Assembly (NCBI GenBank): GCA_034520215.1
Contig: JAXHNR010000001.1
Location: forward strand, 1,416,560 to 1,480,559
Length of the DNA stretch: 64,000 nt
Reading direction: 5' to 3'
Source: Candidatus Krumholzibacteriota bacterium
GTDB taxonomy: Bacteria > Krumholzibacteriota > Krumholzibacteriia > Krumholzibacteriales > WJIX01
Positions 1 through 64,000 of this stretch are shown here, one piece after another. The position numbers and the translations under genes are program-made. Numbering within the stretch: the first letter of the stretch is position 1; each line of letters starts with the position of its first letter. Below the pieces are notes generated by a model. It was not told where the DNA came from. It was given only the letters and a program-made list of their open reading frames with translations, and did not search any database.

Positions 1-725
1 CCGCCTCCTGAAATAGAGAATTCCCCATCTGAAGAAGTGGAAGAAAGATTCACAACCTGATCTGAAGACACTGAACTCGGATTATTATATTGATCTACTG
101 TTTGGATTCTTATTTTATCAGTTATATCACCGGCAATCACGCTTGTCTCAGGTGTAGTAAAGATTATACTATCAATCTCATCCGGCGTGGTATTTAATAC
201 CGGCGAAGAGGAAATAGCTACTGGAGAACTGCCTGAAGGATCAGAACTCACTGTAAACTCAATGCCTGACTCTACGGAATTCTGTGCTGCAGCCTGCCCG
301 GAACTTAATTCTGTGCTGTCCCCGTATACTATAGCGACAGTATCCGCTGTTGTAAGTGAATCGATTGATATTACTATTACACTCGAGGCAATACTGATTG
401 GGTCAGCGGCCAGGATCCCTTCACTCGACACGGTTACATATCCGGATGAGGAACTGTCAGAAGACTGAGGAACTGTCCACCCCGCCGGTATAGAAAGAGA
501 TACTTCTCCATTTGAAAAATTCTCAGATGCAATATAGGTAATTGTCCATTCTCCCGAACTACCTACAGTCACATCGTCGGCGGGAGTTATCGTCGCTGTA
601 CCGCTTCCCGAAGCAGCATTTAAAATTTCCGCTGAAGATAAAATTAAACCGATAAAAATAAACAGCAGTAATTTGCTTCGCCGGCAGAGATTCGCAATAA
701 AATTATTCAATTTAATATTCATCAT
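1..725 (-). CDS. Secreted Ig-like/invasin-type repeat protein, N-terminal part (runs off window)
   Basis: An open frame with no stop runs from the left edge to an ATG at 725; a second in-frame ATG lies at 722. About 241 residues are visible. The N-terminus has basic residues, then a hydrophobic stretch (LLLFIFIGLILSS) ending near LNA, a typical signal peptide. The rest is Ser/Thr/Gly-rich beta-type sequence. The segment with VDQYNN and VNLSS near the edge resembles bacterial Ig-like (Big_1/invasin) repeats. An AAGG motif sits right at the first ATG, which slightly favours 722. The function is unknown; a secreted or surface adhesin-like protein is inferred. A perfect hairpin lies about 10 bases upstream of the start. 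The C-terminus, where a sorting domain might sit, is outside the window. Confidence 0.75.
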   Translation of the reverse strand, partial: MMNIKLNNFIANLCRRSKLLLFIFIGLILSSAEILNAASGSGTATITPADDVTVGSSGEWTITYIASENFSNGEVSLSIPAGWTVPQSSDSSSSGYVTVSSEGILAADPISIASSVIVISIDSLTTADTVAIVYGDSTELSSGQAAAQNSVESGIEFTVSSDPSGSSPVAISSSPVLNTTPDEIDSIIFTTPETSVIAGDITDKIRIQTVDQYNNPSSVSSDQVVNLSSTSSDGEFSISGG

Positions 726-734
726 CCTTACTAT

Positions 735-757
735 AACTGGCAATTGTTATGCCAGTT
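735..757 (-). promoter_or_regulatory. Perfect 8-bp hairpin just upstream of the 725 start
   Basis: Positions 735-742 (AACTGGCA) and 750-757 (TGCCAGTT) are perfect inverted repeats with a 7-base loop. The hairpin would form in the 5' untranslated RNA of the minus-strand gene starting at 725/722, about ten bases before the start codon. It could affect ribosome access or bind a regulator. No U-run follows, so it is not a standard terminator. Confidence 0.45.
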
Positions 758-1199
758 AGCCGGACAAATACGGAGTAAAAAAGCTCTAATCCGTACATTG
801 CTATTAAGGTAAAACAGCAAAATTACATCTAGAAACAAAACTTGTAGCAAATCCAACTTAATCTATTGCTAAGTAATAGTATACAACATAAATAACAAAC
901 TCAACTCATTCAGCCCACCTGTATAATTTATGTAACTGAAACCTGGTATTATTAGTAACTAGCCTCACATTTCAACCAAGATTACTACAAAAGTGGTCAG
1001 AATGCAACAAGGCAAACTATGACAATTTATCATAGTGTAATAAAATATGTGATTTTGATGAAAAAAAGAAAAGGATAAATTTTTCTAAACAAAATCATTT
1101 TAACATAATATATTATTTAAGAAAACAATACGGGATAACCTGAAGCTGATTTCTTAGTGGTTATATAAGAATATTAATATTTCTTAGGTAAAAAATTAT
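758..1199. other. AT-rich spacer, no gene seen
   Basis: About 440 bases between the CBM48 lipoprotein that ends at 1200 and the leader of the gene starting at 725. It has no convincing ORF, tRNA or strong promoter. A weak stem (TACGGA with TCCGTA, near 769-798) lies upstream of the 735-757 hairpin. The promoter of the partial gene must lie here but was not pinned down. Confidence 0.5.
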
Positions 1200-1604
1200 C
1201 TACTCTTCTAATTTTTTCGGGACAATTACAACAGAATTAACTTCCCCAAAGCCATCATCGACAGTCTTCAGATTTCCCGGATCAGGAATCCATTTTTCTC
1301 CGTCAATAACAAACTTGTATTCATACCTTCCGGGAGATAAAGGTATAGTAATTTCCCATAAACCTTTTTCATCGGTTAGCGAGAGTAAATCAACTGATTT
1401 TGACCAGTTGTTAAAACTGCCCGCAATAGCAATCTCCTTAGCTTCGGTTGAATAAACAGAGAATCTTATCCCGCTGCCAACCACCTCAGGCCCGGCAGAA
1501 GGCAAAATATCCCTACCGCCAAATCCCGGAAATCTACCGCATCCGATTAAAATAAAAATTATAAGGAACGGCAACTTATCACACATATTTCTTAATAATC
1601 TCAT
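1200..1604 (-). CDS. Lipoprotein with CBM48 (AMPK-beta glycogen-binding-like) domain
   Basis: 134 residues. A signal peptide ends in a lipobox (ILIGC, Cys22), so the protein is probably lipid-anchored in the envelope. Residues about 45-130 form one CBM48/E-set domain: GSFNNW around W67, the PGRYEYKF strand with K97, GEKW with W105, and N123. In AMPK-beta the equivalent Trp, Lys, Trp and Asn contact glucan (W100, K126, W133, N150), and all four are kept here. Glucan binding is therefore plausible but inferred. The ATG lies 2 bases after the stop of the upstream paralogue (1607-1990), so the two are probably translationally coupled. It is the last gene of a long minus-strand run. No catalytic domain is present. 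Confidence 0.85.
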   Translation of the reverse strand: MRLLRNMCDKLPFLIIFILIGCGRFPGFGGRDILPSAGPEVVGSGIRFSVYSTEAKEIAIAGSFNNWSKSVDLLSLTDEKGLWEITIPLSPGRYEYKFVIDGEKWIPDPGNLKTVDDGFGEVNSVVIVPKKLEE

Positions 1605-1606
1605 AA

Positions 1607-1990
1607 TTACGGCACTATAAGGAGATTTGCCTTCCCTCCTTTTCCATCATTCACAATTCTCGGATTATTACTGTCCAATAACCAAACAGATTCATTGATC
1701 AAAAACCTGTATTTATACCGGCCCCTTTCAAGTTCAACGGTCCTTTCCCAGCATGAGACTGAATCATTTCTTGTCATCAATCCTACGAAAACCTCTCCCT
1801 CGTCGGCATCCCCTTCCGACCAGTTATTCCAATCCCCGGCGACCTGGACTACTTCAGCAGCTTGGTTTTTCAAACGAAAGGTTACACTATTGTTATCTAC
1901 CACGGGGGATTCTATAGATTTTCCCAAATACCTCTCGCATGACAATAATAACATACCCGATATAGATATAACCAATGCTATTCTGTTCAT
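1607..1990 (-). CDS. Lipoprotein with CBM48 glycogen-binding-like domain
   Basis: 127 residues. A short signal peptide ends with lipobox LLLSC (Cys18). The rest is one CBM48/E-set domain: GDWNNW (W57), the RYKYRF strand, SVW (W103) and an Asn near residue 122. Of the four AMPK-beta glucan contacts, the two Trp and the Asn are kept, while the Lys is Arg95. It is a paralogue of the 1200-1604 protein and follows the CBM48-barrel gene by 12 bases, which suggests co-transcription. It probably sits on the periplasmic or outer face of a membrane. The substrate is unknown; a soluble or surface alpha-glucan is the natural guess from the family. Confidence 0.85.
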   Translation of the reverse strand: MNRIALVISISGMLLLSCERYLGKSIESPVVDNNSVTFRLKNQAAEVVQVAGDWNNWSEGDADEGEVFVGLMTRNDSVSCWERTVELERGRYKYRFLINESVWLLDSNNPRIVNDGKGGKANLLIVP

Positions 1991-2002
1991 GATTTCCTTA
2001 TA

Positions 2003-4015
2003 TCAGAAAACAAGTTTTGTTTCAAAAGAAATCATCCAACTGGATGACATCTCCTCTTCGGCGTTGCCCAGACCGTCTATTAATTCATTCTGATTCAACG
2101 GTGAAAGTTCTCTGAAAACTCCTTTATCTTCAAGAAATCTTTCCCGCCCGTTATATGAAATATTATAATACCATTTATCAAAAATATACGGATTCAACCC
2201 GACACCAATCATACACCAAGAAGATTCATTGAATTTCTTTCTCAGCGCCAGAAAGGGATCAATAAATATGTTTTTACCGCTCCATTTTCTGTGATTATAG
2301 GAAACACCTCTTAAATCAGCAAATATGTCTATATTCTTTAAAATTGGATTTTTATCAGCCAATTCAAAGGGTAAAAACGGATACAGAGGAATCGAATGCG
2401 TTATTTTCATCTCTATTACTCTGTTTAAGATATCACCGCTCTCACACATAAAGAGTAAAGATATATCAGTTCCTCTTGAATTTGGATATGTTTTATTTTC
2501 ATAACCCGCTTTGCTTAAGTCCAGACGCGCTTTGTATATCCCGGGTGAATTCAAAAACAGGAGGCTGCTCGAGTCAACTCTATCACCGTCAAGCCAGAAG
2601 TTGTTACTCTGAAACCAGAAATAATTTGCCTTAAGATTTGAGAAAAATTCTGCCATACCGTTTACACCCAAATAAAACCTTCCCAATGTCATATCTGCGT
2701 CAAACCCCAGTGACTGCGCCGCCCCTCCTTGAATTTCCGCAAAATCTTCAGAACTGCCTTCTCTCCTCTGGTATGAATAGAATAAATCGAGTTCAGCGTT
2801 GCTGAATTTTCTCCTGATACCAGCATACATCTTCCAACCTGATTCTCCCCGGCTATCATCCATATAACAATCCCCGACAGATTCAGAAAAATTTTCAAGC
2901 TGAGACAGACGGGTACTTCCATGTAAGTATTCCAGTTCAACCAACATACTGTCGCGAAGGTTAAATGAACACCAACCTCCATTGATATTTACCAGTTCGC
3001 TGCCTCCCAGAAAGCAATCACTCTCATTTGCTGAAAAATACCATTTCGCGTAATTCTTATTATGGCGGAAAAGATAATTTAAATTTATACCCCCTACTTT
3101 CCCCTTTAAAATCGCGGCAATAATGTCGGAATCACTCAAATCTCTTTCAGCATATTGCATTTGATCGTTAAATACTATATCGTTTCTCTCTCTTGTAGAA
3201 TAACTGCTGTAGCCGTTAGTTCTTCCAGCGTAAAAGACTCTGCCCGAAAATTGTTCCGCGATATTGACACCCGCGTCTATGCCCCGGCAAAACAATCCAA
3301 GAGGATAATTATAGGGACCTACCGAGCCGATAAGTCTGAGGGGATCATCGAAAGCCAATTCGCCCATTCTGTAAAAGGCCCTCATCTTCCAGCTACCTTT
3401 ATCACTTAATGCTTCGGAACGTAAAAGTACCGGCCCAATGGCGTCAGAGTCTGTTCTTCTGCTATCGGTAAGTATCGCCGATGAAATCCTCAATCTTGTG
3501 TCTTCCTCAATACTTCCTTCCAACGCTCCCTTTACGGAGATTGAATAATCGTCTTTATCATAAACGGCGATAACCTCGGATGACAAATCAGTTTCAAGCA
3601 AATCTTTTTTATTAGTAATCCCGGACTTTCTGAAATATCTAATTCTGTACTTTCCATTATCTTCACTGAAGTAAAAACATGAATTCCCATCTTTATCCTC
3701 GCACGGATTATCAGTGTCAGCCCTTGTTTCTCCATTAACTACATACATATACTTGTGTTTACCCGGCAACAAAAACAATCTGATTTCATAACGGTCATTT
3801 TCCCAAACCATTTTATCCATCGTGGGATTCCAGTTGTTGAAATCACCCACGAGATAAACTGAAGCCCCTTTGGGAATTGATAAACTGAATATTATCTGCT
3901 CACCGTCAAGAGAAACGGCTCCATCGGCGGGAGATATAGCTAGAGCGAGAACACCAACAAAGATTATTATCATTCGGCCGAAATCAGTATTCAATCTCTT
4001 ATACCCCCAAGCCAT
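2003..4015 (-). CDS. Outer-membrane barrel-like protein with N-terminal CBM48-like domain
   Basis: 670 residues. After a signal peptide (hydrophobic from Met15, IIIFVGVLALAIS), residues about 38-120 form a CBM48/E-set domain (GDFNNW, W62; GKHKYMY). About 500 residues of alternating polar/aromatic beta sequence follow and end in KLVF, typical of an outer-membrane barrel with a C-terminal aromatic. In this copy two AMPK-type glucan contacts differ: the Lys position is Met90 and the second Trp is missing. Binding may be lost or changed. The ATG at 4015 overlaps the end of the upstream barrel gene by 25 bases. Met15 is an alternative start but has no SD. The protein is presumably a surface or pore component working with the two CBM48 lipoproteins downstream. 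Confidence 0.7.
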   Translation of the reverse strand: MAWGYKRLNTDFGRMIIIFVGVLALAISPADGAVSLDGEQIIFSLSIPKGASVYLVGDFNNWNPTMDKMVWENDRYEIRLFLLPGKHKYMYVVNGETRADTDNPCEDKDGNSCFYFSEDNGKYRIRYFRKSGITNKKDLLETDLSSEVIAVYDKDDYSISVKGALEGSIEEDTRLRISSAILTDSRRTDSDAIGPVLLRSEALSDKGSWKMRAFYRMGELAFDDPLRLIGSVGPYNYPLGLFCRGIDAGVNIAEQFSGRVFYAGRTNGYSSYSTRERNDIVFNDQMQYAERDLSDSDIIAAILKGKVGGINLNYLFRHNKNYAKWYFSANESDCFLGGSELVNINGGWCSFNLRDSMLVELEYLHGSTRLSQLENFSESVGDCYMDDSRGESGWKMYAGIRRKFSNAELDLFYSYQRREGSSEDFAEIQGGAAQSLGFDADMTLGRFYLGVNGMAEFFSNLKANYFWFQSNNFWLDGDRVDSSSLLFLNSPGIYKARLDLSKAGYENKTYPNSRGTDISLLFMCESGDILNRVIEMKITHSIPLYPFLPFELADKNPILKNIDIFADLRGVSYNHRKWSGKNIFIDPFLALRKKFNESSWCMIGVGLNPYIFDKWYYNISYNGRERFLEDKGVFRELSPLNQNELIDGLGNAEEEMSSSWMISFETKLVF

Positions 4016-5544
4016 ATTCTTGTAAAGAAGCAGATTTGTCTGTTTTCTTCAGAGAGACTCGGATTCCATTCCTGATTCAGGGAAATCGCTTTAAAGTACG
4101 GGTTGAAAGAGCCAAAAGAAGCACTGAATAGAAATCTAAGCGACGGACGATATTCAATGGACATACTGTACCTGCTCTTTGCTGACCTGTGCAGATATAG
4201 TGAATTTCGTAACATCCATGAATCTGATATATTTACCCATCCGTCCGAAAGAAAGGAGATCTTGTTTTCGCCGCCGCAGTCATCTACACGAAATGTAGTT
4301 AGAAGCCGGCTGAAATTATTATCGTCTTCTAATGTTATAATATATGAAGACCTTTTCCCTTCCCTTAAAAGAAGATTTCCGCCTAAAGTAACCCCTTGCC
4401 TAAAACGCAGGCGGAGAGTGTTTCTGAGATATTTATATCTTTCATTAAGATCATAAGTATAAATATCCCCTCCTTTTACTCTGAAGGAGGCCGCGAGCCG
4501 GGGATGACGCCACAAGCAAAGCAAATAACTCTCGATTAGTGAATTCTGAATTTCTCCTTCAGGGTTGCTGTAATCAACTCCGTAGTATCTATATGCGGGA
4601 ACCAACATGATAGAACCGTAAGAAGGATTTTTCCACCTAGCCCCCTGTAATTCCATGGAAAAAATTGAATTATCGGGGAACATTCCGCTAACCCCATACT
4701 TGCCAAATTGTTTCAAATCCAAAGCCGTAAAAGATTTTCTGTTCAGGTCCATAAAAGAACTATTAATTCTCTCAGAAAACTCAGCTATCACTCTTACTCC
4801 CGAAAAAGCCAGCTCGTTGCTGAAACCAAAAGTTACCGCATTCCCCGACTGAATTGACTGTATCTCTGAGACAGAAATACCAAAATGAATAATATCTCTC
4901 CATTTAAGATTAGTTTGTAAATGACGGAAACTCCCAGCGGGGTCATTGAAATCAGGCAAACCGCCATTTGAATATTCAGGATTAATTTCTGATATTCTAA
5001 CTTCCTTATAAGATATATCAAACCATCCGCCCGTATCAATACCGACATCTATCCCCGCTGCGTTTTTTGCCAGATAAGGAGAATCATTTGAAATATAAGG
5101 CAATAACAACATGCCCGAATTATAAACCCTCTCTCTAAGATAAGCCTTAAGCGAAAGTTTATTAGAGAACAAATCCAACCCGACATGCCCCTGCTTAAGA
5201 TAGAATAAATTAGTATAATCGGAAGATCCGGCATCATACCTTCCAGTTGAGCATTTGACGAATATATCAAAGGGATCAATATTATTAGCTTTCGCCATAA
5301 GAACAATTTCGTCGTTCGAATGAGAATGTTCGTTCCAGGAGAAAGGGCTCGAGTTCCTGTAAAGTTCAATCTTATTTCTACCAACAGCAGACCAATCTAA
5401 ATATGATGTTAAACCTGACGAAGAAGCCGAGATGTGCGAATAGGAAAAGATTGGAGAAATTGAAAAAAGACAGGTAATAATCAAATATTGGTATATTTTA
5501 CCGAGAAAGGGGAAGCGTCTTATTATCTTGAACTCTTTATCCAT
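3991..5544 (-). CDS. Predicted outer-membrane beta-barrel protein, unknown function
   Basis: 517 residues. The N-terminus has a basic stretch followed by YLIITCLFSISPIFS, a signal peptide. The mature part is rich in Tyr, Ser, Asn and alternating beta strands, with no recognised enzyme motif. It looks like a transmembrane barrel but lacks a clear C-terminal Phe. It lies between a PorV-like gene (15 bases upstream) and the CBM48-barrel gene it overlaps by 25 bases, so the three are probably made together. The SD is weak. I do not recognise the family; assignment as an envelope barrel is inferred from composition and context. Confidence 0.6.
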   Translation of the reverse strand: MDKEFKIIRRFPFLGKIYQYLIITCLFSISPIFSYSHISASSSGLTSYLDWSAVGRNKIELYRNSSPFSWNEHSHSNDEIVLMAKANNIDPFDIFVKCSTGRYDAGSSDYTNLFYLKQGHVGLDLFSNKLSLKAYLRERVYNSGMLLLPYISNDSPYLAKNAAGIDVGIDTGGWFDISYKEVRISEINPEYSNGGLPDFNDPAGSFRHLQTNLKWRDIIHFGISVSEIQSIQSGNAVTFGFSNELAFSGVRVIAEFSERINSSFMDLNRKSFTALDLKQFGKYGVSGMFPDNSIFSMELQGARWKNPSYGSIMLVPAYRYYGVDYSNPEGEIQNSLIESYLLCLWRHPRLAASFRVKGGDIYTYDLNERYKYLRNTLRLRFRQGVTLGGNLLLREGKRSSYIITLEDDNNFSRLLTTFRVDDCGGENKISFLSDGWVNISDSWMLRNSLYLHRSAKSRYSMSIEYRPSLRFLFSASFGSFNPYFKAISLNQEWNPSLSEENRQICFFTRIWLGGIRD

Positions 5545-5559
5545 ATTAAATTGCCGTAA

Positions 5560-6459
5560 TTATTTAAAAAAAGTGGCGGGGAATCTGCCGGGCTCCAGCT
5601 CTAATGAGACCCTTCCTTGAATGTTCCCTTTGTTATTTCGGAAAAAAGCGACCGAAGAACGGATAAAATTCCATCTCAGTCTCACGCCGCCGGATATGAA
5701 TCCCTCGGAAAAACCGGCCATAAGCTCCAGCGGCGCGCCTGTTTCCAGGCAAAAACCATAATGGTTAATTAGATGACTGCCCCTGTATTCTCCTTCCCAG
5801 GATACAAGAAGCTTTTCTTTGAGATATAACGTGGCCCCAAACCAGCTTCCCCTTTCGCTGAGAACATCAGAATCATAATCCAGTTTATTACGTTCCCGTA
5901 ACCCTGCAGCTGTATATCTGAAAGAAACAGGCGGTACGGGTCTTATTATTATTCCAATATCACCCGTTATATCTGAGTCAGACACTCTGGTTTCGTTACA
6001 GGAAGAACAGCCGGAATAAATATCGAAAATGAATCGATCTATTCTTAAAGTTGCTCCAATTTCTAAATAAGTACTTGGAGTGCCGCTGAATAATTTTTTC
6101 GAAATTCCAGCGGCTACAGATTCAGCTGCTTCGTTTAGCTTATTTCTTCTGCGATAAAACGAAAATCCCATTTCCATCTCTTTGAGAGGATAAACAAATG
6201 CCCCCTTCATTCCGCTTATGTGATTGCCGGTATAATCAAAATAAAAAAGGGGGACATCTATATTCGAAACAGCCGCGGGATTAAGAAAAATCACAGACGC
6301 GTCATTATTAAATGATTCACGCGTTCCACCCATTGACTCTGATCTTGTGGTGCGTATGATATAAGCTGATGCTGATCTTGAACAAACAGAAACACAAACA
6401 GCAAAAACAGCAACCAGCAGATATCTACCGCCGAAATCGCTAAATCTTTCGAGCTTCAT
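5560..6459 (-). CDS. PorV/UPF0164-like outer-membrane protein
   Basis: 299 residues with a signal peptide (LLVAVFAVCVSVCSRSASA). Residues about 40-65 contain the pattern MGGTRESFNNDASVIFLNPA, close to the start of PorV/PorQ/UPF0164 barrels, where an early Gly-rich segment precedes a conserved NPA motif. The rest is beta-rich and fits an FadL-like barrel. PorV proteins in Bacteroidetes help type IX secretion substrates reach the surface; whether this one does is unknown. It overlaps the DUF4388 gene by 20 bases and heads the barrel/CBM48 group. A second, more canonical PorV-like protein lies at 42831-43754. Confidence 0.6.
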   Translation of the reverse strand: MKLERFSDFGGRYLLVAVFAVCVSVCSRSASAYIIRTTRSESMGGTRESFNNDASVIFLNPAAVSNIDVPLFYFDYTGNHISGMKGAFVYPLKEMEMGFSFYRRRNKLNEAAESVAAGISKKLFSGTPSTYLEIGATLRIDRFIFDIYSGCSSCNETRVSDSDITGDIGIIIRPVPPVSFRYTAAGLRERNKLDYDSDVLSERGSWFGATLYLKEKLLVSWEGEYRGSHLINHYGFCLETGAPLELMAGFSEGFISGGVRLRWNFIRSSVAFFRNNKGNIQGRVSLELEPGRFPATFFK

Positions 6460-6931
6460 CCAACCGCTTTAAACCTTCTAGTAAAAGATGATCCAATTTG
6501 ACATCTATGAGTATATCTTCATTTTCAGTCTTCGCGTCTGCCAAAAAGATAAATTGCCCCTCGACCCATTCCAAAACCATGTAAACCACTCTCTTTATCT
6601 GTTCTTGTATAACAGAAACAAGCACATTTTGATCTATATCCTCATTTTCTATAAGAACATCCCCAACCCTCTTATCGACATCATCTCTCCGGCTCTCTTG
6701 AAGGGCTTGCTCCAACTGGTCTTCACTTATTAATTCCTTTTCAATAAGTATCTCTCCAACCCGCTTGTTACCCGTATCGATCTTAGCGTAAGTAAGTTGT
6801 CCCGTCTCAAAATACAAAGTCGCCACGTTGTGGGCTGTAATCAATTTCAATCTGCCAGTAAGATTGGCAATATTTATCATCTGAAATATAATAGACGGCT
6901 CAAGAACTTTGAGGTCTCCGCCAAAATCCAT
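6440..6931 (-). CDS. DUF4388 (PATAN-type) domain protein
   Basis: 163 residues from the ATG at 6931. An AGGAGG lies 6 bases upstream, and the ATG shares its A with the TGA stop of the upstream pgsA-like gene. The N-terminus (GDLKVLEPSIIFQMINIANLTG) and the phrase LYFETGQLTYAKI are typical of DUF4388, found in bacterial signalling and gliding-motility proteins. The middle, with repeated VGEILIE and VGDVLIE, resembles the MshEN/GspE N-terminal module. It is cytoplasmic, with no catalytic residues. Its role is unknown; regulatory protein-protein binding is the usual guess. Its link to envelope genes on both sides is worth noting. Confidence 0.75.
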   Translation of the reverse strand: MDFGGDLKVLEPSIIFQMINIANLTGRLKLITAHNVATLYFETGQLTYAKIDTGNKRVGEILIEKELISEDQLEQALQESRRDDVDKRVGDVLIENEDIDQNVLVSVIQEQIKRVVYMVLEWVEGQFIFLADAKTENEDILIDVKLDHLLLEGLKRLDEARKI

Positions 6932-7797
6932 CAACAACCTCCTGAAATAACAGAACGTTCACTCTTATTAAATATAGCGTTTATACCTATAGACGTCTGA
7001 GACACAATAACGGCAATAAATGATAATCCCAGAACCAGAATCAGTGAATCCTTGACATTTTCTTCCAATACAAATCGCGGAAAGAGTTTTTGTAACACGA
7101 GAATAACTACTCCGAGAAACTGAATTACACCCACAATCTTCCCTGTTATTGTGGCTCTGAGAACAGGCCTTTTGTCATAATAATACAGCAAAATCAGACC
7201 TGTGAAAAACTCAAAATATCTGAATGTCAATAGAATAAAAAGCCACAGGGGAATTTCAGACTCTATCAGTAAAAACAGATATACCGACTCTGTCGATAAG
7301 ATATCCCCTATCGGATCCAGCATCAAACCCATCCTTGTTTCCTGAGAATATCTTCTCGCGATATACCCATCGGCGATATCGGTAAAAGCAGCCAGGAAAT
7401 ATAATGCAAGTGCCACATATAAATAGTCCCTGAAAAAAAACACGAACATGGGAACAACAGAAATAATACGCACACTAGTCAGTATGTTGGCCGCTTTGAA
7501 AGATTTCTTTCTCTTACCTTTATCATCACACACAAAGCGAAGGTTGAATAGTATAACTAAAGTATAAATAAATATCGCGGGGATAGTCCATAACAGGAGA
7601 TCTTTATACAATCCCATGTCGATACGCATAAAAACAGCTCCGGAGACGATTGTAAATATCAAGGCCGTTGACATCATGGTTTTAATTACAGACATTCTCA
7701 GAATGGGAGAATTTTTAAACGCCATCCAGGATATTCCAGGCAATTTTAAGAGCTTATCGATTCGCTTTTCACCTTTGATAAAATCTCCTTTTGTCAA
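6931..7797 (-). CDS. CDP-alcohol phosphatidyltransferase family protein (PgsA-like)
   Basis: 288 residues with several membrane segments. It carries the complete CDP-alcohol phosphatidyltransferase motif D-x2-DG-x2-AR-x8-G-x3-D-x3-D: DIADGYIARR, then GLMLDPIGD. The family joins CDP-diacylglycerol to an alcohol, most often glycerol-3-phosphate in phosphatidylglycerol synthesis. The acceptor cannot be read from sequence. The protein is longer than usual PgsA (about 180-200 residues), with about 110 extra N-terminal residues that include two hydrophobic spans. The apparent start is TTG, with AAGGGG just before it; an in-frame ATA follows a strong AAAGGAG a few codons later, so the exact start is unsettled. 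It lies 6 bases after ppdK and abuts the DUF4388 gene. Confidence 0.8.
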   Translation of the reverse strand: MTKGDFIKGEKRIDKLLKLPGISWMAFKNSPILRMSVIKTMMSTALIFTIVSGAVFMRIDMGLYKDLLLWTIPAIFIYTLVILFNLRFVCDDKGKRKKSFKAANILTSVRIISVVPMFVFFFRDYLYVALALYFLAAFTDIADGYIARRYSQETRMGLMLDPIGDILSTESVYLFLLIESEIPLWLFILLTFRYFEFFTGLILLYYYDKRPVLRATITGKIVGVIQFLGVVILVLQKLFPRFVLEENVKDSLILVLGLSFIAVIVSQTSIGINAIFNKSERSVISGGC

Positions 7798-7803
7798 AAC
7801 CCC

Positions 7804-10542
7804 TTATTCATTCAGAGCCGCCTTCGCGGCGGCAAGTATGGCGATCGGTACTCTAAAAGGTGAGCAGCTTACATAATCGAAGCCATTATTACCGCAAAAG
7901 AGTACAGAAGACGGATCTCCGCCGTGTTCACCGCATATACCTATTTTCAGATCACCTTTTACATTACGTCCTTTTTCAACGGCAATCTTTATGAGCTCGC
8001 CTACTCCCTCAATATCCAGTTTCTGGAAAGGATCGGCGGGCCATATTTCCTTATTAATATAATCATTCATAAACTTACCTGAGTCATCGCGGCTTACTCC
8101 AAATACTGTTTGAGTAAGGTCATTCGTCCCGAAAGAGAAAAATTCCGCCTTTTCGGCTATTCTATCCGCGGTCAATGCCGCTCTTGGAATTTCGATCATA
8201 GTTCCCACAAGATAATCGACCTTCACGCCCGTGGATTCCTGTACCTCAGAAGCTGTAGATCTTACGAGCTCCTCCTGCATCACAAATTCCTCTACCGATC
8301 CTACAAGGGGAATCATTATCTCAGGTACCGGGTTTGATCCTTCTCCTGAGAGTTCGCAGGCAGCTTCGAAAATAGCTCTTACCTGCATCCGGGTTATCTC
8401 CGGATATACAATTCCAAGTCGACATCCTCTGTGACCAAGCATAGGATTTGACTCCTTGAGAGAGGCAATTTTTTCGCGGAGTTTATCCTCATTTACTACC
8501 ATAGCCGAGGCCAGCTGGGATATTTCATTGTCTTCATGAGGAAGAAACTCGTGTAGAGGAGGATCGAGGGTTCTAATCGTCACAGGCCTGCCGTCCATAG
8601 CTTCAAAGATCCCCCGAAAATCATCTCTCTGCATTGGAAGAAGTTTTGAAAGAGCTTTCTCTCTTCCCTCAATATCGGACGCTAAAATCATTTCTCTTAC
8701 AGCATCTATTCTGTTTCCCTCGAAGAACATATGTTCTGTTCTGCACAACCCAATACCTTCAACGCCAAAAGAAACAGCCGTAGAGGCCTGATCGGGCCTG
8801 TCGGCATTTGCCCTTACTCCGAGTTTTTTAATTTTCCCGGCCCACGACATAAGTTCTTCGTAATATGAATAAACTTCCGATTCCTCCCCGCTCATCGCAC
8901 CCTCGATTACACGAATAACATCCGAGGGAGTTGTACTTACATTTCCCGATATCACTTCTCCGGTCGTGCCGTCTATTGAAATAAATTCCAGTTCCTTTAT
9001 CAAGGTATCACCTGCTCTGATAACCCGATCTTTGTAGTTAATATTCAAATCTTTAGCGCCGGCAACACACACTTTCCCCATCTGCCTCGCCACAAGAGCC
9101 GCGTGAGAAGTAGCTCCGCCGGCGGAAGTGAGAATACCTTCGGCAACGCTCATACCTCGAATATCCTCCGGGCTTGTTTCCACTCTCACAAGTATGACTT
9201 TTTCACCTTCTTCCGCTTTTTTTTCAGCGTCATAAGCTGAGAAAACGACTCTTCCGGATGCAGCCCCCGGACCGGCATTTATCCCTCTGGCAACAAGACG
9301 TCCTTCATCTATCGCTTTCTGCTTTTCCTGAGTATCAAAGACCGGTCTTAGATATTGGTTTAACTGCTCCGGTTCCAATCTGGAAATTGCTGTCTCTTTT
9401 GAAATAATCCCATCCCTCACAAGGTCAACGGCAATTCTTATAGCTGCAAAGCCGGTCCTCTTACCCGTCCGTGTCTGAAGTATCCATAGTTTTTTATTCT
9501 GTATCGTAAATTCTAGATCCTGCATATCCCTGTAATGTTTCTCAAGGCGGTTCCTTACATCAAGAAGCTGATCATAGACATCTTTCATTTCTTCTTCGAG
9601 TGAAGGAATATCGGCATCTCCCTTCTGTTGAATATTTATTGGATGAGGCGTTCTTATACCGGCAACGACATCTTCCCCCTGAGCATTCATAAGATATTCA
9701 CCGTAAAAATTATTCTCCCCCGTCGCGGGATTTCTTGTAAAAGCAACGCCCGTTCCCGAATCTAACCCAAGATTTCCAAATACCATAGCTTGAACGTTGA
9801 CCGCCGTACCCCAATTATGAGGAATTCCGTTTAGCTTTCTATAGGCAATAGCCCTTTCATTATTCCAGGAATTAAAAACAGCTCCAATCGCCCGCCAGAG
9901 TTGTTCTTCAGGATCATCAGGAAAATCAAGATCTTTTTTATCTTTGATTAGTTGTTTATACTCTGAAACAAGATCTTTCAAGTCATCGACATCCAGGTCA
10001 ATATCGTTGTCTATCTTCCTCTCTTTCTTCTTCTTAATAAGAATCTCTTCAAAGGGATCAATATCATCCCTTTCCTCGGGTTTCATTGCCAGAACTACAT
10101 CACCGTACATCTGAATAAACCTGCGGTAACAATCCCAGGCGAAACGCTCATCTCCGGATTTTTCAGCAACACCTTTTACCGTTTCTGAGTTTAGACCGAG
10201 ATTTAAAACTGTGTCCATCATTCCCGGCATACTTATACGCGCGCCGGAACGGATAGAAAGAAGGAGCGGATTGGCAGGATCACCGAATTCTGATCCCATT
10301 TCTTCTTCAATCTTCCTCAACTGCTTGGTAACCATCTCCTTTAAACCTTTAGGATATTCACCATTATTTTCGTAGAAGTCGATGCATACCTTTGTTGAAA
10401 TTGTAAATCCAGGCGGTACCGGGATACCTAAATTAGCCATTTCAGCGAGATTTGCCCCCTTACCTCCCAGCAAATTACCCATTTTGGAGTTGCCTTCGGC
10501 TTTACCGCTTCCAAAATAATATACCAGTTTTTCTTTATCCAT
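7804..10542 (-). CDS. ppdK: Pyruvate, phosphate dikinase
   Basis: 912 residues, the usual family length. The enzyme interconverts pyruvate, ATP and phosphate with phosphoenolpyruvate, AMP and pyrophosphate. In order: N-terminal nucleotide-binding domain ([20 protein letters not shown]), the phosphohistidine domain with [12 protein letters not shown] (His near residue 480), and the C-terminal PEP/pyruvate TIM barrel with [10 protein letters not shown] (Cys near 870) and SFGTNDLTQ. The start is the ATG at 10542, preceded at the right distance by GGAGGG; an upstream in-frame TTG lacks this. It is the first gene of the long minus-strand run down to 1200, 6 bases before the pgsA-like gene. Co-occurrence with enolase (63346) fits a glycolytic or gluconeogenic role using pyrophosphate. 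Confidence 0.97.
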
Positions 10543-10903
10543 TCTTCCCTCCACTTGCAAAACACAGACATATAACTTCGATAATATTTATTACACGGTA
10601 TTTATCTTATGATACTAATCTTACAAGGAGAATTACAACATAAATTGAATAATTTGCTCAAATAAAATAATAAACCTAATTATTAAAAAGCAAGCATTGC
10701 TCTAACTCATGCTGCCGTTACTTTTGAATTGGGATAATTATAAAACGATATTAATATGTTATTACTAATAAGCTTAACAGTTGGAGGCTAAAATTATAGT
10801 ATTGGAGTTTCCCCGGAAATTGAACAGGAAACTGAATAACAGCAAATTAATAAATAAATTAGCGTAATGGACGAGTGGAATCAGTATTATGGATACCATA
10901 CGA
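10543..10903. other. AT-rich spacer upstream of ppdK
   Basis: About 360 AT-rich bases between ppdK and the inverted-repeat element. They must hold the ppdK promoter; candidate -35/-10 pairs on the minus strand are weak (for example TTGAGC with a 17-base spacer), so none is called. No RNA gene or credible ORF was seen. Confidence 0.4.
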
Positions 10904-11058
10904 CAGTTGATTGAATTTGTCAAAACCCTCGCCGAGTGGTGAGCGGGCAAGGATTTCTGACCCCGCAGGGACAGAAAGAGCGAACCCGAGGCAGGAGAGC
11001 CAGCGATTTCCTTGGCCGGCGAGGAATCGACAGCGGTTTTGACAAAATCAATCAACTG
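10904..11058. repeat. 155-bp GC-rich inverted-repeat element (MITE-like or structured RNA)
   Basis: 24-base arms at 10904-10927 and 11035-11058 are inverted repeats with one mismatch. A further 8-bp inverted match continues inward (CCTCGCCG at 10927-10934, CGGCGAGG at 11017-11024). The interior is GC-rich and stands out from AT-rich flanks. This organisation suits a miniature inverted-repeat element or a strongly folded RNA. A 98-codon ORF crosses it but looks spurious. No transposase lies nearby and no target duplication directly flanks the arms. A short repeat shared with 26189-26219 begins at the right arm. Confidence 0.6.
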
Positions 11059-11116
11059 GAAGCTGTCCAAATTGGGTTACTACTCGATTTGAATTAAAAT
11101 TGGGGAAAGTCCTGAA
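11056..11116. repeat. Interrupted copy of a 31-bp repeat also found at 26189-26219
   Basis: Positions 11056-11076 and 11097-11116 match the two halves of a 31-bp sequence that is continuous, in inverse orientation, at 26189-26219. Here the halves are separated by extra sequence and share a duplicated AAATTGGG. That is what an insertion with target duplication, or a precise deletion in the other copy, would leave. Confidence 0.6.
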
Positions 11117-11208
11117 ATTATAGTAAGAGTGCGCCGCAAAATAAAAATACTTATAATATAAAGAAGGGCATTAACTGATAGAGAAAGTCTTTTTAGTCCA
11201 TTTCAGAA

Positions 11209-12582
11209 CTACCTGATAACTATGACCTTGCCGTAAGTATCGTCGCCGTTGGTGTCTTCGCATCTATATATAAAAACTCCTGAAGTAACCTGCCGCCCTT
11301 CCATATTTTCCCCATTCCACTTGATTATACCCTCACTTCCATCAGAGCTGTCGTTGACTGCTTTCCAAACAAGATCACCTGAAATAGTAAATATTCTCAA
11401 TTTGGCTTGAGGGGGAATATTAAAAAATTTAACGTAATCCCCGTCTTCATAATTATGATAATATGGTGTTGTTTGAGCCGATGAACCCGTTCTGAATGGA
11501 TTCGGCACAGCATAAATATCGTCCATAACGCCTGTGTGCGGAGAACCTACCCATATTGCTTCCATAACATCAGAGCATGGGATCGAGTCATTATCACAGA
11601 CAAAATTATCTGACACGGAATCCTTAGAACTTCCCCTGTAAAATCCCCTGTCGTAACTTGTAACACTGTAGAAGTACTTAAATCCCGGAAACACATTCTT
11701 ATCCAACCACTCATAATATACCAGTTTATTACCTCCCAGGCTGTCAACTCTGGGATAGGCCATTTCATCACCGCGGTCGGTGAAATACTCCCAGGTTTCT
11801 AATCTTTTGTGAGGTATGTCATCGATTCTGTTAATTTTTGAATAAAGGTAATATTCCTCTTTAGATATCTCGGCAATAGCAATCATGTCAGTCTGGGAGG
11901 GATAATCGTCGGAATCTTTGTTTTGGACTCCTTTCCTCCAGACATGGAACCCCTCAAATGTCTGCAGGTCGACAGAGAAATAAGCGCTTGTTCCATTCGA
12001 GGTTGTATCCACATAACCATCTTTAAAATAAACGCTCAATCCAAGATCTTTCTGATTGCCTGTTTCTCTGCTCATAAGAATAAGTGGAATTGTATCACCG
12101 TATTGCCCGAAGTTTCCTATATTGATTCTCTGTTGATAAGTTTCGTATTTAACTTGATGCCTTCTCAACAAATCATTATAAACCCAGAATTTATCGGTAA
12201 ATTCAATAATTATATTAATCGTACCGCTTCCGCCGTCGGCGGCGCTTGCAACATGATAAATTCCTTTTTCCGACAGAGAAATATTTAGTCCCCTGTCGAT
12301 AAATCCTTTGTAATCTCCGGTAAATTCAATTTCAACACCATCTGTTTCGTGCTTATAATTCCAATTATCATAAAATTTAGTGCCAACTTCTGTCGTAATT
12401 GAATCGGGAGCGGGATACCAGCGTATTCTCACATTTTTCCCGTCATTTTTAACGGTAATTGAGTCTGGTTTTACCGGTTTCAGTATAACTTCTTCTCCAA
12501 CAGCAGGCGTAATCGGATTAACCAGAAAAAATAATATTAAATTTACGAATATGTAACTTTTTGAAATTGCTTTAAACCTCAC
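11209..12582 (-). CDS. Secreted protein with C-terminal FlgD-like sorting domain
   Basis: 457 residues from a GTG at 12582, preceded by AAAGGAGGG at ideal spacing. A longer reading of the frame would overlap the upstream gene and lacks an SD. A hydrophobic signal peptide follows (YIFVNLILFFLVN). The middle is beta-rich, with fibronectin-like sections and a segment on DYPSQTDM and KRLETWEYF, not recognised as an enzyme. The last 90 residues (NPFRTG, LRIFTISGDLVW, GVFIYR, ending KVIVIR) match the FlgD-like domain used as a C-terminal sorting signal for type IX-type secretion in FCB bacteria. It is the last gene of a three-gene operon with two lipoproteins. Confidence 0.75.
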   Translation of the reverse strand: MRFKAISKSYIFVNLILFFLVNPITPAVGEEVILKPVKPDSITVKNDGKNVRIRWYPAPDSITTEVGTKFYDNWNYKHETDGVEIEFTGDYKGFIDRGLNISLSEKGIYHVASAADGGSGTINIIIEFTDKFWVYNDLLRRHQVKYETYQQRINIGNFGQYGDTIPLILMSRETGNQKDLGLSVYFKDGYVDTTSNGTSAYFSVDLQTFEGFHVWRKGVQNKDSDDYPSQTDMIAIAEISKEEYYLYSKINRIDDIPHKRLETWEYFTDRGDEMAYPRVDSLGGNKLVYYEWLDKNVFPGFKYFYSVTSYDRGFYRGSSKDSVSDNFVCDNDSIPCSDVMEAIWVGSPHTGVMDDIYAVPNPFRTGSSAQTTPYYHNYEDGDYVKFFNIPPQAKLRIFTISGDLVWKAVNDSSDGSEGIIKWNGENMEGRQVTSGVFIYRCEDTNGDDTYGKVIVIR

Positions 12583-12613
12583 TATCCCTCCTTTAAATAC
12601 CCGATATAATCTT

Positions 12614-14950
12614 TTATTTCTTAATCTGCCATTCAGTAAATACAGTTTCGAATATCTTCTCGACAGATTCGTGCTCAAGATACCAAAGTGGAAATCCGAA
12701 ATGAAAGCTGTTAGCCGGGACAGATGTGCCCCTGAGTGGAACTCTGTAAGCATTCTTTGTCAGTATAAGCCCTACGGGTGAATTGTTGAACTCTGAAAAT
12801 TCACTACAGGCTTTCATACGATACATTGGATGGAACCAGTCGAGATGTCCGGAAATGCCCTCATTCTCCATATCATCTGGACCGTCGAAAGTCTCAACAT
12901 ACCACAACCCGCACCGCGATGGATCACTCGATTCGTAGTGCCAATCCCAAAACCAGCCCGGTCCTGTGATATTCTCATTCAACTTAAGAGTATCAGGAAG
13001 TCCAGGATACATCGATGTTACAGGGTCATTTCGGTCAAGTATCGCCATAGTCATCGAATTATCGGCAAAATCTTCATAATCCGCATAAGCGATTTTATTC
13101 ATTACTCTTACACCGTAATCAGCGTATACCATGCAGTCCTCATAAGATTCGTCATTTTCATTTCCGATAAGGTCGTTTTCTATAGATATCGGAAATCTTT
13201 GATCATTACGTTCTTTACGGTTGAAATCGTCCCCATCGAAACAGTCAGTTAATCCACCTCCGGAACGCGCGCTGTACCCGTATGTCAACACATGCCCTCC
13301 TGTGTGTAGAAACAACTTTATAAGATTGAGGCTAATCTCGCTTCCGGAAGAACTTTCAGCGGACTCGCTCTCTCCCACAAACTCGAGATTCTTCTTCCAT
13401 TCACTCTCTGTGCTTGAACTATATATCCAGATAATATTCTTGTAATCAGCGATATCGGATATTTCCAAAGCCCCTAGAGTAGTGGGATAGACATCACCCG
13501 CGGGAAATTGAGCGTCATTAAAATTCGATCCCAGGTTATCATTAATTATACCTGCGAGAAAATTATCGTGATCATCCTCTATAGGTAACTGCCCATTCCA
13601 GTTTGTTTGAGTTCCCATATAACTTATCCAGTCATCTACGAGCAGAAGGTCCCTTTCCATTTCAAACTGTACAATCTGTATCCTTATAAGTCCTCTGGAT
13701 ACATGCCCCGCGTCATCTTTTGCTTCTACATAAAGAGTATGTGAACCCGTAGTCCATTCTTTCGTACATTGTTTGTAGTCAAGCCCAAAAGTTGAAACAT
13801 CCCATTCTTCAGCATCCTGTGTATTAATAATATCCCAGCCATACCTGTATCCTACTATCATCCCTCCATACTCAATGGCATTTGCTGACCAAGAAAAATT
13901 CAATTCAACTCCCGGAGGTAAAAAGACTTCCTTCGGCTGGGAACTGGTTCCGGTGAATGTTGAACTCCCAATAGTCGCTTCTCTGATAGTCAAATTGGGT
14001 GTCTTATTCGGAGAAACAACAAAATCTCTTAAATTACCTTTCTGGTCAGCATCCCTCTTCATAATTGATGTTACGGCGCCTGCTTCATCCTTTGCCTGAA
14101 TCGCGAAAATGTACTTGCCGGCTGAGGGAATTAATTCTTCACCAATATCATCTCCATATACTACCCCGGATCCCTCCCCGGTCGAAGAATATTCTTTCCA
14201 ATCTCCCCACAGAGAATAAAATTTCTTCGGCGAACTATTCATGCTGTCAGCGATATTATACTCATTTGGTTTATCTTGCCCCTCAGGATACAAATTACCT
14301 ATATCCTTTAAAGACGAGCATAAATATCTTATTGATTCAGGAAACTGTTTATTGTCAGGTGAATCTATAAAGTCAGTTGCTTTCCAGCCAAATGTTATAA
14401 CGACACTATAGTTCCTGGCAGTTCCTTTAGGTTTCTCAATTGTGCATGTCGGGGAAAGGGTCCAAGATGTAAATGAAACATGTTCAACCTTCGAGATTGC
14501 TCCCTCTTTATCAATAGCTCTTATAAAAAAGGTGTTGGTCTTCTCAAATTTCGTATATTCAGAATCTTCTTCCCATCGGGATGAAACACTGTCACACTGA
14601 AACGCGAATATTTTGTCATTGTAAACTTTAATCTCCGTTGAATCTTTATCGGTATACGTGAAGGCTTTTTCCCACTCTACCATTGTGTCAGCTGGTGAAA
14701 AGCCGTAGGGATCTCCGCTTACAATAATATATTCACAATATTCAACCTCACCGTCAGGATCGAAGGAATCCCAGTAAAAATGAATTTTATAAGATGTTGT
14801 TGACCTCTCAATCGGTACACGGGTGAGTCTGACAACCGGAGGTTTGTTTTCTGCCATTTCACCCGTAAAGAGGTCTTCAGAACAACCAATAAAAACAGAC
14901 GCTGCCAGCAAAATAATAAGCGGGAAGATAGCCGATCGGAATATTAACAT
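12614..14950 (-). CDS. Large lipoprotein, paralogue of the 15008-17014 protein
   Basis: 778 residues. A signal peptide ends in lipobox SVFIGC. The N-terminal 100 residues (KPPVVRLT, YKIHFYWDSFDPDGEVEYCEY) match the equivalent part of the next gene upstream, PETYLTYAPPE..YKVHLYWHGEDKDG, so the two are paralogues. These are Ig/fibronectin-like units that look like PKD-type DPDG modules. The C-terminal part has a section starting LLLVDDW and running to GGHVLTYGY that resembles a gatase-like alpha/beta fold. A comparable VDDF section occurs in the 17233-20319 protein. The function is unknown. AGGAGG lies 10 bases before the ATG. It is 57 bases after the upstream paralogue and 31 before the sorted protein. 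Confidence 0.7.
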   Translation of the reverse strand: MLIFRSAIFPLIILLAASVFIGCSEDLFTGEMAENKPPVVRLTRVPIERSTTSYKIHFYWDSFDPDGEVEYCEYIIVSGDPYGFSPADTMVEWEKAFTYTDKDSTEIKVYNDKIFAFQCDSVSSRWEEDSEYTKFEKTNTFFIRAIDKEGAISKVEHVSFTSWTLSPTCTIEKPKGTARNYSVVITFGWKATDFIDSPDNKQFPESIRYLCSSLKDIGNLYPEGQDKPNEYNIADSMNSSPKKFYSLWGDWKEYSSTGEGSGVVYGDDIGEELIPSAGKYIFAIQAKDEAGAVTSIMKRDADQKGNLRDFVVSPNKTPNLTIREATIGSSTFTGTSSQPKEVFLPPGVELNFSWSANAIEYGGMIVGYRYGWDIINTQDAEEWDVSTFGLDYKQCTKEWTTGSHTLYVEAKDDAGHVSRGLIRIQIVQFEMERDLLLVDDWISYMGTQTNWNGQLPIEDDHDNFLAGIINDNLGSNFNDAQFPAGDVYPTTLGALEISDIADYKNIIWIYSSSTESEWKKNLEFVGESESAESSSGSEISLNLIKLFLHTGGHVLTYGYSARSGGGLTDCFDGDDFNRKERNDQRFPISIENDLIGNENDESYEDCMVYADYGVRVMNKIAYADYEDFADNSMTMAILDRNDPVTSMYPGLPDTLKLNENITGPGWFWDWHYESSDPSRCGLWYVETFDGPDDMENEGISGHLDWFHPMYRMKACSEFSEFNNSPVGLILTKNAYRVPLRGTSVPANSFHFGFPLWYLEHESVEKIFETVFTEWQIKK

Positions 14951-15007
14951 TACTAATTAACCTCCTGCCTTGATCCTACAGTCCCGATGAATAACCCAAT
15001 CTGGTAA

Positions 15008-17014
15008 TCACCAGCTGTTTTCAATATAAAACTGCCCTTCCAGAGTATCCTTCCTGGCATAATTGCCGAGGTTACCGCCACTGGAATAGATATCTCCACC
15101 GGGTGTACTCCTTATCTTTTGTTTGAATATACAACTATTTTCCTCAGGATCAAATTCACAATCTCTTCCAAGGTCAAAACCTATAATATGCCAGTTCTGA
15201 ACTCCCGAAGGTATCTCCCCAAGTCTGGTTGTATCAACTGCACCTCCGGATAAAGGTATATTAATTCTAATATCCTTCAATAATATATTATCTGTGTCCG
15301 GATAGAGCATTTTGTTCTCATCTCTCAAATTAGAATTTCCTTCAACCCAGTAATACCAGGATTTGACCGCGGACCATGGGGGATCTCTGCTATCATCATG
15401 TCCTGTGGCTCTAAGCAAAATAGGATAATACAAACTTTCTACGCCTGTAGACCCAATAACAGGGACAGGTCTGACCTCCCCCTCTGAGTTCAGATACGAT
15501 TCCGGACAGCTGAAACACCAATTGCCGATATCAGTCGGATCGGCAAGTTTCAGAGGATCCAGCGGAACAAATATTGTATCATCATCCGAGTACGGATTTA
15601 CCACATACTCAAACACACCTACCTCGAAACTCTCCACTGTCGGTTGAAAATTTCCGTAAAAAGTAACTTCGGCAGGGGTATGATCATATCTATACTGCTC
15701 GTCGTATGAACGAACTGAAAATATATATTCACCCGAACCTATAGTCATCGAAACTGAATCGATCTCTCCGGGATTGTTGTTTTCAGCATTTACCAGTATT
15801 GGAAAGTATGGTGTTGAAGCAGATGACATTTGATCTTCAAGATTTGAATAGCGGTTGGTCTGAAGCTTGTATTTGAATCTAATTGGAATTGGAGGGTCAT
15901 ATTCAAGTATATCTCTTTGATCATCCCACCCTGTATAGTTGATCCGTAATACTGAATTTAAGGGGAGAGTATCAAGATTGACATCAGAAAAACTCACCGT
16001 GTCGCTATCCGCTTCACCATATTGATTCAGGAAGTAATTATCACCCCACAACACCTTGGTATCAGGGTCGAAATTTATTACAATATGACATAATCCATCT
16101 CCCGATACGGGATTGGCTTCAGACTGAGCTCCAGCCTGATCACGGGCAACTCCTCTGAAATAAAAATCTCCATTTTCAAGAGGATTATCCTTCGTATTCA
16201 TCGCGGTAGCGGTATTAAGGGTATCGAATCCCCCGTATTCATCTTTTATGTAATATTTATTATCCTCGGAGGGGAATTCAACAATTTCACCGGGTGCGGG
16301 AATATAGGGTTCATCTGAAGGAAAATTCGGATCTTTCTTATCACGCGGATAAGTAACACCGCTTACTGACCAATTATAGCCCGTAATTACGTCTCCCGCA
16401 ACTTCTGTAATGCCCTGGAATTTGAATCTCAAAGGTGTAAACAGGCTGACCGTATCGAGTGAAGAGGGATCATATGAGTTATAAGGTTTATCTCCTATCT
16501 TAACCCAATAGTTAATTACAGGAACCGCGTCCACGGTGGCAAAGAATTGTATTCTCGCCGGGGTTTCATCAATTAAACCGCCGTCATCTACCGCGGCGAT
16601 GTGAAACGCCTGCCTATTTCTGGTTTCTTTCTTTTCAGCGTCATACCCTTCAAACATGATGACAGTATCAGTTCTGGTTGTAAAATTTCCCTTTAAGTAA
16701 TCAGATTTTCTGTTGGCTGGATTCCAGTCGAGCATTTCCGCGTTTCTATCTTCAAGAGGCGTTAATGTTCTGAGCGAATCTGATATATAAAATATGTATT
16801 TACTTATCATTCCATCTTTGTCTTCACCGTGCCAGTATAGATGTACTTTGTAATCAGCGTTAAGTGTTTCCGGAGGAGCGTATGTAAGGTATGTTTCAGG
16901 TTCCCTGTTTTTGTCAAGGGGCTCCTCCTCGAGCCTGCACCCTGAATAAATAAAAAATGCCATAACTGTTAATATAGCAGAAACTAACACACACAATGTC
17001 TTTATAATCTTCAT
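15008..17014 (-). CDS. Large lipoprotein with Ig-like DxDG repeats
   Basis: 668 residues from the ATG at 17014, preceded by AAAGGAAAG. The frame stays open 78 bases further upstream, but that segment contains the promoter. The signal peptide (TLCVLVSAILTVMAFF) ends in lipobox IYSGC. The rest is beta-rich with repeated segments like DDGGLIDE and WYYWVEG, suggesting tandem Ig-like domains that decorate the cell surface. No catalytic motif was recognised. It is the first gene of a three-gene operon with a paralogous lipoprotein and a secreted sorted protein, so the three may form one surface assembly. Confidence 0.7.
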   Translation of the reverse strand: MKIIKTLCVLVSAILTVMAFFIYSGCRLEEEPLDKNREPETYLTYAPPETLNADYKVHLYWHGEDKDGMISKYIFYISDSLRTLTPLEDRNAEMLDWNPANRKSDYLKGNFTTRTDTVIMFEGYDAEKKETRNRQAFHIAAVDDGGLIDETPARIQFFATVDAVPVINYWVKIGDKPYNSYDPSSLDTVSLFTPLRFKFQGITEVAGDVITGYNWSVSGVTYPRDKKDPNFPSDEPYIPAPGEIVEFPSEDNKYYIKDEYGGFDTLNTATAMNTKDNPLENGDFYFRGVARDQAGAQSEANPVSGDGLCHIVINFDPDTKVLWGDNYFLNQYGEADSDTVSFSDVNLDTLPLNSVLRINYTGWDDQRDILEYDPPIPIRFKYKLQTNRYSNLEDQMSSASTPYFPILVNAENNNPGEIDSVSMTIGSGEYIFSVRSYDEQYRYDHTPAEVTFYGNFQPTVESFEVGVFEYVVNPYSDDDTIFVPLDPLKLADPTDIGNWCFSCPESYLNSEGEVRPVPVIGSTGVESLYYPILLRATGHDDSRDPPWSAVKSWYYWVEGNSNLRDENKMLYPDTDNILLKDIRINIPLSGGAVDTTRLGEIPSGVQNWHIIGFDLGRDCEFDPEENSCIFKQKIRSTPGGDIYSSGGNLGNYARKDTLEGQFYIENSW

Positions 17015-17062
17015 AATCTTTCCTTTTAATATCAAGATTATCATACTGTTTTCAACAGGTAT

Positions 17063-17092
17063 AATATATGTAATCACTTCCATTAAAGTCAA
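17063..17092 (-). promoter_or_regulatory. Sigma70-type promoter of the lipoprotein operon
   Basis: On the minus strand TTGACT (17087-17092) and TATATT (17063-17068) are separated by 18 bases. Transcription would start near 17056, about 40 bases before the ATG at 17014. This placement supports the shorter start of the first lipoprotein. Confidence 0.65.
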
Positions 17093-17166
17093 TGAAAAAA
17101 ATAGACAGATAACCCCTGTTCAAAGCTGTATTCGCGTTAATAAAATCAAAATTAGTATCTAAATAG

Positions 17167-17200
17167 CAAAAAAAGTGGCCGGGAGAAGACCCGGCCACTT
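17167..17200 (-). terminator. Rho-independent terminator of the 17233-20319 gene
   Basis: A perfect 11-bp stem (AAGTGGCCGGG paired with CCCGGCCACTT) with a 6-base loop is followed on the minus strand by a run of seven T. It lies about 30 bases after the stop codon at 17233 and separates the gene from the downstream lipoprotein operon. Confidence 0.95.
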
Positions 17201-17232
17201 AAGGCTAACCATAACAATCCAAACGACCGGCT

Positions 17233-20200
17233 TTATCTAAGCAGGATCATCTTTCTTGTCTGGGAGTAGTCTTTGGTGTCCATACGATAGAAATATACAC
17301 CGCTCGCAACGCTAGCGCCTCTGTTGTTGATTCCGTTCCAGGTCTCTGTGTTAAGACCGCTGTCGCGTACGTCGTTTACAAGTGTGTTTACAAGCCTACC
17401 CGCAACATCATATATCTGTATCGATACATGACCCTTCGCCTTCATATTATACTTGATGGTCGTACTCGGGTTGAAGGGGTTGGGATAGTTGCCGTGAAGC
17501 TTTGTGAATGCCGGTGTATCCTCGACATCTGTGATTTCCCCGTTTACTCCATTTTCGAAGAAAAAGAATGCCTTCTCCAGGAATTCATTTCTTATAGGAG
17601 CACCCGAAGAATTAGCGTCGCGCATAGCCATTATGCTGAAGCCAGTTGTAATAGCTCTCTTCGGCATATTCGTGGTTGTTGTATCATCCATCGCGACAGC
17701 AGCGAAGCTGCCGTCAGGATATGTCAACGCGCCGGACGCATGAGTCTCATTGACGTCGAGTACATCCAACTGATTAATGATAGGACAACCGCCGAAGGCA
17801 TAGAAAGCTTCCAGTCCGTCGAAAGGTCCGCCGGCAACTGGGGATACAAGTGGTGAAATTACTCCGCCGCCTGTATATCCACCGGTGCGATTGTAATAGC
17901 TGTTATTTACAAGCTGTACACCGAGAGTGTTAGTCATGAAACTGGTAGCGGTGGCAAAGGTGAGGTTTGTAATTACGCCGTCACCCATAACAAGCAGGTT
18001 CGTAGCGTGACCTTCACCATCGATATCATCAGCCCAACCCTCGAGAAGCGCGCAATCGTCTTCTTTACTGTCTGTTCCATTATTTATGGTTCCGATATCA
18101 AGATCGCCGGAATCCCATATAATCTTTTCATAGAACATACTCAGTTTATCCACATTGATGCGGCTCGCAAGGCCGTTTCCAACGCCTGAAGTAGGCGCGT
18201 TAACGTCATAACGGTCATAGGGTGAAGCACTGACAGCGTTAAGCGCGGGTGTCATGTAGTCATCAACTCGGCCATTCCAGCTTCCTCTATGCTCAAAATC
18301 GTCTACATAGAGTATGCTGTAAACAGTAGGCTGTGTCGGTAGACATTCCCACTCAAAACTTCCGCCCTCAAGAGCGTTCGAAGGCAGATAGTTTGTTTCA
18401 GCGTTAATATCCGTCGCTGAGAAATAATATTCGATAACGTGATCATAAGTGAAGATCGCGTCGTTAATATCGAACATATATTCATCGGCTACCTTTGTTG
18501 AAGGACTACCAACTCTTGCGTTTCTACCCTGTACCTTAAACCAAGTGCCGTCGGCTACAGGTGTCGGAAGAGCATAGGGGCCAACTTCGCCGGTATCAAC
18601 AGATGCCGCGAAATCAGCGGCGACAGCTCCGGAAATGGCGTCATACACTTTAAAATGCATATAGACTTCGGCTGTCGCGCCGGGGCCATTTTCATATCCG
18701 CTGGCATCGACTCCAGCAATTGCTCCGGCTACAGGTGAAGTTACCTGAACCGTGACTGAATCACCGGGATCAATTCTATTCGGCTCTTCACTTGAAGCAA
18801 TGTCGTTAGCCGCGTCAGCTCTCACAAATCCGGTATAATCCGCGTTAGGCGGGAAATTATCCTGGAATAGATCGAGGTGGCGGTAACTCCACTGAGGACC
18901 GCTGGTTTTCACACGTTCAACATATACATTGTCAAACCATGGTGAAGGACTATGGTTTGTGCATGTTCCATAATATCCGCCCCATACGTCGCACATATCG
19001 GAAACACCGAAATTAAGCTGAAGTATGGAATCCGGCTTAACAAGATCACTTACGTTTTCGCCCGTAAAGAGATAATCCTGATCCGGACCGTAATAGACAT
19101 AGTTTCTGTCTTTCCATGATCCTGGACAACCGTCTTCTACATTACGAACTCCCCAGGTATAGAATACCAGGTTGTCGAGAGGCAGATCGCGGTAGACCTG
19201 GAACCTGAACAGTACTCCGCCGAACTTAGGAAGATCGGCTGAAGGAATGGCAGTGTCCTGGACATGGGTTTGTGTAGATGAGTATTTCATCATGTCAATC
19301 GGGGGTGATATAATTCCCTCGTTCTGACATGGCGCTGCAGTACCGGATTCGTTAAGACAACGAGGTGTCACGTACATACCGGGATAAAGATCCTGGCGTG
19401 ATGAAAGCTCAGTTGAACCTACAAGGAAACCCCACTGAGTTCCATAGTCATCATGACATGGATCAGGTTCCATAAGGCCAGTCAACTTACCGCTGTGAAT
19501 GCCGTAAGCAGGCTCGCCGAATGAAGTCCAGAAAGTCGTGTTGTTATCGCCAACTGTAGATGCTTCAAAATCCTCTGTATTCAGAACAGCAGCGTCAGCG
19601 GTAACTTCAATGTCATCGAGTATGATACCGCCGTCTGTGTTCAGGAGACCATCCTGATCACTCCACGCGCCGTCCGCGGTAAAGTGGAAACGGAACTTAG
19701 TGCTGGTTCCGGTTTCCGCTGACGTAAGAGAAATTACGTCAACCGTGTCATGATAACCGCCGTATGTTCTGTGTGTAACCCACTCATCGTTGCTGTCAAG
19801 GTAGTCCACATAGGCTTGATCATAACCTCCGCCTTCATTGTGGGCCACGGCGTGGTAGCTGAGCCCGACAGTACTCGTAAGAGTAATCAAATCACTCTCA
19901 AAGTGCTGATTCCAGTTATTACCATAACCGGGGGCTTCTCCCCAGGCACAGAGATAATTGCTGGTTCCTGGTCTCGTACCGCACCACATGGACTTCGTAC
20001 CGGAAATCGGCACAAGTAAACCGTAATCTCCGCCCGCAAGTCCAACAAAATCATCGACGTGCCAGAATATACTCTGCTGAGCTGTGTGATCAACCGTCGT
20101 CCAGCCTTGAGCACTTTCGAAGCTGTATCTTACGATATGGTATGTATCAACAGCCGCAGCCTGATAGTAACCCGGGACACTGTCATCCGTAAGAAGTCCA

Positions 20201-20319
20201 GTGCCGTTCAGGGCTTTTTTAATCCTCTTGCTGCCTCTGTCGATATCACGCGCCGACACGGTACCGGCAAACATTGCAACAAGACAAATACCTAGTACAA
20301 TTACTAAGGTCTTCTTCAT
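17233..20319 (-). CDS. Large secreted protein with C-terminal FlgD-like sorting domain
   Basis: 1028 residues. A classic signal peptide (KKTLVIVLGICLVAMFAGTVSA) is followed by MAM/jelly-roll-like beta domains (SFESAQGW, SMWCGTRPG, later SPPIDMMKYS). Around residues 680-850 a section begins ILYVDDFEHRGSWNGRVDDY and reads on to LLVMGDG. It resembles the VDD section of the 12614-14950 lipoprotein. The last 90 residues have NYPNPFNPSTT, VSIQIYDVAGRLV and GVYFYRM, ending KMILLR, the FlgD-like sorting domain. No peptidase motif was recognised. Its own strong promoter, a 260-nt structured leader and a perfect terminator suggest high, separately controlled expression. It may be a major secreted or surface-layer protein, which is inference. 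Confidence 0.8.
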   Translation of the reverse strand: MKKTLVIVLGICLVAMFAGTVSARDIDRGSKRIKKALNGTGLLTDDSVPGYYQAAAVDTYHIVRYSFESAQGWTTVDHTAQQSIFWHVDDFVGLAGGDYGLLVPISGTKSMWCGTRPGTSNYLCAWGEAPGYGNNWNQHFESDLITLTSTVGLSYHAVAHNEGGGYDQAYVDYLDSNDEWVTHRTYGGYHDTVDVISLTSAETGTSTKFRFHFTADGAWSDQDGLLNTDGGIILDDIEVTADAAVLNTEDFEASTVGDNNTTFWTSFGEPAYGIHSGKLTGLMEPDPCHDDYGTQWGFLVGSTELSSRQDLYPGMYVTPRCLNESGTAAPCQNEGIISPPIDMMKYSSTQTHVQDTAIPSADLPKFGGVLFRFQVYRDLPLDNLVFYTWGVRNVEDGCPGSWKDRNYVYYGPDQDYLFTGENVSDLVKPDSILQLNFGVSDMCDVWGGYYGTCTNHSPSPWFDNVYVERVKTSGPQWSYRHLDLFQDNFPPNADYTGFVRADAANDIASSEEPNRIDPGDSVTVQVTSPVAGAIAGVDASGYENGPGATAEVYMHFKVYDAISGAVAADFAASVDTGEVGPYALPTPVADGTWFKVQGRNARVGSPSTKVADEYMFDINDAIFTYDHVIEYYFSATDINAETNYLPSNALEGGSFEWECLPTQPTVYSILYVDDFEHRGSWNGRVDDYMTPALNAVSASPYDRYDVNAPTSGVGNGLASRINVDKLSMFYEKIIWDSGDLDIGTINNGTDSKEDDCALLEGWADDIDGEGHATNLLVMGDGVITNLTFATATSFMTNTLGVQLVNNSYYNRTGGYTGGGVISPLVSPVAGGPFDGLEAFYAFGGCPIINQLDVLDVNETHASGALTYPDGSFAAVAMDDTTTTNMPKRAITTGFSIMAMRDANSSGAPIRNEFLEKAFFFFENGVNGEITDVEDTPAFTKLHGNYPNPFNPSTTIKYNMKAKGHVSIQIYDVAGRLVNTLVNDVRDSGLNTETWNGINNRGASVASGVYFYRMDTKDYSQTRKMILLR

Positions 20320-20580
20320 TTCTTTATTCCCCCCAAGTGTTAAGAGAATAAGCTAATTTATTTATGTCGCTTGACCAGGATCGGCTGATTATTCGGCCGA
20401 ATCAATATGTTACCCGCCTCCTTTGTAGCTAGATTCGGCAAACCAGCGGGGCCCCCTTCCGTTTTTAGTTCCAAATTTATGTCGAGTAAGCCTGGACTCC
20501 AACGGTGGCCGGCGTAAGGCAAAAACCCCACTTTACACGAAAACCACCCCTTTACAGGGTTCTCGACCCTATTCAAGGAC
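20320..20580 (-). promoter_or_regulatory. Long structured 5' leader of the 17233-20319 gene, candidate cis-regulatory RNA
   Basis: About 260 bases lie between the mapped-by-eye promoter and the ATG at 20319. On the minus strand the RNA has an AGGGT/ACCCT hairpin near its 5' end, a TCGGC/GCCGA hairpin near its 3' end, and a CCCGC/GCGGG stem closing about 30 bases around 20412-20450. The motif CGACATAAAT occurs twice. I could not match it to a riboswitch family. The frame is also open for 72 codons from a TTG, but without an SD. It could control translation or stabilise the mRNA of an abundant protein. Confidence 0.5.
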
Positions 20581-20586
20581 TATCGT

Positions 20587-20616
20587 ATTGTACCATAGAA
20601 TCATTTGTCATGTCAA
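20587..20616 (-). promoter_or_regulatory. Strong sigma70-type promoter for the 17233-20319 gene
   Basis: Minus strand TTGACA (20611-20616) and TACAAT (20587-20592) are separated by 18 bases. One base differs from consensus in the -10. The predicted start is near 20580. Confidence 0.75.
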
Positions 20617-20832
20617 GAGGGAAACTGCTCTTTTCTCAATATAGGTAATTACCCTGTAACTTTGCCGTTACTAAAATATTGCCCTGATTTTGGGGGAATG
20701 TCCAATAATGAACCTTTATTTTTAATTCTGATGTTAATTCTTAAACGGGATCAAGAACTATCCTTGATTCCCCCCAACAAGACACACCGCTTACCCGCGC
20801 CGTCAAATCAGTATAATATTAAACTGACGGGG
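20617..20832. other. Spacer after glyS
   Basis: Roughly 215 bases between the promoter and the glyS stop. A minus-strand stem (ATCAAG with CTTGAT, near 20751-20770) could help end the glyS transcript, but no U-run follows. Nothing else was seen. Confidence 0.4.
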
Positions 20833-22980
20833 CTATTCTTCGGTTATTCTGGAATAATCACAAGTGTAAGAAAAGGCGGAACTTAAAGCGCGCAGAAAAG
20901 ACAACCTGTTCTTCTTTGTTTTTTCATCATTACAATTCACAAGAACTTCATCGAAATATCTATTTACGGGCTCGACCAACTCTTCCCGTAATAATGAGAA
21001 AACCATTTCCTCTCTCTCTTCACTCCTCAGTCTCAAAATCCCCGCCGCCGACTCTATGGCGGCATCAAACAGATCCTTCTCGGCTTTATCTATGAAAAGT
21101 CCCGGGTCGAAAGTCATCTTCTCGATATCTCCGCCGGCTAGCAGTCCAAGCATTTCTAATCCGTCAATTCCAATATCGCTTTCTGAAAGGTCTCCCGCTA
21201 TATTTGCTATCCTTTTCATCGCGAGAATAAAAGGAGAAAGTACTCCGTCATCTCTCATACGAGTAAGTTGGACAGCCATCTTCCTTGTCAAAAAAGGCAC
21301 GTTCCAACCGGCTGACATAAGAGCGGTCACTATATCATGACCGAACCCCTCGGCGCGGAGCATATTGAAAAAACGCCGGCTAAAGAATTCATAGATTGCG
21401 TCAAAGAGGGATGTACCTTCCCCCTCAACATCTTTAAATAGAGACAAACTCACATTTACAGCCCGAGGAAGTGAAACCGGAATCTCCTTCTCGATCATAA
21501 GACGCAGGACACCCATCGCCTGTCTGCGAAGGGCGTATGGATCCACAGACCCGGTGGGCTGGCAACGCAGAATATACCCTCCGGAAATGTTATCGATTTT
21601 GTCGGCGCAGGAAAGAATAACACCGGCATATCCTTCGGGAATATCATCCCCGGCGAAGCGGGGCAGATTGTGTTCATATACTGCTTCCGCCACACTCTCT
21701 TCTTCTCCGGAAACCCTCGCGTACTCCCTTCCCATATAACCTTCCAGCAGAGTAAATTCTTTCCCGTCCCTTACCATTTCACTCGCGAGATCGGCTTTCG
21801 CGAGTTTCGCGGCCCTTGAGATTACAGATGAAAGACCGTCACCGGCGGGGTTCCACTCCGACATAATCCAGAGAGCAAGCTTTTCCATCCTCGAGGATTT
21901 TTCAGCCAGACTGCCCAGGCCCTCCATCCACACAATATCTTCAAGTTTCTCCGCCATCTCAGAAAGCGGCAGTGAAGTATCTTCATTGTAATAAAATTCC
22001 GCGTCGGCGAGCCGGGCCTGAAGCACCCTCTCATACCCCCCGATTATCTCTTTCCGGTTCTTCCTGACCCCGTCGGCAAAGGCTATAAAAAAGGGTTTGA
22101 GCTTCCCGTTTCCGTCCTCAACTGAAAAATATTTCTGATGGCTCCTTAGAGCTGTAACAATAACTCTTCGGGGTAATTTCAGGAAGCTGTCATCAAATCT
22201 GCCCGTAAAGGGCACAGGAGATTCAAGGAGGTTGGCAACGGTGGCAACGAGCTTATCATCCGGGACTACTTTCGCCTTGATCTTCCGAGCTTCTCTTCGC
22301 AAAGCTTCAGCCACCTTTTTCCTTCTCTTTACGGGATCCAGAATAATCCCGTTTTTCTTCATAAGCGAAAAATACCCGTCTATGTCTTCAACTTTCGTGT
22401 ATTCGTCAAAAAAGGGGTTGACTCTGGTCTTCCTGCCCGAGGAAACCGAACCAATGGTTAACTTGAATGCTTTCTTCCCCAGAAAAGATAGTATCCATCT
22501 GAGGGGTCTGGCAAAGCGCAGACCACTGCCGTCCCAGCGCATAGTCTTGGGGAATTTAAGCCCCGTTATCCAGTCAGGTACTATTTCCATAAGGAGTTCA
22601 TTGGTCTTTCTACCCTGAATTTTCTTTACGACCGCGAGATATTCCCCCTTCTTCCTGCGAACTTTCTTAAGGTCCTCCGCGGAGACATTTTGCGATTTAG
22701 CAAACCCGTAAGCGGCCTTCGTGTATTCGCCCCTGTCAGATACCGCGGCTGAAATCGGAGGGCCGGTAATTTCTTCTTCAACAGTTCTCTGTTTACTTGC
22801 CAGATCAGTTACGTAGATAACAATTCTATTTGGAGTTCCGAGGACGTAAACGGAATCAAATCCTACCCTTTTATCTTCAAGTTCCGAAGCGCATTTCTTT
22901 TCCAGCTGCTCAAGAGCAAGGTCGAGATAACTGCTCGGCAGATTCTCGCAGCCTACTTCAAGTAGAAAATTTCTTCCCAT
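20833..22980 (-). CDS. glyS: Glycyl-tRNA synthetase, beta subunit
   Basis: 715 residues, within the family range. The N-terminus MGRNFLLEVGCENLPSSYL matches the conserved GlyS start (LLEIGTEELP). The start is the ATG at 22980 because AAAGGAG precedes it; an earlier in-frame start adds eight residues without an SD. The HD-like core (HNLPRFAGDDIP) and C-terminal anticodon-binding part are present. GlyS and GlyQ form the alpha2beta2 enzyme that charges tRNA-Gly. glyQ ends 110 bases upstream in the same direction, after recO, so the operon reads mgtE, recO, glyQ, glyS. Confidence 0.96.
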   Translation of the reverse strand: MGRNFLLEVGCENLPSSYLDLALEQLEKKCASELEDKRVGFDSVYVLGTPNRIVIYVTDLASKQRTVEEEITGPPISAAVSDRGEYTKAAYGFAKSQNVSAEDLKKVRRKKGEYLAVVKKIQGRKTNELLMEIVPDWITGLKFPKTMRWDGSGLRFARPLRWILSFLGKKAFKLTIGSVSSGRKTRVNPFFDEYTKVEDIDGYFSLMKKNGIILDPVKRRKKVAEALRREARKIKAKVVPDDKLVATVANLLESPVPFTGRFDDSFLKLPRRVIVTALRSHQKYFSVEDGNGKLKPFFIAFADGVRKNRKEIIGGYERVLQARLADAEFYYNEDTSLPLSEMAEKLEDIVWMEGLGSLAEKSSRMEKLALWIMSEWNPAGDGLSSVISRAAKLAKADLASEMVRDGKEFTLLEGYMGREYARVSGEEESVAEAVYEHNLPRFAGDDIPEGYAGVILSCADKIDNISGGYILRCQPTGSVDPYALRRQAMGVLRLMIEKEIPVSLPRAVNVSLSLFKDVEGEGTSLFDAIYEFFSRRFFNMLRAEGFGHDIVTALMSAGWNVPFLTRKMAVQLTRMRDDGVLSPFILAMKRIANIAGDLSESDIGIDGLEMLGLLAGGDIEKMTFDPGLFIDKAEKDLFDAAIESAAGILRLRSEEREEMVFSLLREELVEPVNRYFDEVLVNCNDEKTKKNRLSFLRALSSAFSYTCDYSRITEE

Positions 22981-23090
22981 CGATTCTCCTTTCTGCACCC
23001 TCAAAGCTCCGCGTCAATCCCGTTTTTCTAAAAAAACCTTTCAGGTTCCGGTTCTCTCCAACCTTTATTACAGTAATTGGACAAACCGGC

Positions 23091-23972
23091 CTAATAAGCT
23101 TTCTGACTCGCGAGCAGGGGAAACCCGCCCGTCTCTCTTACCGCTACATATTCCGCGGCTACTTCTTTCGCGAGGTCTCTTATCCTCGCGATATAACTGG
23201 TTCTTTCCGAAACACTCACAGCCCCCCTGGCGTCAAGTATATTAAAAATGTGAGAACATCTGAGCACATAATCATAAGATGGAAATATAAGCCCTTCCTT
23301 GAGCATCCTCTTCGCCTCTTTATAGTAATTATCAAATATCTTGAAATACATGCTGATATCGGCTTTTTCGAAATTAAAGGAGCTGAAATCCTTTTCGAAC
23401 TGATAATAGATATCCCCCCATTTAATCCCCGCTCCCCATTCGATCTCCATAATATCATCGACACCCTGTATATACATGCATATTCTCTCAAGTCCGTAAG
23501 TTATCTCTGTTGATACGGGGTCCAGCTCTAATCCCCCCGCCTGTTGAAAATATGTAAACTGAGTAATTTCCATGCCGTCAAGCCATACTTCCCACCCAAG
23601 TCCGGATGCTCCGAGTGTGGGCGCTTCCCAATCGTCTTCTATGAATCTGATATCGTGACGGGATGGATCGATGCCGATCGCTTCCAAGCTCTCAATGAAC
23701 AGGGGGACAACATTACTCGGAGACGGCTTGAGTATAACCTGAAACTGATTGAACTGCTGTACCCTGTTGGGGTTTTCGCCGTACCTGCCGTCTTTTGGTC
23801 TTCTGGAAGGTTCAACGTAAGCCGCCTTCCAGGGTTCAGGCCCCAGAACTCTCAAGAATGTGGAAGGATTCATCGTTCCGGCTCCGACTTCAGAATTATT
23901 AGAGGTTACAAGCAGGCACCCCTTATCCATCCAGAAATGCTCCAGATCAAGTACAAGCTTCTGAAAGTTCAC
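23091..23972 (-). CDS. glyQ: Glycyl-tRNA synthetase, alpha subunit
   Basis: 293 residues, as expected. It carries the class II aminoacylation core. Recognisable blocks are [52 protein letters not shown] and FQVILKPSP. The start is a GTG at 23972, with GGGGTGA a few bases upstream and one base after the recO stop, so recO and glyQ are coupled. With GlyS it makes the tetrameric glycyl-tRNA synthetase of most Gram-negative bacteria. Confidence 0.97.
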
Positions 23973-23973
23973 T

Positions 23974-24729
23974 TCAATTCACCCCTTTTAACAAACCAAG
24001 AGAAGAGGGAAGCTTGTAATTATCAAGATGCGATCTGAAAATCTCGTGCAGGAAACGTCCGATCTCCCTTCGTTCTCTTCTGCCAAGTCTTAATCCAATA
24101 ATATCATTGTCCATAGGTTTTCTTTCCATACACTCTAATATATAAGAGGCGGATGCTGATATTAAAAACATACCTTCCCTGGCACATCTTTCACATCTAA
24201 CATCCCCCGATGAAGTATTTATCCATAATCTCTCGCCGTCAAGATTCTTTCCACAACTTTGACACTTTTTAACAGACGGGAATAATCCCGTTAGTTTCAG
24301 CAGCTTTACTTCAAAAGTAAAAAACCCGGCCCACGGATCTTCAACAATGGGTAGAAGTGAAAAGAAATTATCGACGAGAGTAAATATCCTTTCATCTGTT
24401 TCCCGCTCTATGACTGAACGGTCCACAATCTCAATCGTCGCCTGGAAAATAAGCAGCCTTTTCAAATCACTTCCCGCTTCGCTGAAGGATGAACGGCAAT
24501 TTATCTCTTTCAGGATATGAAGACCCCTTCCGGCTTTATAATAAAAAACAACCTCACATATATTGCCAGTCATAAGACTGCCGGAAAATCTCATTTTTCC
24601 CCTTTTAGCTCCCTTCGCCAACACTCTAACCTTACCGTTCTTCCTGGTTAACAAAACAGCAATCAGACTCGATTCACTATAATCAAAGGTTCTTAATACT
24701 ACAGCATAGTCCTTGAGAATCATACTCAT
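23974..24729 (-). CDS. recO: DNA repair protein RecO
   Basis: 251 residues. RecO works with RecR and RecF to load RecA onto gapped DNA. The N-terminal OB fold ([29 protein letters not shown]) is followed by a helical part with a four-Cys zinc site (CQSCGK and CERC). All are standard RecO features. A GGAG precedes the ATG at 24729. It sits between mgtE and glyQ; recO next to glyQS recurs in other bacteria. Confidence 0.92.
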
Positions 24730-24765
24730 TACTACTCCGCGCGGAAACCTTTAGCCGCCTGTAAA

Positions 24766-26109
24766 TCACTTGAGAAAGAGTGTGGCAATACTCAAATAAA
24801 AGATTATCCCGAGTATATCATTGAATGTAGTAATAAAAGGTCCAGTGGCAAGAGCTGGATCGATATTAATTTTATTGAGCAGCAGTGGAACCGATGTGCC
24901 TATAAGAGCCGCCCATAATACTACAGAAAAGAGGCAAAGCCCCAGAAGAGTCGCCAACTTGTAATCCTTAAGCCATATTACCACAACGATAAAGAGAATT
25001 GCTCCGAGAAATGTGCCGTTAAGAACTGACACCCTCAATTCCCTTAAAATCTTTCTTGTCGTATCGGAAAGACTGAACTCCCCCGTAGCTAATTCCCGGA
25101 CAACAACCGCGGAGGATTGAATCCCCACATTTCCGCCCATAGCCATAATTACCGGCACAAAAAAGGCCAGAGAAAGAATCGATTCAAGAGATTCGCGGAA
25201 TTCGCTCATAACAAGTGCTGCAGTAATCCCCCCGAAAAGAGCGGCAACGAGCCATGGTATTCTCGCCTTTGAAAGTCTCAGTGTGGATTTCGCCCAGAAC
25301 TCTTCATCACCGGTACCCGCGAGACGCGAAATATCCTCGTTAGCTTCCTCCTCGATAACATCTATGATGTCATCAACCGTAATTCGCCCGAGGAGTTTCC
25401 CCTTTCCGTCAACCACGGCCACACTGTAGAGATCATATTTGGAGAATATCGCCGCCACTTTCTCCTGATCCATCTCCACATTAACCTTCTCAATATCTGT
25501 ATCCATCACTTCAGAAACATCCATCCCGGGATTCTCAAGAATAAGCTTAACAACCGGTATTATACCAAGAAATACACCTTCTCTATCGACTACATACAAA
25601 TTCTGTATGTTTTCAACCGTCCTGGCTTCATCTCTGACAAAATCTACAGCTTCGCCTATCGTAATATCTTCTCTGATCACAAGCAGCTCTTTGGCCATAA
25701 TACCGCCGGCTGATTCTTCATCGAATTTCAGAAGAGCTACTATATCTCTATAATCTTCCCTGCTTACCCTTTCAAGTACGAGAGGGATCCTCTCGGCGGC
25801 CATAAGATTAATCAGGTCAGCGGCGTCATCGCTCGCCATTCTGTTTACGAGACGAGCTGTCGTTTCGGGTTCTAATTCTTCCAGGAATTTCCTTGATATC
25901 CCCTCGTCGAGAACAGGAAAGATTTCAGCGGATAAATCTATATCAATGGATTTAAATAAGAAAAGCGCGATTTCACTGTCCAGAGCCATCATTATTTCAG
26001 CAATATCAGGGGCTTTTAATCTATCAAAAATATCCGGCGAAAAGGTATAATCACCGGACATGTATTGTTTTGATATATATTCGACTCTTTTCTCTAACTC
26101 TTCTCTCAT
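24766..26109 (-). CDS. mgtE: Magnesium transporter MgtE
   Basis: 447 residues. The order is typical: N-terminal helical superhelix (SRKFLEELEPETTARLVNRM), a pair of CBS domains (residues about 130-255, with DREGVFLGIIPVVKL and DGKGKLLGRITVDDI), then five membrane segments with GGNVGIQSSAVVVRELA and TTFNDILGIIFY, the pore-lining motifs. MgtE is a Mg-gated channel for Mg2+ entry. A GGAGTG precedes the ATG at 26109. A candidate promoter lies upstream at 26149-26176. It is followed 36 bases later by recO. Confidence 0.95.
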   Translation of the reverse strand: MREELEKRVEYISKQYMSGDYTFSPDIFDRLKAPDIAEIMMALDSEIALFLFKSIDIDLSAEIFPVLDEGISRKFLEELEPETTARLVNRMASDDAADLINLMAAERIPLVLERVSREDYRDIVALLKFDEESAGGIMAKELLVIREDITIGEAVDFVRDEARTVENIQNLYVVDREGVFLGIIPVVKLILENPGMDVSEVMDTDIEKVNVEMDQEKVAAIFSKYDLYSVAVVDGKGKLLGRITVDDIIDVIEEEANEDISRLAGTGDEEFWAKSTLRLSKARIPWLVAALFGGITAALVMSEFRESLESILSLAFFVPVIMAMGGNVGIQSSAVVVRELATGEFSLSDTTRKILRELRVSVLNGTFLGAILFIVVVIWLKDYKLATLLGLCLFSVVLWAALIGTSVPLLLNKINIDPALATGPFITTFNDILGIIFYLSIATLFLK

Positions 26110-26148
26110 ATCACTCCAATAACGAGCGGGTTCGGTTTAAAAACCTAA

Positions 26149-26176
26149 AGACTATCATAGCCTGGATTTAAGTCAA
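26149..26176 (-). promoter_or_regulatory. Possible promoter of the mgtE operon
   Basis: Minus strand TTGACT (26171-26176) and TAGTCT (26149-26154) with a 16-base spacer. The -10 fits poorly. It lies about 40 bases before the mgtE ATG and next to the repeat at 26189-26219. Confidence 0.35.
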
Positions 26177-26188
26177 GCGCTATTTATT

Positions 26189-26219
26189 CAGGACTTTCCC
26201 CAATTTGGACAGCTTCCAG
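26189..26219. repeat. 31-bp repeat, continuous copy
   Basis: The reverse complement of this stretch matches 11056-11076 and 11097-11116 in two halves. It lies in the 124-base spacer between mgtE and the DUF502 gene. Confidence 0.6.
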
Positions 26220-26233
26220 CCTCAGCTCCAAAC

Positions 26234-26869
26234 CTAATCTTCCGTTTTAGGCATCCATCCGTGTGGGACAACCGGTTCACCCCGCGGAAAGTACGGCTTG
26301 AAGAACCCTCCTGATATAACCATTTTCAAGGCGCTCTCGACGGAACAACCAAGTTCTATTGTTTCCTCTTCGGGAACCATAAGAAAGTACCCCGAAGTCG
26401 GATTGGGGGTGGTTGGAAGGAAAACGCTTACAAAATCCCTGCCCTTACCATCAACTGTATTGAACTTTGAAGTAGCGGTAACAAATCCAATGGCGAAGGT
26501 GCCGGCAATAGGATACTGAATCATCACTGCTTTCTCGAAAACAGTTTTCCCGCTCCTTAAAAAAGCTTCACTGAGTTGTTTTACGGCAGTATACATCCGG
26601 CTGATAAGAGGAATTCTGTATACAAAGACTTCAAGCCATCCTATCACTCTCCTGCCAATAAAGTTTCCTCCAAAGACACCCGTTAGAAAAATAATCACCA
26701 GAACGCCGATAAATCCAAGCCCGGGAAAATAAATAAAGGGGTATTTCTCAACCAGTGGATTCAGAATATTATCAACTGAATTAAAGAATTGATAAAAAAC
26801 CCACCCCGTAACAAGGATTGGAAGAAGAATTAATAAACCGGTTAAAAACCTCCTTCTCAGCCAACTCAT
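26234..26869 (-). CDS. DUF502 family membrane protein
   Basis: 211 residues. Two N-terminal membrane segments (FLTGLLILLPILVTGWVFY and FIGVLVIIFLTGVFGG) are followed by a soluble domain with the DUF502 phrases VYRIPLISRMYTAVKQ and FLPTTPNPTSGY. The family is widespread and its biochemical role is not established. AAGGA lies 8 bases before the ATG. It lies 49 bases after the CorC-like gene and is probably the end of the phoH-ybeY operon. Confidence 0.9.
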   Translation of the reverse strand: MSWLRRRFLTGLLILLPILVTGWVFYQFFNSVDNILNPLVEKYPFIYFPGLGFIGVLVIIFLTGVFGGNFIGRRVIGWLEVFVYRIPLISRMYTAVKQLSEAFLRSGKTVFEKAVMIQYPIAGTFAIGFVTATSKFNTVDGKGRDFVSVFLPTTPNPTSGYFLMVPEEETIELGCSVESALKMVISGGFFKPYFPRGEPVVPHGWMPKTED

Positions 26870-26918
26870 TCGAACTGTCCTTTCTGCAAATAATAAATAC
26901 TATCCATCTTCATCAATA

Positions 26919-28148
26919 TTATTCAGATTCTTCCGGAAGGGTAATTTGAACATCTATTATACGCTGCCTGTTAAGATAATCAATACTGAAACTAAGCCCT
27001 TTATATTCGATTACCTCCCCTTCAATAGGAACTCTTCCTAATAAAGCGTAAAGAAATCCTCCAAGAGTATCGGCCTCTTCAGAAGGAACGGCTATTTTCA
27101 GAGCCTCATTTAGATCATTGATATTTATTCTTCCCTTCACAGAATATCGTCCCGGGGCAAGACGGCGTATCAGAGTGCCTTCCCTGTCATCTTCATCCCT
27201 TATCTCTCCGACTATTTCTTCCAGAATATCTTCGAGGGTTACAATTCCTGAGGTTCCTCCGTATTCATCAACTACTATCGCCATATGTTTTTTCTGATTC
27301 TTGAATTCTCTAAGCAAATTGTCGATTCTCTTTCCTTCCGGCACGTAATAAGCCTCTCTTAAAATTCTTTTTATTTCAAATTTTTCTTCATCATTCGCGA
27401 CCACAGCCAAGTCTTTTACAAAAAGAATGCCGATAATATTATCCACACTTCCTTCATAAACCGGAACCCTTGAATTGCCGGCCTCGAAGACCATCTTGCG
27501 GATCTCATCAAGTTCCGTGTGGCTTTCGAGAGCAAAAATGTCCATTCGCGGAACCATTACCTCCCGGACTCTCTTCTCTCCAAATTCAACTATGCTGTGA
27601 ACCAGCCTGCTCCCATTTTCTCTGATAAAACCCTCGCCGCCCTGATCACTGTCCGGAAACACAAAGAACGGAGAAGAGAATTCAGCTGAAAGCAGCGGAA
27701 ACACTCTTTTAATAAAACGAAGCAGATATGTCGTCGCGGGTTTGAATAGAAAATAAACCGGGAATAAGGGACAGGAGATAAATAATGCTGTTTTAGCGGG
27801 ATTACGGGTTGTGAACCCGGCCGCGGATATTGAAACAGCGAGAATAATGAGAACCATAATAATCAGCAAGAAGCCCGGTGACGCCGGCATTATATTTCCG
27901 GCTATCACCGGAAACATATATGAATATATTACTATCATAATAATTTCCGTGGATATTAAAGCTGTGATCAAATGCAGTCTTCCCCTGTGCAATATCCTAA
28001 AGCACGCGCTTACGATTCCTTCTCCGGGGAAGAGTTTTTCCCGGCTGATTCTTGACACTATAGCAAAAGAAAGAATACCGCATGATATCATAACCTGAAT
28101 TAGGAGTAACATAAAAAACTCAAGAGATGATTTTAGAATTATATGCAT
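26919..28148 (-). CDS. CorC/CNNM-type membrane protein with CBS pair
   Basis: 409 residues. Membrane segments in the first 140 residues (with SISAAGFTT) form a DUF21-like transmembrane part. A CBS pair follows (MVPRMDIFALESHTELDEI to HMAIVVDEYGGTSGIVTLEDI), then a C-terminal CorC_HlyC domain (GRININDLNEALKI, DTLGGFLYALLGRVP). Members take part in Mg2+/Co2+ efflux or resistance and are often mislabelled haemolysins. AGGTG precedes the ATG. It follows ybeY by 34 bases, the usual neighbourhood in bacteria. Confidence 0.9.
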   Translation of the reverse strand: MHIILKSSLEFFMLLLIQVMISCGILSFAIVSRISREKLFPGEGIVSACFRILHRGRLHLITALISTEIIMIVIYSYMFPVIAGNIMPASPGFLLIIMVLIILAVSISAAGFTTRNPAKTALFISCPLFPVYFLFKPATTYLLRFIKRVFPLLSAEFSSPFFVFPDSDQGGEGFIRENGSRLVHSIVEFGEKRVREVMVPRMDIFALESHTELDEIRKMVFEAGNSRVPVYEGSVDNIIGILFVKDLAVVANDEEKFEIKRILREAYYVPEGKRIDNLLREFKNQKKHMAIVVDEYGGTSGIVTLEDILEEIVGEIRDEDDREGTLIRRLAPGRYSVKGRININDLNEALKIAVPSEEADTLGGFLYALLGRVPIEGEVIEYKGLSFSIDYLNRQRIIDVQITLPEESE

Positions 28149-28182
28149 AACAGCACCTGCTTAATAATTTAATATAAGCCTA

Positions 28183-28650
28183 TTATATGAAAAGTTTATC
28201 TACTTCCTCTGAGTCGAAAAGAGAAAGGAGATAATTCTTTTCAGCTTTCTCCATCTTGCCGGCACTTTCATTATCTAAGTGAGTATAACCGAATAAATGG
28301 AATATGCCGTGAATAACGAGTCTTATCAAATAAACTTCGGAAGAAACATTACGTGAACGGGCACCCTCGGATAAAGATCGCCAGCATAATACTATTTCTC
28401 CCAACAGGTCAGAATCGCCTTCCGAAAAGTTATCATCATCTGAATAAGAGAAAGTAAGTATCTCCGCGGGGCCTTTTCTCTTTTTGTATTTCCGGTTAAG
28501 CAGAGCCATTTTCCTCTCGCCTGCAAGAATTAAATTCAAATATTTACCCTCAGGCATAAGATCACTTGAAATTCCTTTAAGAACTGGAGCTGCCCGGTAA
28601 AATTCACTACGCCCCGTCACCAGCGGGTGGCTCAGCATTGTTATTCTCAT
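28183..28650 (-). CDS. ybeY: Endoribonuclease YbeY (rRNA maturation factor)
   Basis: 155 residues or slightly fewer. The zinc motif H-G-x3-H-x5-H is present as HGIFHLFGYTHLD. YbeY processes 16S rRNA and aids ribosome quality control. It overlaps the end of the HD phosphohydrolase gene by 44 bases if the ATG at 28650 is used. Shorter starts (ATG at 28638 or GTG at 28620) reduce the overlap and none has a clear SD. The phoH-(HD)-ybeY-corC order is conserved in many phyla. Confidence 0.93.
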   Translation of the reverse strand: MRITMLSHPLVTGRSEFYRAAPVLKGISSDLMPEGKYLNLILAGERKMALLNRKYKKRKGPAEILTFSYSDDDNFSEGDSDLLGEIVLCWRSLSEGARSRNVSSEVYLIRLVIHGIFHLFGYTHLDNESAGKMEKAEKNYLLSLFDSEEVDKLFI

Positions 28651-30895
28651 TTTTCTCTTTTTCCTCAGCCTCTTCCTCTTTCTGAGCGGGATAAGCGATC
28701 CGTTTATGGAAAATAGCAGTTAGTAATTTTATAAATCTCTCTTTTATCAAAGATATATCATTCATCGTCAATCCGCTGTAATCAAGCTGAGCTTCGCGCA
28801 TCTTGTCATCAAAAATCTTATCAATAATCGCTGTAATCCTCTGAGCTGTCGGTTCTTCCAGAGATCTTGACGCGGCTTCGGATGAATCGGCGAGCATTAT
28901 CAGAGCGTTCTCCTTGCTGCCCGGTTTGGGACCTTGATACCTGAAGTCATCTACATTGACACTGTCGTTGGAATCATACTCGAGGGCCTTATTGTAAAAA
29001 TAGGTCATCACACTTGTTCCATGGTGTTCACGAATGGCATCTATGATAATATTCGGCAACTTCTCACTTTTTGCCAGCTGTACTCCCTCTTTTACATGTG
29101 ATGCTAACACAAGAGCGCTCATAGAAGGGCTGAGCTTCTCATGTTTACTTATCATCTCACCTTTATTTTCGTAAAAATACTCCGGCTTCGCTAATTTACC
29201 GATATCATGGTAATAAGCCGCCACTCTCGCCAAAAGTCCGTTCGCGCCGACATCATCCGCTACACTCTCAACCATATTGGCAACCATCAGCGAATGTTGA
29301 TAGGTGCCGGGAGCTTCCAGAATCATCCTCTTCATAACGGGACGGTTAAGATCACTCAACTCCATAAGAGTAAAATCGGTTGTGATGTCGAATATGGATT
29401 CAAAGAAAGGCATAAGGAACATAACTACCATCGTGCATACAAAACTGCTTATAATACCGAAAAGCATATTATACAGGAATGGCTGAGATTCCAGGTTATT
29501 AGTCAAACCGATACTTGTAGCACTGATAACATATGCGAGAGAAACATATATAAATACCTTGTAGAAATTCTTCCTTTGCCTCAGATTAGTCATGCTTATA
29601 ATCGCGGCAGTTCCGGCGAAAAGAGAAGTAAGCACCGCGTTAACCGGTAAATCGGTATGGGTAGCGAGCATCAGAGACGCGAAGAGAGTAAATAAGAGAG
29701 CGGGCATATTTCCAAAGAAAGCGCTTATCATAAGTGACACGAACGCTACCGGTATAGCAAAATAATTAAACTGGGGCAGATTGATGATAATTGAAACTGA
29801 AAACATATAAAAAAGTATAATTATAAACCCCAGAGTCAGCCTGCCGGGCTGTTTTAAGACGCCTGGAGCAAAGCGGTAAAGAGCAAATCCAAAGATAACA
29901 AGCAGAACAGCTATCCTGAGAAATTTACCAAGAAAAAGAAGTTCTTTATCCATGGTTGAAGTATTCAGCTCAATTCTGGCTCTTTCTTCTTCCAATACTT
30001 TCAGAATTTCGATCTGTTTTTTGGTTATTTTATCATGCTTTGAAATAATTCTCTGATTCTTTAAAATCCGGAAGGACTTTGGTATACTTTCGAGCTTCGC
30101 GTTGCGGTTTGATCTTGTTTTTTCTCTGTCAAAAATCAAATTGGGTTCCAGAAAAGACCTTGTAATCTCGTAGAATATGGAAACCAGCTCACTATCGGTC
30201 CCAAAAATTGATTTTGCTTTATCAAAGATCAGCCCTTCAAGCTGAGCCTGACTTATAAGAGAATCGGCTCTTTTAAGTTTTTCAGTTTTATCTGTAATAA
30301 CACTGATTTTAAAATAATTCCTTCTCCTGAGCGGAGAAGCATCGTTGATAATACCCTTCTCTAGTAAATCCTTTATCAAACTGATATTCTCGCGTTTCAG
30401 CGTGTTTCTCGTGCTCCTGTTCATCAATCGCATAAACAGTTCTTTTTCGATGCCTGGAATTACTCTCTTTACAAAATCCAAACGTTGACGGACGGTGAGA
30501 CTGTCATTGCTTGCTGTCAAATCTAACTGCTCATAAAAATCATTCAGGTCACCTGTCAATCGAGTCGCCATACCCGGTATTTCGCGGTAAACCGGCGGGC
30601 AGCTCATTATCGCCTTTGCCTTGTTGCTTTCAAGCTCCCTTTCCGTGAACGGAACAGAAAAAGAGAAGGGAGCTATTACATCAACATCCGCGATATCTCC
30701 AGCCCTATACCTTACCTCTCTCGATTTTTTGGTCGGAGGAAACAGAAAAAGAGAAAGGACGAGAAAAAGAAGGGCAAGTATTACTGAAAGCTTTTTCCAG
30801 TCATTGAAAAAGTTTTTGATAGAATCAATTCTCAGATAACTTTTTACGCCGTTATTCCTGCCGGGCGTTGGTACATTAGTTTTCTTTTCAGCCAT
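28607..30895 (-). CDS. 7TM-HD (PgpH-type) phosphohydrolase, likely c-di-AMP phosphodiesterase
   Basis: 762 residues. An N-terminal membrane anchor (SVILALLFLVLSLFLFPP) leads to an extracytoplasmic 7TMR-HDED region (about 60-310). Seven membrane segments (about 335-500) and a cytoplasmic HD domain follow, with TYQHSLMVANM, YYHDIGK and REHHG. HDIGK supplies metal ligands. Listeria PgpH of this family hydrolyses cyclic di-AMP, so that activity is likely here, though I cannot exclude another nucleotide. It begins in an 8-base overlap with the end of phoH (ATGGCTGA), so the two are coupled. Confidence 0.88.
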   Translation of the reverse strand: MAEKKTNVPTPGRNNGVKSYLRIDSIKNFFNDWKKLSVILALLFLVLSLFLFPPTKKSREVRYRAGDIADVDVIAPFSFSVPFTERELESNKAKAIMSCPPVYREIPGMATRLTGDLNDFYEQLDLTASNDSLTVRQRLDFVKRVIPGIEKELFMRLMNRSTRNTLKRENISLIKDLLEKGIINDASPLRRRNYFKISVITDKTEKLKRADSLISQAQLEGLIFDKAKSIFGTDSELVSIFYEITRSFLEPNLIFDREKTRSNRNAKLESIPKSFRILKNQRIISKHDKITKKQIEILKVLEEERARIELNTSTMDKELLFLGKFLRIAVLLVIFGFALYRFAPGVLKQPGRLTLGFIIILFYMFSVSIIINLPQFNYFAIPVAFVSLMISAFFGNMPALLFTLFASLMLATHTDLPVNAVLTSLFAGTAAIISMTNLRQRKNFYKVFIYVSLAYVISATSIGLTNNLESQPFLYNMLFGIISSFVCTMVVMFLMPFFESIFDITTDFTLMELSDLNRPVMKRMILEAPGTYQHSLMVANMVESVADDVGANGLLARVAAYYHDIGKLAKPEYFYENKGEMISKHEKLSPSMSALVLASHVKEGVQLAKSEKLPNIIIDAIREHHGTSVMTYFYNKALEYDSNDSVNVDDFRYQGPKPGSKENALIMLADSSEAASRSLEEPTAQRITAIIDKIFDDKMREAQLDYSGLTMNDISLIKERFIKLLTAIFHKRIAYPAQKEEEAEEKEKNENNNAEPPAGDGA

Positions 30896-31946
30896 CCTCT
30901 GCTCCTGTCTCAGTACCAGTGCTATTATTTTCAGAGCGTTTTTCCTGTGAACCGGCCGAATTCACCTTTCCGCCGGATCGTTCAGAGCCTTGACCAAAAG
31001 TACTGAAAGCCCTGATTATCCTTCTTACCAGACTGTGCCTGACTACATCTTCTTCAGTGAAAAAGATAAATTTTACACCTTCAACTCCCCCGAGTATAGA
31101 CTTTACCGTGACAAGTCCCGATCTGGAATAATCGCTTAGATCAATCTGAGTTATATCCCCGTTAACTATTGCTTTGGAATTCACCCCGAGTCTTGTAAGA
31201 AACATTTTCATCTGCATAACAGTACTGTTTTGTGCTTCGTCAAGTATGACAAAAGCATTATTGAAAGTTCTCCCCCTCATATAGGCCAGCGGAGCAATTT
31301 CTATAATATCATTTTCAATCATATGCTGCATCTTCTTTTTCCCGATCATGTAGCTGAAAGAGTCAAATATAGGTCTTAGATACGGATCGATCTTCTCCTG
31401 CAGGTCTCCGGGAAGAAACCCCAGACTTTCACCGGTCTCAACAACTGGTCTGGAAACAAATATTTTCCCGATGTCGCCTCTCTTAAGAGCGGCAAGAGCC
31501 GAAGCTATAGCTAGAAAAGTCTTTCCAGTTCCCGCGGGACCGATCGCGAATACAACATCAAATTCCTCTATCGCTTCAATATATCGTTTCTGCTTTATAC
31601 TCCTCGGTACAATACCTTTTCTCTTCCTTGGAGAATAGAAGACAACTGATTTTTCAAGCTGGTTTATTCTGGCTGAAACCTTTTTGCCGCCGTTAATAAT
31701 ATCCTCCACATCCTCTCTGGAGAGCTTCCGTCCATCCCGCGCGAGACTTATAAGAGTTTCAAAGACAGCTGTTAATCTGTCTATCTTTTCATCGTCACCC
31801 GTTAAAGTAATATCACCGCCCCGGACGATTATTGTTCCTGGAAAACGCTCTTCCAGAAACCTCAGGTTGACATCTTTCACTCCCAGCAGATTAACCATAT
31901 CTATACCGTCGGCCGAGAGTATCCGTTTCTTGATTCTTTCTTTCAA
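30888..31946 (-). CDS. phoH: PhoH-family ATPase (YbeZ)
   Basis: 352 residues. Walker A GPAGTGKT, SRPVVETGESLGFLPGD, the Walker B region FVILDEAQNS and NGDITQIDL identify the PhoH/YbeZ family, thought to act with YbeY in RNA metabolism. An N-terminal KH-like region (residues 20-90) is typical. The start is a TTG at 31946; the region upstream contains AGGGG 7 bases before it. First gene of the phoH-HD-ybeY-CorC-DUF502 run. Confidence 0.93.
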   Translation of the reverse strand: MKERIKKRILSADGIDMVNLLGVKDVNLRFLEERFPGTIIVRGGDITLTGDDEKIDRLTAVFETLISLARDGRKLSREDVEDIINGGKKVSARINQLEKSVVFYSPRKRKGIVPRSIKQKRYIEAIEEFDVVFAIGPAGTGKTFLAIASALAALKRGDIGKIFVSRPVVETGESLGFLPGDLQEKIDPYLRPIFDSFSYMIGKKKMQHMIENDIIEIAPLAYMRGRTFNNAFVILDEAQNSTVMQMKMFLTRLGVNSKAIVNGDITQIDLSDYSRSGLVTVKSILGGVEGVKFIFFTEEDVVRHSLVRRIIRAFSTFGQGSERSGGKVNSAGSQEKRSENNSTGTETGAEDG

Positions 31947-31965
31947 ACCTTAACCCCTATATTAA

Positions 31966-32003
31966 CACAAAACTCCCGGCTCAATGACAGTGAACCAAGA
32001 GTT
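31966..32003 (-). terminator. Likely terminator after the LysM lipoprotein gene
   Basis: A 13-bp stem with some G-U pairs (AACTCTTGGTTCA with TGAGCCGGGAGTT) and a 7-base loop precedes TTTTG on the minus strand. It lies between the LysM lipoprotein stop (32035) and the phoH start. The U-run is short. Confidence 0.5.
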
Positions 32004-32034
32004 AAACAATTTTATTTAATAAATATATTCTTTT

Positions 32035-32754
32035 TCACTCAATTGATGGTTCTTCCCTTGGTATAACAAATTCCTGGTCTGGGAAGATCAAATCAGGGTT
32101 TTCTATTTTATCCCTGTTTGCTTCGTATATTACGGGCCATTTACGATAATTATCATAAATTTCCCAGTAACCGGCGATTTTGGCTAACCACTCATCCCTG
32201 GCGACTACATGTTTCCGTGGCCATACTCTCGGAATATCAAGTGTCCACCCGGCAAGAACCCAGTTGGGATCTTCAATCAAATCAAAATTCTGTCTCCAGA
32301 TCCTTGTCCATTTCAAAGGGTCTCCGTAAATTTCTTCATAAGAAGCGAGGGTCCATAAACATTCGCCATATTCAAGTTCCCATTTCTTCGGAAGGGAAGC
32401 CAGTTTCTGCAGCTGCTTTGTATATTCCTCAAATTCAACATTTAATCTGGAATATCTGCTCCGTTTTTCTCTTAATTCCTTCTTCATATTCTCTATATTA
32501 TTCTTGTTCTCGGCAAGTTGATTTTTGTTTTCTTCAAGGTTACCCTGAAGCCGCATCAGTTCATCCGATAACTCCCTGCAATATTCTTCCCTGTCTTCAT
32601 CTGAAAGTTTCTGATATTCACCCTCTTCTTCATAGTATTCGCCTTTTGTTATATCTATCGGTCTTGGCTTATAACTACTACAGCCTATACTGAAAATAAG
32701 AACAAATATTACGGGCAATATTAAAAAAGTGCTGAATACCGATTTATTCAACAT
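32035..32754 (-). CDS. Lipoprotein with coiled coil and C-terminal LysM-like domain
   Basis: 239 residues. The signal peptide ends in lipobox FSIGC. Residues about 50-115 are a charged heptad-like coiled coil. The C-terminus (HVVARDEWLAKIAGYW, WPVIYEANRDKIENPDLIFPDQEFVIP) is a LysM domain in the style that precedes peptidoglycan-binding regions. It is probably anchored in the outer membrane and contacts peptidoglycan. An SD GAGGGAG lies before the ATG. It follows the small lipoprotein gene at 32785-33075 by about 30 bases; both carry coiled coils, so they may interact. Confidence 0.75.
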   Translation of the reverse strand: MLNKSVFSTFLILPVIFVLIFSIGCSSYKPRPIDITKGEYYEEEGEYQKLSDEDREEYCRELSDELMRLQGNLEENKNQLAENKNNIENMKKELREKRSRYSRLNVEFEEYTKQLQKLASLPKKWELEYGECLWTLASYEEIYGDPLKWTRIWRQNFDLIEDPNWVLAGWTLDIPRVWPRKHVVARDEWLAKIAGYWEIYDNYRKWPVIYEANRDKIENPDLIFPDQEFVIPREEPSIE

Positions 32755-32784
32755 ATAGTAACTCCCTCGAATTTCATTTCTCCA

Positions 32785-33075
32785 CTACTCCAGACCGCTA
32801 CCCTTTCGCAGTTCATTAATCCTTCTCTTAAGTTTTTCCGGTTTTCCTTCAAGATTCGATATCTTACTGTCAACTTCCGCGATATCCTCTTCCAGCTTCT
32901 TTACTTGTTCACCGGTCTTAGCAACATCTTCCTTACATATTACGAGTTCAAGTCTCGTTTCATCGAGTGTAACCAGATCTGTTTTACAATAGGGGGCGGG
33001 TTTACAGGAAACAATAAAAACCAGTGAGGAAGCTAACAATATGAATAATATGAAGGTTTTAATAATCAATTTCAT
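32785..33075 (-). CDS. Small coiled-coil lipoprotein
   Basis: 96 residues. Signal peptide ending in lipobox FIVSC (KTFILFILLASSLVFIVSC), then a polar coiled coil (EQVKKLEEDIAEVDSKIS). AAGGAA lies 7 bases before the ATG. The size and layout resemble Lpp-like spacers, but the family is not recognised. It leads a two-gene unit with the LysM lipoprotein and has a candidate promoter at 33122-33150. Confidence 0.7.
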   Translation of the reverse strand: MKLIIKTFILFILLASSLVFIVSCKPAPYCKTDLVTLDETRLELVICKEDVAKTGEQVKKLEEDIAEVDSKISNLEGKPEKLKRRINELRKGSGLE

Positions 33076-33121
33076 AACTTGTATTCCTTCTTCCGGTTAT
33101 CCGTACAAGTAAATCAAGGTT

Positions 33122-33150
33122 ACATTAATATCGAAACGAGCTGTTGTCAA
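33122..33150 (-). promoter_or_regulatory. Candidate promoter of the small lipoprotein pair
   Basis: Minus strand TTGACA (33145-33150) with a 17-base gap to TAATGT (33122-33127). The -35 is perfect; the -10 is poor. It lies between aspS and the small lipoprotein start. Confidence 0.45.
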
Positions 33151-33210
33151 GCAAAAACCATCCCCGTAAATATCTAATTTTTGGCAAAAGACGTGCCGGA
33201 AATTCCGGAA

Positions 33211-35016
33211 TTACTCACCGGTTCCTCTTTTAAGAAATCTAACGTGAAGCTCCCTTAAAACTTCCTTTTCCACACTTGAAGGAGCTCCGTCCATCAGGGA
33301 AACGGCATTCTGTGTTTTAGGAAAAGCGATATAATCCCTTATCGAATTGCCTTCTCCCATAATCATAGCGAGGCGGTCAAGACCCAAAGCAATACCTCCG
33401 TGAGGCGGAGCGCCGAATTCGAAAGATTCCAGCAGGAAGCCGAACTTTTCCGCCGCGCTCTTTTTGTCAACGCCTACGATCGAAAGGAGCTTTTCCTGAA
33501 GCTTTCTTTTATGAACACGGATACTTCCCGATCCGAGTTCTATTCCATTACATACAAGATCGTAGAGATGCCCTCTAACCTTTAAGGGATTCTTGTCAAG
33601 AAACTCCATGTCTTCTTCGCGGGGCATAGAGAAAATATGATGAGCCGGTTCTATATCTCCTTCGGTGGATTCAAAAAAGATAGGGAAATTATTTACCCAC
33701 GTAAAATTAAATTTATCCTTTTTACCTACGGGATTGCTTTGGCAAATCCTTTTTCTTAGGGCTCCGAGAGCCGCGGAAGATATTTCAGAGCTCCCCGCTA
33801 CGAGCAGAAGCAGGGATTCGCGACCGCTATTCAAACCAAACTCTTTTTTAAGCTCTGAAATCTCCCCGTCAGACAAGAAATCCTCAACGGGAGATTCTAC
33901 TCCGCCGTTAATTCTAATCCATACGAGTCCTTTCGCGCCATTTTCTCGAGCGTGTTTTTCAAGTTTCTTGATCTGGCTCTTTGACAAGCCGTATCCCGCT
34001 TCATAGGAAATTCCTCTGATCACTCCGGCTTCTTTTATAACAGAAGAAAACACCTTGAATTCTGTCGATTCGAATATTTCCGTACAATCGTGTATTCTGA
34101 AACCGGCCCGGGTATCCGGTTTGTCAGTACCGAAATCGGCCATAGCGGTTTTGTAATCGATCTTCGGGAAAGGTGTATCGAGCTTAACCCCGCATACTTC
34201 GGAGAAGATTCTCTTCATAAGCCTTTCCGAGAGATCAATAATTTCATCTTCTGAAATAAAACTCATTTCTATATCTATCTGGGTATGCTCAGGCTGACGG
34301 TCCGCCCTTAAATCCTCATCCCGCAGGCATCTGGCAAGCTGAAAATATCCATCTACGCCCGAGACCATTAATATCTGTTTATAAAGCTGAGGGCTTTGCG
34401 GAAGAGCGTAGAATTTACCTTCGTGCAGTCTGCTTGGAACAAGATAATCACGGGCTCCTTCCGGAGTTCTTTTTACCAGCATCGGAGTTTCAATCTCGAG
34501 AAGTCCTTCTTCAGAGAGAAATTGCCTTACGGACATGGCAAGGTCATGGCGTAATCGCAGATTCTTCTGCATTGAATCCCGCCTGAGATCCAGATATCTG
34601 TACTTTAAACGTAGTTCAATATTGGCTTTTCCCTTATCGGACACGTTAAACGGGGGGGTTTCGCTCCTGTTGAATATTACAATGTCCGATATGTAAACTT
34701 CAACTTCACCAGTTTTCATATCTTCATTGATCATATCAGAGGGTCTATCGCGCACTCTTCCTTTACACCCTATCACATCTTCCGCTCTTAATGATTTTGA
34801 GATTCTATTAAGTTCGGGGTCACGCGAGTCAGTGACAAGCTGTATCAAGCCGGTCCTGTCCCACAAATCAACAAATGTGAGATCGCCAAATTCTCTCACC
34901 TTTTTTACCCAGCCGGCCAGAGTTACTTCTTTATCAACATCGTCGGACCTTATTTCTCCGCATCTATTCGTACGTCTCCATTCTTTGCTTACATGGTCAA
35001 TGCTCGGCTCACTCAA
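33211..35016 (-). CDS. aspS: Aspartyl-tRNA synthetase
   Basis: About 601 residues, bacterial length. It carries the OB-fold anticodon domain (VTLAGWVKKVREFGDLTFVDLWDR), motif 2 and the flipping loop region, the bacterial insert (about 280-430) and motif 3 (GIALGLDRLAMIMG) with AFPKTQNAVSLM. It charges tRNA-Asp. No ATG start exists near the N-terminus; a TTG at 35016 overlaps the hisS stop by 8 bases and follows AAGGGAG, so it is preferred over TTGs further upstream (35052, 35061). Its start is therefore uncertain. Confidence 0.93.
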   Translation of the reverse strand: MSEPSIDHVSKEWRRTNRCGEIRSDDVDKEVTLAGWVKKVREFGDLTFVDLWDRTGLIQLVTDSRDPELNRISKSLRAEDVIGCKGRVRDRPSDMINEDMKTGEVEVYISDIVIFNRSETPPFNVSDKGKANIELRLKYRYLDLRRDSMQKNLRLRHDLAMSVRQFLSEEGLLEIETPMLVKRTPEGARDYLVPSRLHEGKFYALPQSPQLYKQILMVSGVDGYFQLARCLRDEDLRADRQPEHTQIDIEMSFISEDEIIDLSERLMKRIFSEVCGVKLDTPFPKIDYKTAMADFGTDKPDTRAGFRIHDCTEIFESTEFKVFSSVIKEAGVIRGISYEAGYGLSKSQIKKLEKHARENGAKGLVWIRINGGVESPVEDFLSDGEISELKKEFGLNSGRESLLLLVAGSSEISSAALGALRKRICQSNPVGKKDKFNFTWVNNFPIFFESTEGDIEPAHHIFSMPREEDMEFLDKNPLKVRGHLYDLVCNGIELGSGSIRVHKRKLQEKLLSIVGVDKKSAAEKFGFLLESFEFGAPPHGGIALGLDRLAMIMGEGNSIRDYIAFPKTQNAVSLMDGAPSSVEKEVLRELHVRFLKRGTGE

Positions 35017-36274
35017 TTCCCGTCTCTCCCTTCTCGCTGAAATATGAAACAAGCTTTTCAAAAGGAACAGTTACCTGATTCCCCGATTTCATATCTTTCA
35101 ACGCGGCCTCTTTATCTGAAATTTCCTTTTGCCCGACAAAAACGGCAAAATCATCCCCTCGTCCGGAAGCGCTTTTAAGCTGCTTTTTAACACTGCGCAT
35201 AGAGAGATCAACATAAGCTGGAAAACCGGCGGATCTCAACCTGTCGGCCAGAATCATAGCCTGAAGACTGCATTCTTCATCAAAGACAATAAAATAGGCG
35301 CCGGGCGGTCCGGGTTTTTCGTCGTCCAGTTCATTCGGCAAAATCTGCATCAAACGTTCCATGCCGGCTGAGAATCCAACAGCTGGGATAGAAACTCCGG
35401 CCAGCTCATCCGCGAGGCCGTCATATCTGCCTCCGCCGCACAAGGCGCTTTGCGCCCCGAGTTCAGGGTGAATAATTTCATACGCCGTCTTAGTATAATA
35501 ATCAAGTCCTCTAACGAGTAAAGGGTCAAGAATATAATCAATACCCATCTGATCGAGAATCGCGCAAAGCTTATCAAAATGCTCTCCGCATTCCGCACAC
35601 AAATGATCAGCTATTACGGGAAGCTTCTTCTTTACACTTTGACATTTCTTGCAGTCAAAAACACGGAATGGATTTTTATCCGCCCGCTTCAGACAATCAT
35701 CGCACAACTCGCCTTTATACTCTTTAAGTTTCTCCTCGAGAAGATTCATGAACTTCCCCCGGCATTTCATACAGCCGACACTGTTTAATTTTACCTTCAG
35801 AGAAGAGAATCCGAACTCTCTGTATATATCCAGACTCAGATTGATAATCTCCGCGTCTAACGCGGGATTGGATGAACCTATAACCTCTGCTCCGATCTGA
35901 TGAAATTGACGGTACCTCCCCGCCTGGGGTCTGTCATACCTGAACATAGGCCCTATATAATACAACCTGTTTATACCACCCTGCCTCTGCAAACCGTTTT
36001 CGAGATAAGCTCTCATGACCGGAGCTGTATTTTCAGGCCTGAGAGTCAAACTCCTCCCCTTTTTATCGTTAAAGATATACATTTCTTTCGTTACGATATC
36101 CGATGATTCGCCAACCGTTCTTACAAAGAGATCAGACATTTCAAAGATAGGCGTTCTGATTTCACTGTAACCGTACCTGCGAAGTATCCCCGTGACACGT
36201 TCTTCCACACTGCTCCATTTTTCCATATATTTTCCAAGGAGATCCTGCGTACCTCTCGGTTTTTTTAATTTCAT
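35009..36274 (-). CDS. hisS: Histidyl-tRNA synthetase
   Basis: 421 residues. Class II motifs: PRGTQDLLG at the start, motif 2 with FRYDRPQAGRYRQFHQIGAE, and motif 3 region GGGRYDGL. A zinc-like Cys cluster (CRGK to CDDC, with CKKCQSVKKK, in the middle) is unusual for HisRS of this size but known in some clades. ATGA overlap with the VanZ-like gene and AAGGAATT SD set the start at 36274. Runs with aspS; hisS-aspS pairs are common. Confidence 0.95.
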   Translation of the reverse strand: MKLKKPRGTQDLLGKYMEKWSSVEERVTGILRRYGYSEIRTPIFEMSDLFVRTVGESSDIVTKEMYIFNDKKGRSLTLRPENTAPVMRAYLENGLQRQGGINRLYYIGPMFRYDRPQAGRYRQFHQIGAEVIGSSNPALDAEIINLSLDIYREFGFSSLKVKLNSVGCMKCRGKFMNLLEEKLKEYKGELCDDCLKRADKNPFRVFDCKKCQSVKKKLPVIADHLCAECGEHFDKLCAILDQMGIDYILDPLLVRGLDYYTKTAYEIIHPELGAQSALCGGGRYDGLADELAGVSIPAVGFSAGMERLMQILPNELDDEKPGPPGAYFIVFDEECSLQAMILADRLRSAGFPAYVDLSMRSVKKQLKSASGRGDDFAVFVGQKEISDKEAALKDMKSGNQVTVPFEKLVSYFSEKGETGIE

Positions 36275-36660
36275 AATTCCTTTCTCTTCTTCATTGTATT
36301 TCTTCTTACAATATAATAAACAACAGTTCCTGTTATAATACCTGAAATGTCCGCAATCAAATCAAAAAAACTCGCGTCGCGTCCGGGAACAAAACTCTGA
36401 TAAAATTCATCCATTAGAGCGATACTACCCGACCCAAGTATTACAATAAAGCCATACAACGTATTGTTGATATCCCATCTTTCATAAATCAATCCGCGGT
36501 AAAACAGCAAAGCGAGTATTGAATATTCAAAGTAGTGTATTACTTTATCACTTCCGTCAGGTAAATGGATCCCTTCAGTAGATACATCCTGGATTGAGGA
36601 TAACCCGAATATCAACAGAATCCAGATTAGCAGAGGAAACCAGCATTTAAGCAACTTCAC
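36271..36660 (-). CDS. VanZ-like membrane protein
   Basis: 129 residues with four predicted membrane segments. The VanZ phrases are present: KVIHYFEYSILALL, ALMDEFYQSFVPGRDASFFDLIADISGIITG. VanZ proteins are implicated in teicoplanin resistance but most homologues have no known function. The start is a GTG at 36660 with AAGGA 7 bases before it. It ends in an ATGA overlap with hisS, so they are co-translated. Confidence 0.88.
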   Translation of the reverse strand: MKLLKCWFPLLIWILLIFGLSSIQDVSTEGIHLPDGSDKVIHYFEYSILALLFYRGLIYERWDINNTLYGFIVILGSGSIALMDEFYQSFVPGRDASFFDLIADISGIITGTVVYYIVRRNTMKKRKEL

Positions 36661-36833
36661 TTAACAATCCTTCCGGAGCAAGATTCAACTCCCGTATCGG
36701 CCGGGAACACTAAATAAACTATTTTTAATATCTCCTTTTTCCAGCGAGAACGCAACAAGCGGAAAGTAAAAGAGCCGATTCTGAAGCTGTCGCCCCGGTG
36801 TCATTTTTTAGTAATATCATTATTATCAATTCC

Positions 36834-37799
36834 TTAATCCTCATCTCCGAAGGCGGTTGAGTCGGGTAATACAGTCACACTGAATGTGTCAACATCCAGC
36901 CGGTAGCGGAGAATCCGATCGGGAACTATGACTTCGGGTTTAACAGTGTATGTGCCTGTGGTAACGGAATTTATATTAAGAATAATAGAAATGTCAGAAG
37001 GAACAATCTCGTCGACAAACTCCTCGCGCCCTTCAACTGTAATAGACGCGGCGGGAGGTGAACATTTTATCTCGAGGTTCCGATTATCCATTAGAATTGT
37101 AGGTGGAATATTGGCGATTTTTCTTGATTTAAGCTTACATATTTCAAGTTCGACAAGAACCTTTTCCGGCTCCACCGTAATTTTGTAATCTTGCGCGTGT
37201 AAATCCACAAGTTCCTTGACGACGCCGGTTCTGTTCCTTATATCGATCTCATTAGTGGATAAAAAATGAATCTCTTCCACGATCGTCGAAGCACCCCTTA
37301 TTAATACCTTTTCAGGGATAATAACCGGATCCCCGGCGATAAATCTATCTTCGGTTATTTCACCGTTATACGCTAACCTGACGGGAACATCCTTTGCCAG
37401 AACCTTCTGAAGATTTAACTCAACGAATTTGGGATTATCAACCGATAGATTTATGCGGCTTATATCTTCCGAAGTTTCTATTATATTTGAGGAAAGGGGT
37501 ATATTGATCCATCCTTTCCTCACAGAAGGAAGATCCACAACACCTTTAATATTCCCGAAAAATCTCAATTTTATCAATTTGGCTCTTTTTTCATTTATAG
37601 TTATTTCCACAAAATCAGGAATATCGTTTACTACGACAAAACTATCCGGTATACCGGCAAGCTCCAGAGGCACATTGAAAGTCTGTTCCTCAATATTTTG
37701 AGCGGTAACGTGAATCCAGATAAAGATCGCTAAAATTACAGATATAATCTTTGCCTGGTAGCTGTATTTAAATAGCCTGATAAGTTTCTTTGTGTTCAA
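36834..37799 (-). CDS. YbbR-domain membrane protein (CdaR-like)
   Basis: 321 residues. One N-terminal membrane segment (AKIISVILAIFIWIHVTA) then repeated YbbR domains. In Firmicutes YbbR (CdaR) regulates the diadenylate cyclase CdaA and is encoded beside it. No cyclase gene lies here; the neighbour is a cell-wall amidase, to which it is linked by a TTGA overlap (TTG start on the amidase stop). The link to c-di-AMP is therefore only suggested by the family and by the PgpH-like protein at 28607. Confidence 0.85.
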   Translation of the reverse strand: MNTKKLIRLFKYSYQAKIISVILAIFIWIHVTAQNIEEQTFNVPLELAGIPDSFVVVNDIPDFVEITINEKRAKLIKLRFFGNIKGVVDLPSVRKGWINIPLSSNIIETSEDISRINLSVDNPKFVELNLQKVLAKDVPVRLAYNGEITEDRFIAGDPVIIPEKVLIRGASTIVEEIHFLSTNEIDIRNRTGVVKELVDLHAQDYKITVEPEKVLVELEICKLKSRKIANIPPTILMDNRNLEIKCSPPAASITVEGREEFVDEIVPSDISIILNINSVTTGTYTVKPEVIVPDRILRYRLDVDTFSVTVLPDSTAFGDED

Positions 37800-39148
37800 T
37801 TATGCTCTAACTCCTTCCCGCTAATCCGAAGTTTCTGATCCGGACGAATAATCGAATTCTCATCAAGATTATTAAGAGCGCGGAGCTTTTCTACCGGCAG
37901 GCCATATTCGCGGGAGATGCTCCAGAGGGTTTCTCCCCTTTTAACAATATGCTCAATATAACTCTTCTCACGTATAACTATATAGGGTGGAACATTTGAT
38001 CTGAGGAAGGAGATTACACCTTCTCCGATTGAAAAAGCGATTTCTCTTAGAACACTTCTCTTTCGAAGCAATTTCACATCTCCGTAATTCGATAGAAAAG
38101 CTGATTCTACAAGAATTGAAGGCATAGCTATTGATCTTAAAACAACAAAATTCGCCTGTTTAACATTCCTGAATGGTAAAGAGCTTACTCGTTTCATCTT
38201 TTCCGCCACACATTCCGCCAGAATAGAACTCTTCTCCAATACATCATTCTTCGTAAGGTCAAGCAGAATTGACTGCACATCATCCTCGAGATAATTATTC
38301 CTGTTCCCGAGCTCAAGCAGAAAGTTTTCTCTTTCAGCAACTGCCTGCGCGTTTTTATCCGTAGCTCCGTCGAGTGACAGGAAATAGATTTCGGAACCGC
38401 GCGCCCGGCTGTGGTGGTAAGCGTTCAGATGTATACTTACAAAACAATCTCCGCCGTGGCTTCTGGCAATTTCTATTCTCTTGCCCAACGCGACATTATA
38501 ATCTCCCTCTCTTGTCAATATCGCTTTAAATCCCTTGGTTCTATTGATGAATCCGGCAAGGAATTTAGAGATTTCGAGTACAATATCCTTTTCCTTGTCT
38601 CCATACTTTGAACAAGCACCCGGCTGACTGCCTCCGTGTCCGGGATCAATTATAACAATTCTGTCTCCGCTGGCAGCAATCCGGTTTACTTTATCCTTTT
38701 TCCTTTTAATCTCCTCGTTTGAAAAGGATTTCTCGAGATCGAAGACTATCCTGTGCGGATGGTTCTTGAACGGTTTTAGCGCGAAATGATTATACCCCGT
38801 CTTTCCAGGCAGATCAAAAACAACCTGAGCGCCGGAACGAAGCCGGTTTAGCCTTATCCTGTCTACTGCCCTGTCCTCAACCTCGATATCCTTTAATCCT
38901 GAGGAAAATTTGCTGCCCGGAATATCAATCGCTATTCTGTGGGGACCGGTGAGTTCTCTAACTCTGTATGTCGATTCGCCGCTCATATCCAGGACTATTC
39001 TTATATGGTCGGGGGCTGTCCAGTAACGAATTTTTCTAACTTCTAGATTGCGGGAAAGGAGAGGGGGAACCGAAGAATCAGCGTGCGGGGGAAAAAAAGC
39101 GCACAATATCACAAAGATAAAGAACACCTTATTCAGCTTGAGATCCAT
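37796..39148 (-). CDS. N-acetylmuramoyl-L-alanine amidase with AMIN and LysM domains
   Basis: About 450 residues from the Met at 39148 (MDLKLNKVFFIFVILCAFF, a signal peptide). An AMIN domain (about 40-130, HRIAIDIPG, HRIVFDLEKS) targets division sites. The Amidase_3 domain follows (IIDPGHGGSQPG, SIHLNAYHHSRARGSE, ILVESAFLSN), with zinc ligands from the first His, Glu and later His. A LysM domain closes it (VKRGETLWSISREYGLP). It cleaves the bond between muramic acid and the stem peptide, probably during daughter separation. It lies downstream of an M23 peptidase, which in other bacteria activates or partners such amidases. Confidence 0.92.
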   Translation of the reverse strand: MDLKLNKVFFIFVILCAFFPPHADSSVPPLLSRNLEVRKIRYWTAPDHIRIVLDMSGESTYRVRELTGPHRIAIDIPGSKFSSGLKDIEVEDRAVDRIRLNRLRSGAQVVFDLPGKTGYNHFALKPFKNHPHRIVFDLEKSFSNEEIKRKKDKVNRIAASGDRIVIIDPGHGGSQPGACSKYGDKEKDIVLEISKFLAGFINRTKGFKAILTREGDYNVALGKRIEIARSHGGDCFVSIHLNAYHHSRARGSEIYFLSLDGATDKNAQAVAERENFLLELGNRNNYLEDDVQSILLDLTKNDVLEKSSILAECVAEKMKRVSSLPFRNVKQANFVVLRSIAMPSILVESAFLSNYGDVKLLRKRSVLREIAFSIGEGVISFLRSNVPPYIVIREKSYIEHIVKRGETLWSISREYGLPVEKLRALNNLDENSIIRPDQKLRISGKELEHN

Positions 39149-39252
39149 GATAATTACATAGTCCTTCAAACAACAATTTACGAAGAGTTTATTTGCTTCC
39201 CGTATGGTATACAAGAAAAATCGAAATAATATTTTAATATTTAAAGGGCCAG

Positions 39253-40170
39253 CTATTCAAAATAGGAATCCTCGGGAATAATATAATTAAGGGGATTTCT
39301 ATTTGTCCCCCTGAAAACAACCTCGTAATGAAGATGTGAGCTCGTTGATCTGCCCGTATTTCCTACAAGACCAATTACTTCACCTCTTTTTACGAGCTGC
39401 CCCCTCTCTACAAGCAGTTTTGATAAATGAGCGTATTTAGTTTCAAATCCAATCCGGTGATTAATCTCCACAACGAGTCCGAACCCACCGTTTTTTTCCG
39501 CCATTGTTACAACACCATCACCCGTGGCTTTTACAGGAGTGCCGTTTCTGGCACAGAAATCAACTCCCTCATGCGTACAAAGCCGTCCCGAGAAAGGATC
39601 CATCCTTGAACCAAAACCGCTTGAGACAAATCCTCCTTTAAGAGGACGTATACTCGGCGTACAATCTCTTACCTTCTTTTCTTTATTAAGAATAGCCGTT
39701 ATTTTCTTATAATTTTCCAGCTCCAGTTTGGATTTACGGACCAGCTTGGCCAGTTTTTCCCTGCTTGAATCGGATAAAAACCCGTCACCGTTCCCCCTCC
39801 TATTCATACCCCTGTAATTAGGACCTCCTACACCTGCCTCCCAGACATCTTTTGACAACGGATCCATGCCGGCAAGCATCCTTACCCTGTTTTGGACTTC
39901 AAAATTCTTATCCATTCTCTTCTCAAGAGCTGTTACCCTTATACTGTATTGATTAAGCTTACCCTTAAGCCTCAAGTTACGGCTCCTCAAATCAGCTATT
40001 TCTGAATTCCTTCTGGCGGTGTCGGCATATTTTATACCTGAAGAAACAAATAGAACTGTAAGGGCTAGAAGAAAAACTATAGTAAATACAGCAAATCCCC
40101 TATGTATTCTTATCGTTTTTACCCCCGAATTTCCCCTTCGGAGATATAAAAATGTCAAATATTTATCCAT
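39253..40170 (-). CDS. M23-family peptidase with coiled coil (EnvC/NlpD-type)
   Basis: 305 residues. A membrane anchor (FAVFTIVFLLALTVLFVSS), a coiled coil (RRNSEIADLRSRNLRLKGK) and a C-terminal LytM/M23 domain: HEGVDF supplies the first ligands, HLHYEV the last, so the zinc site is intact. It is therefore probably an active endopeptidase or an amidase activator. No SD precedes the ATG at 40170, which is unusual here. The amidase gene follows it by about 100 bases, and a probable promoter is at 40215-40243. Confidence 0.88.
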   Translation of the reverse strand: MDKYLTFLYLRRGNSGVKTIRIHRGFAVFTIVFLLALTVLFVSSGIKYADTARRNSEIADLRSRNLRLKGKLNQYSIRVTALEKRMDKNFEVQNRVRMLAGMDPLSKDVWEAGVGGPNYRGMNRRGNGDGFLSDSSREKLAKLVRKSKLELENYKKITAILNKEKKVRDCTPSIRPLKGGFVSSGFGSRMDPFSGRLCTHEGVDFCARNGTPVKATGDGVVTMAEKNGGFGLVVEINHRIGFETKYAHLSKLLVERGQLVKRGEVIGLVGNTGRSTSSHLHYEVVFRGTNRNPLNYIIPEDSYFE

Positions 40171-40214
40171 AGTTTTAAAAAAGTGCCAAAAAAAAGTCTT
40201 TATTCCTTTAAATA

Positions 40215-40243
40215 AACTTAAGTTTGTTGAAAAACAGTGTCAA
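40215..40243 (-). promoter_or_regulatory. Candidate promoter of the M23-amidase-YbbR run
   Basis: Minus strand TTGACA (40238-40243) and TAAGTT (40215-40220), 17 bases apart. The -35 is perfect and the -10 is weak. Confidence 0.5.
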
Positions 40244-40311
40244 TCATAAAAGTGCAAACAATATTCCAGTTATACCCACCATAAAGTAAAATACTTTCTT
40301 TCATATAAAGG

Positions 40312-40338
40312 AACGGACAGAGGTGACCTCTGCCCGTT
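40312..40338 (-). terminator. Terminator of the sigma factor gene
   Basis: A 12-bp stem with one G-U pair (AACGGGCAGAGG with CCTCTGTCCGTT on the minus strand) lies about 28 bases after the sigma factor stop. The following U-run is weak (CCTTTAT). Confidence 0.6.
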
Positions 40339-40365
40339 TCTTTACAACATCAGCCAATAATCTTA

Positions 40366-41223
40366 TTAATCTTCCACATACCCTTCAAGGTATTTACTGC
40401 GCGTAACGTGGCGTAGCCTGGTAATAGCTTTTTCCTTTATCTGACGGATTCTTTCTCTGGTAAGGTCCATCTTTCTGCCAATTTCCTCAAGGGTCAACGG
40501 TTCTTCTCCCGTAAGTCCGAAATACATTACAAGGATCTTTCTTTCTCTTTCCGTAAGTGTATCCAGGGTCTTACACATGTCTTTGCCCAATGAATTATCA
40601 TAGGTCATTTTATCCGCTGATTCCTGATTATCATCCACGAGGTAATCAACAAGAGAATTCTCGTCAGGATCATTATTGAAAGAAGTATCAAGAGAAAGAT
40701 GACTGTTCGCTATCTTCATCGTATTTCTGACTTCTTCAACAGGAAGATCAAGTTCCTCGGCTATTTCATCAACTTCCGGAGAACGGCCGAGTTGCTGATC
40801 AAGCTGTCTTGATACCTTCCCAATACGGTACAACGTTCCCGCTCTGTTAAGAGGCAATCTCACAATACGTGACTGCTCAGCCAGAGACTGCAGCATAGCC
40901 TGTCTTATCCACCACACCGCGTAGGATATAAATTTGAATCCACGGTTCTCATCAAATCTGTGAGCGGCTTTTATCAAACCGAGGTTTCCTTCATTGATAA
41001 GGTCGGCAAGGGAAAGACCCTGATTTACATACTGCTTAGCTATTGAAACAACAAAACGCAGATTAGCTTTGACCAGCTGATGAAGTGCTTCCTGATCTCC
41101 CTCTCTTATTTTTCTCGCCAGTCTCTTCTCATCTTCTCTCTTCAGCAAAGAAGTATTGTTGATTTCCTTAAGATACAAATCCAGACTTCTTTCCCCGAGA
41201 TAATCCTTCTTTTTGTAGTACAA
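40366..41223 (-). CDS. rpoD: Primary-type sigma-70 factor (RpoD/SigA family)
   Basis: 285 residues: a compact primary sigma factor without the long N-terminal region 1.1, like those of Bacteroidetes. It has region 1.2 (DLYLKEINNTSLLKREDEKRLA), region 2 with LRFVVSIAKQYVNQGLSLADLINEGNLGLI and the RFDENRGFKFISYAVWWIRQA motif, region 3, and region 4 with TLEEIGRKMDLTRERIRQIKEKAI. It directs housekeeping transcription, though a second group member cannot be excluded. The start is a TTG at 41223 with AAGGAG before it. A strong promoter lies 220 bases upstream, giving a long leader. Confidence 0.93.
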   Translation of the reverse strand: MYYKKKDYLGERSLDLYLKEINNTSLLKREDEKRLARKIREGDQEALHQLVKANLRFVVSIAKQYVNQGLSLADLINEGNLGLIKAAHRFDENRGFKFISYAVWWIRQAMLQSLAEQSRIVRLPLNRAGTLYRIGKVSRQLDQQLGRSPEVDEIAEELDLPVEEVRNTMKIANSHLSLDTSFNNDPDENSLVDYLVDDNQESADKMTYDNSLGKDMCKTLDTLTERERKILVMYFGLTGEEPLTLEEIGRKMDLTRERIRQIKEKAITRLRHVTRSKYLEGYVED

Positions 41224-41644
41224 TTAAATCTCCTTAGGTATAAAATCCTGATCATTTTTTTCTGTCTGATTTACCGGCTACTTACCCCTTCTTATCATCT
41301 TATCCCCAGAAATTTGTGTCTTAACTTTCTAACTGGTTCAGATAACTGAATAATTAGTTTATATAAGGTGGGATGTTATTCCGGCTTTACTTTCTCTAAC
41401 TACCTACTCAAAGTTAAAAACATATTCCTGACACCATCGAAATCACAGTGTACACTAAGCCGCAGATTTTGTCAAGCCCCAATATCCAAAATTAAAGGTA
41501 TTTAAAAGTGGACTGCAGCTTTTTAAAGTATATTATGTAAATAATCTTCTTTTTTTCTTGATATTACTCGATATTTCTTGTTAATGCTTACATCCCAGAA
41601 ATAAATTGCCCACCTTCTGAAATAATCCGCCATTTATATTCATT
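41224..41644. other. AT-rich spacer holding the sigma factor leader
   Basis: The minus-strand promoter at 41447-41475 leaves about 217 bases of leader before the TTG start. The remainder, to the stop of the coiled-coil gene (41645), is very AT-rich. No stable fold or RNA gene was recognised. Confidence 0.5.
41447..41475 (-). promoter_or_regulatory. Strong promoter of the rpoD-like gene
   Basis: Minus strand TTGACA (41470-41475) and TACACT (41447-41452), spacing 17. Confidence 0.7.
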
Positions 41645-41983
41645 CTATTTATTTTCAGATTCACCGGACTCATTTCCACCTATATCTTTTATATCCTGTA
41701 TCTCCTTTTCCTTTTGTTTCAATTTATCTTCCAGATCAGAAATTTTTGAGACAAGGGAACGGACTTTCTCGTTGTCGGCGGTTTTATTTCCCCTGTGTCC
41801 TTCAACCGAAATGAGATGATATATTTCACCTCCAAGCTGAGACATCACATTCTCAATAGATCTGTTCAAACCGGTTATCTCAATTTTCCTCTTCCCAATC
41901 TTTGCCACCTCGTCGGTTTTATCATAAGCGGTCTCATACCATTCTACAAAATTCTTCCTTACTTTGTTCCATAAAGAATCCAT
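41645..41983 (-). CDS. Small cytoplasmic coiled-coil protein, unknown function
   Basis: 112 residues. No signal peptide or membrane segment. The C-terminal third is a charged coiled coil (SLVSKISDLEDKLKQKEKEIQDI). The N-terminus (NKVRKNFVEWYETAYDKTDEV) and the middle VMSQLGGEIYHLI recall short proteins of unknown function in candidate phyla. AAAGGAG before the ATG at 41983 supports translation. It is divergent from lpxH. No family is recognised. Confidence 0.7.
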   Translation of the reverse strand: MDSLWNKVRKNFVEWYETAYDKTDEVAKIGKRKIEITGLNRSIENVMSQLGGEIYHLISVEGHRGNKTADNEKVRSLVSKISDLEDKLKQKEKEIQDIKDIGGNESGESENK

Positions 41984-42111
41984 TTAAAATCTCCTTTCAT
42001 AATAAAATTAAAGCACAGCTTGATTCATAATGTTGTTTTTACTTGATGTTTATTCTAAACTCTACCATATATCCAATATTATGTCACGCTCATTTAATGG
42101 AGGATATTCTA

Positions 42112-42870
42112 TTGAGTGAACCTGTTTTTTTTATTTCTGACACACACCTCAGGTATCACAATACCGGAGAAAAGGAAAAAATAAAAAAAAGAAAACTCTT
42201 CAAATTTTTCAAGGAAATAAGAGGAGCTTCCAGACTCTATCTTGTAGGTGATATCTTTGATTTCTGGTTTGAATATAAAAGCTGCATTCCAAAATTTTAC
42301 ATGGATATTCTATACAATCTCAGAATGCTCCAGGAATCAGGAACTTCAATTTATATAACAGGAGGAAATCATGATTTCTGGCTCGGTTCCTTTATAGAAG
42401 AAGAGATGGGACTCAAGATTCTTCCGCAAATATCCACTCACAAGGTTCAGGGACGAATCATTACAATAACTCACGGAGACACACTGATGCCCGGTGATCA
42501 TAAATACAAATTTTTAAAGAAAATAATCAGAGGACGTCTGGTGATAAAAGTAGCCGGGATAATTCCTCCGGGAATCCTTTATAAATTTGCCGGCTGGTTT
42601 TCATCGACAAGCAAGGATTTTACCGAAGGTAAAACAGAATACTGGGCAAACAGACTCGCCGATACTGCCGAAGATTCCTTCTTTAAATGGGGGAATGATT
42701 CGTTCATTATGGGTCATATACACAAACCGGTGGTAAAATATTTCGGAAACAGAATATTCGTTATTCTGGGTGACTGGGAAAATCACTTTTCCTATTTACG
42801 TCTTGAAAACGGTAAGTTTGCGGCCGGCAATTATAAAGGGGAGGGGAACACGTTAATCGAGAACCGGTGA
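42112..42870 (+). CDS. lpxH: UDP-2,3-diacylglucosamine diphosphatase
   Basis: About 252 residues from a TTG at 42112, which has GGAGG 8 bases before it. An ATG at 42097 and another at 42043 are also in frame but have no SD. Metallophosphatase motifs are complete: ISDTHL, GDIFDFW, GGNHDFW, HGDT and GHIHKP. LpxH removes UMP from UDP-diacylglucosamine in lipid A synthesis, so the organism makes a Gram-negative outer membrane. It converges on the PorV-like gene, whose end overlaps it by 40 bases. Confidence 0.93.
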   Translation: MSEPVFFISDTHLRYHNTGEKEKIKKRKLFKFFKEIRGASRLYLVGDIFDFWFEYKSCIPKFYMDILYNLRMLQESGTSIYITGGNHDFWLGSFIEEEMGLKILPQISTHKVQGRIITITHGDTLMPGDHKYKFLKKIIRGRLVIKVAGIIPPGILYKFAGWFSSTSKDFTEGKTEYWANRLADTAEDSFFKWGNDSFIMGHIHKPVVKYFGNRIFVILGDWENHFSYLRLENGKFAAGNYKGEGNTLIENR

Positions 42871-43754
42871 CTATTGCCCAGGTTGAAATCTATGGGCATG
42901 AACGCGTAGTCAAATCTCAGGCGGTCATAGACAACGCCAAATCCCATCGTCGCGCCTTGAGAATAATACCCGCTCTTATAACCAAACCTTACCGCCAGAG
43001 ATTCCTTGTAGAAATATTCCATTCCCAGAAGAAGTTTCTCATCCGTATCGTTGGAGTAGAGAAAATCCCCGGAAAGAGTAACCTTGCCCTTCATCCACCT
43101 TTCTTCGGCTTCGTACGCCACTCCCAATCGTGTCTGAAATGGCGGATAAAACTTCTCCTCAACAAATTTCGCCTGCGGGCCCAGATTCAAGAGAGAAGCG
43201 GCGAATGTCATCCCTTCTATCCTGCTCCTGTGAATAACCCCTAAATCGACAGCCCATCCCGTCGCGGATTCAAAGTCTATTCTCTGGTAAAGAAGTTTGG
43301 CGGACATTCCAGCCGAGAGATCGGGCAGTATATCCCTGCCATAACCAACTGAAGCGCCCAGGTCGTATGGAGAAAAAGTTCCATCAGGGGCTACTGTGGG
43401 AAAATTGCCCCGTCTTTCGAGGTCCCCATAATAGAGACCCGTGAAATTGAACCCAACAGCGCCTCCAAACATCTCATTGGCAATACTTACCTGTTCGAAA
43501 CGAATACCCATAAGCCATTCTGAATGGGTTACATTCAATTCAACTTTCTCTATACCGGCTAAACCCGCCGGGTTATAGTGCATCCCTGTCACGTCATCGG
43601 CTACTGCTGTGAAGGCTTCACCCATACCGCTGGCTCGGGCGCCGTTACCAAGTCTTAAGAAAAGAAAACCGCTTGTGCCGGGTTCGCCGGCTCTTAGAGT
43701 ATGCGCGGAGAACAGCATTAGTATTACAGTTAGAGCAGCTTTTAACCGGATCAT
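42831..43754 (-). CDS. PorV/PorQ family outer-membrane protein
   Basis: 307 residues with a signal peptide (LTVILMLFSAHTLRAG). The family signature starts near residue 28: FLFLRLGNGARASGMGEAFTA, then DDVTGMHYNPAGLAG. These barrels include PorV, the shuttle that helps type IX cargo reach the attachment complex, and PorQ. A strong GGGAGGG precedes the ATG. The protein is encoded next to an M6-like sorted protein (43878-47204), which makes a role with sorted cargo more plausible, though the rest of a type IX system is not in this window. Confidence 0.88.
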   Translation of the reverse strand: MIRLKAALTVILMLFSAHTLRAGEPGTSGFLFLRLGNGARASGMGEAFTAVADDVTGMHYNPAGLAGIEKVELNVTHSEWLMGIRFEQVSIANEMFGGAVGFNFTGLYYGDLERRGNFPTVAPDGTFSPYDLGASVGYGRDILPDLSAGMSAKLLYQRIDFESATGWAVDLGVIHRSRIEGMTFAASLLNLGPQAKFVEEKFYPPFQTRLGVAYEAEERWMKGKVTLSGDFLYSNDTDEKLLLGMEYFYKESLAVRFGYKSGYYSQGATMGFGVVYDRLRFDYAFMPIDFNLGNSHRFSINVFPSPL

Positions 43755-43877
43755 TTTCCCTCCCGTGTATATATAATAATCTAATCTATCAATTCAGCCT
43801 GTCAACTCATTAAATACGCTTCGCTGAATAAAAAAACACCCTGCTCAGCGCTTAAACAGGCACCGCCGGAGCCGGCA

Positions 43878-46800
43878 CTATCTTACAACGGCAAATTTCT
43901 TCGCGTCACTCCAGCTCTCCCCGCCCGCTTTTATTTCCATATAACATATATATATTCCACTCACCAGACCTTCAACAGGAACACTTGCTTCAAATGGAAC
44001 TCTATTCCCGCTTGAATAGGAGTGCGTCCTGTTTATTCTAAGAATTCTCTCACCTTCGATATTAAGAATATTAATTTCAACTTCAGCATGCGAAGAGATA
44101 GAAACGCGTACAGTCAGATTCTGTGATTCTACGGGATTCGGATAGCAGATAAAAGTCTCTTTATCAATTACTTCCTCCACTGTTAGAGAGGCTTCAGAAG
44201 CTGACTGCCTGGAGCTTCCTGAAATATCGTGACGGTAAAATGACCATCCTCTGTCATTGAAAAAATGATTGCCGGTATTGTAACAAACAGCGCTTGATTT
44301 ACCTGAAACCGAATCGACGCTTACGCTATTAACACCTTCCACAAGATCTGTTCTTCCCGTAATAAATATGCTGAGATTATCTTCATCGTCCTTAAAGAAA
44401 GCCGGAGTTTCCAAGCCGGAGCCGGCCCCTGTAATCGGCCACCCCGCCAGGCGGTCAGAATCTGACTCATAAGCGTGGAGGTTCCCCGCGATATTGAAGA
44501 TAACCTCGCATTCTCCGTCTCCATCTACATCTTCGATTAAGGGTTGAGAATATTCATCCTGTAAACAAGCGAATGCCGCCGCCTGGTCACCTATCGAAAC
44601 AGGCCAGTCCCCTTTCAATACCCCAAACCCCGTAAAAAGAAAAAGATTTTCTCTGTCATGCGCCGCCGTTTCGAGGATGCCGTCTCCGTCAATATCTTCT
44701 AAGGAAGGCGTAGACATAACGTTATCGTTCTCATATAACTTTATCTGTCCCTTTACCGGACTGAAATATAATAGACCGGTTCCCGGTATGGAAACAACCA
44801 GTTCATCAGAACCGTCACCGTCAATATCCCCCGAGGAAGGGGTCAGCAAAGAACCTTCAGCAACCGGACAATGAAGTTCTCCGTATATATCAGTCGAAAA
44901 ATCCCCGGCGCCGCCGAATCTTACAATACACACGTTTGCATTTGAACCGCTTCGCGTCAAACATAAAAAGCCCGGAGAACCGTTTACGTAAAAAGCGGTT
45001 GGGTTTGATATCAACTCTCCGCCGGCAAAAGCAGCTCTTAAGACTCCGTCGCCTATTTCATCACTGCCTTCAATATCAACTGATGAACCGACTATATTCA
45101 TAAATACGCTGTCTTGATCTGAGGAGAGCACAAGCAACTCCTTTAATGTGTCGCCGTCAGCTTCCATCATCATAGGAAAAGAAATTATTGTATCTGGGAT
45201 CTCAAGCGAATGTGATGTGGCATCGACATCAATATTAAAGGGGTTTCCAAGAGCGTCGAGGGCGTATAAATTACCTCCGCGGGAAACGGCGAATATTTCC
45301 ATTATACCGTCGCCATCTATATCTGAGACGACTGGAGAAGTTTTCCATACCGCTCCGGGAAATTCGTTGAGTCTGGTTATTCTGTCTGTCCATCCAGCCG
45401 CTCCGGCATCGGAAATCAGATATACAAGTCCGGTATCGGCAGTAACGATCATATCTATTCCGCCGGACAAATTTACGTCAGCTGGGATCGGAGAATGGCC
45501 CCGGACCAAACCTTCAAACTCTACTGATTCTCCATTAAATAAATGCCCGAATGAGAGCAGAAAATTCATTTTGTACCCTGTATCAGAAATATCAGTAATG
45601 TTAATTCCTGACTTAACTCCGAAATTTCCGTCTGATGAGGGTGTCGTGTTTTCACCGAAGCTGTCGTTGTTTCCCATTCTGAATGAGTCATAATGACTTC
45701 CGAAAGCATTAGTGCCGCCGGGGCGGTCCAAATCCTCTATGCCGTCGGCTTCTTCAAGGTCAACTCCCTTAAGCAATACGTTGTTATTTATATTAACTTC
45801 ATTTAAAATGGCTTTTTGAATCATTCTTTCATCCACGTGCCATATCATCAGCCCGCTTCCGGTGTCATATTTCCTTACCTCTTGACCATATCTAATAACC
45901 TTAGTATAGGGATTAGTCTCGGGAGTCAGATAGAAATCAAACTCAGCATCCGTGAGTGTATCGGCATTCTGAGGAAATCCGTAAAGTGTTTCCCCCATAG
46001 CTATGATCCAATCAGTCGTATCGACGTCAGCAAAATCGAGAAATCCGTTAAAGTTCCTGTCATGAACCCTGTTTACGATCAAAAAGTACTCCGACGGGCT
46101 CAAATTCACCTTAACCATCTGTGTATCAACAGAGGGAATAGAATTAATGCTCTCGAGTTCCACTCTGCTGTCATCTTCTATTATAACGGGTTCGACCCAA
46201 CCCATAAGATATCTGTTAAAAGCGGACGGAAACGCGGGCACAAAACCGAGCCCATTATAAAGACCATAGGACATCAGCCCGAAATTTCCTATACCCTGTG
46301 AATCAGGATAACCTGAAGGTGTTGAATCATAGAGGGGTACTAATCCAAGTCGTTTGGCAAACTGATAGGCATATATTCCGAGAGATCCGAATGTATAACC
46401 ATCCTGAGAAGATTCTTCCGGGAGTATAAGTAGATTATCAATGTAAAAACCGCCTCCGACCCCGGGGTCATCCGTAGGGATACCGGGCGCGTCAAGAGTG
46501 TCCATGGCAACTTCTTCCATCTCTTCCGGATCTATGAATCCCGACCATAATTGTGACGGAGAATCTCCAAAAATATCTGTCTCCCGGCCGGGCCCCGCGT
46601 GGATAAGAGCAAAGGCGTCATAAATCGAAAAATCTATCTCTGAGTCAGTAGAATCAACTGCCTCTATCATCATTTCAACCATCTTTGACGCCCAGGCCTG
46701 ATCATCTCCGCCGTAGTATTCCTCAGGCCGGCTGAGCTGAATTACTTCGCCTCTCAAATCGCAGTCAAGCTTGAAAAGGCCTCGGGAGGCGCCATGATAA

Positions 46801-47204
46801 TATTCTTTTAAATGCCTGAGTTCGTTCGCGAAATAGAGAGAATCATGCGCGGCAACCGTCTCGGAGCCAGTATCGAAATCGCTGCCCGGGAAAGAAACCA
46901 TAATTGCAAGCAAGCGCAGTGAATCCGCGGATCCTGTAACGCCTTCTGCCAATTTTCTAATTGACTGCTTCTGAAAATACCCGAGTCCGGCGGAAGAGAC
47001 CATGCGGCCTTCCGGCAGGGGCGTCTGATCAGCCTTCAAGGTAAAGTCCGGATAAAAGAAACTCAGGCACAGCAAGACAATTACAGATGATAATTTATTC
47101 CAAGATTTCATAGTAGACAAATAATAACCAAGAACAGGCAGGATAACAAGAAAAGATAAAGGGAAGAATAGAACTCTGATGCCGCCCCTGTTCGACAATA
47201 CCAT
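43878..47204 (-). CDS. Inactive M6-protease homologue with FG-GAP repeats and C-terminal sorting domain
   Basis: 1108 residues. After a signal peptide comes a domain that aligns with immune-inhibitor-A-type M6 metalloproteases (ALIHAGPGRETD, GNFGLMSYGLYNGLGFVP, YLMGWVEP). The zinc motif, normally HEFGH in this position, is YQFAK (residues 280-284), so the catalytic His and Glu are gone. Four FG-GAP-like repeats with DxDGDG loops follow (DIDGDGIMEI, DIDGDGSDEL, DIDGDGILET, DVDGDGECEV), often calcium-binding beta-propellers. The last 90 residues, ending KKFAVVR, are the FlgD-like sorting domain. The start at 47204 has AAGGGAAG upstream; a second possible start is Met32, before a cleaner signal peptide. 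A run of seven T on the minus strand shortly after the stop may end transcription. Confidence 0.85.
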   Translation of the reverse strand: MVLSNRGGIRVLFFPLSFLVILPVLGYYLSTMKSWNKLSSVIVLLCLSFFYPDFTLKADQTPLPEGRMVSSAGLGYFQKQSIRKLAEGVTGSADSLRLLAIMVSFPGSDFDTGSETVAAHDSLYFANELRHLKEYYHGASRGLFKLDCDLRGEVIQLSRPEEYYGGDDQAWASKMVEMMIEAVDSTDSEIDFSIYDAFALIHAGPGRETDIFGDSPSQLWSGFIDPEEMEEVAMDTLDAPGIPTDDPGVGGGFYIDNLLILPEESSQDGYTFGSLGIYAYQFAKRLGLVPLYDSTPSGYPDSQGIGNFGLMSYGLYNGLGFVPAFPSAFNRYLMGWVEPVIIEDDSRVELESINSIPSVDTQMVKVNLSPSEYFLIVNRVHDRNFNGFLDFADVDTTDWIIAMGETLYGFPQNADTLTDAEFDFYLTPETNPYTKVIRYGQEVRKYDTGSGLMIWHVDERMIQKAILNEVNINNNVLLKGVDLEEADGIEDLDRPGGTNAFGSHYDSFRMGNNDSFGENTTPSSDGNFGVKSGINITDISDTGYKMNFLLSFGHLFNGESVEFEGLVRGHSPIPADVNLSGGIDMIVTADTGLVYLISDAGAAGWTDRITRLNEFPGAVWKTSPVVSDIDGDGIMEIFAVSRGGNLYALDALGNPFNIDVDATSHSLEIPDTIISFPMMMEADGDTLKELLVLSSDQDSVFMNIVGSSVDIEGSDEIGDGVLRAAFAGGELISNPTAFYVNGSPGFLCLTRSGSNANVCIVRFGGAGDFSTDIYGELHCPVAEGSLLTPSSGDIDGDGSDELVVSIPGTGLLYFSPVKGQIKLYENDNVMSTPSLEDIDGDGILETAAHDRENLFLFTGFGVLKGDWPVSIGDQAAAFACLQDEYSQPLIEDVDGDGECEVIFNIAGNLHAYESDSDRLAGWPITGAGSGLETPAFFKDDEDNLSIFITGRTDLVEGVNSVSVDSVSGKSSAVCYNTGNHFFNDRGWSFYRHDISGSSRQSASEASLTVEEVIDKETFICYPNPVESQNLTVRVSISSHAEVEINILNIEGERILRINRTHSYSSGNRVPFEASVPVEGLVSGIYICYMEIKAGGESWSDAKKFAVVR

Positions 47205-47385
47205 AGTTTATTCTTCCCTTTGGTCGACCTTCAGGATAACAAAACCCTAATTGCGTCAGCTATTAATCAGGTGTTTCGTATTACAGGATTAAATCTCATA
47301 TCTCTGTTATCCTTGCTTCTCAACACTTGGGGGTTTGTCGACCTCTGCAAACACACCGGTTTTATCCAGTGCCGTAAAAAATTCT

Positions 47386-48258
47386 TTATCTATCTCCAGA
47401 AGAAGGGGTTATAATTAATCTCCCCTCATCAGACCTTCTTTCTATCAAACCGGGAACAGGAGCGGGAGAAAAATCGGTATTTCCTGGATCCGACTGATAA
47501 GCCCACCAGAATTCAACCCACTCAAACGCTGTCCTCTCTACATATAATTTTACGTAATGCGCTTCTTCTCCTGTCCTGATAACATAGAGATGGGACTCGA
47601 TAATTTCAGCTCTACCCGAAGGAGACCACCCTTCTGTCGGAGCATAATTTATGAGGTCAAAATTATCCACGTACCCGTAGTCCTGAATACTATCGTTTAC
47701 ATTATCTACCATAAATTTCTGAATACCTTCTGCATCTTCCGCGACCCAGACATTGGTAGTAACAGAATCATAACGTTGAGCAGAATTACTGTTACTTGAA
47801 AAATCAAATCCGCTCGCATCCGGGTTAACTCCAGCTTCATAAAGCCTGATAAACCCCTCGTATCTTGGTGTAGCCGTCACAATATAACTGAATTCACTTT
47901 CGTTGTTTCCTTCATCAAAGGCAATTACTCCGTAGTAAAACTGCTCCCCGTTTATGGGTTCTTCATATTCGTAATTGTACTCGTAAGGATCGGGATTTTC
48001 GTCATCTATAGAGCCTATTCTTATATATTCCCCGTAGAGGGAATCCCCCCGGTATATATCATAACCCGCTATATCACTCTCCGGGTTTGGAGCCCACCAT
48101 ATTATTACATAACCATCCCTGTTATCGGCGTCTATTCCGCGTGGTGGAGAAGGGGGGCAATCCGTTGGAACTTCTACTATTTTCTCCTCTTCATCACAGG
48201 AGAGATTCAAGGCAACTAACAAAAAAATAAATATTGTGATGATATTCCTGATCTTCAT
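47386..48258 (-). CDS. Lipoprotein with fibronectin type III domain
   Basis: 290 residues. Signal peptide ending in lipobox LNLSC. Residues about 35-130 form a fibronectin type III domain (PPSPPRGIDADNRDGYVIIWWAPNPESDIAGYDIYR, the usual WxP and GYxxYR pattern). The rest is beta-rich and unrecognised. AGAGGAG precedes the ATG. It lies upstream of the M6-like gene, 181 bases away, in the same direction. Confidence 0.8.
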   Translation of the reverse strand: MKIRNIITIFIFLLVALNLSCDEEEKIVEVPTDCPPSPPRGIDADNRDGYVIIWWAPNPESDIAGYDIYRGDSLYGEYIRIGSIDDENPDPYEYNYEYEEPINGEQFYYGVIAFDEGNNESEFSYIVTATPRYEGFIRLYEAGVNPDASGFDFSSNSNSAQRYDSVTTNVWVAEDAEGIQKFMVDNVNDSIQDYGYVDNFDLINYAPTEGWSPSGRAEIIESHLYVIRTGEEAHYVKLYVERTAFEWVEFWWAYQSDPGNTDFSPAPVPGLIERRSDEGRLIITPSSGDR

Positions 48259-48623
48259 AATACTCCTCTCATATCACTTATACTCTTACGCAACACATGT
48301 GCCATAAGGATGAAGGAAATAAAAAAAGGGCGAGCCAAAGATTTTATCCGTTCAAATGCCAGTTAAATATGCGGTTAGGGAAGTAAACTAATTGATTGTA
48401 CTGAAATACGAATTGTGCCGCACCTTATTTCAGATCTTAAAGTGTCACTTCAATTAAACACAATCGTCCATTATAAAGGACATAATCAGTTCGATATTCT
48501 TTAAATAACAAATCTGGAAGGTCAGAATGGAATAAATAATGTCCCACAGCCACATGTAAATAACTGCAGGTTATTTCTCAAGAGAAAACATAAAATCTCT
48601 TAATAAGAATAGCTCTTTTTTAA
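48259..48623. other. AT-rich spacer upstream of the FN3 lipoprotein
   Basis: About 365 bases with no gene or clear structure. It must contain the promoter of the FN3 lipoprotein gene. Nothing further was recognised. Confidence 0.4.
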
Positions 48624-48726
48624 GAAAAAATGTCAGAGGCAGGCCAGCAAGCACCGGAGGGGATGTCCATGCTTGCTATTTCAACGAAGGAATCTCGCCA
48701 TTCCATCAAGTAACCATACCTCTGAC
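48624..48726 (-). ncRNA. Probable stand-alone small RNA (about 100 nt), unknown family
   Basis: The transcript predicted from the promoter at 48732-48760 begins at 48726, exactly at an 8-bp closing stem (GUCAGAGG, paired with CCUCUGAC at 48632-48639). Six U follow, ending near 48625, so the closing stem doubles as an intrinsic terminator. Inside are two hairpins: GGAAU/AUUCC with a 6-base loop, and an 8-bp AGCAAGCA/UGCUUGCU stem with a 16-base loop holding CCCCUCC. That is a three-way junction. No ORF with an SD is present. I found no match to SRP, tmRNA, RNase P, 6S or common riboswitches by eye. A pseudo-gene remnant is unlikely because promoter, fold and terminator all agree. Confidence 0.6.
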
Positions 48727-48731
48727 TTATA

Positions 48732-48760
48732 ATAATATTAAGCCGGATTTGCTTTGTCAA
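48732..48760 (-). promoter_or_regulatory. Promoter of the small RNA
   Basis: Minus strand TTGACA (48755-48760) and TATTAT (48732-48737), spacing 17. The predicted start lies 6 bases downstream, at the first base of the RNA closing stem. Confidence 0.7.
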
Positions 48761-48848
48761 ACTATTATTATTTCCCAAAATAGGATTATTACTGGAATTA
48801 GGGGAAAACCCCTACTTTATTAGTTAACAAAAAAATAGCTATGAACAA

Positions 48849-48942
48849 ACCGGCAAGAGAACTGAAATCCATGCGGTGATAAAGAGACCCCACCTTATAA
48901 ATCTATTATTTCATCCCCGCATACATCAGACCTCTTGCCGGT
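48849..48942. other. 94-bp long-hairpin element
   Basis: An 11-bp perfect outer stem (48849-48859 with 48932-48942, ACCGGCAAGAG) encloses a second 6-bp stem (ATGCGG 48871-48876 with CCGCAT 48917-48922) and a further GATGAA/TTTATC-type stem. On the minus strand a U-rich tract follows (UUUGUU, then seven U 13 bases later), which favours that strand. No strong promoter was seen on either strand. It may be an RNA or part of the small RNA neighbourhood. It shows no sequence similarity to the small RNA. Confidence 0.45.
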
Positions 48943-49323
48943 CCTAATTGGAGAAGCAAACCGAGCCGGAATTTTTCAGTTTACTTATCTATTTATTTAT
49001 AAAACGCAATATCTGTTCCATGAATTAAAAATGACTGGCTTTTTCTTTGCAATGTAAGGTGTTGCCAAACAATTTGTTAAAGACGCCCCATTACAACGAT
49101 TAATTAAAGCCCGTATAGCAATACTGAAATGTATAAAAATATTTTATTTCAGAAGTGGAAAACTCAGAACTCCAATTAAGAGTTGAGCTTATAGAATAAA
49201 ATATTTTAGCATAGCAATAAATAAATTCAATGATCCGGTCCTTATACCATTTAAAGCTGGGGAAAGACTTTAGTTAGAGGGGAAAATATAGATTTTCTTA
49301 TAAATAAAAGAGGGAAGAGCCCT
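48943..49323. other. AT-rich spacer after the regulator gene
   Basis: About 380 bases. A short hairpin (AGGG/CCCT) followed by CTTTTATTT lies just after the stop of the TPR-GAF regulator on the minus strand, near 49299-49320, and may be its terminator. Otherwise nothing was seen. Confidence 0.4.
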
Positions 49324-52300
49324 TTAACCGGTTTTAGTTATCCCGTATTTACTTATTTTATTCAAGAGGGTGGGATAACTGATATCAAGAGCCCTGGAAA
49401 CAGCTTTCCTGTTCCAGGAATAATTATCCAGAGATTTTGATATTACATCTCTTTCCAGAGCGGATATTTTTTCGGGAAGGGTTAACTCTATATCTTTCTC
49501 TTCAGGAACAAAAGATGAATCAAAAAGAAGTAAATCAGGTGTTATCCAGTTCCTTTCGTTAGCCAGTATTACGGAACGTTTTACCACCTTTTCCAGCTCA
49601 CGGACATTACCGCCCCAATTGTAATTAAACATCTGTTGGTATGCTTCATCACTAAAACCGAAAAGGTCCTTCTTCATCAATTCTGTAAAGTAACTTAAAT
49701 AATGTTCAGCAAGCAGTTTAATATCCTCAGGCCTTTCCCTCAACGGTGGAATTGTAAGGGGAAAGTCGTTGATCCTGTAATAAAAATCCTCCAGCATCTT
49801 CTGCCGCCTGCAGAGATTTAGAAGATCGACCTTCGATGCGAATATTAACCTTATATCAACATCACTCATCTTGTTACTGCCCACAGGTCTGATCTTTCTT
49901 GTATCAAGAAACTGCAGCAGTTTCCCCTGCAGAGAAACAGGCATCTTTCCGATTTCATCCAGAAATACAGTCCCGCCGTCAGCTTCTAAAAACAGGCCCT
50001 TCTTGTTCAGAACTGCGCCGGTGAACGCTCCCTTAACATGACCGAACAACTCACTTTCGAGGATATTCTCCGGCAGGGCCGCGCAATTGACATGCATATA
50101 TTTAGAACCGCGCCTGTCACTAAGGTCATGAATAGCTTTAGCAATAAGCCCTTTACCCGTTCCCGTCTCGCCCATAAGTAAAACGGTTGAATCGGTACAC
50201 GCTACCCGGTGAGCCATACTACAAACATTCAACATTTTTTCATTACGAGTAATAACAGTTTCAAATCTCCGGTTCTGCTTTATTTTATCTGATGATTCCT
50301 GAGTTCCTCCTCTGTTAATTACCCCTTTGAGAAGAAAACTGATAAAACCGGCGTATGTTGACACAACATCATATAAAGTCCCGACCCTGGGGATTCCTGA
50401 ACTATCTTCCCCGGATTGAAAAAACAACAATCCGCCGCATTTTCCCTTCTTGACAATTGGATGGAAATACACGGGAGCAGTGGAATCCGGCAAAAGATCT
50501 CTTACCTTCGATATTCTCCTGTCATTCTCAATATCAGTTACCAGAAATTCTTCCACAGGATCATCAGGATCCCGGCTTAGAAACCAATTAGCGATCTTGG
50601 TCGTATTATTCTCGGAAATCCCGCGTCTTACAAGAACAAGAGGAGCACTGTTCCCTTCGGGGCTGTCAAAGAGAGTGACAAAACCATGATGCGCGGTCAA
50701 TTTACTCATCAGATCATTAAGAATATGTTTTAGATATTCACCCAGATTAGAATCACTGGAGACTAGATTAGAAAGGTCCTCTCTACCAGTACTCCGGGAA
50801 ATTTCAGAATCTGAGCTAACCGCGTTCTTTTCGACTTTCTTCCTGAAACGATTCAGCCGTCTTAGAAGGTTGCGGTCGCTTAATTCATCCGCCAGATGCC
50901 TAGTTTCATATATGTGAAGTAGACATTCATCCAAGCTGCCGAGGGAGTATTCTATTTTCGCGAGCAGAAAATGGCATTTGGCAGACTCCTGATATTCTTC
51001 AGCCCTGTCAAAATAGGAAAGTGATTCTTTGATAAATTTTCTCCCCATAATCATGGATTTTCTGTCGCCGTGACTAAATAGATATTTTCCAATAGCGTAC
51101 CCCGATTTATGGGCTTCATAAGGATTGTTAACAGTTAAAAACACACGTATACTGGAATTGATATATTTCTTTGTTCTTTTTCTGTCTTTCAGCATCGCGT
51201 AAGCATCACCAATGGTTCTTTCTATAAATCCAAGCTCGTGGACTTCACTGCAATTATCGGCTATTCTCATAGCCTCTTTGCCTATAGATAAGACCTTGGC
51301 TGGATCTTTGAGCGCGAGGTGGACTCGCATTTGCCTTCTAAGCACTTCAGCAACAATATCACTTTCAGGAAGGATATCCCGAGCCTTTTCAAGAGCCCTT
51401 TCATAGTTCTCGTTTGCACCTTCATAGTCACCTTTGACAAACATATAATCGCCTAAAAATTCATCGGATAAAGCAAGCTCTCTCTTGTAATTCCGTTTTT
51501 CTGAAATGACTTGCGCTTCAAGAAGGTGTTTTTCAGCGGATAACAAATTGCCGGTTTTGACCTCTTTAACACCCAGCATGAGTGTGGCACGGACATACTT
51601 GAGATTATCACCGATTCTATTTGCCATTTCCCTCACCTTGGAGAAAGCAGTCTCAGCTTCGGCAAAATCCCTTTTTTTCAAATGCACAATACCAAGATTC
51701 AATCTTACGCGGATTTCACTACGGGACAACCCGCTTTCTTTACATATCCTGAGAGCCCTTGTTAAAAACTGCGTGGCTCTTCCCCAACGGCACGCGTTCT
51801 TATGAAATAATCCAAGATTATTAAGTACGTAAGATTCGCCTACAATGTCATTTATCCTCCTATAGGTGGAAAGAGCATCGAGGAAATACTTTTCAGCTTC
51901 AGCGCCCTTTCCTTTCCTGGAGAAACAATTAGCTATCAGCAGTTGTGTATGAGCTACTTCTCTATGCTCATCACTTATTCTCAATATCCTGTAGGCTTTC
52001 CACGCGTGTCTTAATGCCTTGTTGATTTCATTCTGTTCGTAATAAATTATGCCGCGGCGGCATAACAGAATACCCATTGAGATAACATCATCTTCTTTAC
52101 GGTGAAGTTCGGCATCTTCAAGAAAAGCCATTGCTTCACTCAACATCCCTTTTCTTCTGTAACAATCGCTTATCTTGCGGTAAACACGCACATTACTGCT
52201 GGAATCGTTTTTAACGTTTTCCTGAAGAACCCTTGTGTAATATTCCAGAGCTACAGAATAATTCTCAGTTGAAAGATGCATATCCCCGAGTTCTTCGGCG

Positions 52301-52380
52301 GAACTTGTGCGCTGAAAATTCTTCTCGGGATCTTCTTTCCCATATCCATAACTATCATTACCTGAAGTGTCTTCCGACAT
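49324..52380 (-). CDS. TPR-GAF-sigma54 activator (enhancer-binding protein) without receiver domain
   Basis: 1018 residues from the ATG at 52380, which has GGAG at proper distance; an earlier TTG adds four residues without an SD. About 500 residues of tetratricopeptide repeats ([28 protein letters not shown]) come first. A GAF-like domain follows (about 540-680), then a sigma54 AAA+ domain: Walker A GETGTGKG, the sigma54-contact loop GAFTGA, Walker [12 protein letters not shown] Fis-type HTH ends it ([22 protein letters not shown]). It activates sigma54 promoters on an input that TPR and GAF probably sense through a partner or small ligand. It sits 53 bases after a small secreted protein gene. 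Confidence 0.93.
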
Positions 52381-52433
52381 CAACTTCTCCAATATCTCTC
52401 TAGAGTTCTGAGATTTTTTAAATATAAGAACAA

Positions 52434-52754
52434 TTAATTGCTAAAGTTATCGAGACCGGTATCAAAACCATCCTGGCCCGAAGAAATGTCGTTGATATTA
52501 CCTTTTCCTTTATCCGGCATGCATCCGTTGGCATAATCATCAGCATCTCCGCCAAGAAGGTTTCCCGTCTCTGCCCAACCATCTTTTACAGTCTTCTCTT
52601 CAACATAAAACCGCTCGATAATTCTAATCGCATAACGGTTGAGAAATGTCGAGATTGAATTGACTCCGTAGAAACCGGCAGTTGGTGTGGCTGACACTGA
52701 AGAGGAAAGGAGAATAACAACAAGAATGGCACCGCATAATATTTTGGCTTTCAT
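52434..52754 (-). CDS. Small secreted protein, unknown function
   Basis: 106 residues. A clear signal peptide (ILCGAILVVILLSSSVSA) is followed by about 80 residues: an amphipathic stretch (STFLNRYAIRIIERFYVEE) and an acidic Gly/Asp-rich tail. No Cys pair for a bacteriocin and no known domain. The SD AAGGAGG before the ATG is strong. It is upstream of the TPR-GAF regulator in the same direction and has a candidate promoter at 52823-52851. A signal or exported partner that the regulator responds to is possible, but nothing shows it. Confidence 0.75.
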   Translation of the reverse strand: MKAKILCGAILVVILLSSSVSATPTAGFYGVNSISTFLNRYAIRIIERFYVEEKTVKDGWAETGNLLGGDADDYANGCMPDKGKGNINDISSGQDGFDTGLDNFSN

Positions 52755-52822
52755 AGCTCATCCTCCTTCTTTGAAGCAGCAAACGCTCCAAACTCCCTAA
52801 CAACCCCTCTCACCTACTATGA

Positions 52823-52851
52823 AGTTTAACCCTTTACTCTGCAGTGGTCAA
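52823..52851 (-). promoter_or_regulatory. Candidate promoter of the small secreted protein
   Basis: Minus strand TTGACC (52846-52851) and TAAACT (52823-52828), 17 bases apart, about 70 bases before the ATG. Confidence 0.5.
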
Positions 52852-52954
52852 ACAAATATTCAATGAAAAATAAGAAAACAGCATGATTTAGAGTCTTTAT
52901 CTGAAAATTTAAGAAATCAGTTAAACCTACCCCCCTTCCGTATAAGATATTACT

Positions 52955-54313
52955 TCAATCCCTGTAATCAATGCTGTATTTCTCAAGTTTTTTATACAAA
53001 TTACTCCTCTGCATACCAAGCATACGGGCTGTTTTTGAAATATTGCCCTCATACTTGCGCAATTTTCTCATAAGAAATTCCTTTTCAGTAAATTCCCTGA
53101 ATTCCTGAAAATCATCAATGGAAAAAGGGTTATTCCGCAAATCACTATTACCGTGACCTGCTAGAAAAGATAAATCGCTCTTATTAATCTCTTTATCTTT
53201 TGTTAGTATACACAATCTTTCGATAAGATTCCTGAGTTCTCTAACATTTCCGGGCCAACTGTAACGCTTCATTATTTCAATCGCTGAAGGAGAAATCTTT
53301 TTCGCTGTAATTCCGAGCTCTTCACCTATCTGCTTCAGGAAGAAATCAGACAGAAGAGGAATATCGTCTCTTCTTTTCCTTAATGGCGGCACCTCTATAG
53401 GAACAACGTTCAGTCTGAAAAACAGATCTTTCCTGAATCTTCCCTTTTCAGCTTCCCCAACAAGGTCCTTGTTGGAAGCAGCTATAACTCTCACATCAAC
53501 ATTTATCTGTTCTGCGCCCCCGACTCTTTCAAATACAGATTCCTGTAGAACACGGAGAACTTTTGCCTGAGCCGAAAGGCTCATATCACCAACTTCATCG
53601 AGGAATAATGTTCCTTCATCGGCTAGCTCGAATTTGCCAATCCTTCTCGTTGTAGCCCCGGTAAAAGCCCCCTTTTCATGACCGAAGAGTTCGCTCTCTA
53701 TAAGATCCTCCGGAATAGCGGCGCAGTTAACCTCTACAAAACTTTCAGAACTTCGGTCACTAAGCTCATGAATCTTTCTGGCAACCAGCTCCTTGCCCGT
53801 TCCATTTTCTCCGGTAACCAATACACGGGCGGCAGTCCCGGCAACTCTTTCTATTATACCGAGAACTTCCTTGACACTCTCGTCTTCTCCAACAATTTTT
53901 GTTCTTCCTCCCACACGTTTCTTCAGACTTATATTCTGCCTCGTAAGCTTGGCCTGTTTTATCCCATTTCTTACCGTAAGAAGCACTCTTTCCATATCAA
54001 TGGGCTTCTCGATAAAATCGAAAGCACCGAGTTTTGTGGCTTCCACGGCTGTCTCAACTGTCCCGTGACCTGAAACGATCACAACGGGAAGAGAAGGGTC
54101 TATCCTTTTAACTCGTTCAAGAACTTCAATCCCGTCTATCCCGGGCATTTTTATATCCAGCAGAACTATATCAACTACTTCGTTCTTTACAGTCTCGATC
54201 GCGCTTTTCCCGTCGGAAGCGGTCAGAGTCGCAAATTTTTCGTACGAAAGAAGTTTTACCAGTACGTCCCTTATGCTCTTCTCATCATCTACTATAAGAA
54301 CCTTTTTACTCAT
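52955..54313 (-). CDS. NtrC-family response regulator (receiver-AAA-Fis)
   Basis: 452 residues from the ATG at 54313. An AGGAAAGG lies about 10 bases upstream. An in-frame reading would extend nine residues further without support. The receiver domain is complete, with phospho-acceptor Asp53 (LLDIKMPG), Asp9-Asp10 and Lys (EKP). The AAA+ domain has GENGTGKE, the GAFTGA loop and FLDEVGDM. A Fis-type HTH ends the protein (GNISKTARMLGMQRSNLYKKL). It activates sigma54 promoters when phosphorylated by a histidine kinase, but no kinase gene is in the window. It overlaps the ppx gene end by 8 bases. Confidence 0.95.
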   Translation of the reverse strand: MSKKVLIVDDEKSIRDVLVKLLSYEKFATLTASDGKSAIETVKNEVVDIVLLDIKMPGIDGIEVLERVKRIDPSLPVVIVSGHGTVETAVEATKLGAFDFIEKPIDMERVLLTVRNGIKQAKLTRQNISLKKRVGGRTKIVGEDESVKEVLGIIERVAGTAARVLVTGENGTGKELVARKIHELSDRSSESFVEVNCAAIPEDLIESELFGHEKGAFTGATTRRIGKFELADEGTLFLDEVGDMSLSAQAKVLRVLQESVFERVGGAEQINVDVRVIAASNKDLVGEAEKGRFRKDLFFRLNVVPIEVPPLRKRRDDIPLLSDFFLKQIGEELGITAKKISPSAIEIMKRYSWPGNVRELRNLIERLCILTKDKEINKSDLSFLAGHGNSDLRNNPFSIDDFQEFREFTEKEFLMRKLRKYEGNISKTARMLGMQRSNLYKKLEKYSIDYRD

Positions 54314-55319
54314 TGAACAAAAACCTTTCCTCGAATACACCCCCGGAAATTAATACCCCCCAGCGAAGATCACGAGGCGTAACACTAATTTCATTTACTC
54401 CCAGGTGACTTATGATCGAGTTCAGCAACACAAGCCCCGGAATTAAAAGCCTGGCTCTCTCTAAAGTTACGGGAAGAAAACGATGCATGTCCCGTAATCT
54501 TTTACTCTTGATCCTTCTTGTCATCAGGAACAACTCTTCAGCAATTATACTATCATTTTCAACAACGCAGGGCATTCTCTTTATAAATCTTAGAACAAGA
54601 GCGGAACTTACAGCTGTGCCCCCCGTAGCAAGAATTCTAAAATTTTCTAACCCGGCGGGCAAGGAAGAAAGCCTCGAATCCATATAATCACTGCGGAAGG
54701 TAAAAGAGCTGATTGACTCAAAAAAGTTTCTTCTGAGAAATCGCGCTTCAAGCTGAACTGAAGCATCTCTCTGAAACGAGGCAACTCTGTGAGTACCAAT
54801 TGGAATTTCTATATAATCATCGATCAAACCATCCTTACCCCAGGCAATTTCAGTGCTGGTTCCCCCTATATCTATTAGAAGCCCCTTCTCCCCTCCACCC
54901 AGAACAGAAGAAGCCCCTCTGAATCCAAGAGCAGCTTCACCTGTTTCTGAAAGTATATAGACAGGAGGTGAGACATTTTCCTGAAGATGGGATAGAACTT
55001 CATGGGCATTATCCGCTTTCCTGAAGGCGTTTGTTCCAACTATAACGGGTCTGTCACAACCACTTTCAATAGAAAGATTAACAAATTCTCTTAAATATTC
55101 GGCGGCAACGCTCATCTTATCCGTTGAAATCAATCCTCTATTCTCAACTTCATCCCCCCACCCTATGTATCTCGAATCTTGATAAAGAGGTTTAATTTTT
55201 CTGCCGCCTGTATCCTCTTCTATATCCGCGAGCAAGAGTCTGAAATAGCTGCTCCCCAGATCTATGCAGGCCGATATACCAATTTTATTTCTGGACAAAA
55301 GCTTCCTTTTCTCTTTCAT
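54306..55319 (-). CDS. Ppx/GppA exopolyphosphatase family protein
   Basis: About 337 residues from the ATG at 55319. No SD is visible and the frame stays open upstream for another 17 codons, so the start is uncertain. The actin-like ATPase motifs are present: IDLGSSYFRLLLADI, GTNAFRKADN, SETGEAALGF and LIDIGGTSTEIAWG. Members hydrolyse polyphosphate or the pentaphosphate alarmone pppGpp. Which one applies cannot be read here; the GGTSTE variation in the GGGSTE motif is minor. Its start is 20 bases from the divergent rlmN start, and its stop overlaps the NtrC-type regulator. Confidence 0.88.
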   Translation of the reverse strand: MKEKRKLLSRNKIGISACIDLGSSYFRLLLADIEEDTGGRKIKPLYQDSRYIGWGDEVENRGLISTDKMSVAAEYLREFVNLSIESGCDRPVIVGTNAFRKADNAHEVLSHLQENVSPPVYILSETGEAALGFRGASSVLGGGEKGLLIDIGGTSTEIAWGKDGLIDDYIEIPIGTHRVASFQRDASVQLEARFLRRNFFESISSFTFRSDYMDSRLSSLPAGLENFRILATGGTAVSSALVLRFIKRMPCVVENDSIIAEELFLMTRRIKSKRLRDMHRFLPVTLERARLLIPGLVLLNSIISHLGVNEISVTPRDLRWGVLISGGVFEERFLFNE

Positions 55320-55339
55320 TTCATTAAAAGGAGTAGAGA

Positions 55340-56377
55340 TTGCGGAACAAAAACATAAAGAATCTCTCAATCAAGGAAATCTCTTTAATCATAGATGAAC
55401 TTGGAGAAAAACGCCACAGAAAAACCCAGCTGCTCAAGTGGTTATACCAGAAAAGGGTAACCAGCTTTTATGATATGGCGAACCTGCCCCTTGAACTGAG
55501 GAAAAGGTTCGATGACTTATTTTCAATTACATCACTCCGCTTAACTGAAAAAGTAAGATCTCAAGAAGACGCAAGCATAAAATTCCTCCTTGAATGTGAA
55601 GATAAACTTGTAATTGAAACTGTTCTCATGGAGTTCGAAAAGCATCAAACTATCTGCATCTCCAGCCAGATTGGATGTTCCCTGGAATGCGCTTTCTGCA
55701 GAACGGGAAAGAACGGCCTTGAAAGAAATCTGCGGAGCGATGAAATCTTAAATCAGATTATATTCATGAAAGACAACTATATACCGCCTCGAAGGAGATA
55801 TAATATCGTTTTTATGGGAATGGGGGAACCATTTCTTAATTCCGGCAATGTATTCAGGGCGATAGAGATTCTAAACAACCTGGATGCTTTCGCGCTGGGG
55901 GAAAAGAGAATTACAGTAAGTACAATTGGTTTACCCGATAAAATAATCAAGGCCGCTGAATCGGACCTAAAATTCGGATTGGCCGTTTCACTGAACGCGA
56001 CTACCGACAGCGTCAGAAGAAAAATAATGCCTGCTTCGAGTAATATAGATGACACACTTTCCGCGGCCGAGAAATTCGCCGAATTAAAAGGAACACGCAC
56101 TACTCTGGAATATGTCCTCCTTAGAGACGTAAATGATTCCGACAGTGACGCGAAAAGACTGGCGAAAATAACTTCCGGAAGACCATTTAAAATTAATCTT
56201 ATCCCTTTTAACAGATGGGACAGCTGCAAATTCAGCAGACCTGATGAAGAAAGAATCAACAGATTTATCGAATTACTACTTCCTAGAGCGCCTGCCGTAA
56301 CCGTCAGGAGAAGCCGCGGGAAGGATATAGGCGCGGCCTGCGGACAACTCAGCTGGAAAAAGAGGAAGATGACATAA
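55340..56377 (+). CDS. rlmN: Dual-specificity RNA methyltransferase RlmN
   Basis: 345 residues. The radical-SAM motif is C-x3-C-x2-C (CSLECAFC, Cys113, Cys117, Cys120). Family phrases include KTQLLKWLYQKRV, GMGEPFLN, RAIEILN and RGKDIGAACGQLS, whose Cys (334) is the methyl-carrying residue. RlmN methylates A2503 of 23S rRNA and A37 of some tRNAs. The start is a TTG at 55340, preceded by AAAGGAG at ideal distance. It is divergent from ppx, with only 20 bases between the two starts. Confidence 0.96.
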   Translation: MRNKNIKNLSIKEISLIIDELGEKRHRKTQLLKWLYQKRVTSFYDMANLPLELRKRFDDLFSITSLRLTEKVRSQEDASIKFLLECEDKLVIETVLMEFEKHQTICISSQIGCSLECAFCRTGKNGLERNLRSDEILNQIIFMKDNYIPPRRRYNIVFMGMGEPFLNSGNVFRAIEILNNLDAFALGEKRITVSTIGLPDKIIKAAESDLKFGLAVSLNATTDSVRRKIMPASSNIDDTLSAAEKFAELKGTRTTLEYVLLRDVNDSDSDAKRLAKITSGRPFKINLIPFNRWDSCKFSRPDEERINRFIELLLPRAPAVTVRRSRGKDIGAACGQLSWKKRKMT

Positions 56378-56388
56378 GCAGTTTTAAA

Positions 56389-57468
56389 TTATCTTATAAG
56401 AAGCATTTTGCCTGATTTGACATATTCTCCGGCGCGGATCGTACAGAAATAGACACCGCTTGCCGCTTCAGCCCCATTTGATGTTCTGCCGTCCCACTTA
56501 ATCCTCAGATCAGTGCCGTCTGTTCTTCTTTGACCCAGATTTTTTACAAGAGCTCCATCGACGCTGTAAATTCCTACATCAACTGTCGAGTTATTGGCGG
56601 CAACCTCTTCGGCAAAAAGTATGTTTATAGTTGTTGACGGATTAAAAGGATTTGGATAATTCGAAATTGATACCGCGCCGCCAGAGTAAGCGACCCTCGA
56701 GTCAAATCCCTCGCCCTCGACAAGTGAAACAAAGAATTCTTTCAATCCGTCAACATCCTCCGGCAACGCGAGATCCGGATTCTCAATCTCTCCGGAATAT
56801 CTGGAAAGTATCCCTCCAAACATATATCTGAAATCTTCCGCGAATATCTCGGCAGGCCTGTGGTTATGCTCACTCAGGTCATCATAATCCGTGTCGCCGT
56901 ATATACCGCGGAGCGAAAGATAATCCCGCCATTTTTCCTTATTACTTTTCGGAAGATAAACATTCTGAAAACAATGCCCGAATTCATGAGTTACAAAAAA
57001 GGCGCTGACTTGCCGCTGCAACTCATAGACTCCGGGGGTAAGGAAGATCTTATTGCCGCGGGCAGTGCTTCTGAGAATACCCCTCCTGGGAAAAGGAAGC
57101 AGATAGACCTCTACTTTTATATCCAACATTGTTCCGTCGAGGTCAACTTCTCTCAGCGCGGCGGCTATATCCTCTTCGCTGTGAGAATAAAATATGCCAT
57201 CACCTTTACAGGCTATCGAGGGATCCGACATGTCATCTATAAGCTCATAAACCCATCCCTCCTCAACTGTAAGAATCAGGTCCCCATCTTCATCCCTTTC
57301 AGTCATTTCATCAATTATTGTCCGGCTGGAATAGATTTCAGCCTCAATGCCGTTATCGAATGAATAAATGCGGGGTTTTCCCCACACGGCGGAAGAGAAA
57401 ATAGCAGCTATAACTACAGCGTTAAATACAGCAGCTATTGATAACCTCTTGTCAGGTAACCAGTTCAT
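56389..57468 (-). CDS. Secreted zinc metallopeptidase with C-terminal sorting domain
   Basis: 359 residues. A signal peptide (AAVFNAVVIAAIFSSAVWG) is followed by a domain with HEFGH (His161, Glu162, His165), a zinc site. The downstream RPAEIFAED segment (Glu207 or Glu211) may supply the third ligand, like a gluzincin. No close family is recognised. The C-terminus (NYPNPFNPSTT, VGIYSVDGALVKN, GVYFCT, ending KMLLIR) is the FlgD-like sorting domain, so the enzyme is probably delivered to the cell surface. It converges on rlmN, whose stop is 12 bases away. Confidence 0.85.
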   Translation of the reverse strand: MNWLPDKRLSIAAVFNAVVIAAIFSSAVWGKPRIYSFDNGIEAEIYSSRTIIDEMTERDEDGDLILTVEEGWVYELIDDMSDPSIACKGDGIFYSHSEEDIAAALREVDLDGTMLDIKVEVYLLPFPRRGILRSTARGNKIFLTPGVYELQRQVSAFFVTHEFGHCFQNVYLPKSNKEKWRDYLSLRGIYGDTDYDDLSEHNHRPAEIFAEDFRYMFGGILSRYSGEIENPDLALPEDVDGLKEFFVSLVEGEGFDSRVAYSGGAVSISNYPNPFNPSTTINILFAEEVAANNSTVDVGIYSVDGALVKNLGQRRTDGTDLRIKWDGRTSNGAEAASGVYFCTIRAGEYVKSGKMLLIR

Positions 57469-57735
57469 ACAGTCATCTTCCCAAGTAGAACCTCATATAC
57501 TCATCTACAGTTCAAACCGCTTACATAACGGCATATTACTGTTGTGCAACAGATATACCTCCATTCTTCATATATAGAACCCCCGCACCTCCACCAGAAG
57601 ATCAAAACTTATGCCGTGGGATTTAATTGCTGTATTTATAGTTATAACAATGTGTTATAATAGCATGAGGTAAAATGATCAAGATCCGGATTGCTTCGCG
57701 TTATCTTTTTTCTTTATTCCTGATTCGAGCTCAAC
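57469..57735. other. Spacer with a short palindrome
   Basis: About 270 bases upstream of the metallopeptidase gene. A perfect palindrome TTATAACA-ATG-TGTTATAA lies at 57642-57660 and could be an operator. Apart from it, nothing was recognised. Confidence 0.4.
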
Positions 57736-57757
57736 AAAAAAAGTGGGGAATATCCCC
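57736..57757 (-). terminator. Intrinsic terminator of the Omp85 transcript or a 3' RNA
   Basis: On the minus strand a 5-bp GC stem (GGGGA/TCCCC) with a 3-base loop precedes seven T. It lies about 185 bases after the Omp85 stop. The stem is short but the U-run is strong. Confidence 0.5.
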
Positions 57758-57940
57758 CGATACTGACCGGCGTCACATAGTTAACCAGGATTCGATATTA
57801 GCCGCCGTATAAGGGAGAACCCCTCTTTTAAGGTAAGGACTGTTATCAAGGGTAAAATCCCCCAACACCCGCTACATCTTATCTGGACTTCGGGATAATA
57901 CCTGCCGCGGGGTGGTTAGTAAAAACATACTGTCATGAGA
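57758..57940 (-). ncRNA. Structured 3' region after the Omp85 gene, possible 3'-derived small RNA
   Basis: Between the Omp85 stop and the terminator, the minus-strand RNA can form a 7-bp CACCCGC/GCGGGTG-type stem with one bulge around 57856-57911. It encloses a TTATC/GATAA hairpin. Two more small hairpins (AGGGG/TCCCT; CGGCG/CGCCG) follow. Such fold density is unusual for an ordinary 3' untranslated region. No independent promoter was found. Whether it is processed into a separate RNA is unknown. Confidence 0.4.
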
Positions 57941-59398
57941 TTAGAATTTCGTGCCTGACGTCAGATAAAACGCGCTGTGGCCATGTCTGTCGGAGGCAAT
58001 TTCAAATCTTACAATATCCTGTATTGGCGAGAGAACTTCTATTCCCCCGCCGAAGGTAGAATGAAAAATAGAAGTGTTGAAATACTCAAATCCACGAGAG
58101 AGCGCCCCAGTGTCTATAAACGCTATGGCATTTATACTGAGATCGAACTTTCCAATTCGGGAAATTTCAAATACGTTTGGACCATAAATATTCTTTCGCC
58201 ACTGCACCGTGCCGAGAATTTTAGCCGTACCCCTCATATCTTCAGAGTACCCCCTGAGGTCTGAATTTCCGCCCAGCTTCATCTCATAAAACCCGGGCAG
58301 TGAACCCTCGTAGTTATCAGCTCTTACTGCTAAGATCAATGTTCCCATCTTACCGAATGAAGTGAAATTGCTGGTGGAAAAACTGAAGAATGAATATTCC
58401 TGATCCAGACCATTTACCGATAAAACATGCTTCAAGTTAACCCGCGCGTAAACTCCCTCTGTTGGAACTATCCATGTATTTCTGCTGTCGTATGTCAATC
58501 GCATACCTAAAGTCAAAATATTCTGTCTGTAATATGTCCCCTCGGGAATTGACAACCTTGAATTTCTAGCCTCCATGGATATTGTAGGTGTCAACCAAAT
58601 TTGTTCAACAAGATCTTTCGTCAGCGGCAACCCGAGACTGAACCTGACGCCGTTTTTTTCCTTTATAAAATCAGCATACTCGGGCTCGTCAAGCCTTCTG
58701 TAATTGAAAAAATCAAAACGCAGCCTCATCCTTTTGCCAAATACCCACGGAATGAACCACGAAGCTGATCCGCCATGCTCTTTATCCCTTCTCTTCTTAA
58801 AAGAGGCGGATATTTTTTCGCCAAGTCCGCGGAAATTCTTTATCCTCCATCTGACCCCGTATCTTATCCCCTCTTTGAAATGATAATCTAAGACAGGATA
58901 AGGATATTTCATGAATAAATTGGGTCTTTCATCCACCTTTACAATAACACGGCATCTATTTTCTATTATATTTTCGACCGATATATCCACGCTCGAGAAA
59001 TACCCCATACCCTTGAGGTAGGAGGAATCTCTCTTTATCAAATCAGGGTCAATTCTCTCACCCTTCTTTGAAGCCATTTCCCGGATTACCGCTCTGCGTT
59101 TTGTCCTTTCATTCCCATAGACAATTATTGTGTCTATTACCTGTCCGGTAAAACCGTCCAATTCATTAGCTTTATTCTCCAGGCCGTTGGCGCTCAACCC
59201 ATCCCTGGCGAGTCCGCGCGCGGATACGCTGAGTTTTTTTCCGCTCGAAGAGCAGCTTCCCTCTCCCCCGGACTCTATTGAGACGGAATATTTACACATC
59301 GGCGGACGCGATTGACAATAAGATATCGATGGTATAAAGAATTCAAGAAATACCGGAAGAAATAGATATAATCTTATAGCATTGCGCCGAAATTCCAT
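57941..59398 (-). CDS. Omp85/BamA-like outer-membrane protein with one POTRA domain
   Basis: 485 residues. After a signal peptide and a Ser/Gly linker, one POTRA domain (VIDTIIVYGNERTKRRAVIREM, GYFSSVDISV) leads into a barrel of about 300 residues. The barrel carries GGNSDLRGYSEDMRGT, the conserved L6 motif region ((R/K)GF/LRGY), and ends in GTKF, with a C-terminal aromatic. Having only one POTRA, it is shorter than BamA and more like TamA or other Omp85 paralogues. Its substrate is unknown. It is the last gene in the ECF sigma factor operon, so it may be part of an envelope-stress response. Confidence 0.88.
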   Translation of the reverse strand: MEFRRNAIRLYLFLPVFLEFFIPSISYCQSRPPMCKYSVSIESGGEGSCSSSGKKLSVSARGLARDGLSANGLENKANELDGFTGQVIDTIIVYGNERTKRRAVIREMASKKGERIDPDLIKRDSSYLKGMGYFSSVDISVENIIENRCRVIVKVDERPNLFMKYPYPVLDYHFKEGIRYGVRWRIKNFRGLGEKISASFKKRRDKEHGGSASWFIPWVFGKRMRLRFDFFNYRRLDEPEYADFIKEKNGVRFSLGLPLTKDLVEQIWLTPTISMEARNSRLSIPEGTYYRQNILTLGMRLTYDSRNTWIVPTEGVYARVNLKHVLSVNGLDQEYSFFSFSTSNFTSFGKMGTLILAVRADNYEGSLPGFYEMKLGGNSDLRGYSEDMRGTAKILGTVQWRKNIYGPNVFEISRIGKFDLSINAIAFIDTGALSRGFEYFNTSIFHSTFGGGIEVLSPIQDIVRFEIASDRHGHSAFYLTSGTKF

Positions 59399-59481
59399 AC
59401 AGTCCCGCTCTTTAAATTATCCCTCAATCACCAACTCTGAAAAATAGTACGCAAGAGGCGAACTGTAAAGAATTGTCTCTT

Positions 59482-60747
59482 TTACTCCTCAATCAGATCA
59501 TCAGATCCGTGAGCCAGAGCTCCGCCTTTTGAAAGTACAAAAGCGCCCACTCCGATAAGAATAGCTAGAAAGACTATAAATTTACCTATTATCCCTATCG
59601 GCATTCTCACAAATGTAAATACCGGCACGACACTCATCAGAGAACTTAATAACCCCGGCAGTTCAAGGATAAAGAGCCCTATCAGTCCCTTAAGGTATAT
59701 CGAATCGCGCGCAACCTGCATCTTGCCGGCAACTATATTTCCAAGGGCAAGGGCGGCCACAAAATAGCAAACAACCAGCAGAGCAAGATAGGATAAAAAC
59801 AGAAGCAGAGAGAGCGGAATCCCTATGATTGTTATTGCAAGAATAATCGCCGCTATAAGAATCACGATCGAGCCGAAAAAGATTATAAGAACACCCACGC
59901 CGAGAGATTTGAGGAAAGAGCCTGACACGTAAGAACTACTCTTCTTCATTCTTTCCGGCATGAAGTAGAAAACTATTAATAAAAGCAGAACTAGAATGGT
60001 AAATTTGGCAATCTTCGCGATAACCCTGAAAATACCTCCGCCGAACGGGAAGAAAGCGACTCCGGGGAAAGAAAATCCATCTCCTCCAACACCCGATCCG
60101 ACCGTGACAGTCTCGCCTCTGACTCTTGCATTTTTGTCTTTCGACAGATTCCCCATAACACAGACAACATCTCCATTAACAACAGCAGAAGGACCAAGGT
60201 CAATATTGCCGACAACACAGACCACGTCACCCCTCACCTTGCCGTCGATTGTAACCCCCCCTACTACTGAGACAACATCGCCCTGAACAAGTTGATAGTC
60301 CTCTATCTTAATTTTGCCGCCGATCCTGACAAAGTCATCTTTTTTCACATCACTGTATTTATCTTCATCCCTGTATGTGAAATCAATAGAATTGGCGCTT
60401 CCATCGTAATTAACATCCAGAGAAATAGAATCAGGAATTGATTCAACTCCGGCCTTGACCATAGCTCTTATCTTATCCTTTGAATCAGAATTCAGGATAA
60501 ATTTGTCCTTCCCGTCGGAATGTATCTTGATGCCGTCATCAGATATGGATATCTTCACGGATTTCTCCGTTTCTTTCCCTTCTTCATCCGCGTCTGTTGA
60601 ATCTGAATGCACTTCAACGGTGTTCAAAGTAAAAGCCGGAATAATCCCGGAAATCTGTTTAACCTCGCCGGAATCAAAATTCATAAAGACCATTACCGCG
60701 ATGGTTAAAATTGCCTTGATAATCGATATGTTAAATAAAGCTGACAT
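59482..60747 (-). CDS. Membrane protein with bactofilin-like (polymer-forming) repeats
   Basis: 421 residues. An N-terminal signal-like segment and a Ser/Asp-rich region come first. About 165-225 has repeats such as GDVVSVVGGVTIDGKVRGDVVCVVGNIDLG, the beta-helix signature of bactofilin or polymer-forming domains. Four or so membrane segments follow (FTILVLLLLIVFYFM to LLVVCYFVAALALG). The role is unknown; it may scaffold the envelope. AGGGGAG precedes the ATG. It overlaps the anti-sigma gene by 17 bases. Confidence 0.75.
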   Translation of the reverse strand: MSALFNISIIKAILTIAVMVFMNFDSGEVKQISGIIPAFTLNTVEVHSDSTDADEEGKETEKSVKISISDDGIKIHSDGKDKFILNSDSKDKIRAMVKAGVESIPDSISLDVNYDGSANSIDFTYRDEDKYSDVKKDDFVRIGGKIKIEDYQLVQGDVVSVVGGVTIDGKVRGDVVCVVGNIDLGPSAVVNGDVVCVMGNLSKDKNARVRGETVTVGSGVGGDGFSFPGVAFFPFGGGIFRVIAKIAKFTILVLLLLIVFYFMPERMKKSSSYVSGSFLKSLGVGVLIIFFGSIVILIAAIILAITIIGIPLSLLLFLSYLALLVVCYFVAALALGNIVAGKMQVARDSIYLKGLIGLFILELPGLLSSLMSVVPVFTFVRMPIGIIGKFIVFLAILIGVGAFVLSKGGALAHGSDDLIEE

Positions 60748-61381
60748 GGAACTCCCCTTTCTGCCGCGTTGAACGTAACACTCTTGTAATTGTTAACACA
60801 ATCAGAGAAACCAACAGAAACACAGTCACTAAATAAACTCCGGAAATTTCTCCGATTATTCCCTTTGATTTTCTTAGCAGTATAGTCGCCGCCAGAAGAA
60901 ACTCCGGATCAGAATTAAAATAATTAACAAGAATTTCAAAAACAGCGCTCGTTTGCTTGACAAAAACGTAAGCCGATGAAGAAACAAACCCCGCAAAGCC
61001 CTCTAAAACAGATATCATATACATAAAGACGGGTCTGAAAATATACATAAATAGAGCGAACGCGGCCGTTACAGCCGAGGCAACTCTTATATATCCGGGC
61101 AGGATATCTAATCTGCGGGTAATCTCGCTCAGGAACCCGGAAAAAAGATTCTTCCTGTACTTCCGAATATTGACATTAGCCATCACCTTATCGTTAAAAC
61201 CCTCCGGCGGTTGATAAATTTCGATATTTTCAAACGCCGAAAAGAGTTCTGAGTAACGAGCGTCAATCGCCCCGCACTTTTCACACTCGGCCAGATGCTT
61301 TTCGTACTTAGCTTCCATGGCGCGGTCAAGTTCACCGTCGTGATATTTTTGTATCAACAGACTGAAAAGGCGGCAATCCAC
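60731..61381 (-). CDS. Anti-sigma factor with zinc-finger (zf-HC2) domain
   Basis: 216 residues. The first 45 residues carry HLAECEKC, the H-x3-C-x2-C zinc motif of anti-sigma factors, after YHDGELD. Hydrophobic stretches follow, so it is membrane-anchored with its cytoplasmic part able to hold the ECF sigma factor encoded upstream. The start is a GTG at 61381, 6 bases after the DUF4097 gene. It keeps the sigma factor off RNA polymerase until a signal arrives. Confidence 0.85.
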   Translation of the reverse strand: MDCRLFSLLIQKYHDGELDRAMEAKYEKHLAECEKCGAIDARYSELFSAFENIEIYQPPEGFNDKVMANVNIRKYRKNLFSGFLSEITRRLDILPGYIRVASAVTAAFALFMYIFRPVFMYMISVLEGFAGFVSSSAYVFVKQTSAVFEILVNYFNSDPEFLLAATILLRKSKGIIGEISGVYLVTVFLLVSLIVLTITRVLRSTRQKGEFHVSFI

Positions 61382-61387
61382 TTCCGG

Positions 61388-62476
61388 TCACTCCTCTATT
61401 GAAATATCCCCACTCGATGTTTCAACGATTACTTTCGATTCTCCGTCTCTGACGACACCTGATACATTGTTCCTCGATACATCGCTAACATCTATAGGTA
61501 AATTCAGTTTAATATTCCCGCTTGTAGTGCTGGCTCTGAGAATAAATCCCCTTTTAAGGATATCATCAAATTTCAGCGCTACTGAACCGCTCGAAGCTCC
61601 CAGTTTATAATCAACCCTCTCGTCCGAGGGGGAAGCTTTGATAAAAATATCCCCACTGGCGCATAGAGCTTCGACCGCTCCGGTAACTCCAAAGATATCA
61701 ACCGATCCGCTGGTTCCCTTTACTGTCGCGGACCCCCGGGCATTATCAACTCTAATATCACCGGAAACTGTTGTGATAACTATATCTCCTTCAACATCAA
61801 CCAAATCCAAATCTCCGGAAGTTACCGACACATCCACATCCCCCTTCACTTTTTGGGCCGAAATGTCACCACTGACTGATTTTACGACAATCCTCCCGAT
61901 ATTCTCAGCTGTAATATCAGCGCTGGAAACATCCACTTCAAGTCTTCCATTTAGATTTTCAGCTTTAACATCTCCGCTTGATGTGGATATTCTGGCGTTC
62001 AAAAGAATATTCGATAACTCGACATCGCCCGAGGCAGTCATAACCGAAATCTCCATAGATTCCGGCACACGAATTTCAAGATCCATTTCAATTTCCGCCC
62101 CAAGACCGAACAAAAGGGAAAAAATATTTTTGTCCTTAACCTCGTCCTCAGGAAATTTTGTCTTAAATTCTATCAAGCCGTCCTCTCTGATGACTTCAAC
62201 ATCGAGTTTTTCCGAAAGTTGGTTTGCTTTCTTTTCATCGGCGGCTTCTACTTTTCTTCTGATATTAAGAACAATCTCCTCTAATTCAGGTTCGGCGGAA
62301 ATATATATGTCACTCCGGCTCGCCGTAACTTTCAAACTCTTCTCTCCATTAAGAAGAACTACCCTTTTTTCGGTTTTCTCATATTCGAATGAAGAACAGG
62401 CGGTATTACTAGAGACTGCCAGGACAACTGAAAGAAGCGTCACTACCTTTAATATTCTTAATTTATCCCTGATCAT
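61388..62476 (-). CDS. DUF4097 lipoprotein
   Basis: 362 residues. The signal peptide ends in lipobox NTAC. Most of the protein is a right-handed repeat fold with the recurring phrases SGDVELSN, SGDVKAEN, SSADITAEN, SGDISAQK and SGDLDLVD, typical of DUF4097 adhesin-like repeats. AAAGGAA precedes the ATG. It lies between the ECF sigma factor (13 bases upstream) and the anti-sigma gene. In such operons it may sense or report envelope state, but this is inference. Confidence 0.85.
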   Translation of the reverse strand: MIRDKLRILKVVTLLSVVLAVSSNTACSSFEYEKTEKRVVLLNGEKSLKVTASRSDIYISAEPELEEIVLNIRRKVEAADEKKANQLSEKLDVEVIREDGLIEFKTKFPEDEVKDKNIFSLLFGLGAEIEMDLEIRVPESMEISVMTASGDVELSNILLNARISTSSGDVKAENLNGRLEVDVSSADITAENIGRIVVKSVSGDISAQKVKGDVDVSVTSGDLDLVDVEGDIVITTVSGDIRVDNARGSATVKGTSGSVDIFGVTGAVEALCASGDIFIKASPSDERVDYKLGASSGSVALKFDDILKRGFILRASTTSGNIKLNLPIDVSDVSRNNVSGVVRDGESKVIVETSSGDISIEE

Positions 62477-62489
62477 AATTCTGTTCCTT

Positions 62490-63068
62490 TCAGCTTATGA
62501 TTCCGCGGTCGCTTAGAAAATCAACTATCATTTTTCTACCTCTGTGTATTCTCGCTTTAACAGTGCCAAGGGGGACTGCAAGCATATCTGATATTTCCTC
62601 GTATGACAGCTGCTGCTGATGTCTTAGAATTATTATAATTCTATAAGGCTCGGGAAGCATTCCTATCGATTCTTCAAGGGCTTTCATCTTTTCGGAAACC
62701 TCCGTTTTCCTTTCAGGTCCAATCTCTTTAGAGACTAGCTGACGCTGCATTGTACCATCCTTACCCTTAATGGGCTGATCGGTGGAAAGAAGTCTGTTCC
62801 TCTTCTTCTTACGCAAAAAATCGATGCAAAGGTTCGATGTAATCCTGTATATCCAGCTTGAGAAAGGAAACGCGGGATTATATCTGTCGAGCATATTGAA
62901 AACCCTGATAAAGAGATCCTGCGAGAGATCTTCCGCGTCATCACGGTTATTGACCATCCGCAGACATATACTGAAAACAGGTCCCTTATACTTGTTAAGG
63001 AGTATCTCAAAGCTCTTTTCATCCCCTTCCAGACATCGGTTAATTAATTTTATATCTTCCTTTTTCAA
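62490..63068 (-). CDS. ECF sigma factor (RpoE-like)
   Basis: 192 residues, the usual ECF length. Region 2 (DDAEDLSQDLFIRVFNMLDRY, then FSSWIYRITSNLCIDFLRK) and region 4 (LPEPYRIIIILRHQQQLSYEEISDML, GTVKARIHRGRKMI) are complete. The start is TTG at 63068, with AAGGTG before it. It heads the operon with DUF4097, anti-sigma, bactofilin-like and Omp85 genes, so it probably controls an envelope-stress regulon that includes these. An ECF-type promoter upstream was considered and rejected for bad spacing. Confidence 0.93.
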   Translation of the reverse strand: MKKEDIKLINRCLEGDEKSFEILLNKYKGPVFSICLRMVNNRDDAEDLSQDLFIRVFNMLDRYNPAFPFSSWIYRITSNLCIDFLRKKKRNRLLSTDQPIKGKDGTMQRQLVSKEIGPERKTEVSEKMKALEESIGMLPEPYRIIIILRHQQQLSYEEISDMLAVPLGTVKARIHRGRKMIVDFLSDRGIIS

Positions 63069-63263
63069 CGCTACACCTTACATTACGAAAGAATCACAAA
63101 TAAAGTTTCTAAAAAAACTGATTGCTCAGATAAAAAGATAGCAGGAAAATTTATAAGTTGGAAGTTGATTTTCCAAATTATTGACATCAAAGTTGTTATA
63201 CGGATTGCCTGCTGGATACACAAAAATAAAGTAAATTTCGCTGAAAGTAGAAAATTAATTTAC

Positions 63264-64000
<737 letters not shown>

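Follow-up and report, generated by a model that had tools for sequence, protein, structure and literature searches.

A structured small RNA and a predicted sigma-54-dependent companion RNA at a conserved locus of Candidatus Krumholzibacteriota

Here we describe E1, a short RNA on the minus strand of the Candidatus Krumholzibacteriota genome that, judged from its sequence and that of its relatives, is almost certainly a real and previously uncatalogued bacterial small RNA. The window, by which we mean the whole 64,000-nucleotide stretch of DNA analysed here and numbered from its first letter, also holds a second RNA, E2, behind a sigma-54-type promoter, together with a likely activator gene and a lipoprotein gene (Table 1). 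Since E1 shows covariation, keeps its loops nearly invariant and carries no reading frame that survives among its relatives, the alignments indicate that it is a structured RNA selected for its fold and its loops. It appears to be a new RNA family of a known kind, confined to one order as far as searched, and a role in a regulatory switch is probable.

Table 1. Features of the E1/E2 locus, in window positions
Feature	Positions	Strand	Remarks
TPR / sigma-54 activator gene	49324..52392	-	Fis-type HTH; Pfam: TPR, sigma-54 interaction domain
Palindrome, proposed activator-binding site	49131..49149	-	order consensus GTGTAAAG-N3-CTTTATAC
E2 sigma-54 promoter	49006..49020	-	TGGAACAGATATTGC (GG-N10-GC), conserved across the order
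E2 small RNA	48829..48994	-	~166 nt: 5' hairpin, long closing helix, GGUGGGGUCUCU motif, U-run
E1 sigma-70-type promoter	48732..48760	-	TTGACA-17-TATTAT; position kept in nearly all of 19 relatives
E1 promoter boxes	48760-48755; 48737-48732	-	TTGACA; TATTAT; 17-nt spacer
E1 small RNA	48624..48726	-	~102 nt, three-way junction; fold z -4.4, 19-genome covariation
E1 closing helix, 5' arm	48717..48726	-	two-sided changes in 9/14 helix pairs
E1 hairpin A	48689..48704	-	GGA-AUGGCGAGA-UUCC; loop virtually invariant order-wide
E1 hairpin B	48647..48676	-	CAUCCCC (48665-48659) as apical loop, near-invariant
E1 closing helix, 3' arm	48632..48641	-	two-sided changes in 9/14 helix pairs
E1 U6 tail	48625..48630	-	terminator-like, after A behind closing-stem 3' arm; unclear in some relatives
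Lipoprotein-gene sigma-54 promoter	48290..48304	-	TGGCACATGTGTTGC, textbook type
Putative lipoprotein gene	47386..48258	-	downstream of E1, part of the conserved locus

E1 and its conservation across the order

An earlier note on this DNA, made from the letters alone, had reported a consensus-like promoter without giving its strand; it lies on the minus strand and matches 11 of the 12 consensus bases in the promoter scan. The same scan yields equally many promoter-like sites in shuffled sequence, and because the promoter is not enriched by the number of consensus matches, the case for E1 rests on conservation, with the weight of the promoter lying in where it stands and in its retention. A TTGAC followed 15-19 nt on by a -10-like hexamer occupies the same position in almost all 19 E1 relatives; at the -35 position one genome (G006) reads TTGAGC, while in another (G004) the best-scoring promoter pair is a different one, and a TTGACA and then a TATAAT are also present further upstream.

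The closing stem (GUCAGAGG/CCUCUGAC) begins ~6 nt past the -10 box, and its CCUCUGAC arm ends at 48632. A closing stem at the start of the RNA had thus been correctly proposed, though its 8 bp fall short of the longer helix, ~14 pairs, found in relatives. The run of six U that had been described behind the stem is present in the window (48630-48625) but is clear only in part of the relatives, a majority of them; since it is weak or missing in several, termination of E1 may not be uniform across the order. Both inner hairpins and the three-way junction are recovered in the predicted fold, whose energy of -42.3 kcal/mol compares with -27.4 kcal/mol in shuffled sequences (z = -4.4), none of 200 shuffles being as good. 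The apical loop of hairpin B is predicted to be unpaired, with a probability of ~1, in all 18 genomes measured. An RNA read from the plus strand at the same site was considered and rejected, its fold being weaker (z = -2.7 vs -4.4 on the minus strand).

A DNA search followed by a covariance model located E1 in 19 of the 25 searched genomes of the order, with covariance-model E-values from 1e-16 to 1e-25; among the absences, one coincides with a scaffold gap (G008) and three with a contig that ends before or within the locus (G002, G005, G007). Two genomes of the same genus align with the whole stretch at ~70%. The alignment of the 19 genomes has 31 consensus pairs, with 96% of cells paired, and it answers the check for compensatory changes that the earlier note had proposed: two-sided changes occur in 13 of the 31 pairs, in 30 cells against 6.7 expected, and none of 500 shuffles scores as high. 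The covariation score is 0.253, against 0.05-0.12 for controls in which the structure was slid along the alignment, and the closing helix is the main carrier of the signal. In the AUGGCGAGA and CAUCCCC loops of the same alignment, by contrast with these freely varying outer helices, variation is limited to single sequences. Taken together, the fold, the 19-genome covariation and the retained promoter support the earlier judgement that a real RNA was likely.

An exact search for the E1 loops in 84,980 species returned 16 matches, 13 of which are E1 itself, in metagenome-assembled genomes (MAGs) of Krumholzibacteriota or in MAGs titled UBP1, 'bacterium' and, once, Latescibacterota. The other three, on Streptantibioticus, Verrucomicrobia and Ignavibacteria contigs, have no E1 context and were rejected, and the sole E1 match outside the order (G044; E = 0.008, 28 bits) is taken as probable chance. 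One genome of the collection carries a partial second copy of the 3' half of E1 behind E1 itself (GGAGCTCCCCCCTCCGGTGCTCGCGTCTTG; G016, L046 ~1600-1680), a tandem duplication, and another (G015, L064) has the start of a similar copy.

That no known family had been recognised is borne out by Rfam 15: neither the window nor five relatives matched any family at gathering thresholds, and permissive scans returned sub-threshold eukaryotic families only. A tRNA/tmRNA search found none. We also considered that the site might encode a small protein, in the window one of 28 codons from ATGGAATGG, for which an open frame exists here and in some relatives. In several others, however, the candidate frames are interrupted by stop codons, by loss of the start or by a shift of frame, so that no frame is intact in all relatives of the alignment, and the E1 substitutions are paired across helices; we find this reading barely credible. 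A cis-acting element without a separate RNA, either at the end of the activator mRNA (its 3' part) or as the leader of the lipoprotein mRNA, would fit the constant placement of E1 between those two genes and on the same strand as both, but a conserved promoter of its own stands a few nucleotides ahead of the E1 closing stem, and E1 is set apart from the lipoprotein gene by ~320 nt as well as by a separate sigma-54 promoter, which makes a cis element very improbable.

A second RNA and the surrounding sigma-54 locus

The spacer in which E1 lies had been described as gene-free and 1 kb long. It does lack listed open reading frames of at least 60 amino acids (48259-49323), but it is not empty, since it holds E2 and two sigma-54 promoters. 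The label stand-alone likewise holds for the transcription of E1 and not for its setting, as E1 lies in a conserved locus together with a second, predicted sigma-54-driven RNA and the likely activator of the latter. Across the order the arrangement is kept as activator gene, E2, E1 and lipoprotein gene. Of 25 genomes of the order, 24 have a match to the activator, and the remaining one (G023) has none at the cut-off; the listed start of the gene in the window is a TTG, while an ATG at 52380 would suit the GGAG upstream of it. Directly upstream of it lies a gene for an NtrC-type response regulator (52955-54340, minus strand), giving two sigma-54 activators in a row. The product of the lipoprotein gene matched no Pfam family, and in nearly all of the relatives that were read, similar proteins are encoded downstream of a sigma-54 promoter.

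E2 is encoded on the same strand as E1, ~100-250 nt upstream, and folds more strongly (z -5.7 for its core and -5.1 when a longer form is taken). Copies of E2 were read in 21 genomes of the order, and the 5' part in a further one; a DNA search outside the order did not find it. Two-sided changes occur in 12 of 31 pairs among the relatives, with none of 500 shuffles as high, and the ~45-nt stretch upstream of a 17-nt inverted repeat is at least as conserved as E1. In the order's other family, E2 starts with CCGGUAUCGGUUGGCG and has an invariant GGUGGGGUCUC inside. In most genomes a sigma-54 element (consensus TGG(A/T)A(C/T)-N6-TTGC) lies ~12 nt ahead of the conserved 5' end from which the E2 start is predicted; in genus g14 the -12 elements are weaker. 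The palindrome proposed as the activator site stands 127-130 (by the script's count) from the E2 start, a distance fixed in most of the 21 loci; the scoring motif was derived from these same sequences, and the independent evidence is therefore the fixed position, not the score. Several relatives show a second short palindrome and an AT-rich box (AACAAATTGTT type) between the first palindrome and the E2 promoter.

By its promoter, its predicted activator site and the presence of RpoN in the genome, E2 would count as a sigma-54-dependent small RNA. E1 and E2 are separable, because one genome (G019; L117:5043-5400) keeps E2 and lacks E1 between E2 and the lipoprotein gene. Genome-wide, the exact sequence TGGCAC-N5-TTGC occurs 7 times, 6 of them ahead of a gene start, compared with 1 in a reversed control. 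One of these six (G000:C1:1255588-1255602) precedes a gene judged from its sequence to be PilM-like, which suggests that pili may be under sigma-54 control in this lineage.

How E1 may act

The reading that we somewhat favour is that E1 acts in trans as an antisense RNA, independently of Hfq, within a sigma-54 locus of which E2 is the induced RNA, although on the antisense mechanism taken by itself we are evenly balanced. E1 would work in trans because a promoter of its own precedes it and no gene relies on it in cis, and it would do so without Hfq, and not as a CsrA decoy, because neither protein was found: searches of the 97% complete genome gave no PF17209 match for Hfq, although a diverged Hfq is possible, and none to PF02599 for CsrA, with the controls ringing in both. 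In this scheme the housekeeping polymerase would transcribe E1, the neighbouring activator would switch on E2 through the palindrome, and perhaps the lipoprotein gene too, and the unpaired CAUCCCC loop of E1 with its adjoining UCC would pair with G-rich ribosome-binding sites and block translation. E2 would be the induced partner, adding to E1 control or relieving it. An unpaired C-rich loop is a typical antisense seed, and E1 exposes one as its conserved UCCC(C).

The search for targets gave candidates at best. Neither the lipoprotein leader nor the activator start region, the latter compared with a few loci with a mis-chosen start left out, showed complementarity to E1 that is consistent across relatives, and a search over the gene starts of the window gave no conserved signal. 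The best single candidates in the window are the genes at 42831-43754 (ACGGGAGGGAAAATG, -18.2 kcal/mol) and 59485-60747 (-18.4 kcal/mol). The former, on the minus strand, has ACGGGAGGGAAAATG as its ribosome-binding site and a weak UPF0164/FadL-like similarity to outer-membrane transport proteins; it is a candidate by complementarity only.

The chief rival is protein binding, which explains the invariance of the loops equally well. E1 might be a decoy, a scaffold or part of a ribonucleoprotein, with a protein, rather than mRNAs, recognising AUGGCGAGA and CAUCCCC, as would suit two loops and short GGA/UCC stems that are near-constant in 19 genomes while the outer helices vary freely, and the lack of a conserved mRNA target among the genes compared. 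We nevertheless consider it rather doubtful, as the best-known regulator to be sequestered by small RNAs, CsrA, was not found in the genome and the C-rich unpaired loop speaks for an antisense seed.

E1 and E2 might also pair directly, the sigma-54-induced E2 titrating E1 through GGUGGGG against CCCCUCC, much as the GGGG of RsaI binds the UCCCC of RsaE (PMC9217828). The two motifs hardly vary and are of opposite character, and their duplex is worth -13.4 kcal/mol, but shuffled motifs reach that value in 9-15% of cases, so it is not significant. Moreover, GGUGGGG is partly paired inside E2, the genome that lacks E1 at the locus retains the E2 motif, and the 5' arm of the E2 closing helix is often a better match to E1, although not in the window's family; in the larger family the E1 loop resembles the 3' arm of that helix (CAUCUCUCCGG), again not in the window's. 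Co-folding of the two RNAs gave values near zero, loop-loop contacts being beyond such models. We regard direct pairing as unlikely, and slightly less likely still a full two-RNA switch in which constant E1 holds down many mRNAs until activity of the adjacent TPR protein induces E2 through sigma-54 and E2 titrates it, with no need of Hfq; if true, that switch would be a post-transcriptional arm of a sigma-54 regulon.

Comparison with known regulatory RNAs

E1 and E2 add two covariation-supported RNA families absent from Rfam, and with a sigma-54 activator, a candidate activator site and an envelope gene tied to them they suggest a concrete regulatory circuit, open to test, in a lineage where neither Hfq nor CsrA was detected. 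In the full-text literature searched, no paper on this phylum also mentions small RNA, and no sequence relationship of E1 or E2 to glmY or RsaE was found.

In its seed, E1 comes closest to the RsaE/RoxS-type small RNAs and RNAIII of Firmicutes: in S. aureus, RNAIII and RsaE attach to G-rich Shine-Dalgarno sequences through their UCCC seeds (PMC9217828). RsaE has a G-rich partner in RsaI, as E1 possibly has in E2. E1 differs in having no Rfam match, a single seed set in a three-way junction, a different phylum and targets that are candidates only.

The Qrr small RNAs of Vibrio are sigma-54-dependent, lie near the gene of the sigma-54 activator LuxO and depend on Hfq. E2 resembles them as a predicted sigma-54-dependent small RNA near a sigma-54 activator gene, whereas the Hfq that Qrr needs was not found in this genome, and neither E1 nor E2 has an Rfam match.

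In arrangement, the closest system is GlmY/GlmZ with QseE/QseF in enterobacteria, where the sigma-54 small RNA gene glmY neighbours qseEGF, the operon of its activator, and is activated from sites upstream of it (PMC6075780). The E2 locus shares with it a sigma-54 promoter, an upstream palindrome, a likely activator alongside, a lipoprotein gene and a second small RNA. E2 has no Rfam or sequence match to GlmY, and its likely activator is a TPR protein rather than a response regulator; here, moreover, both RNAs lie in one spacer, with the sigma-70 and sigma-54 promoters on different RNAs.
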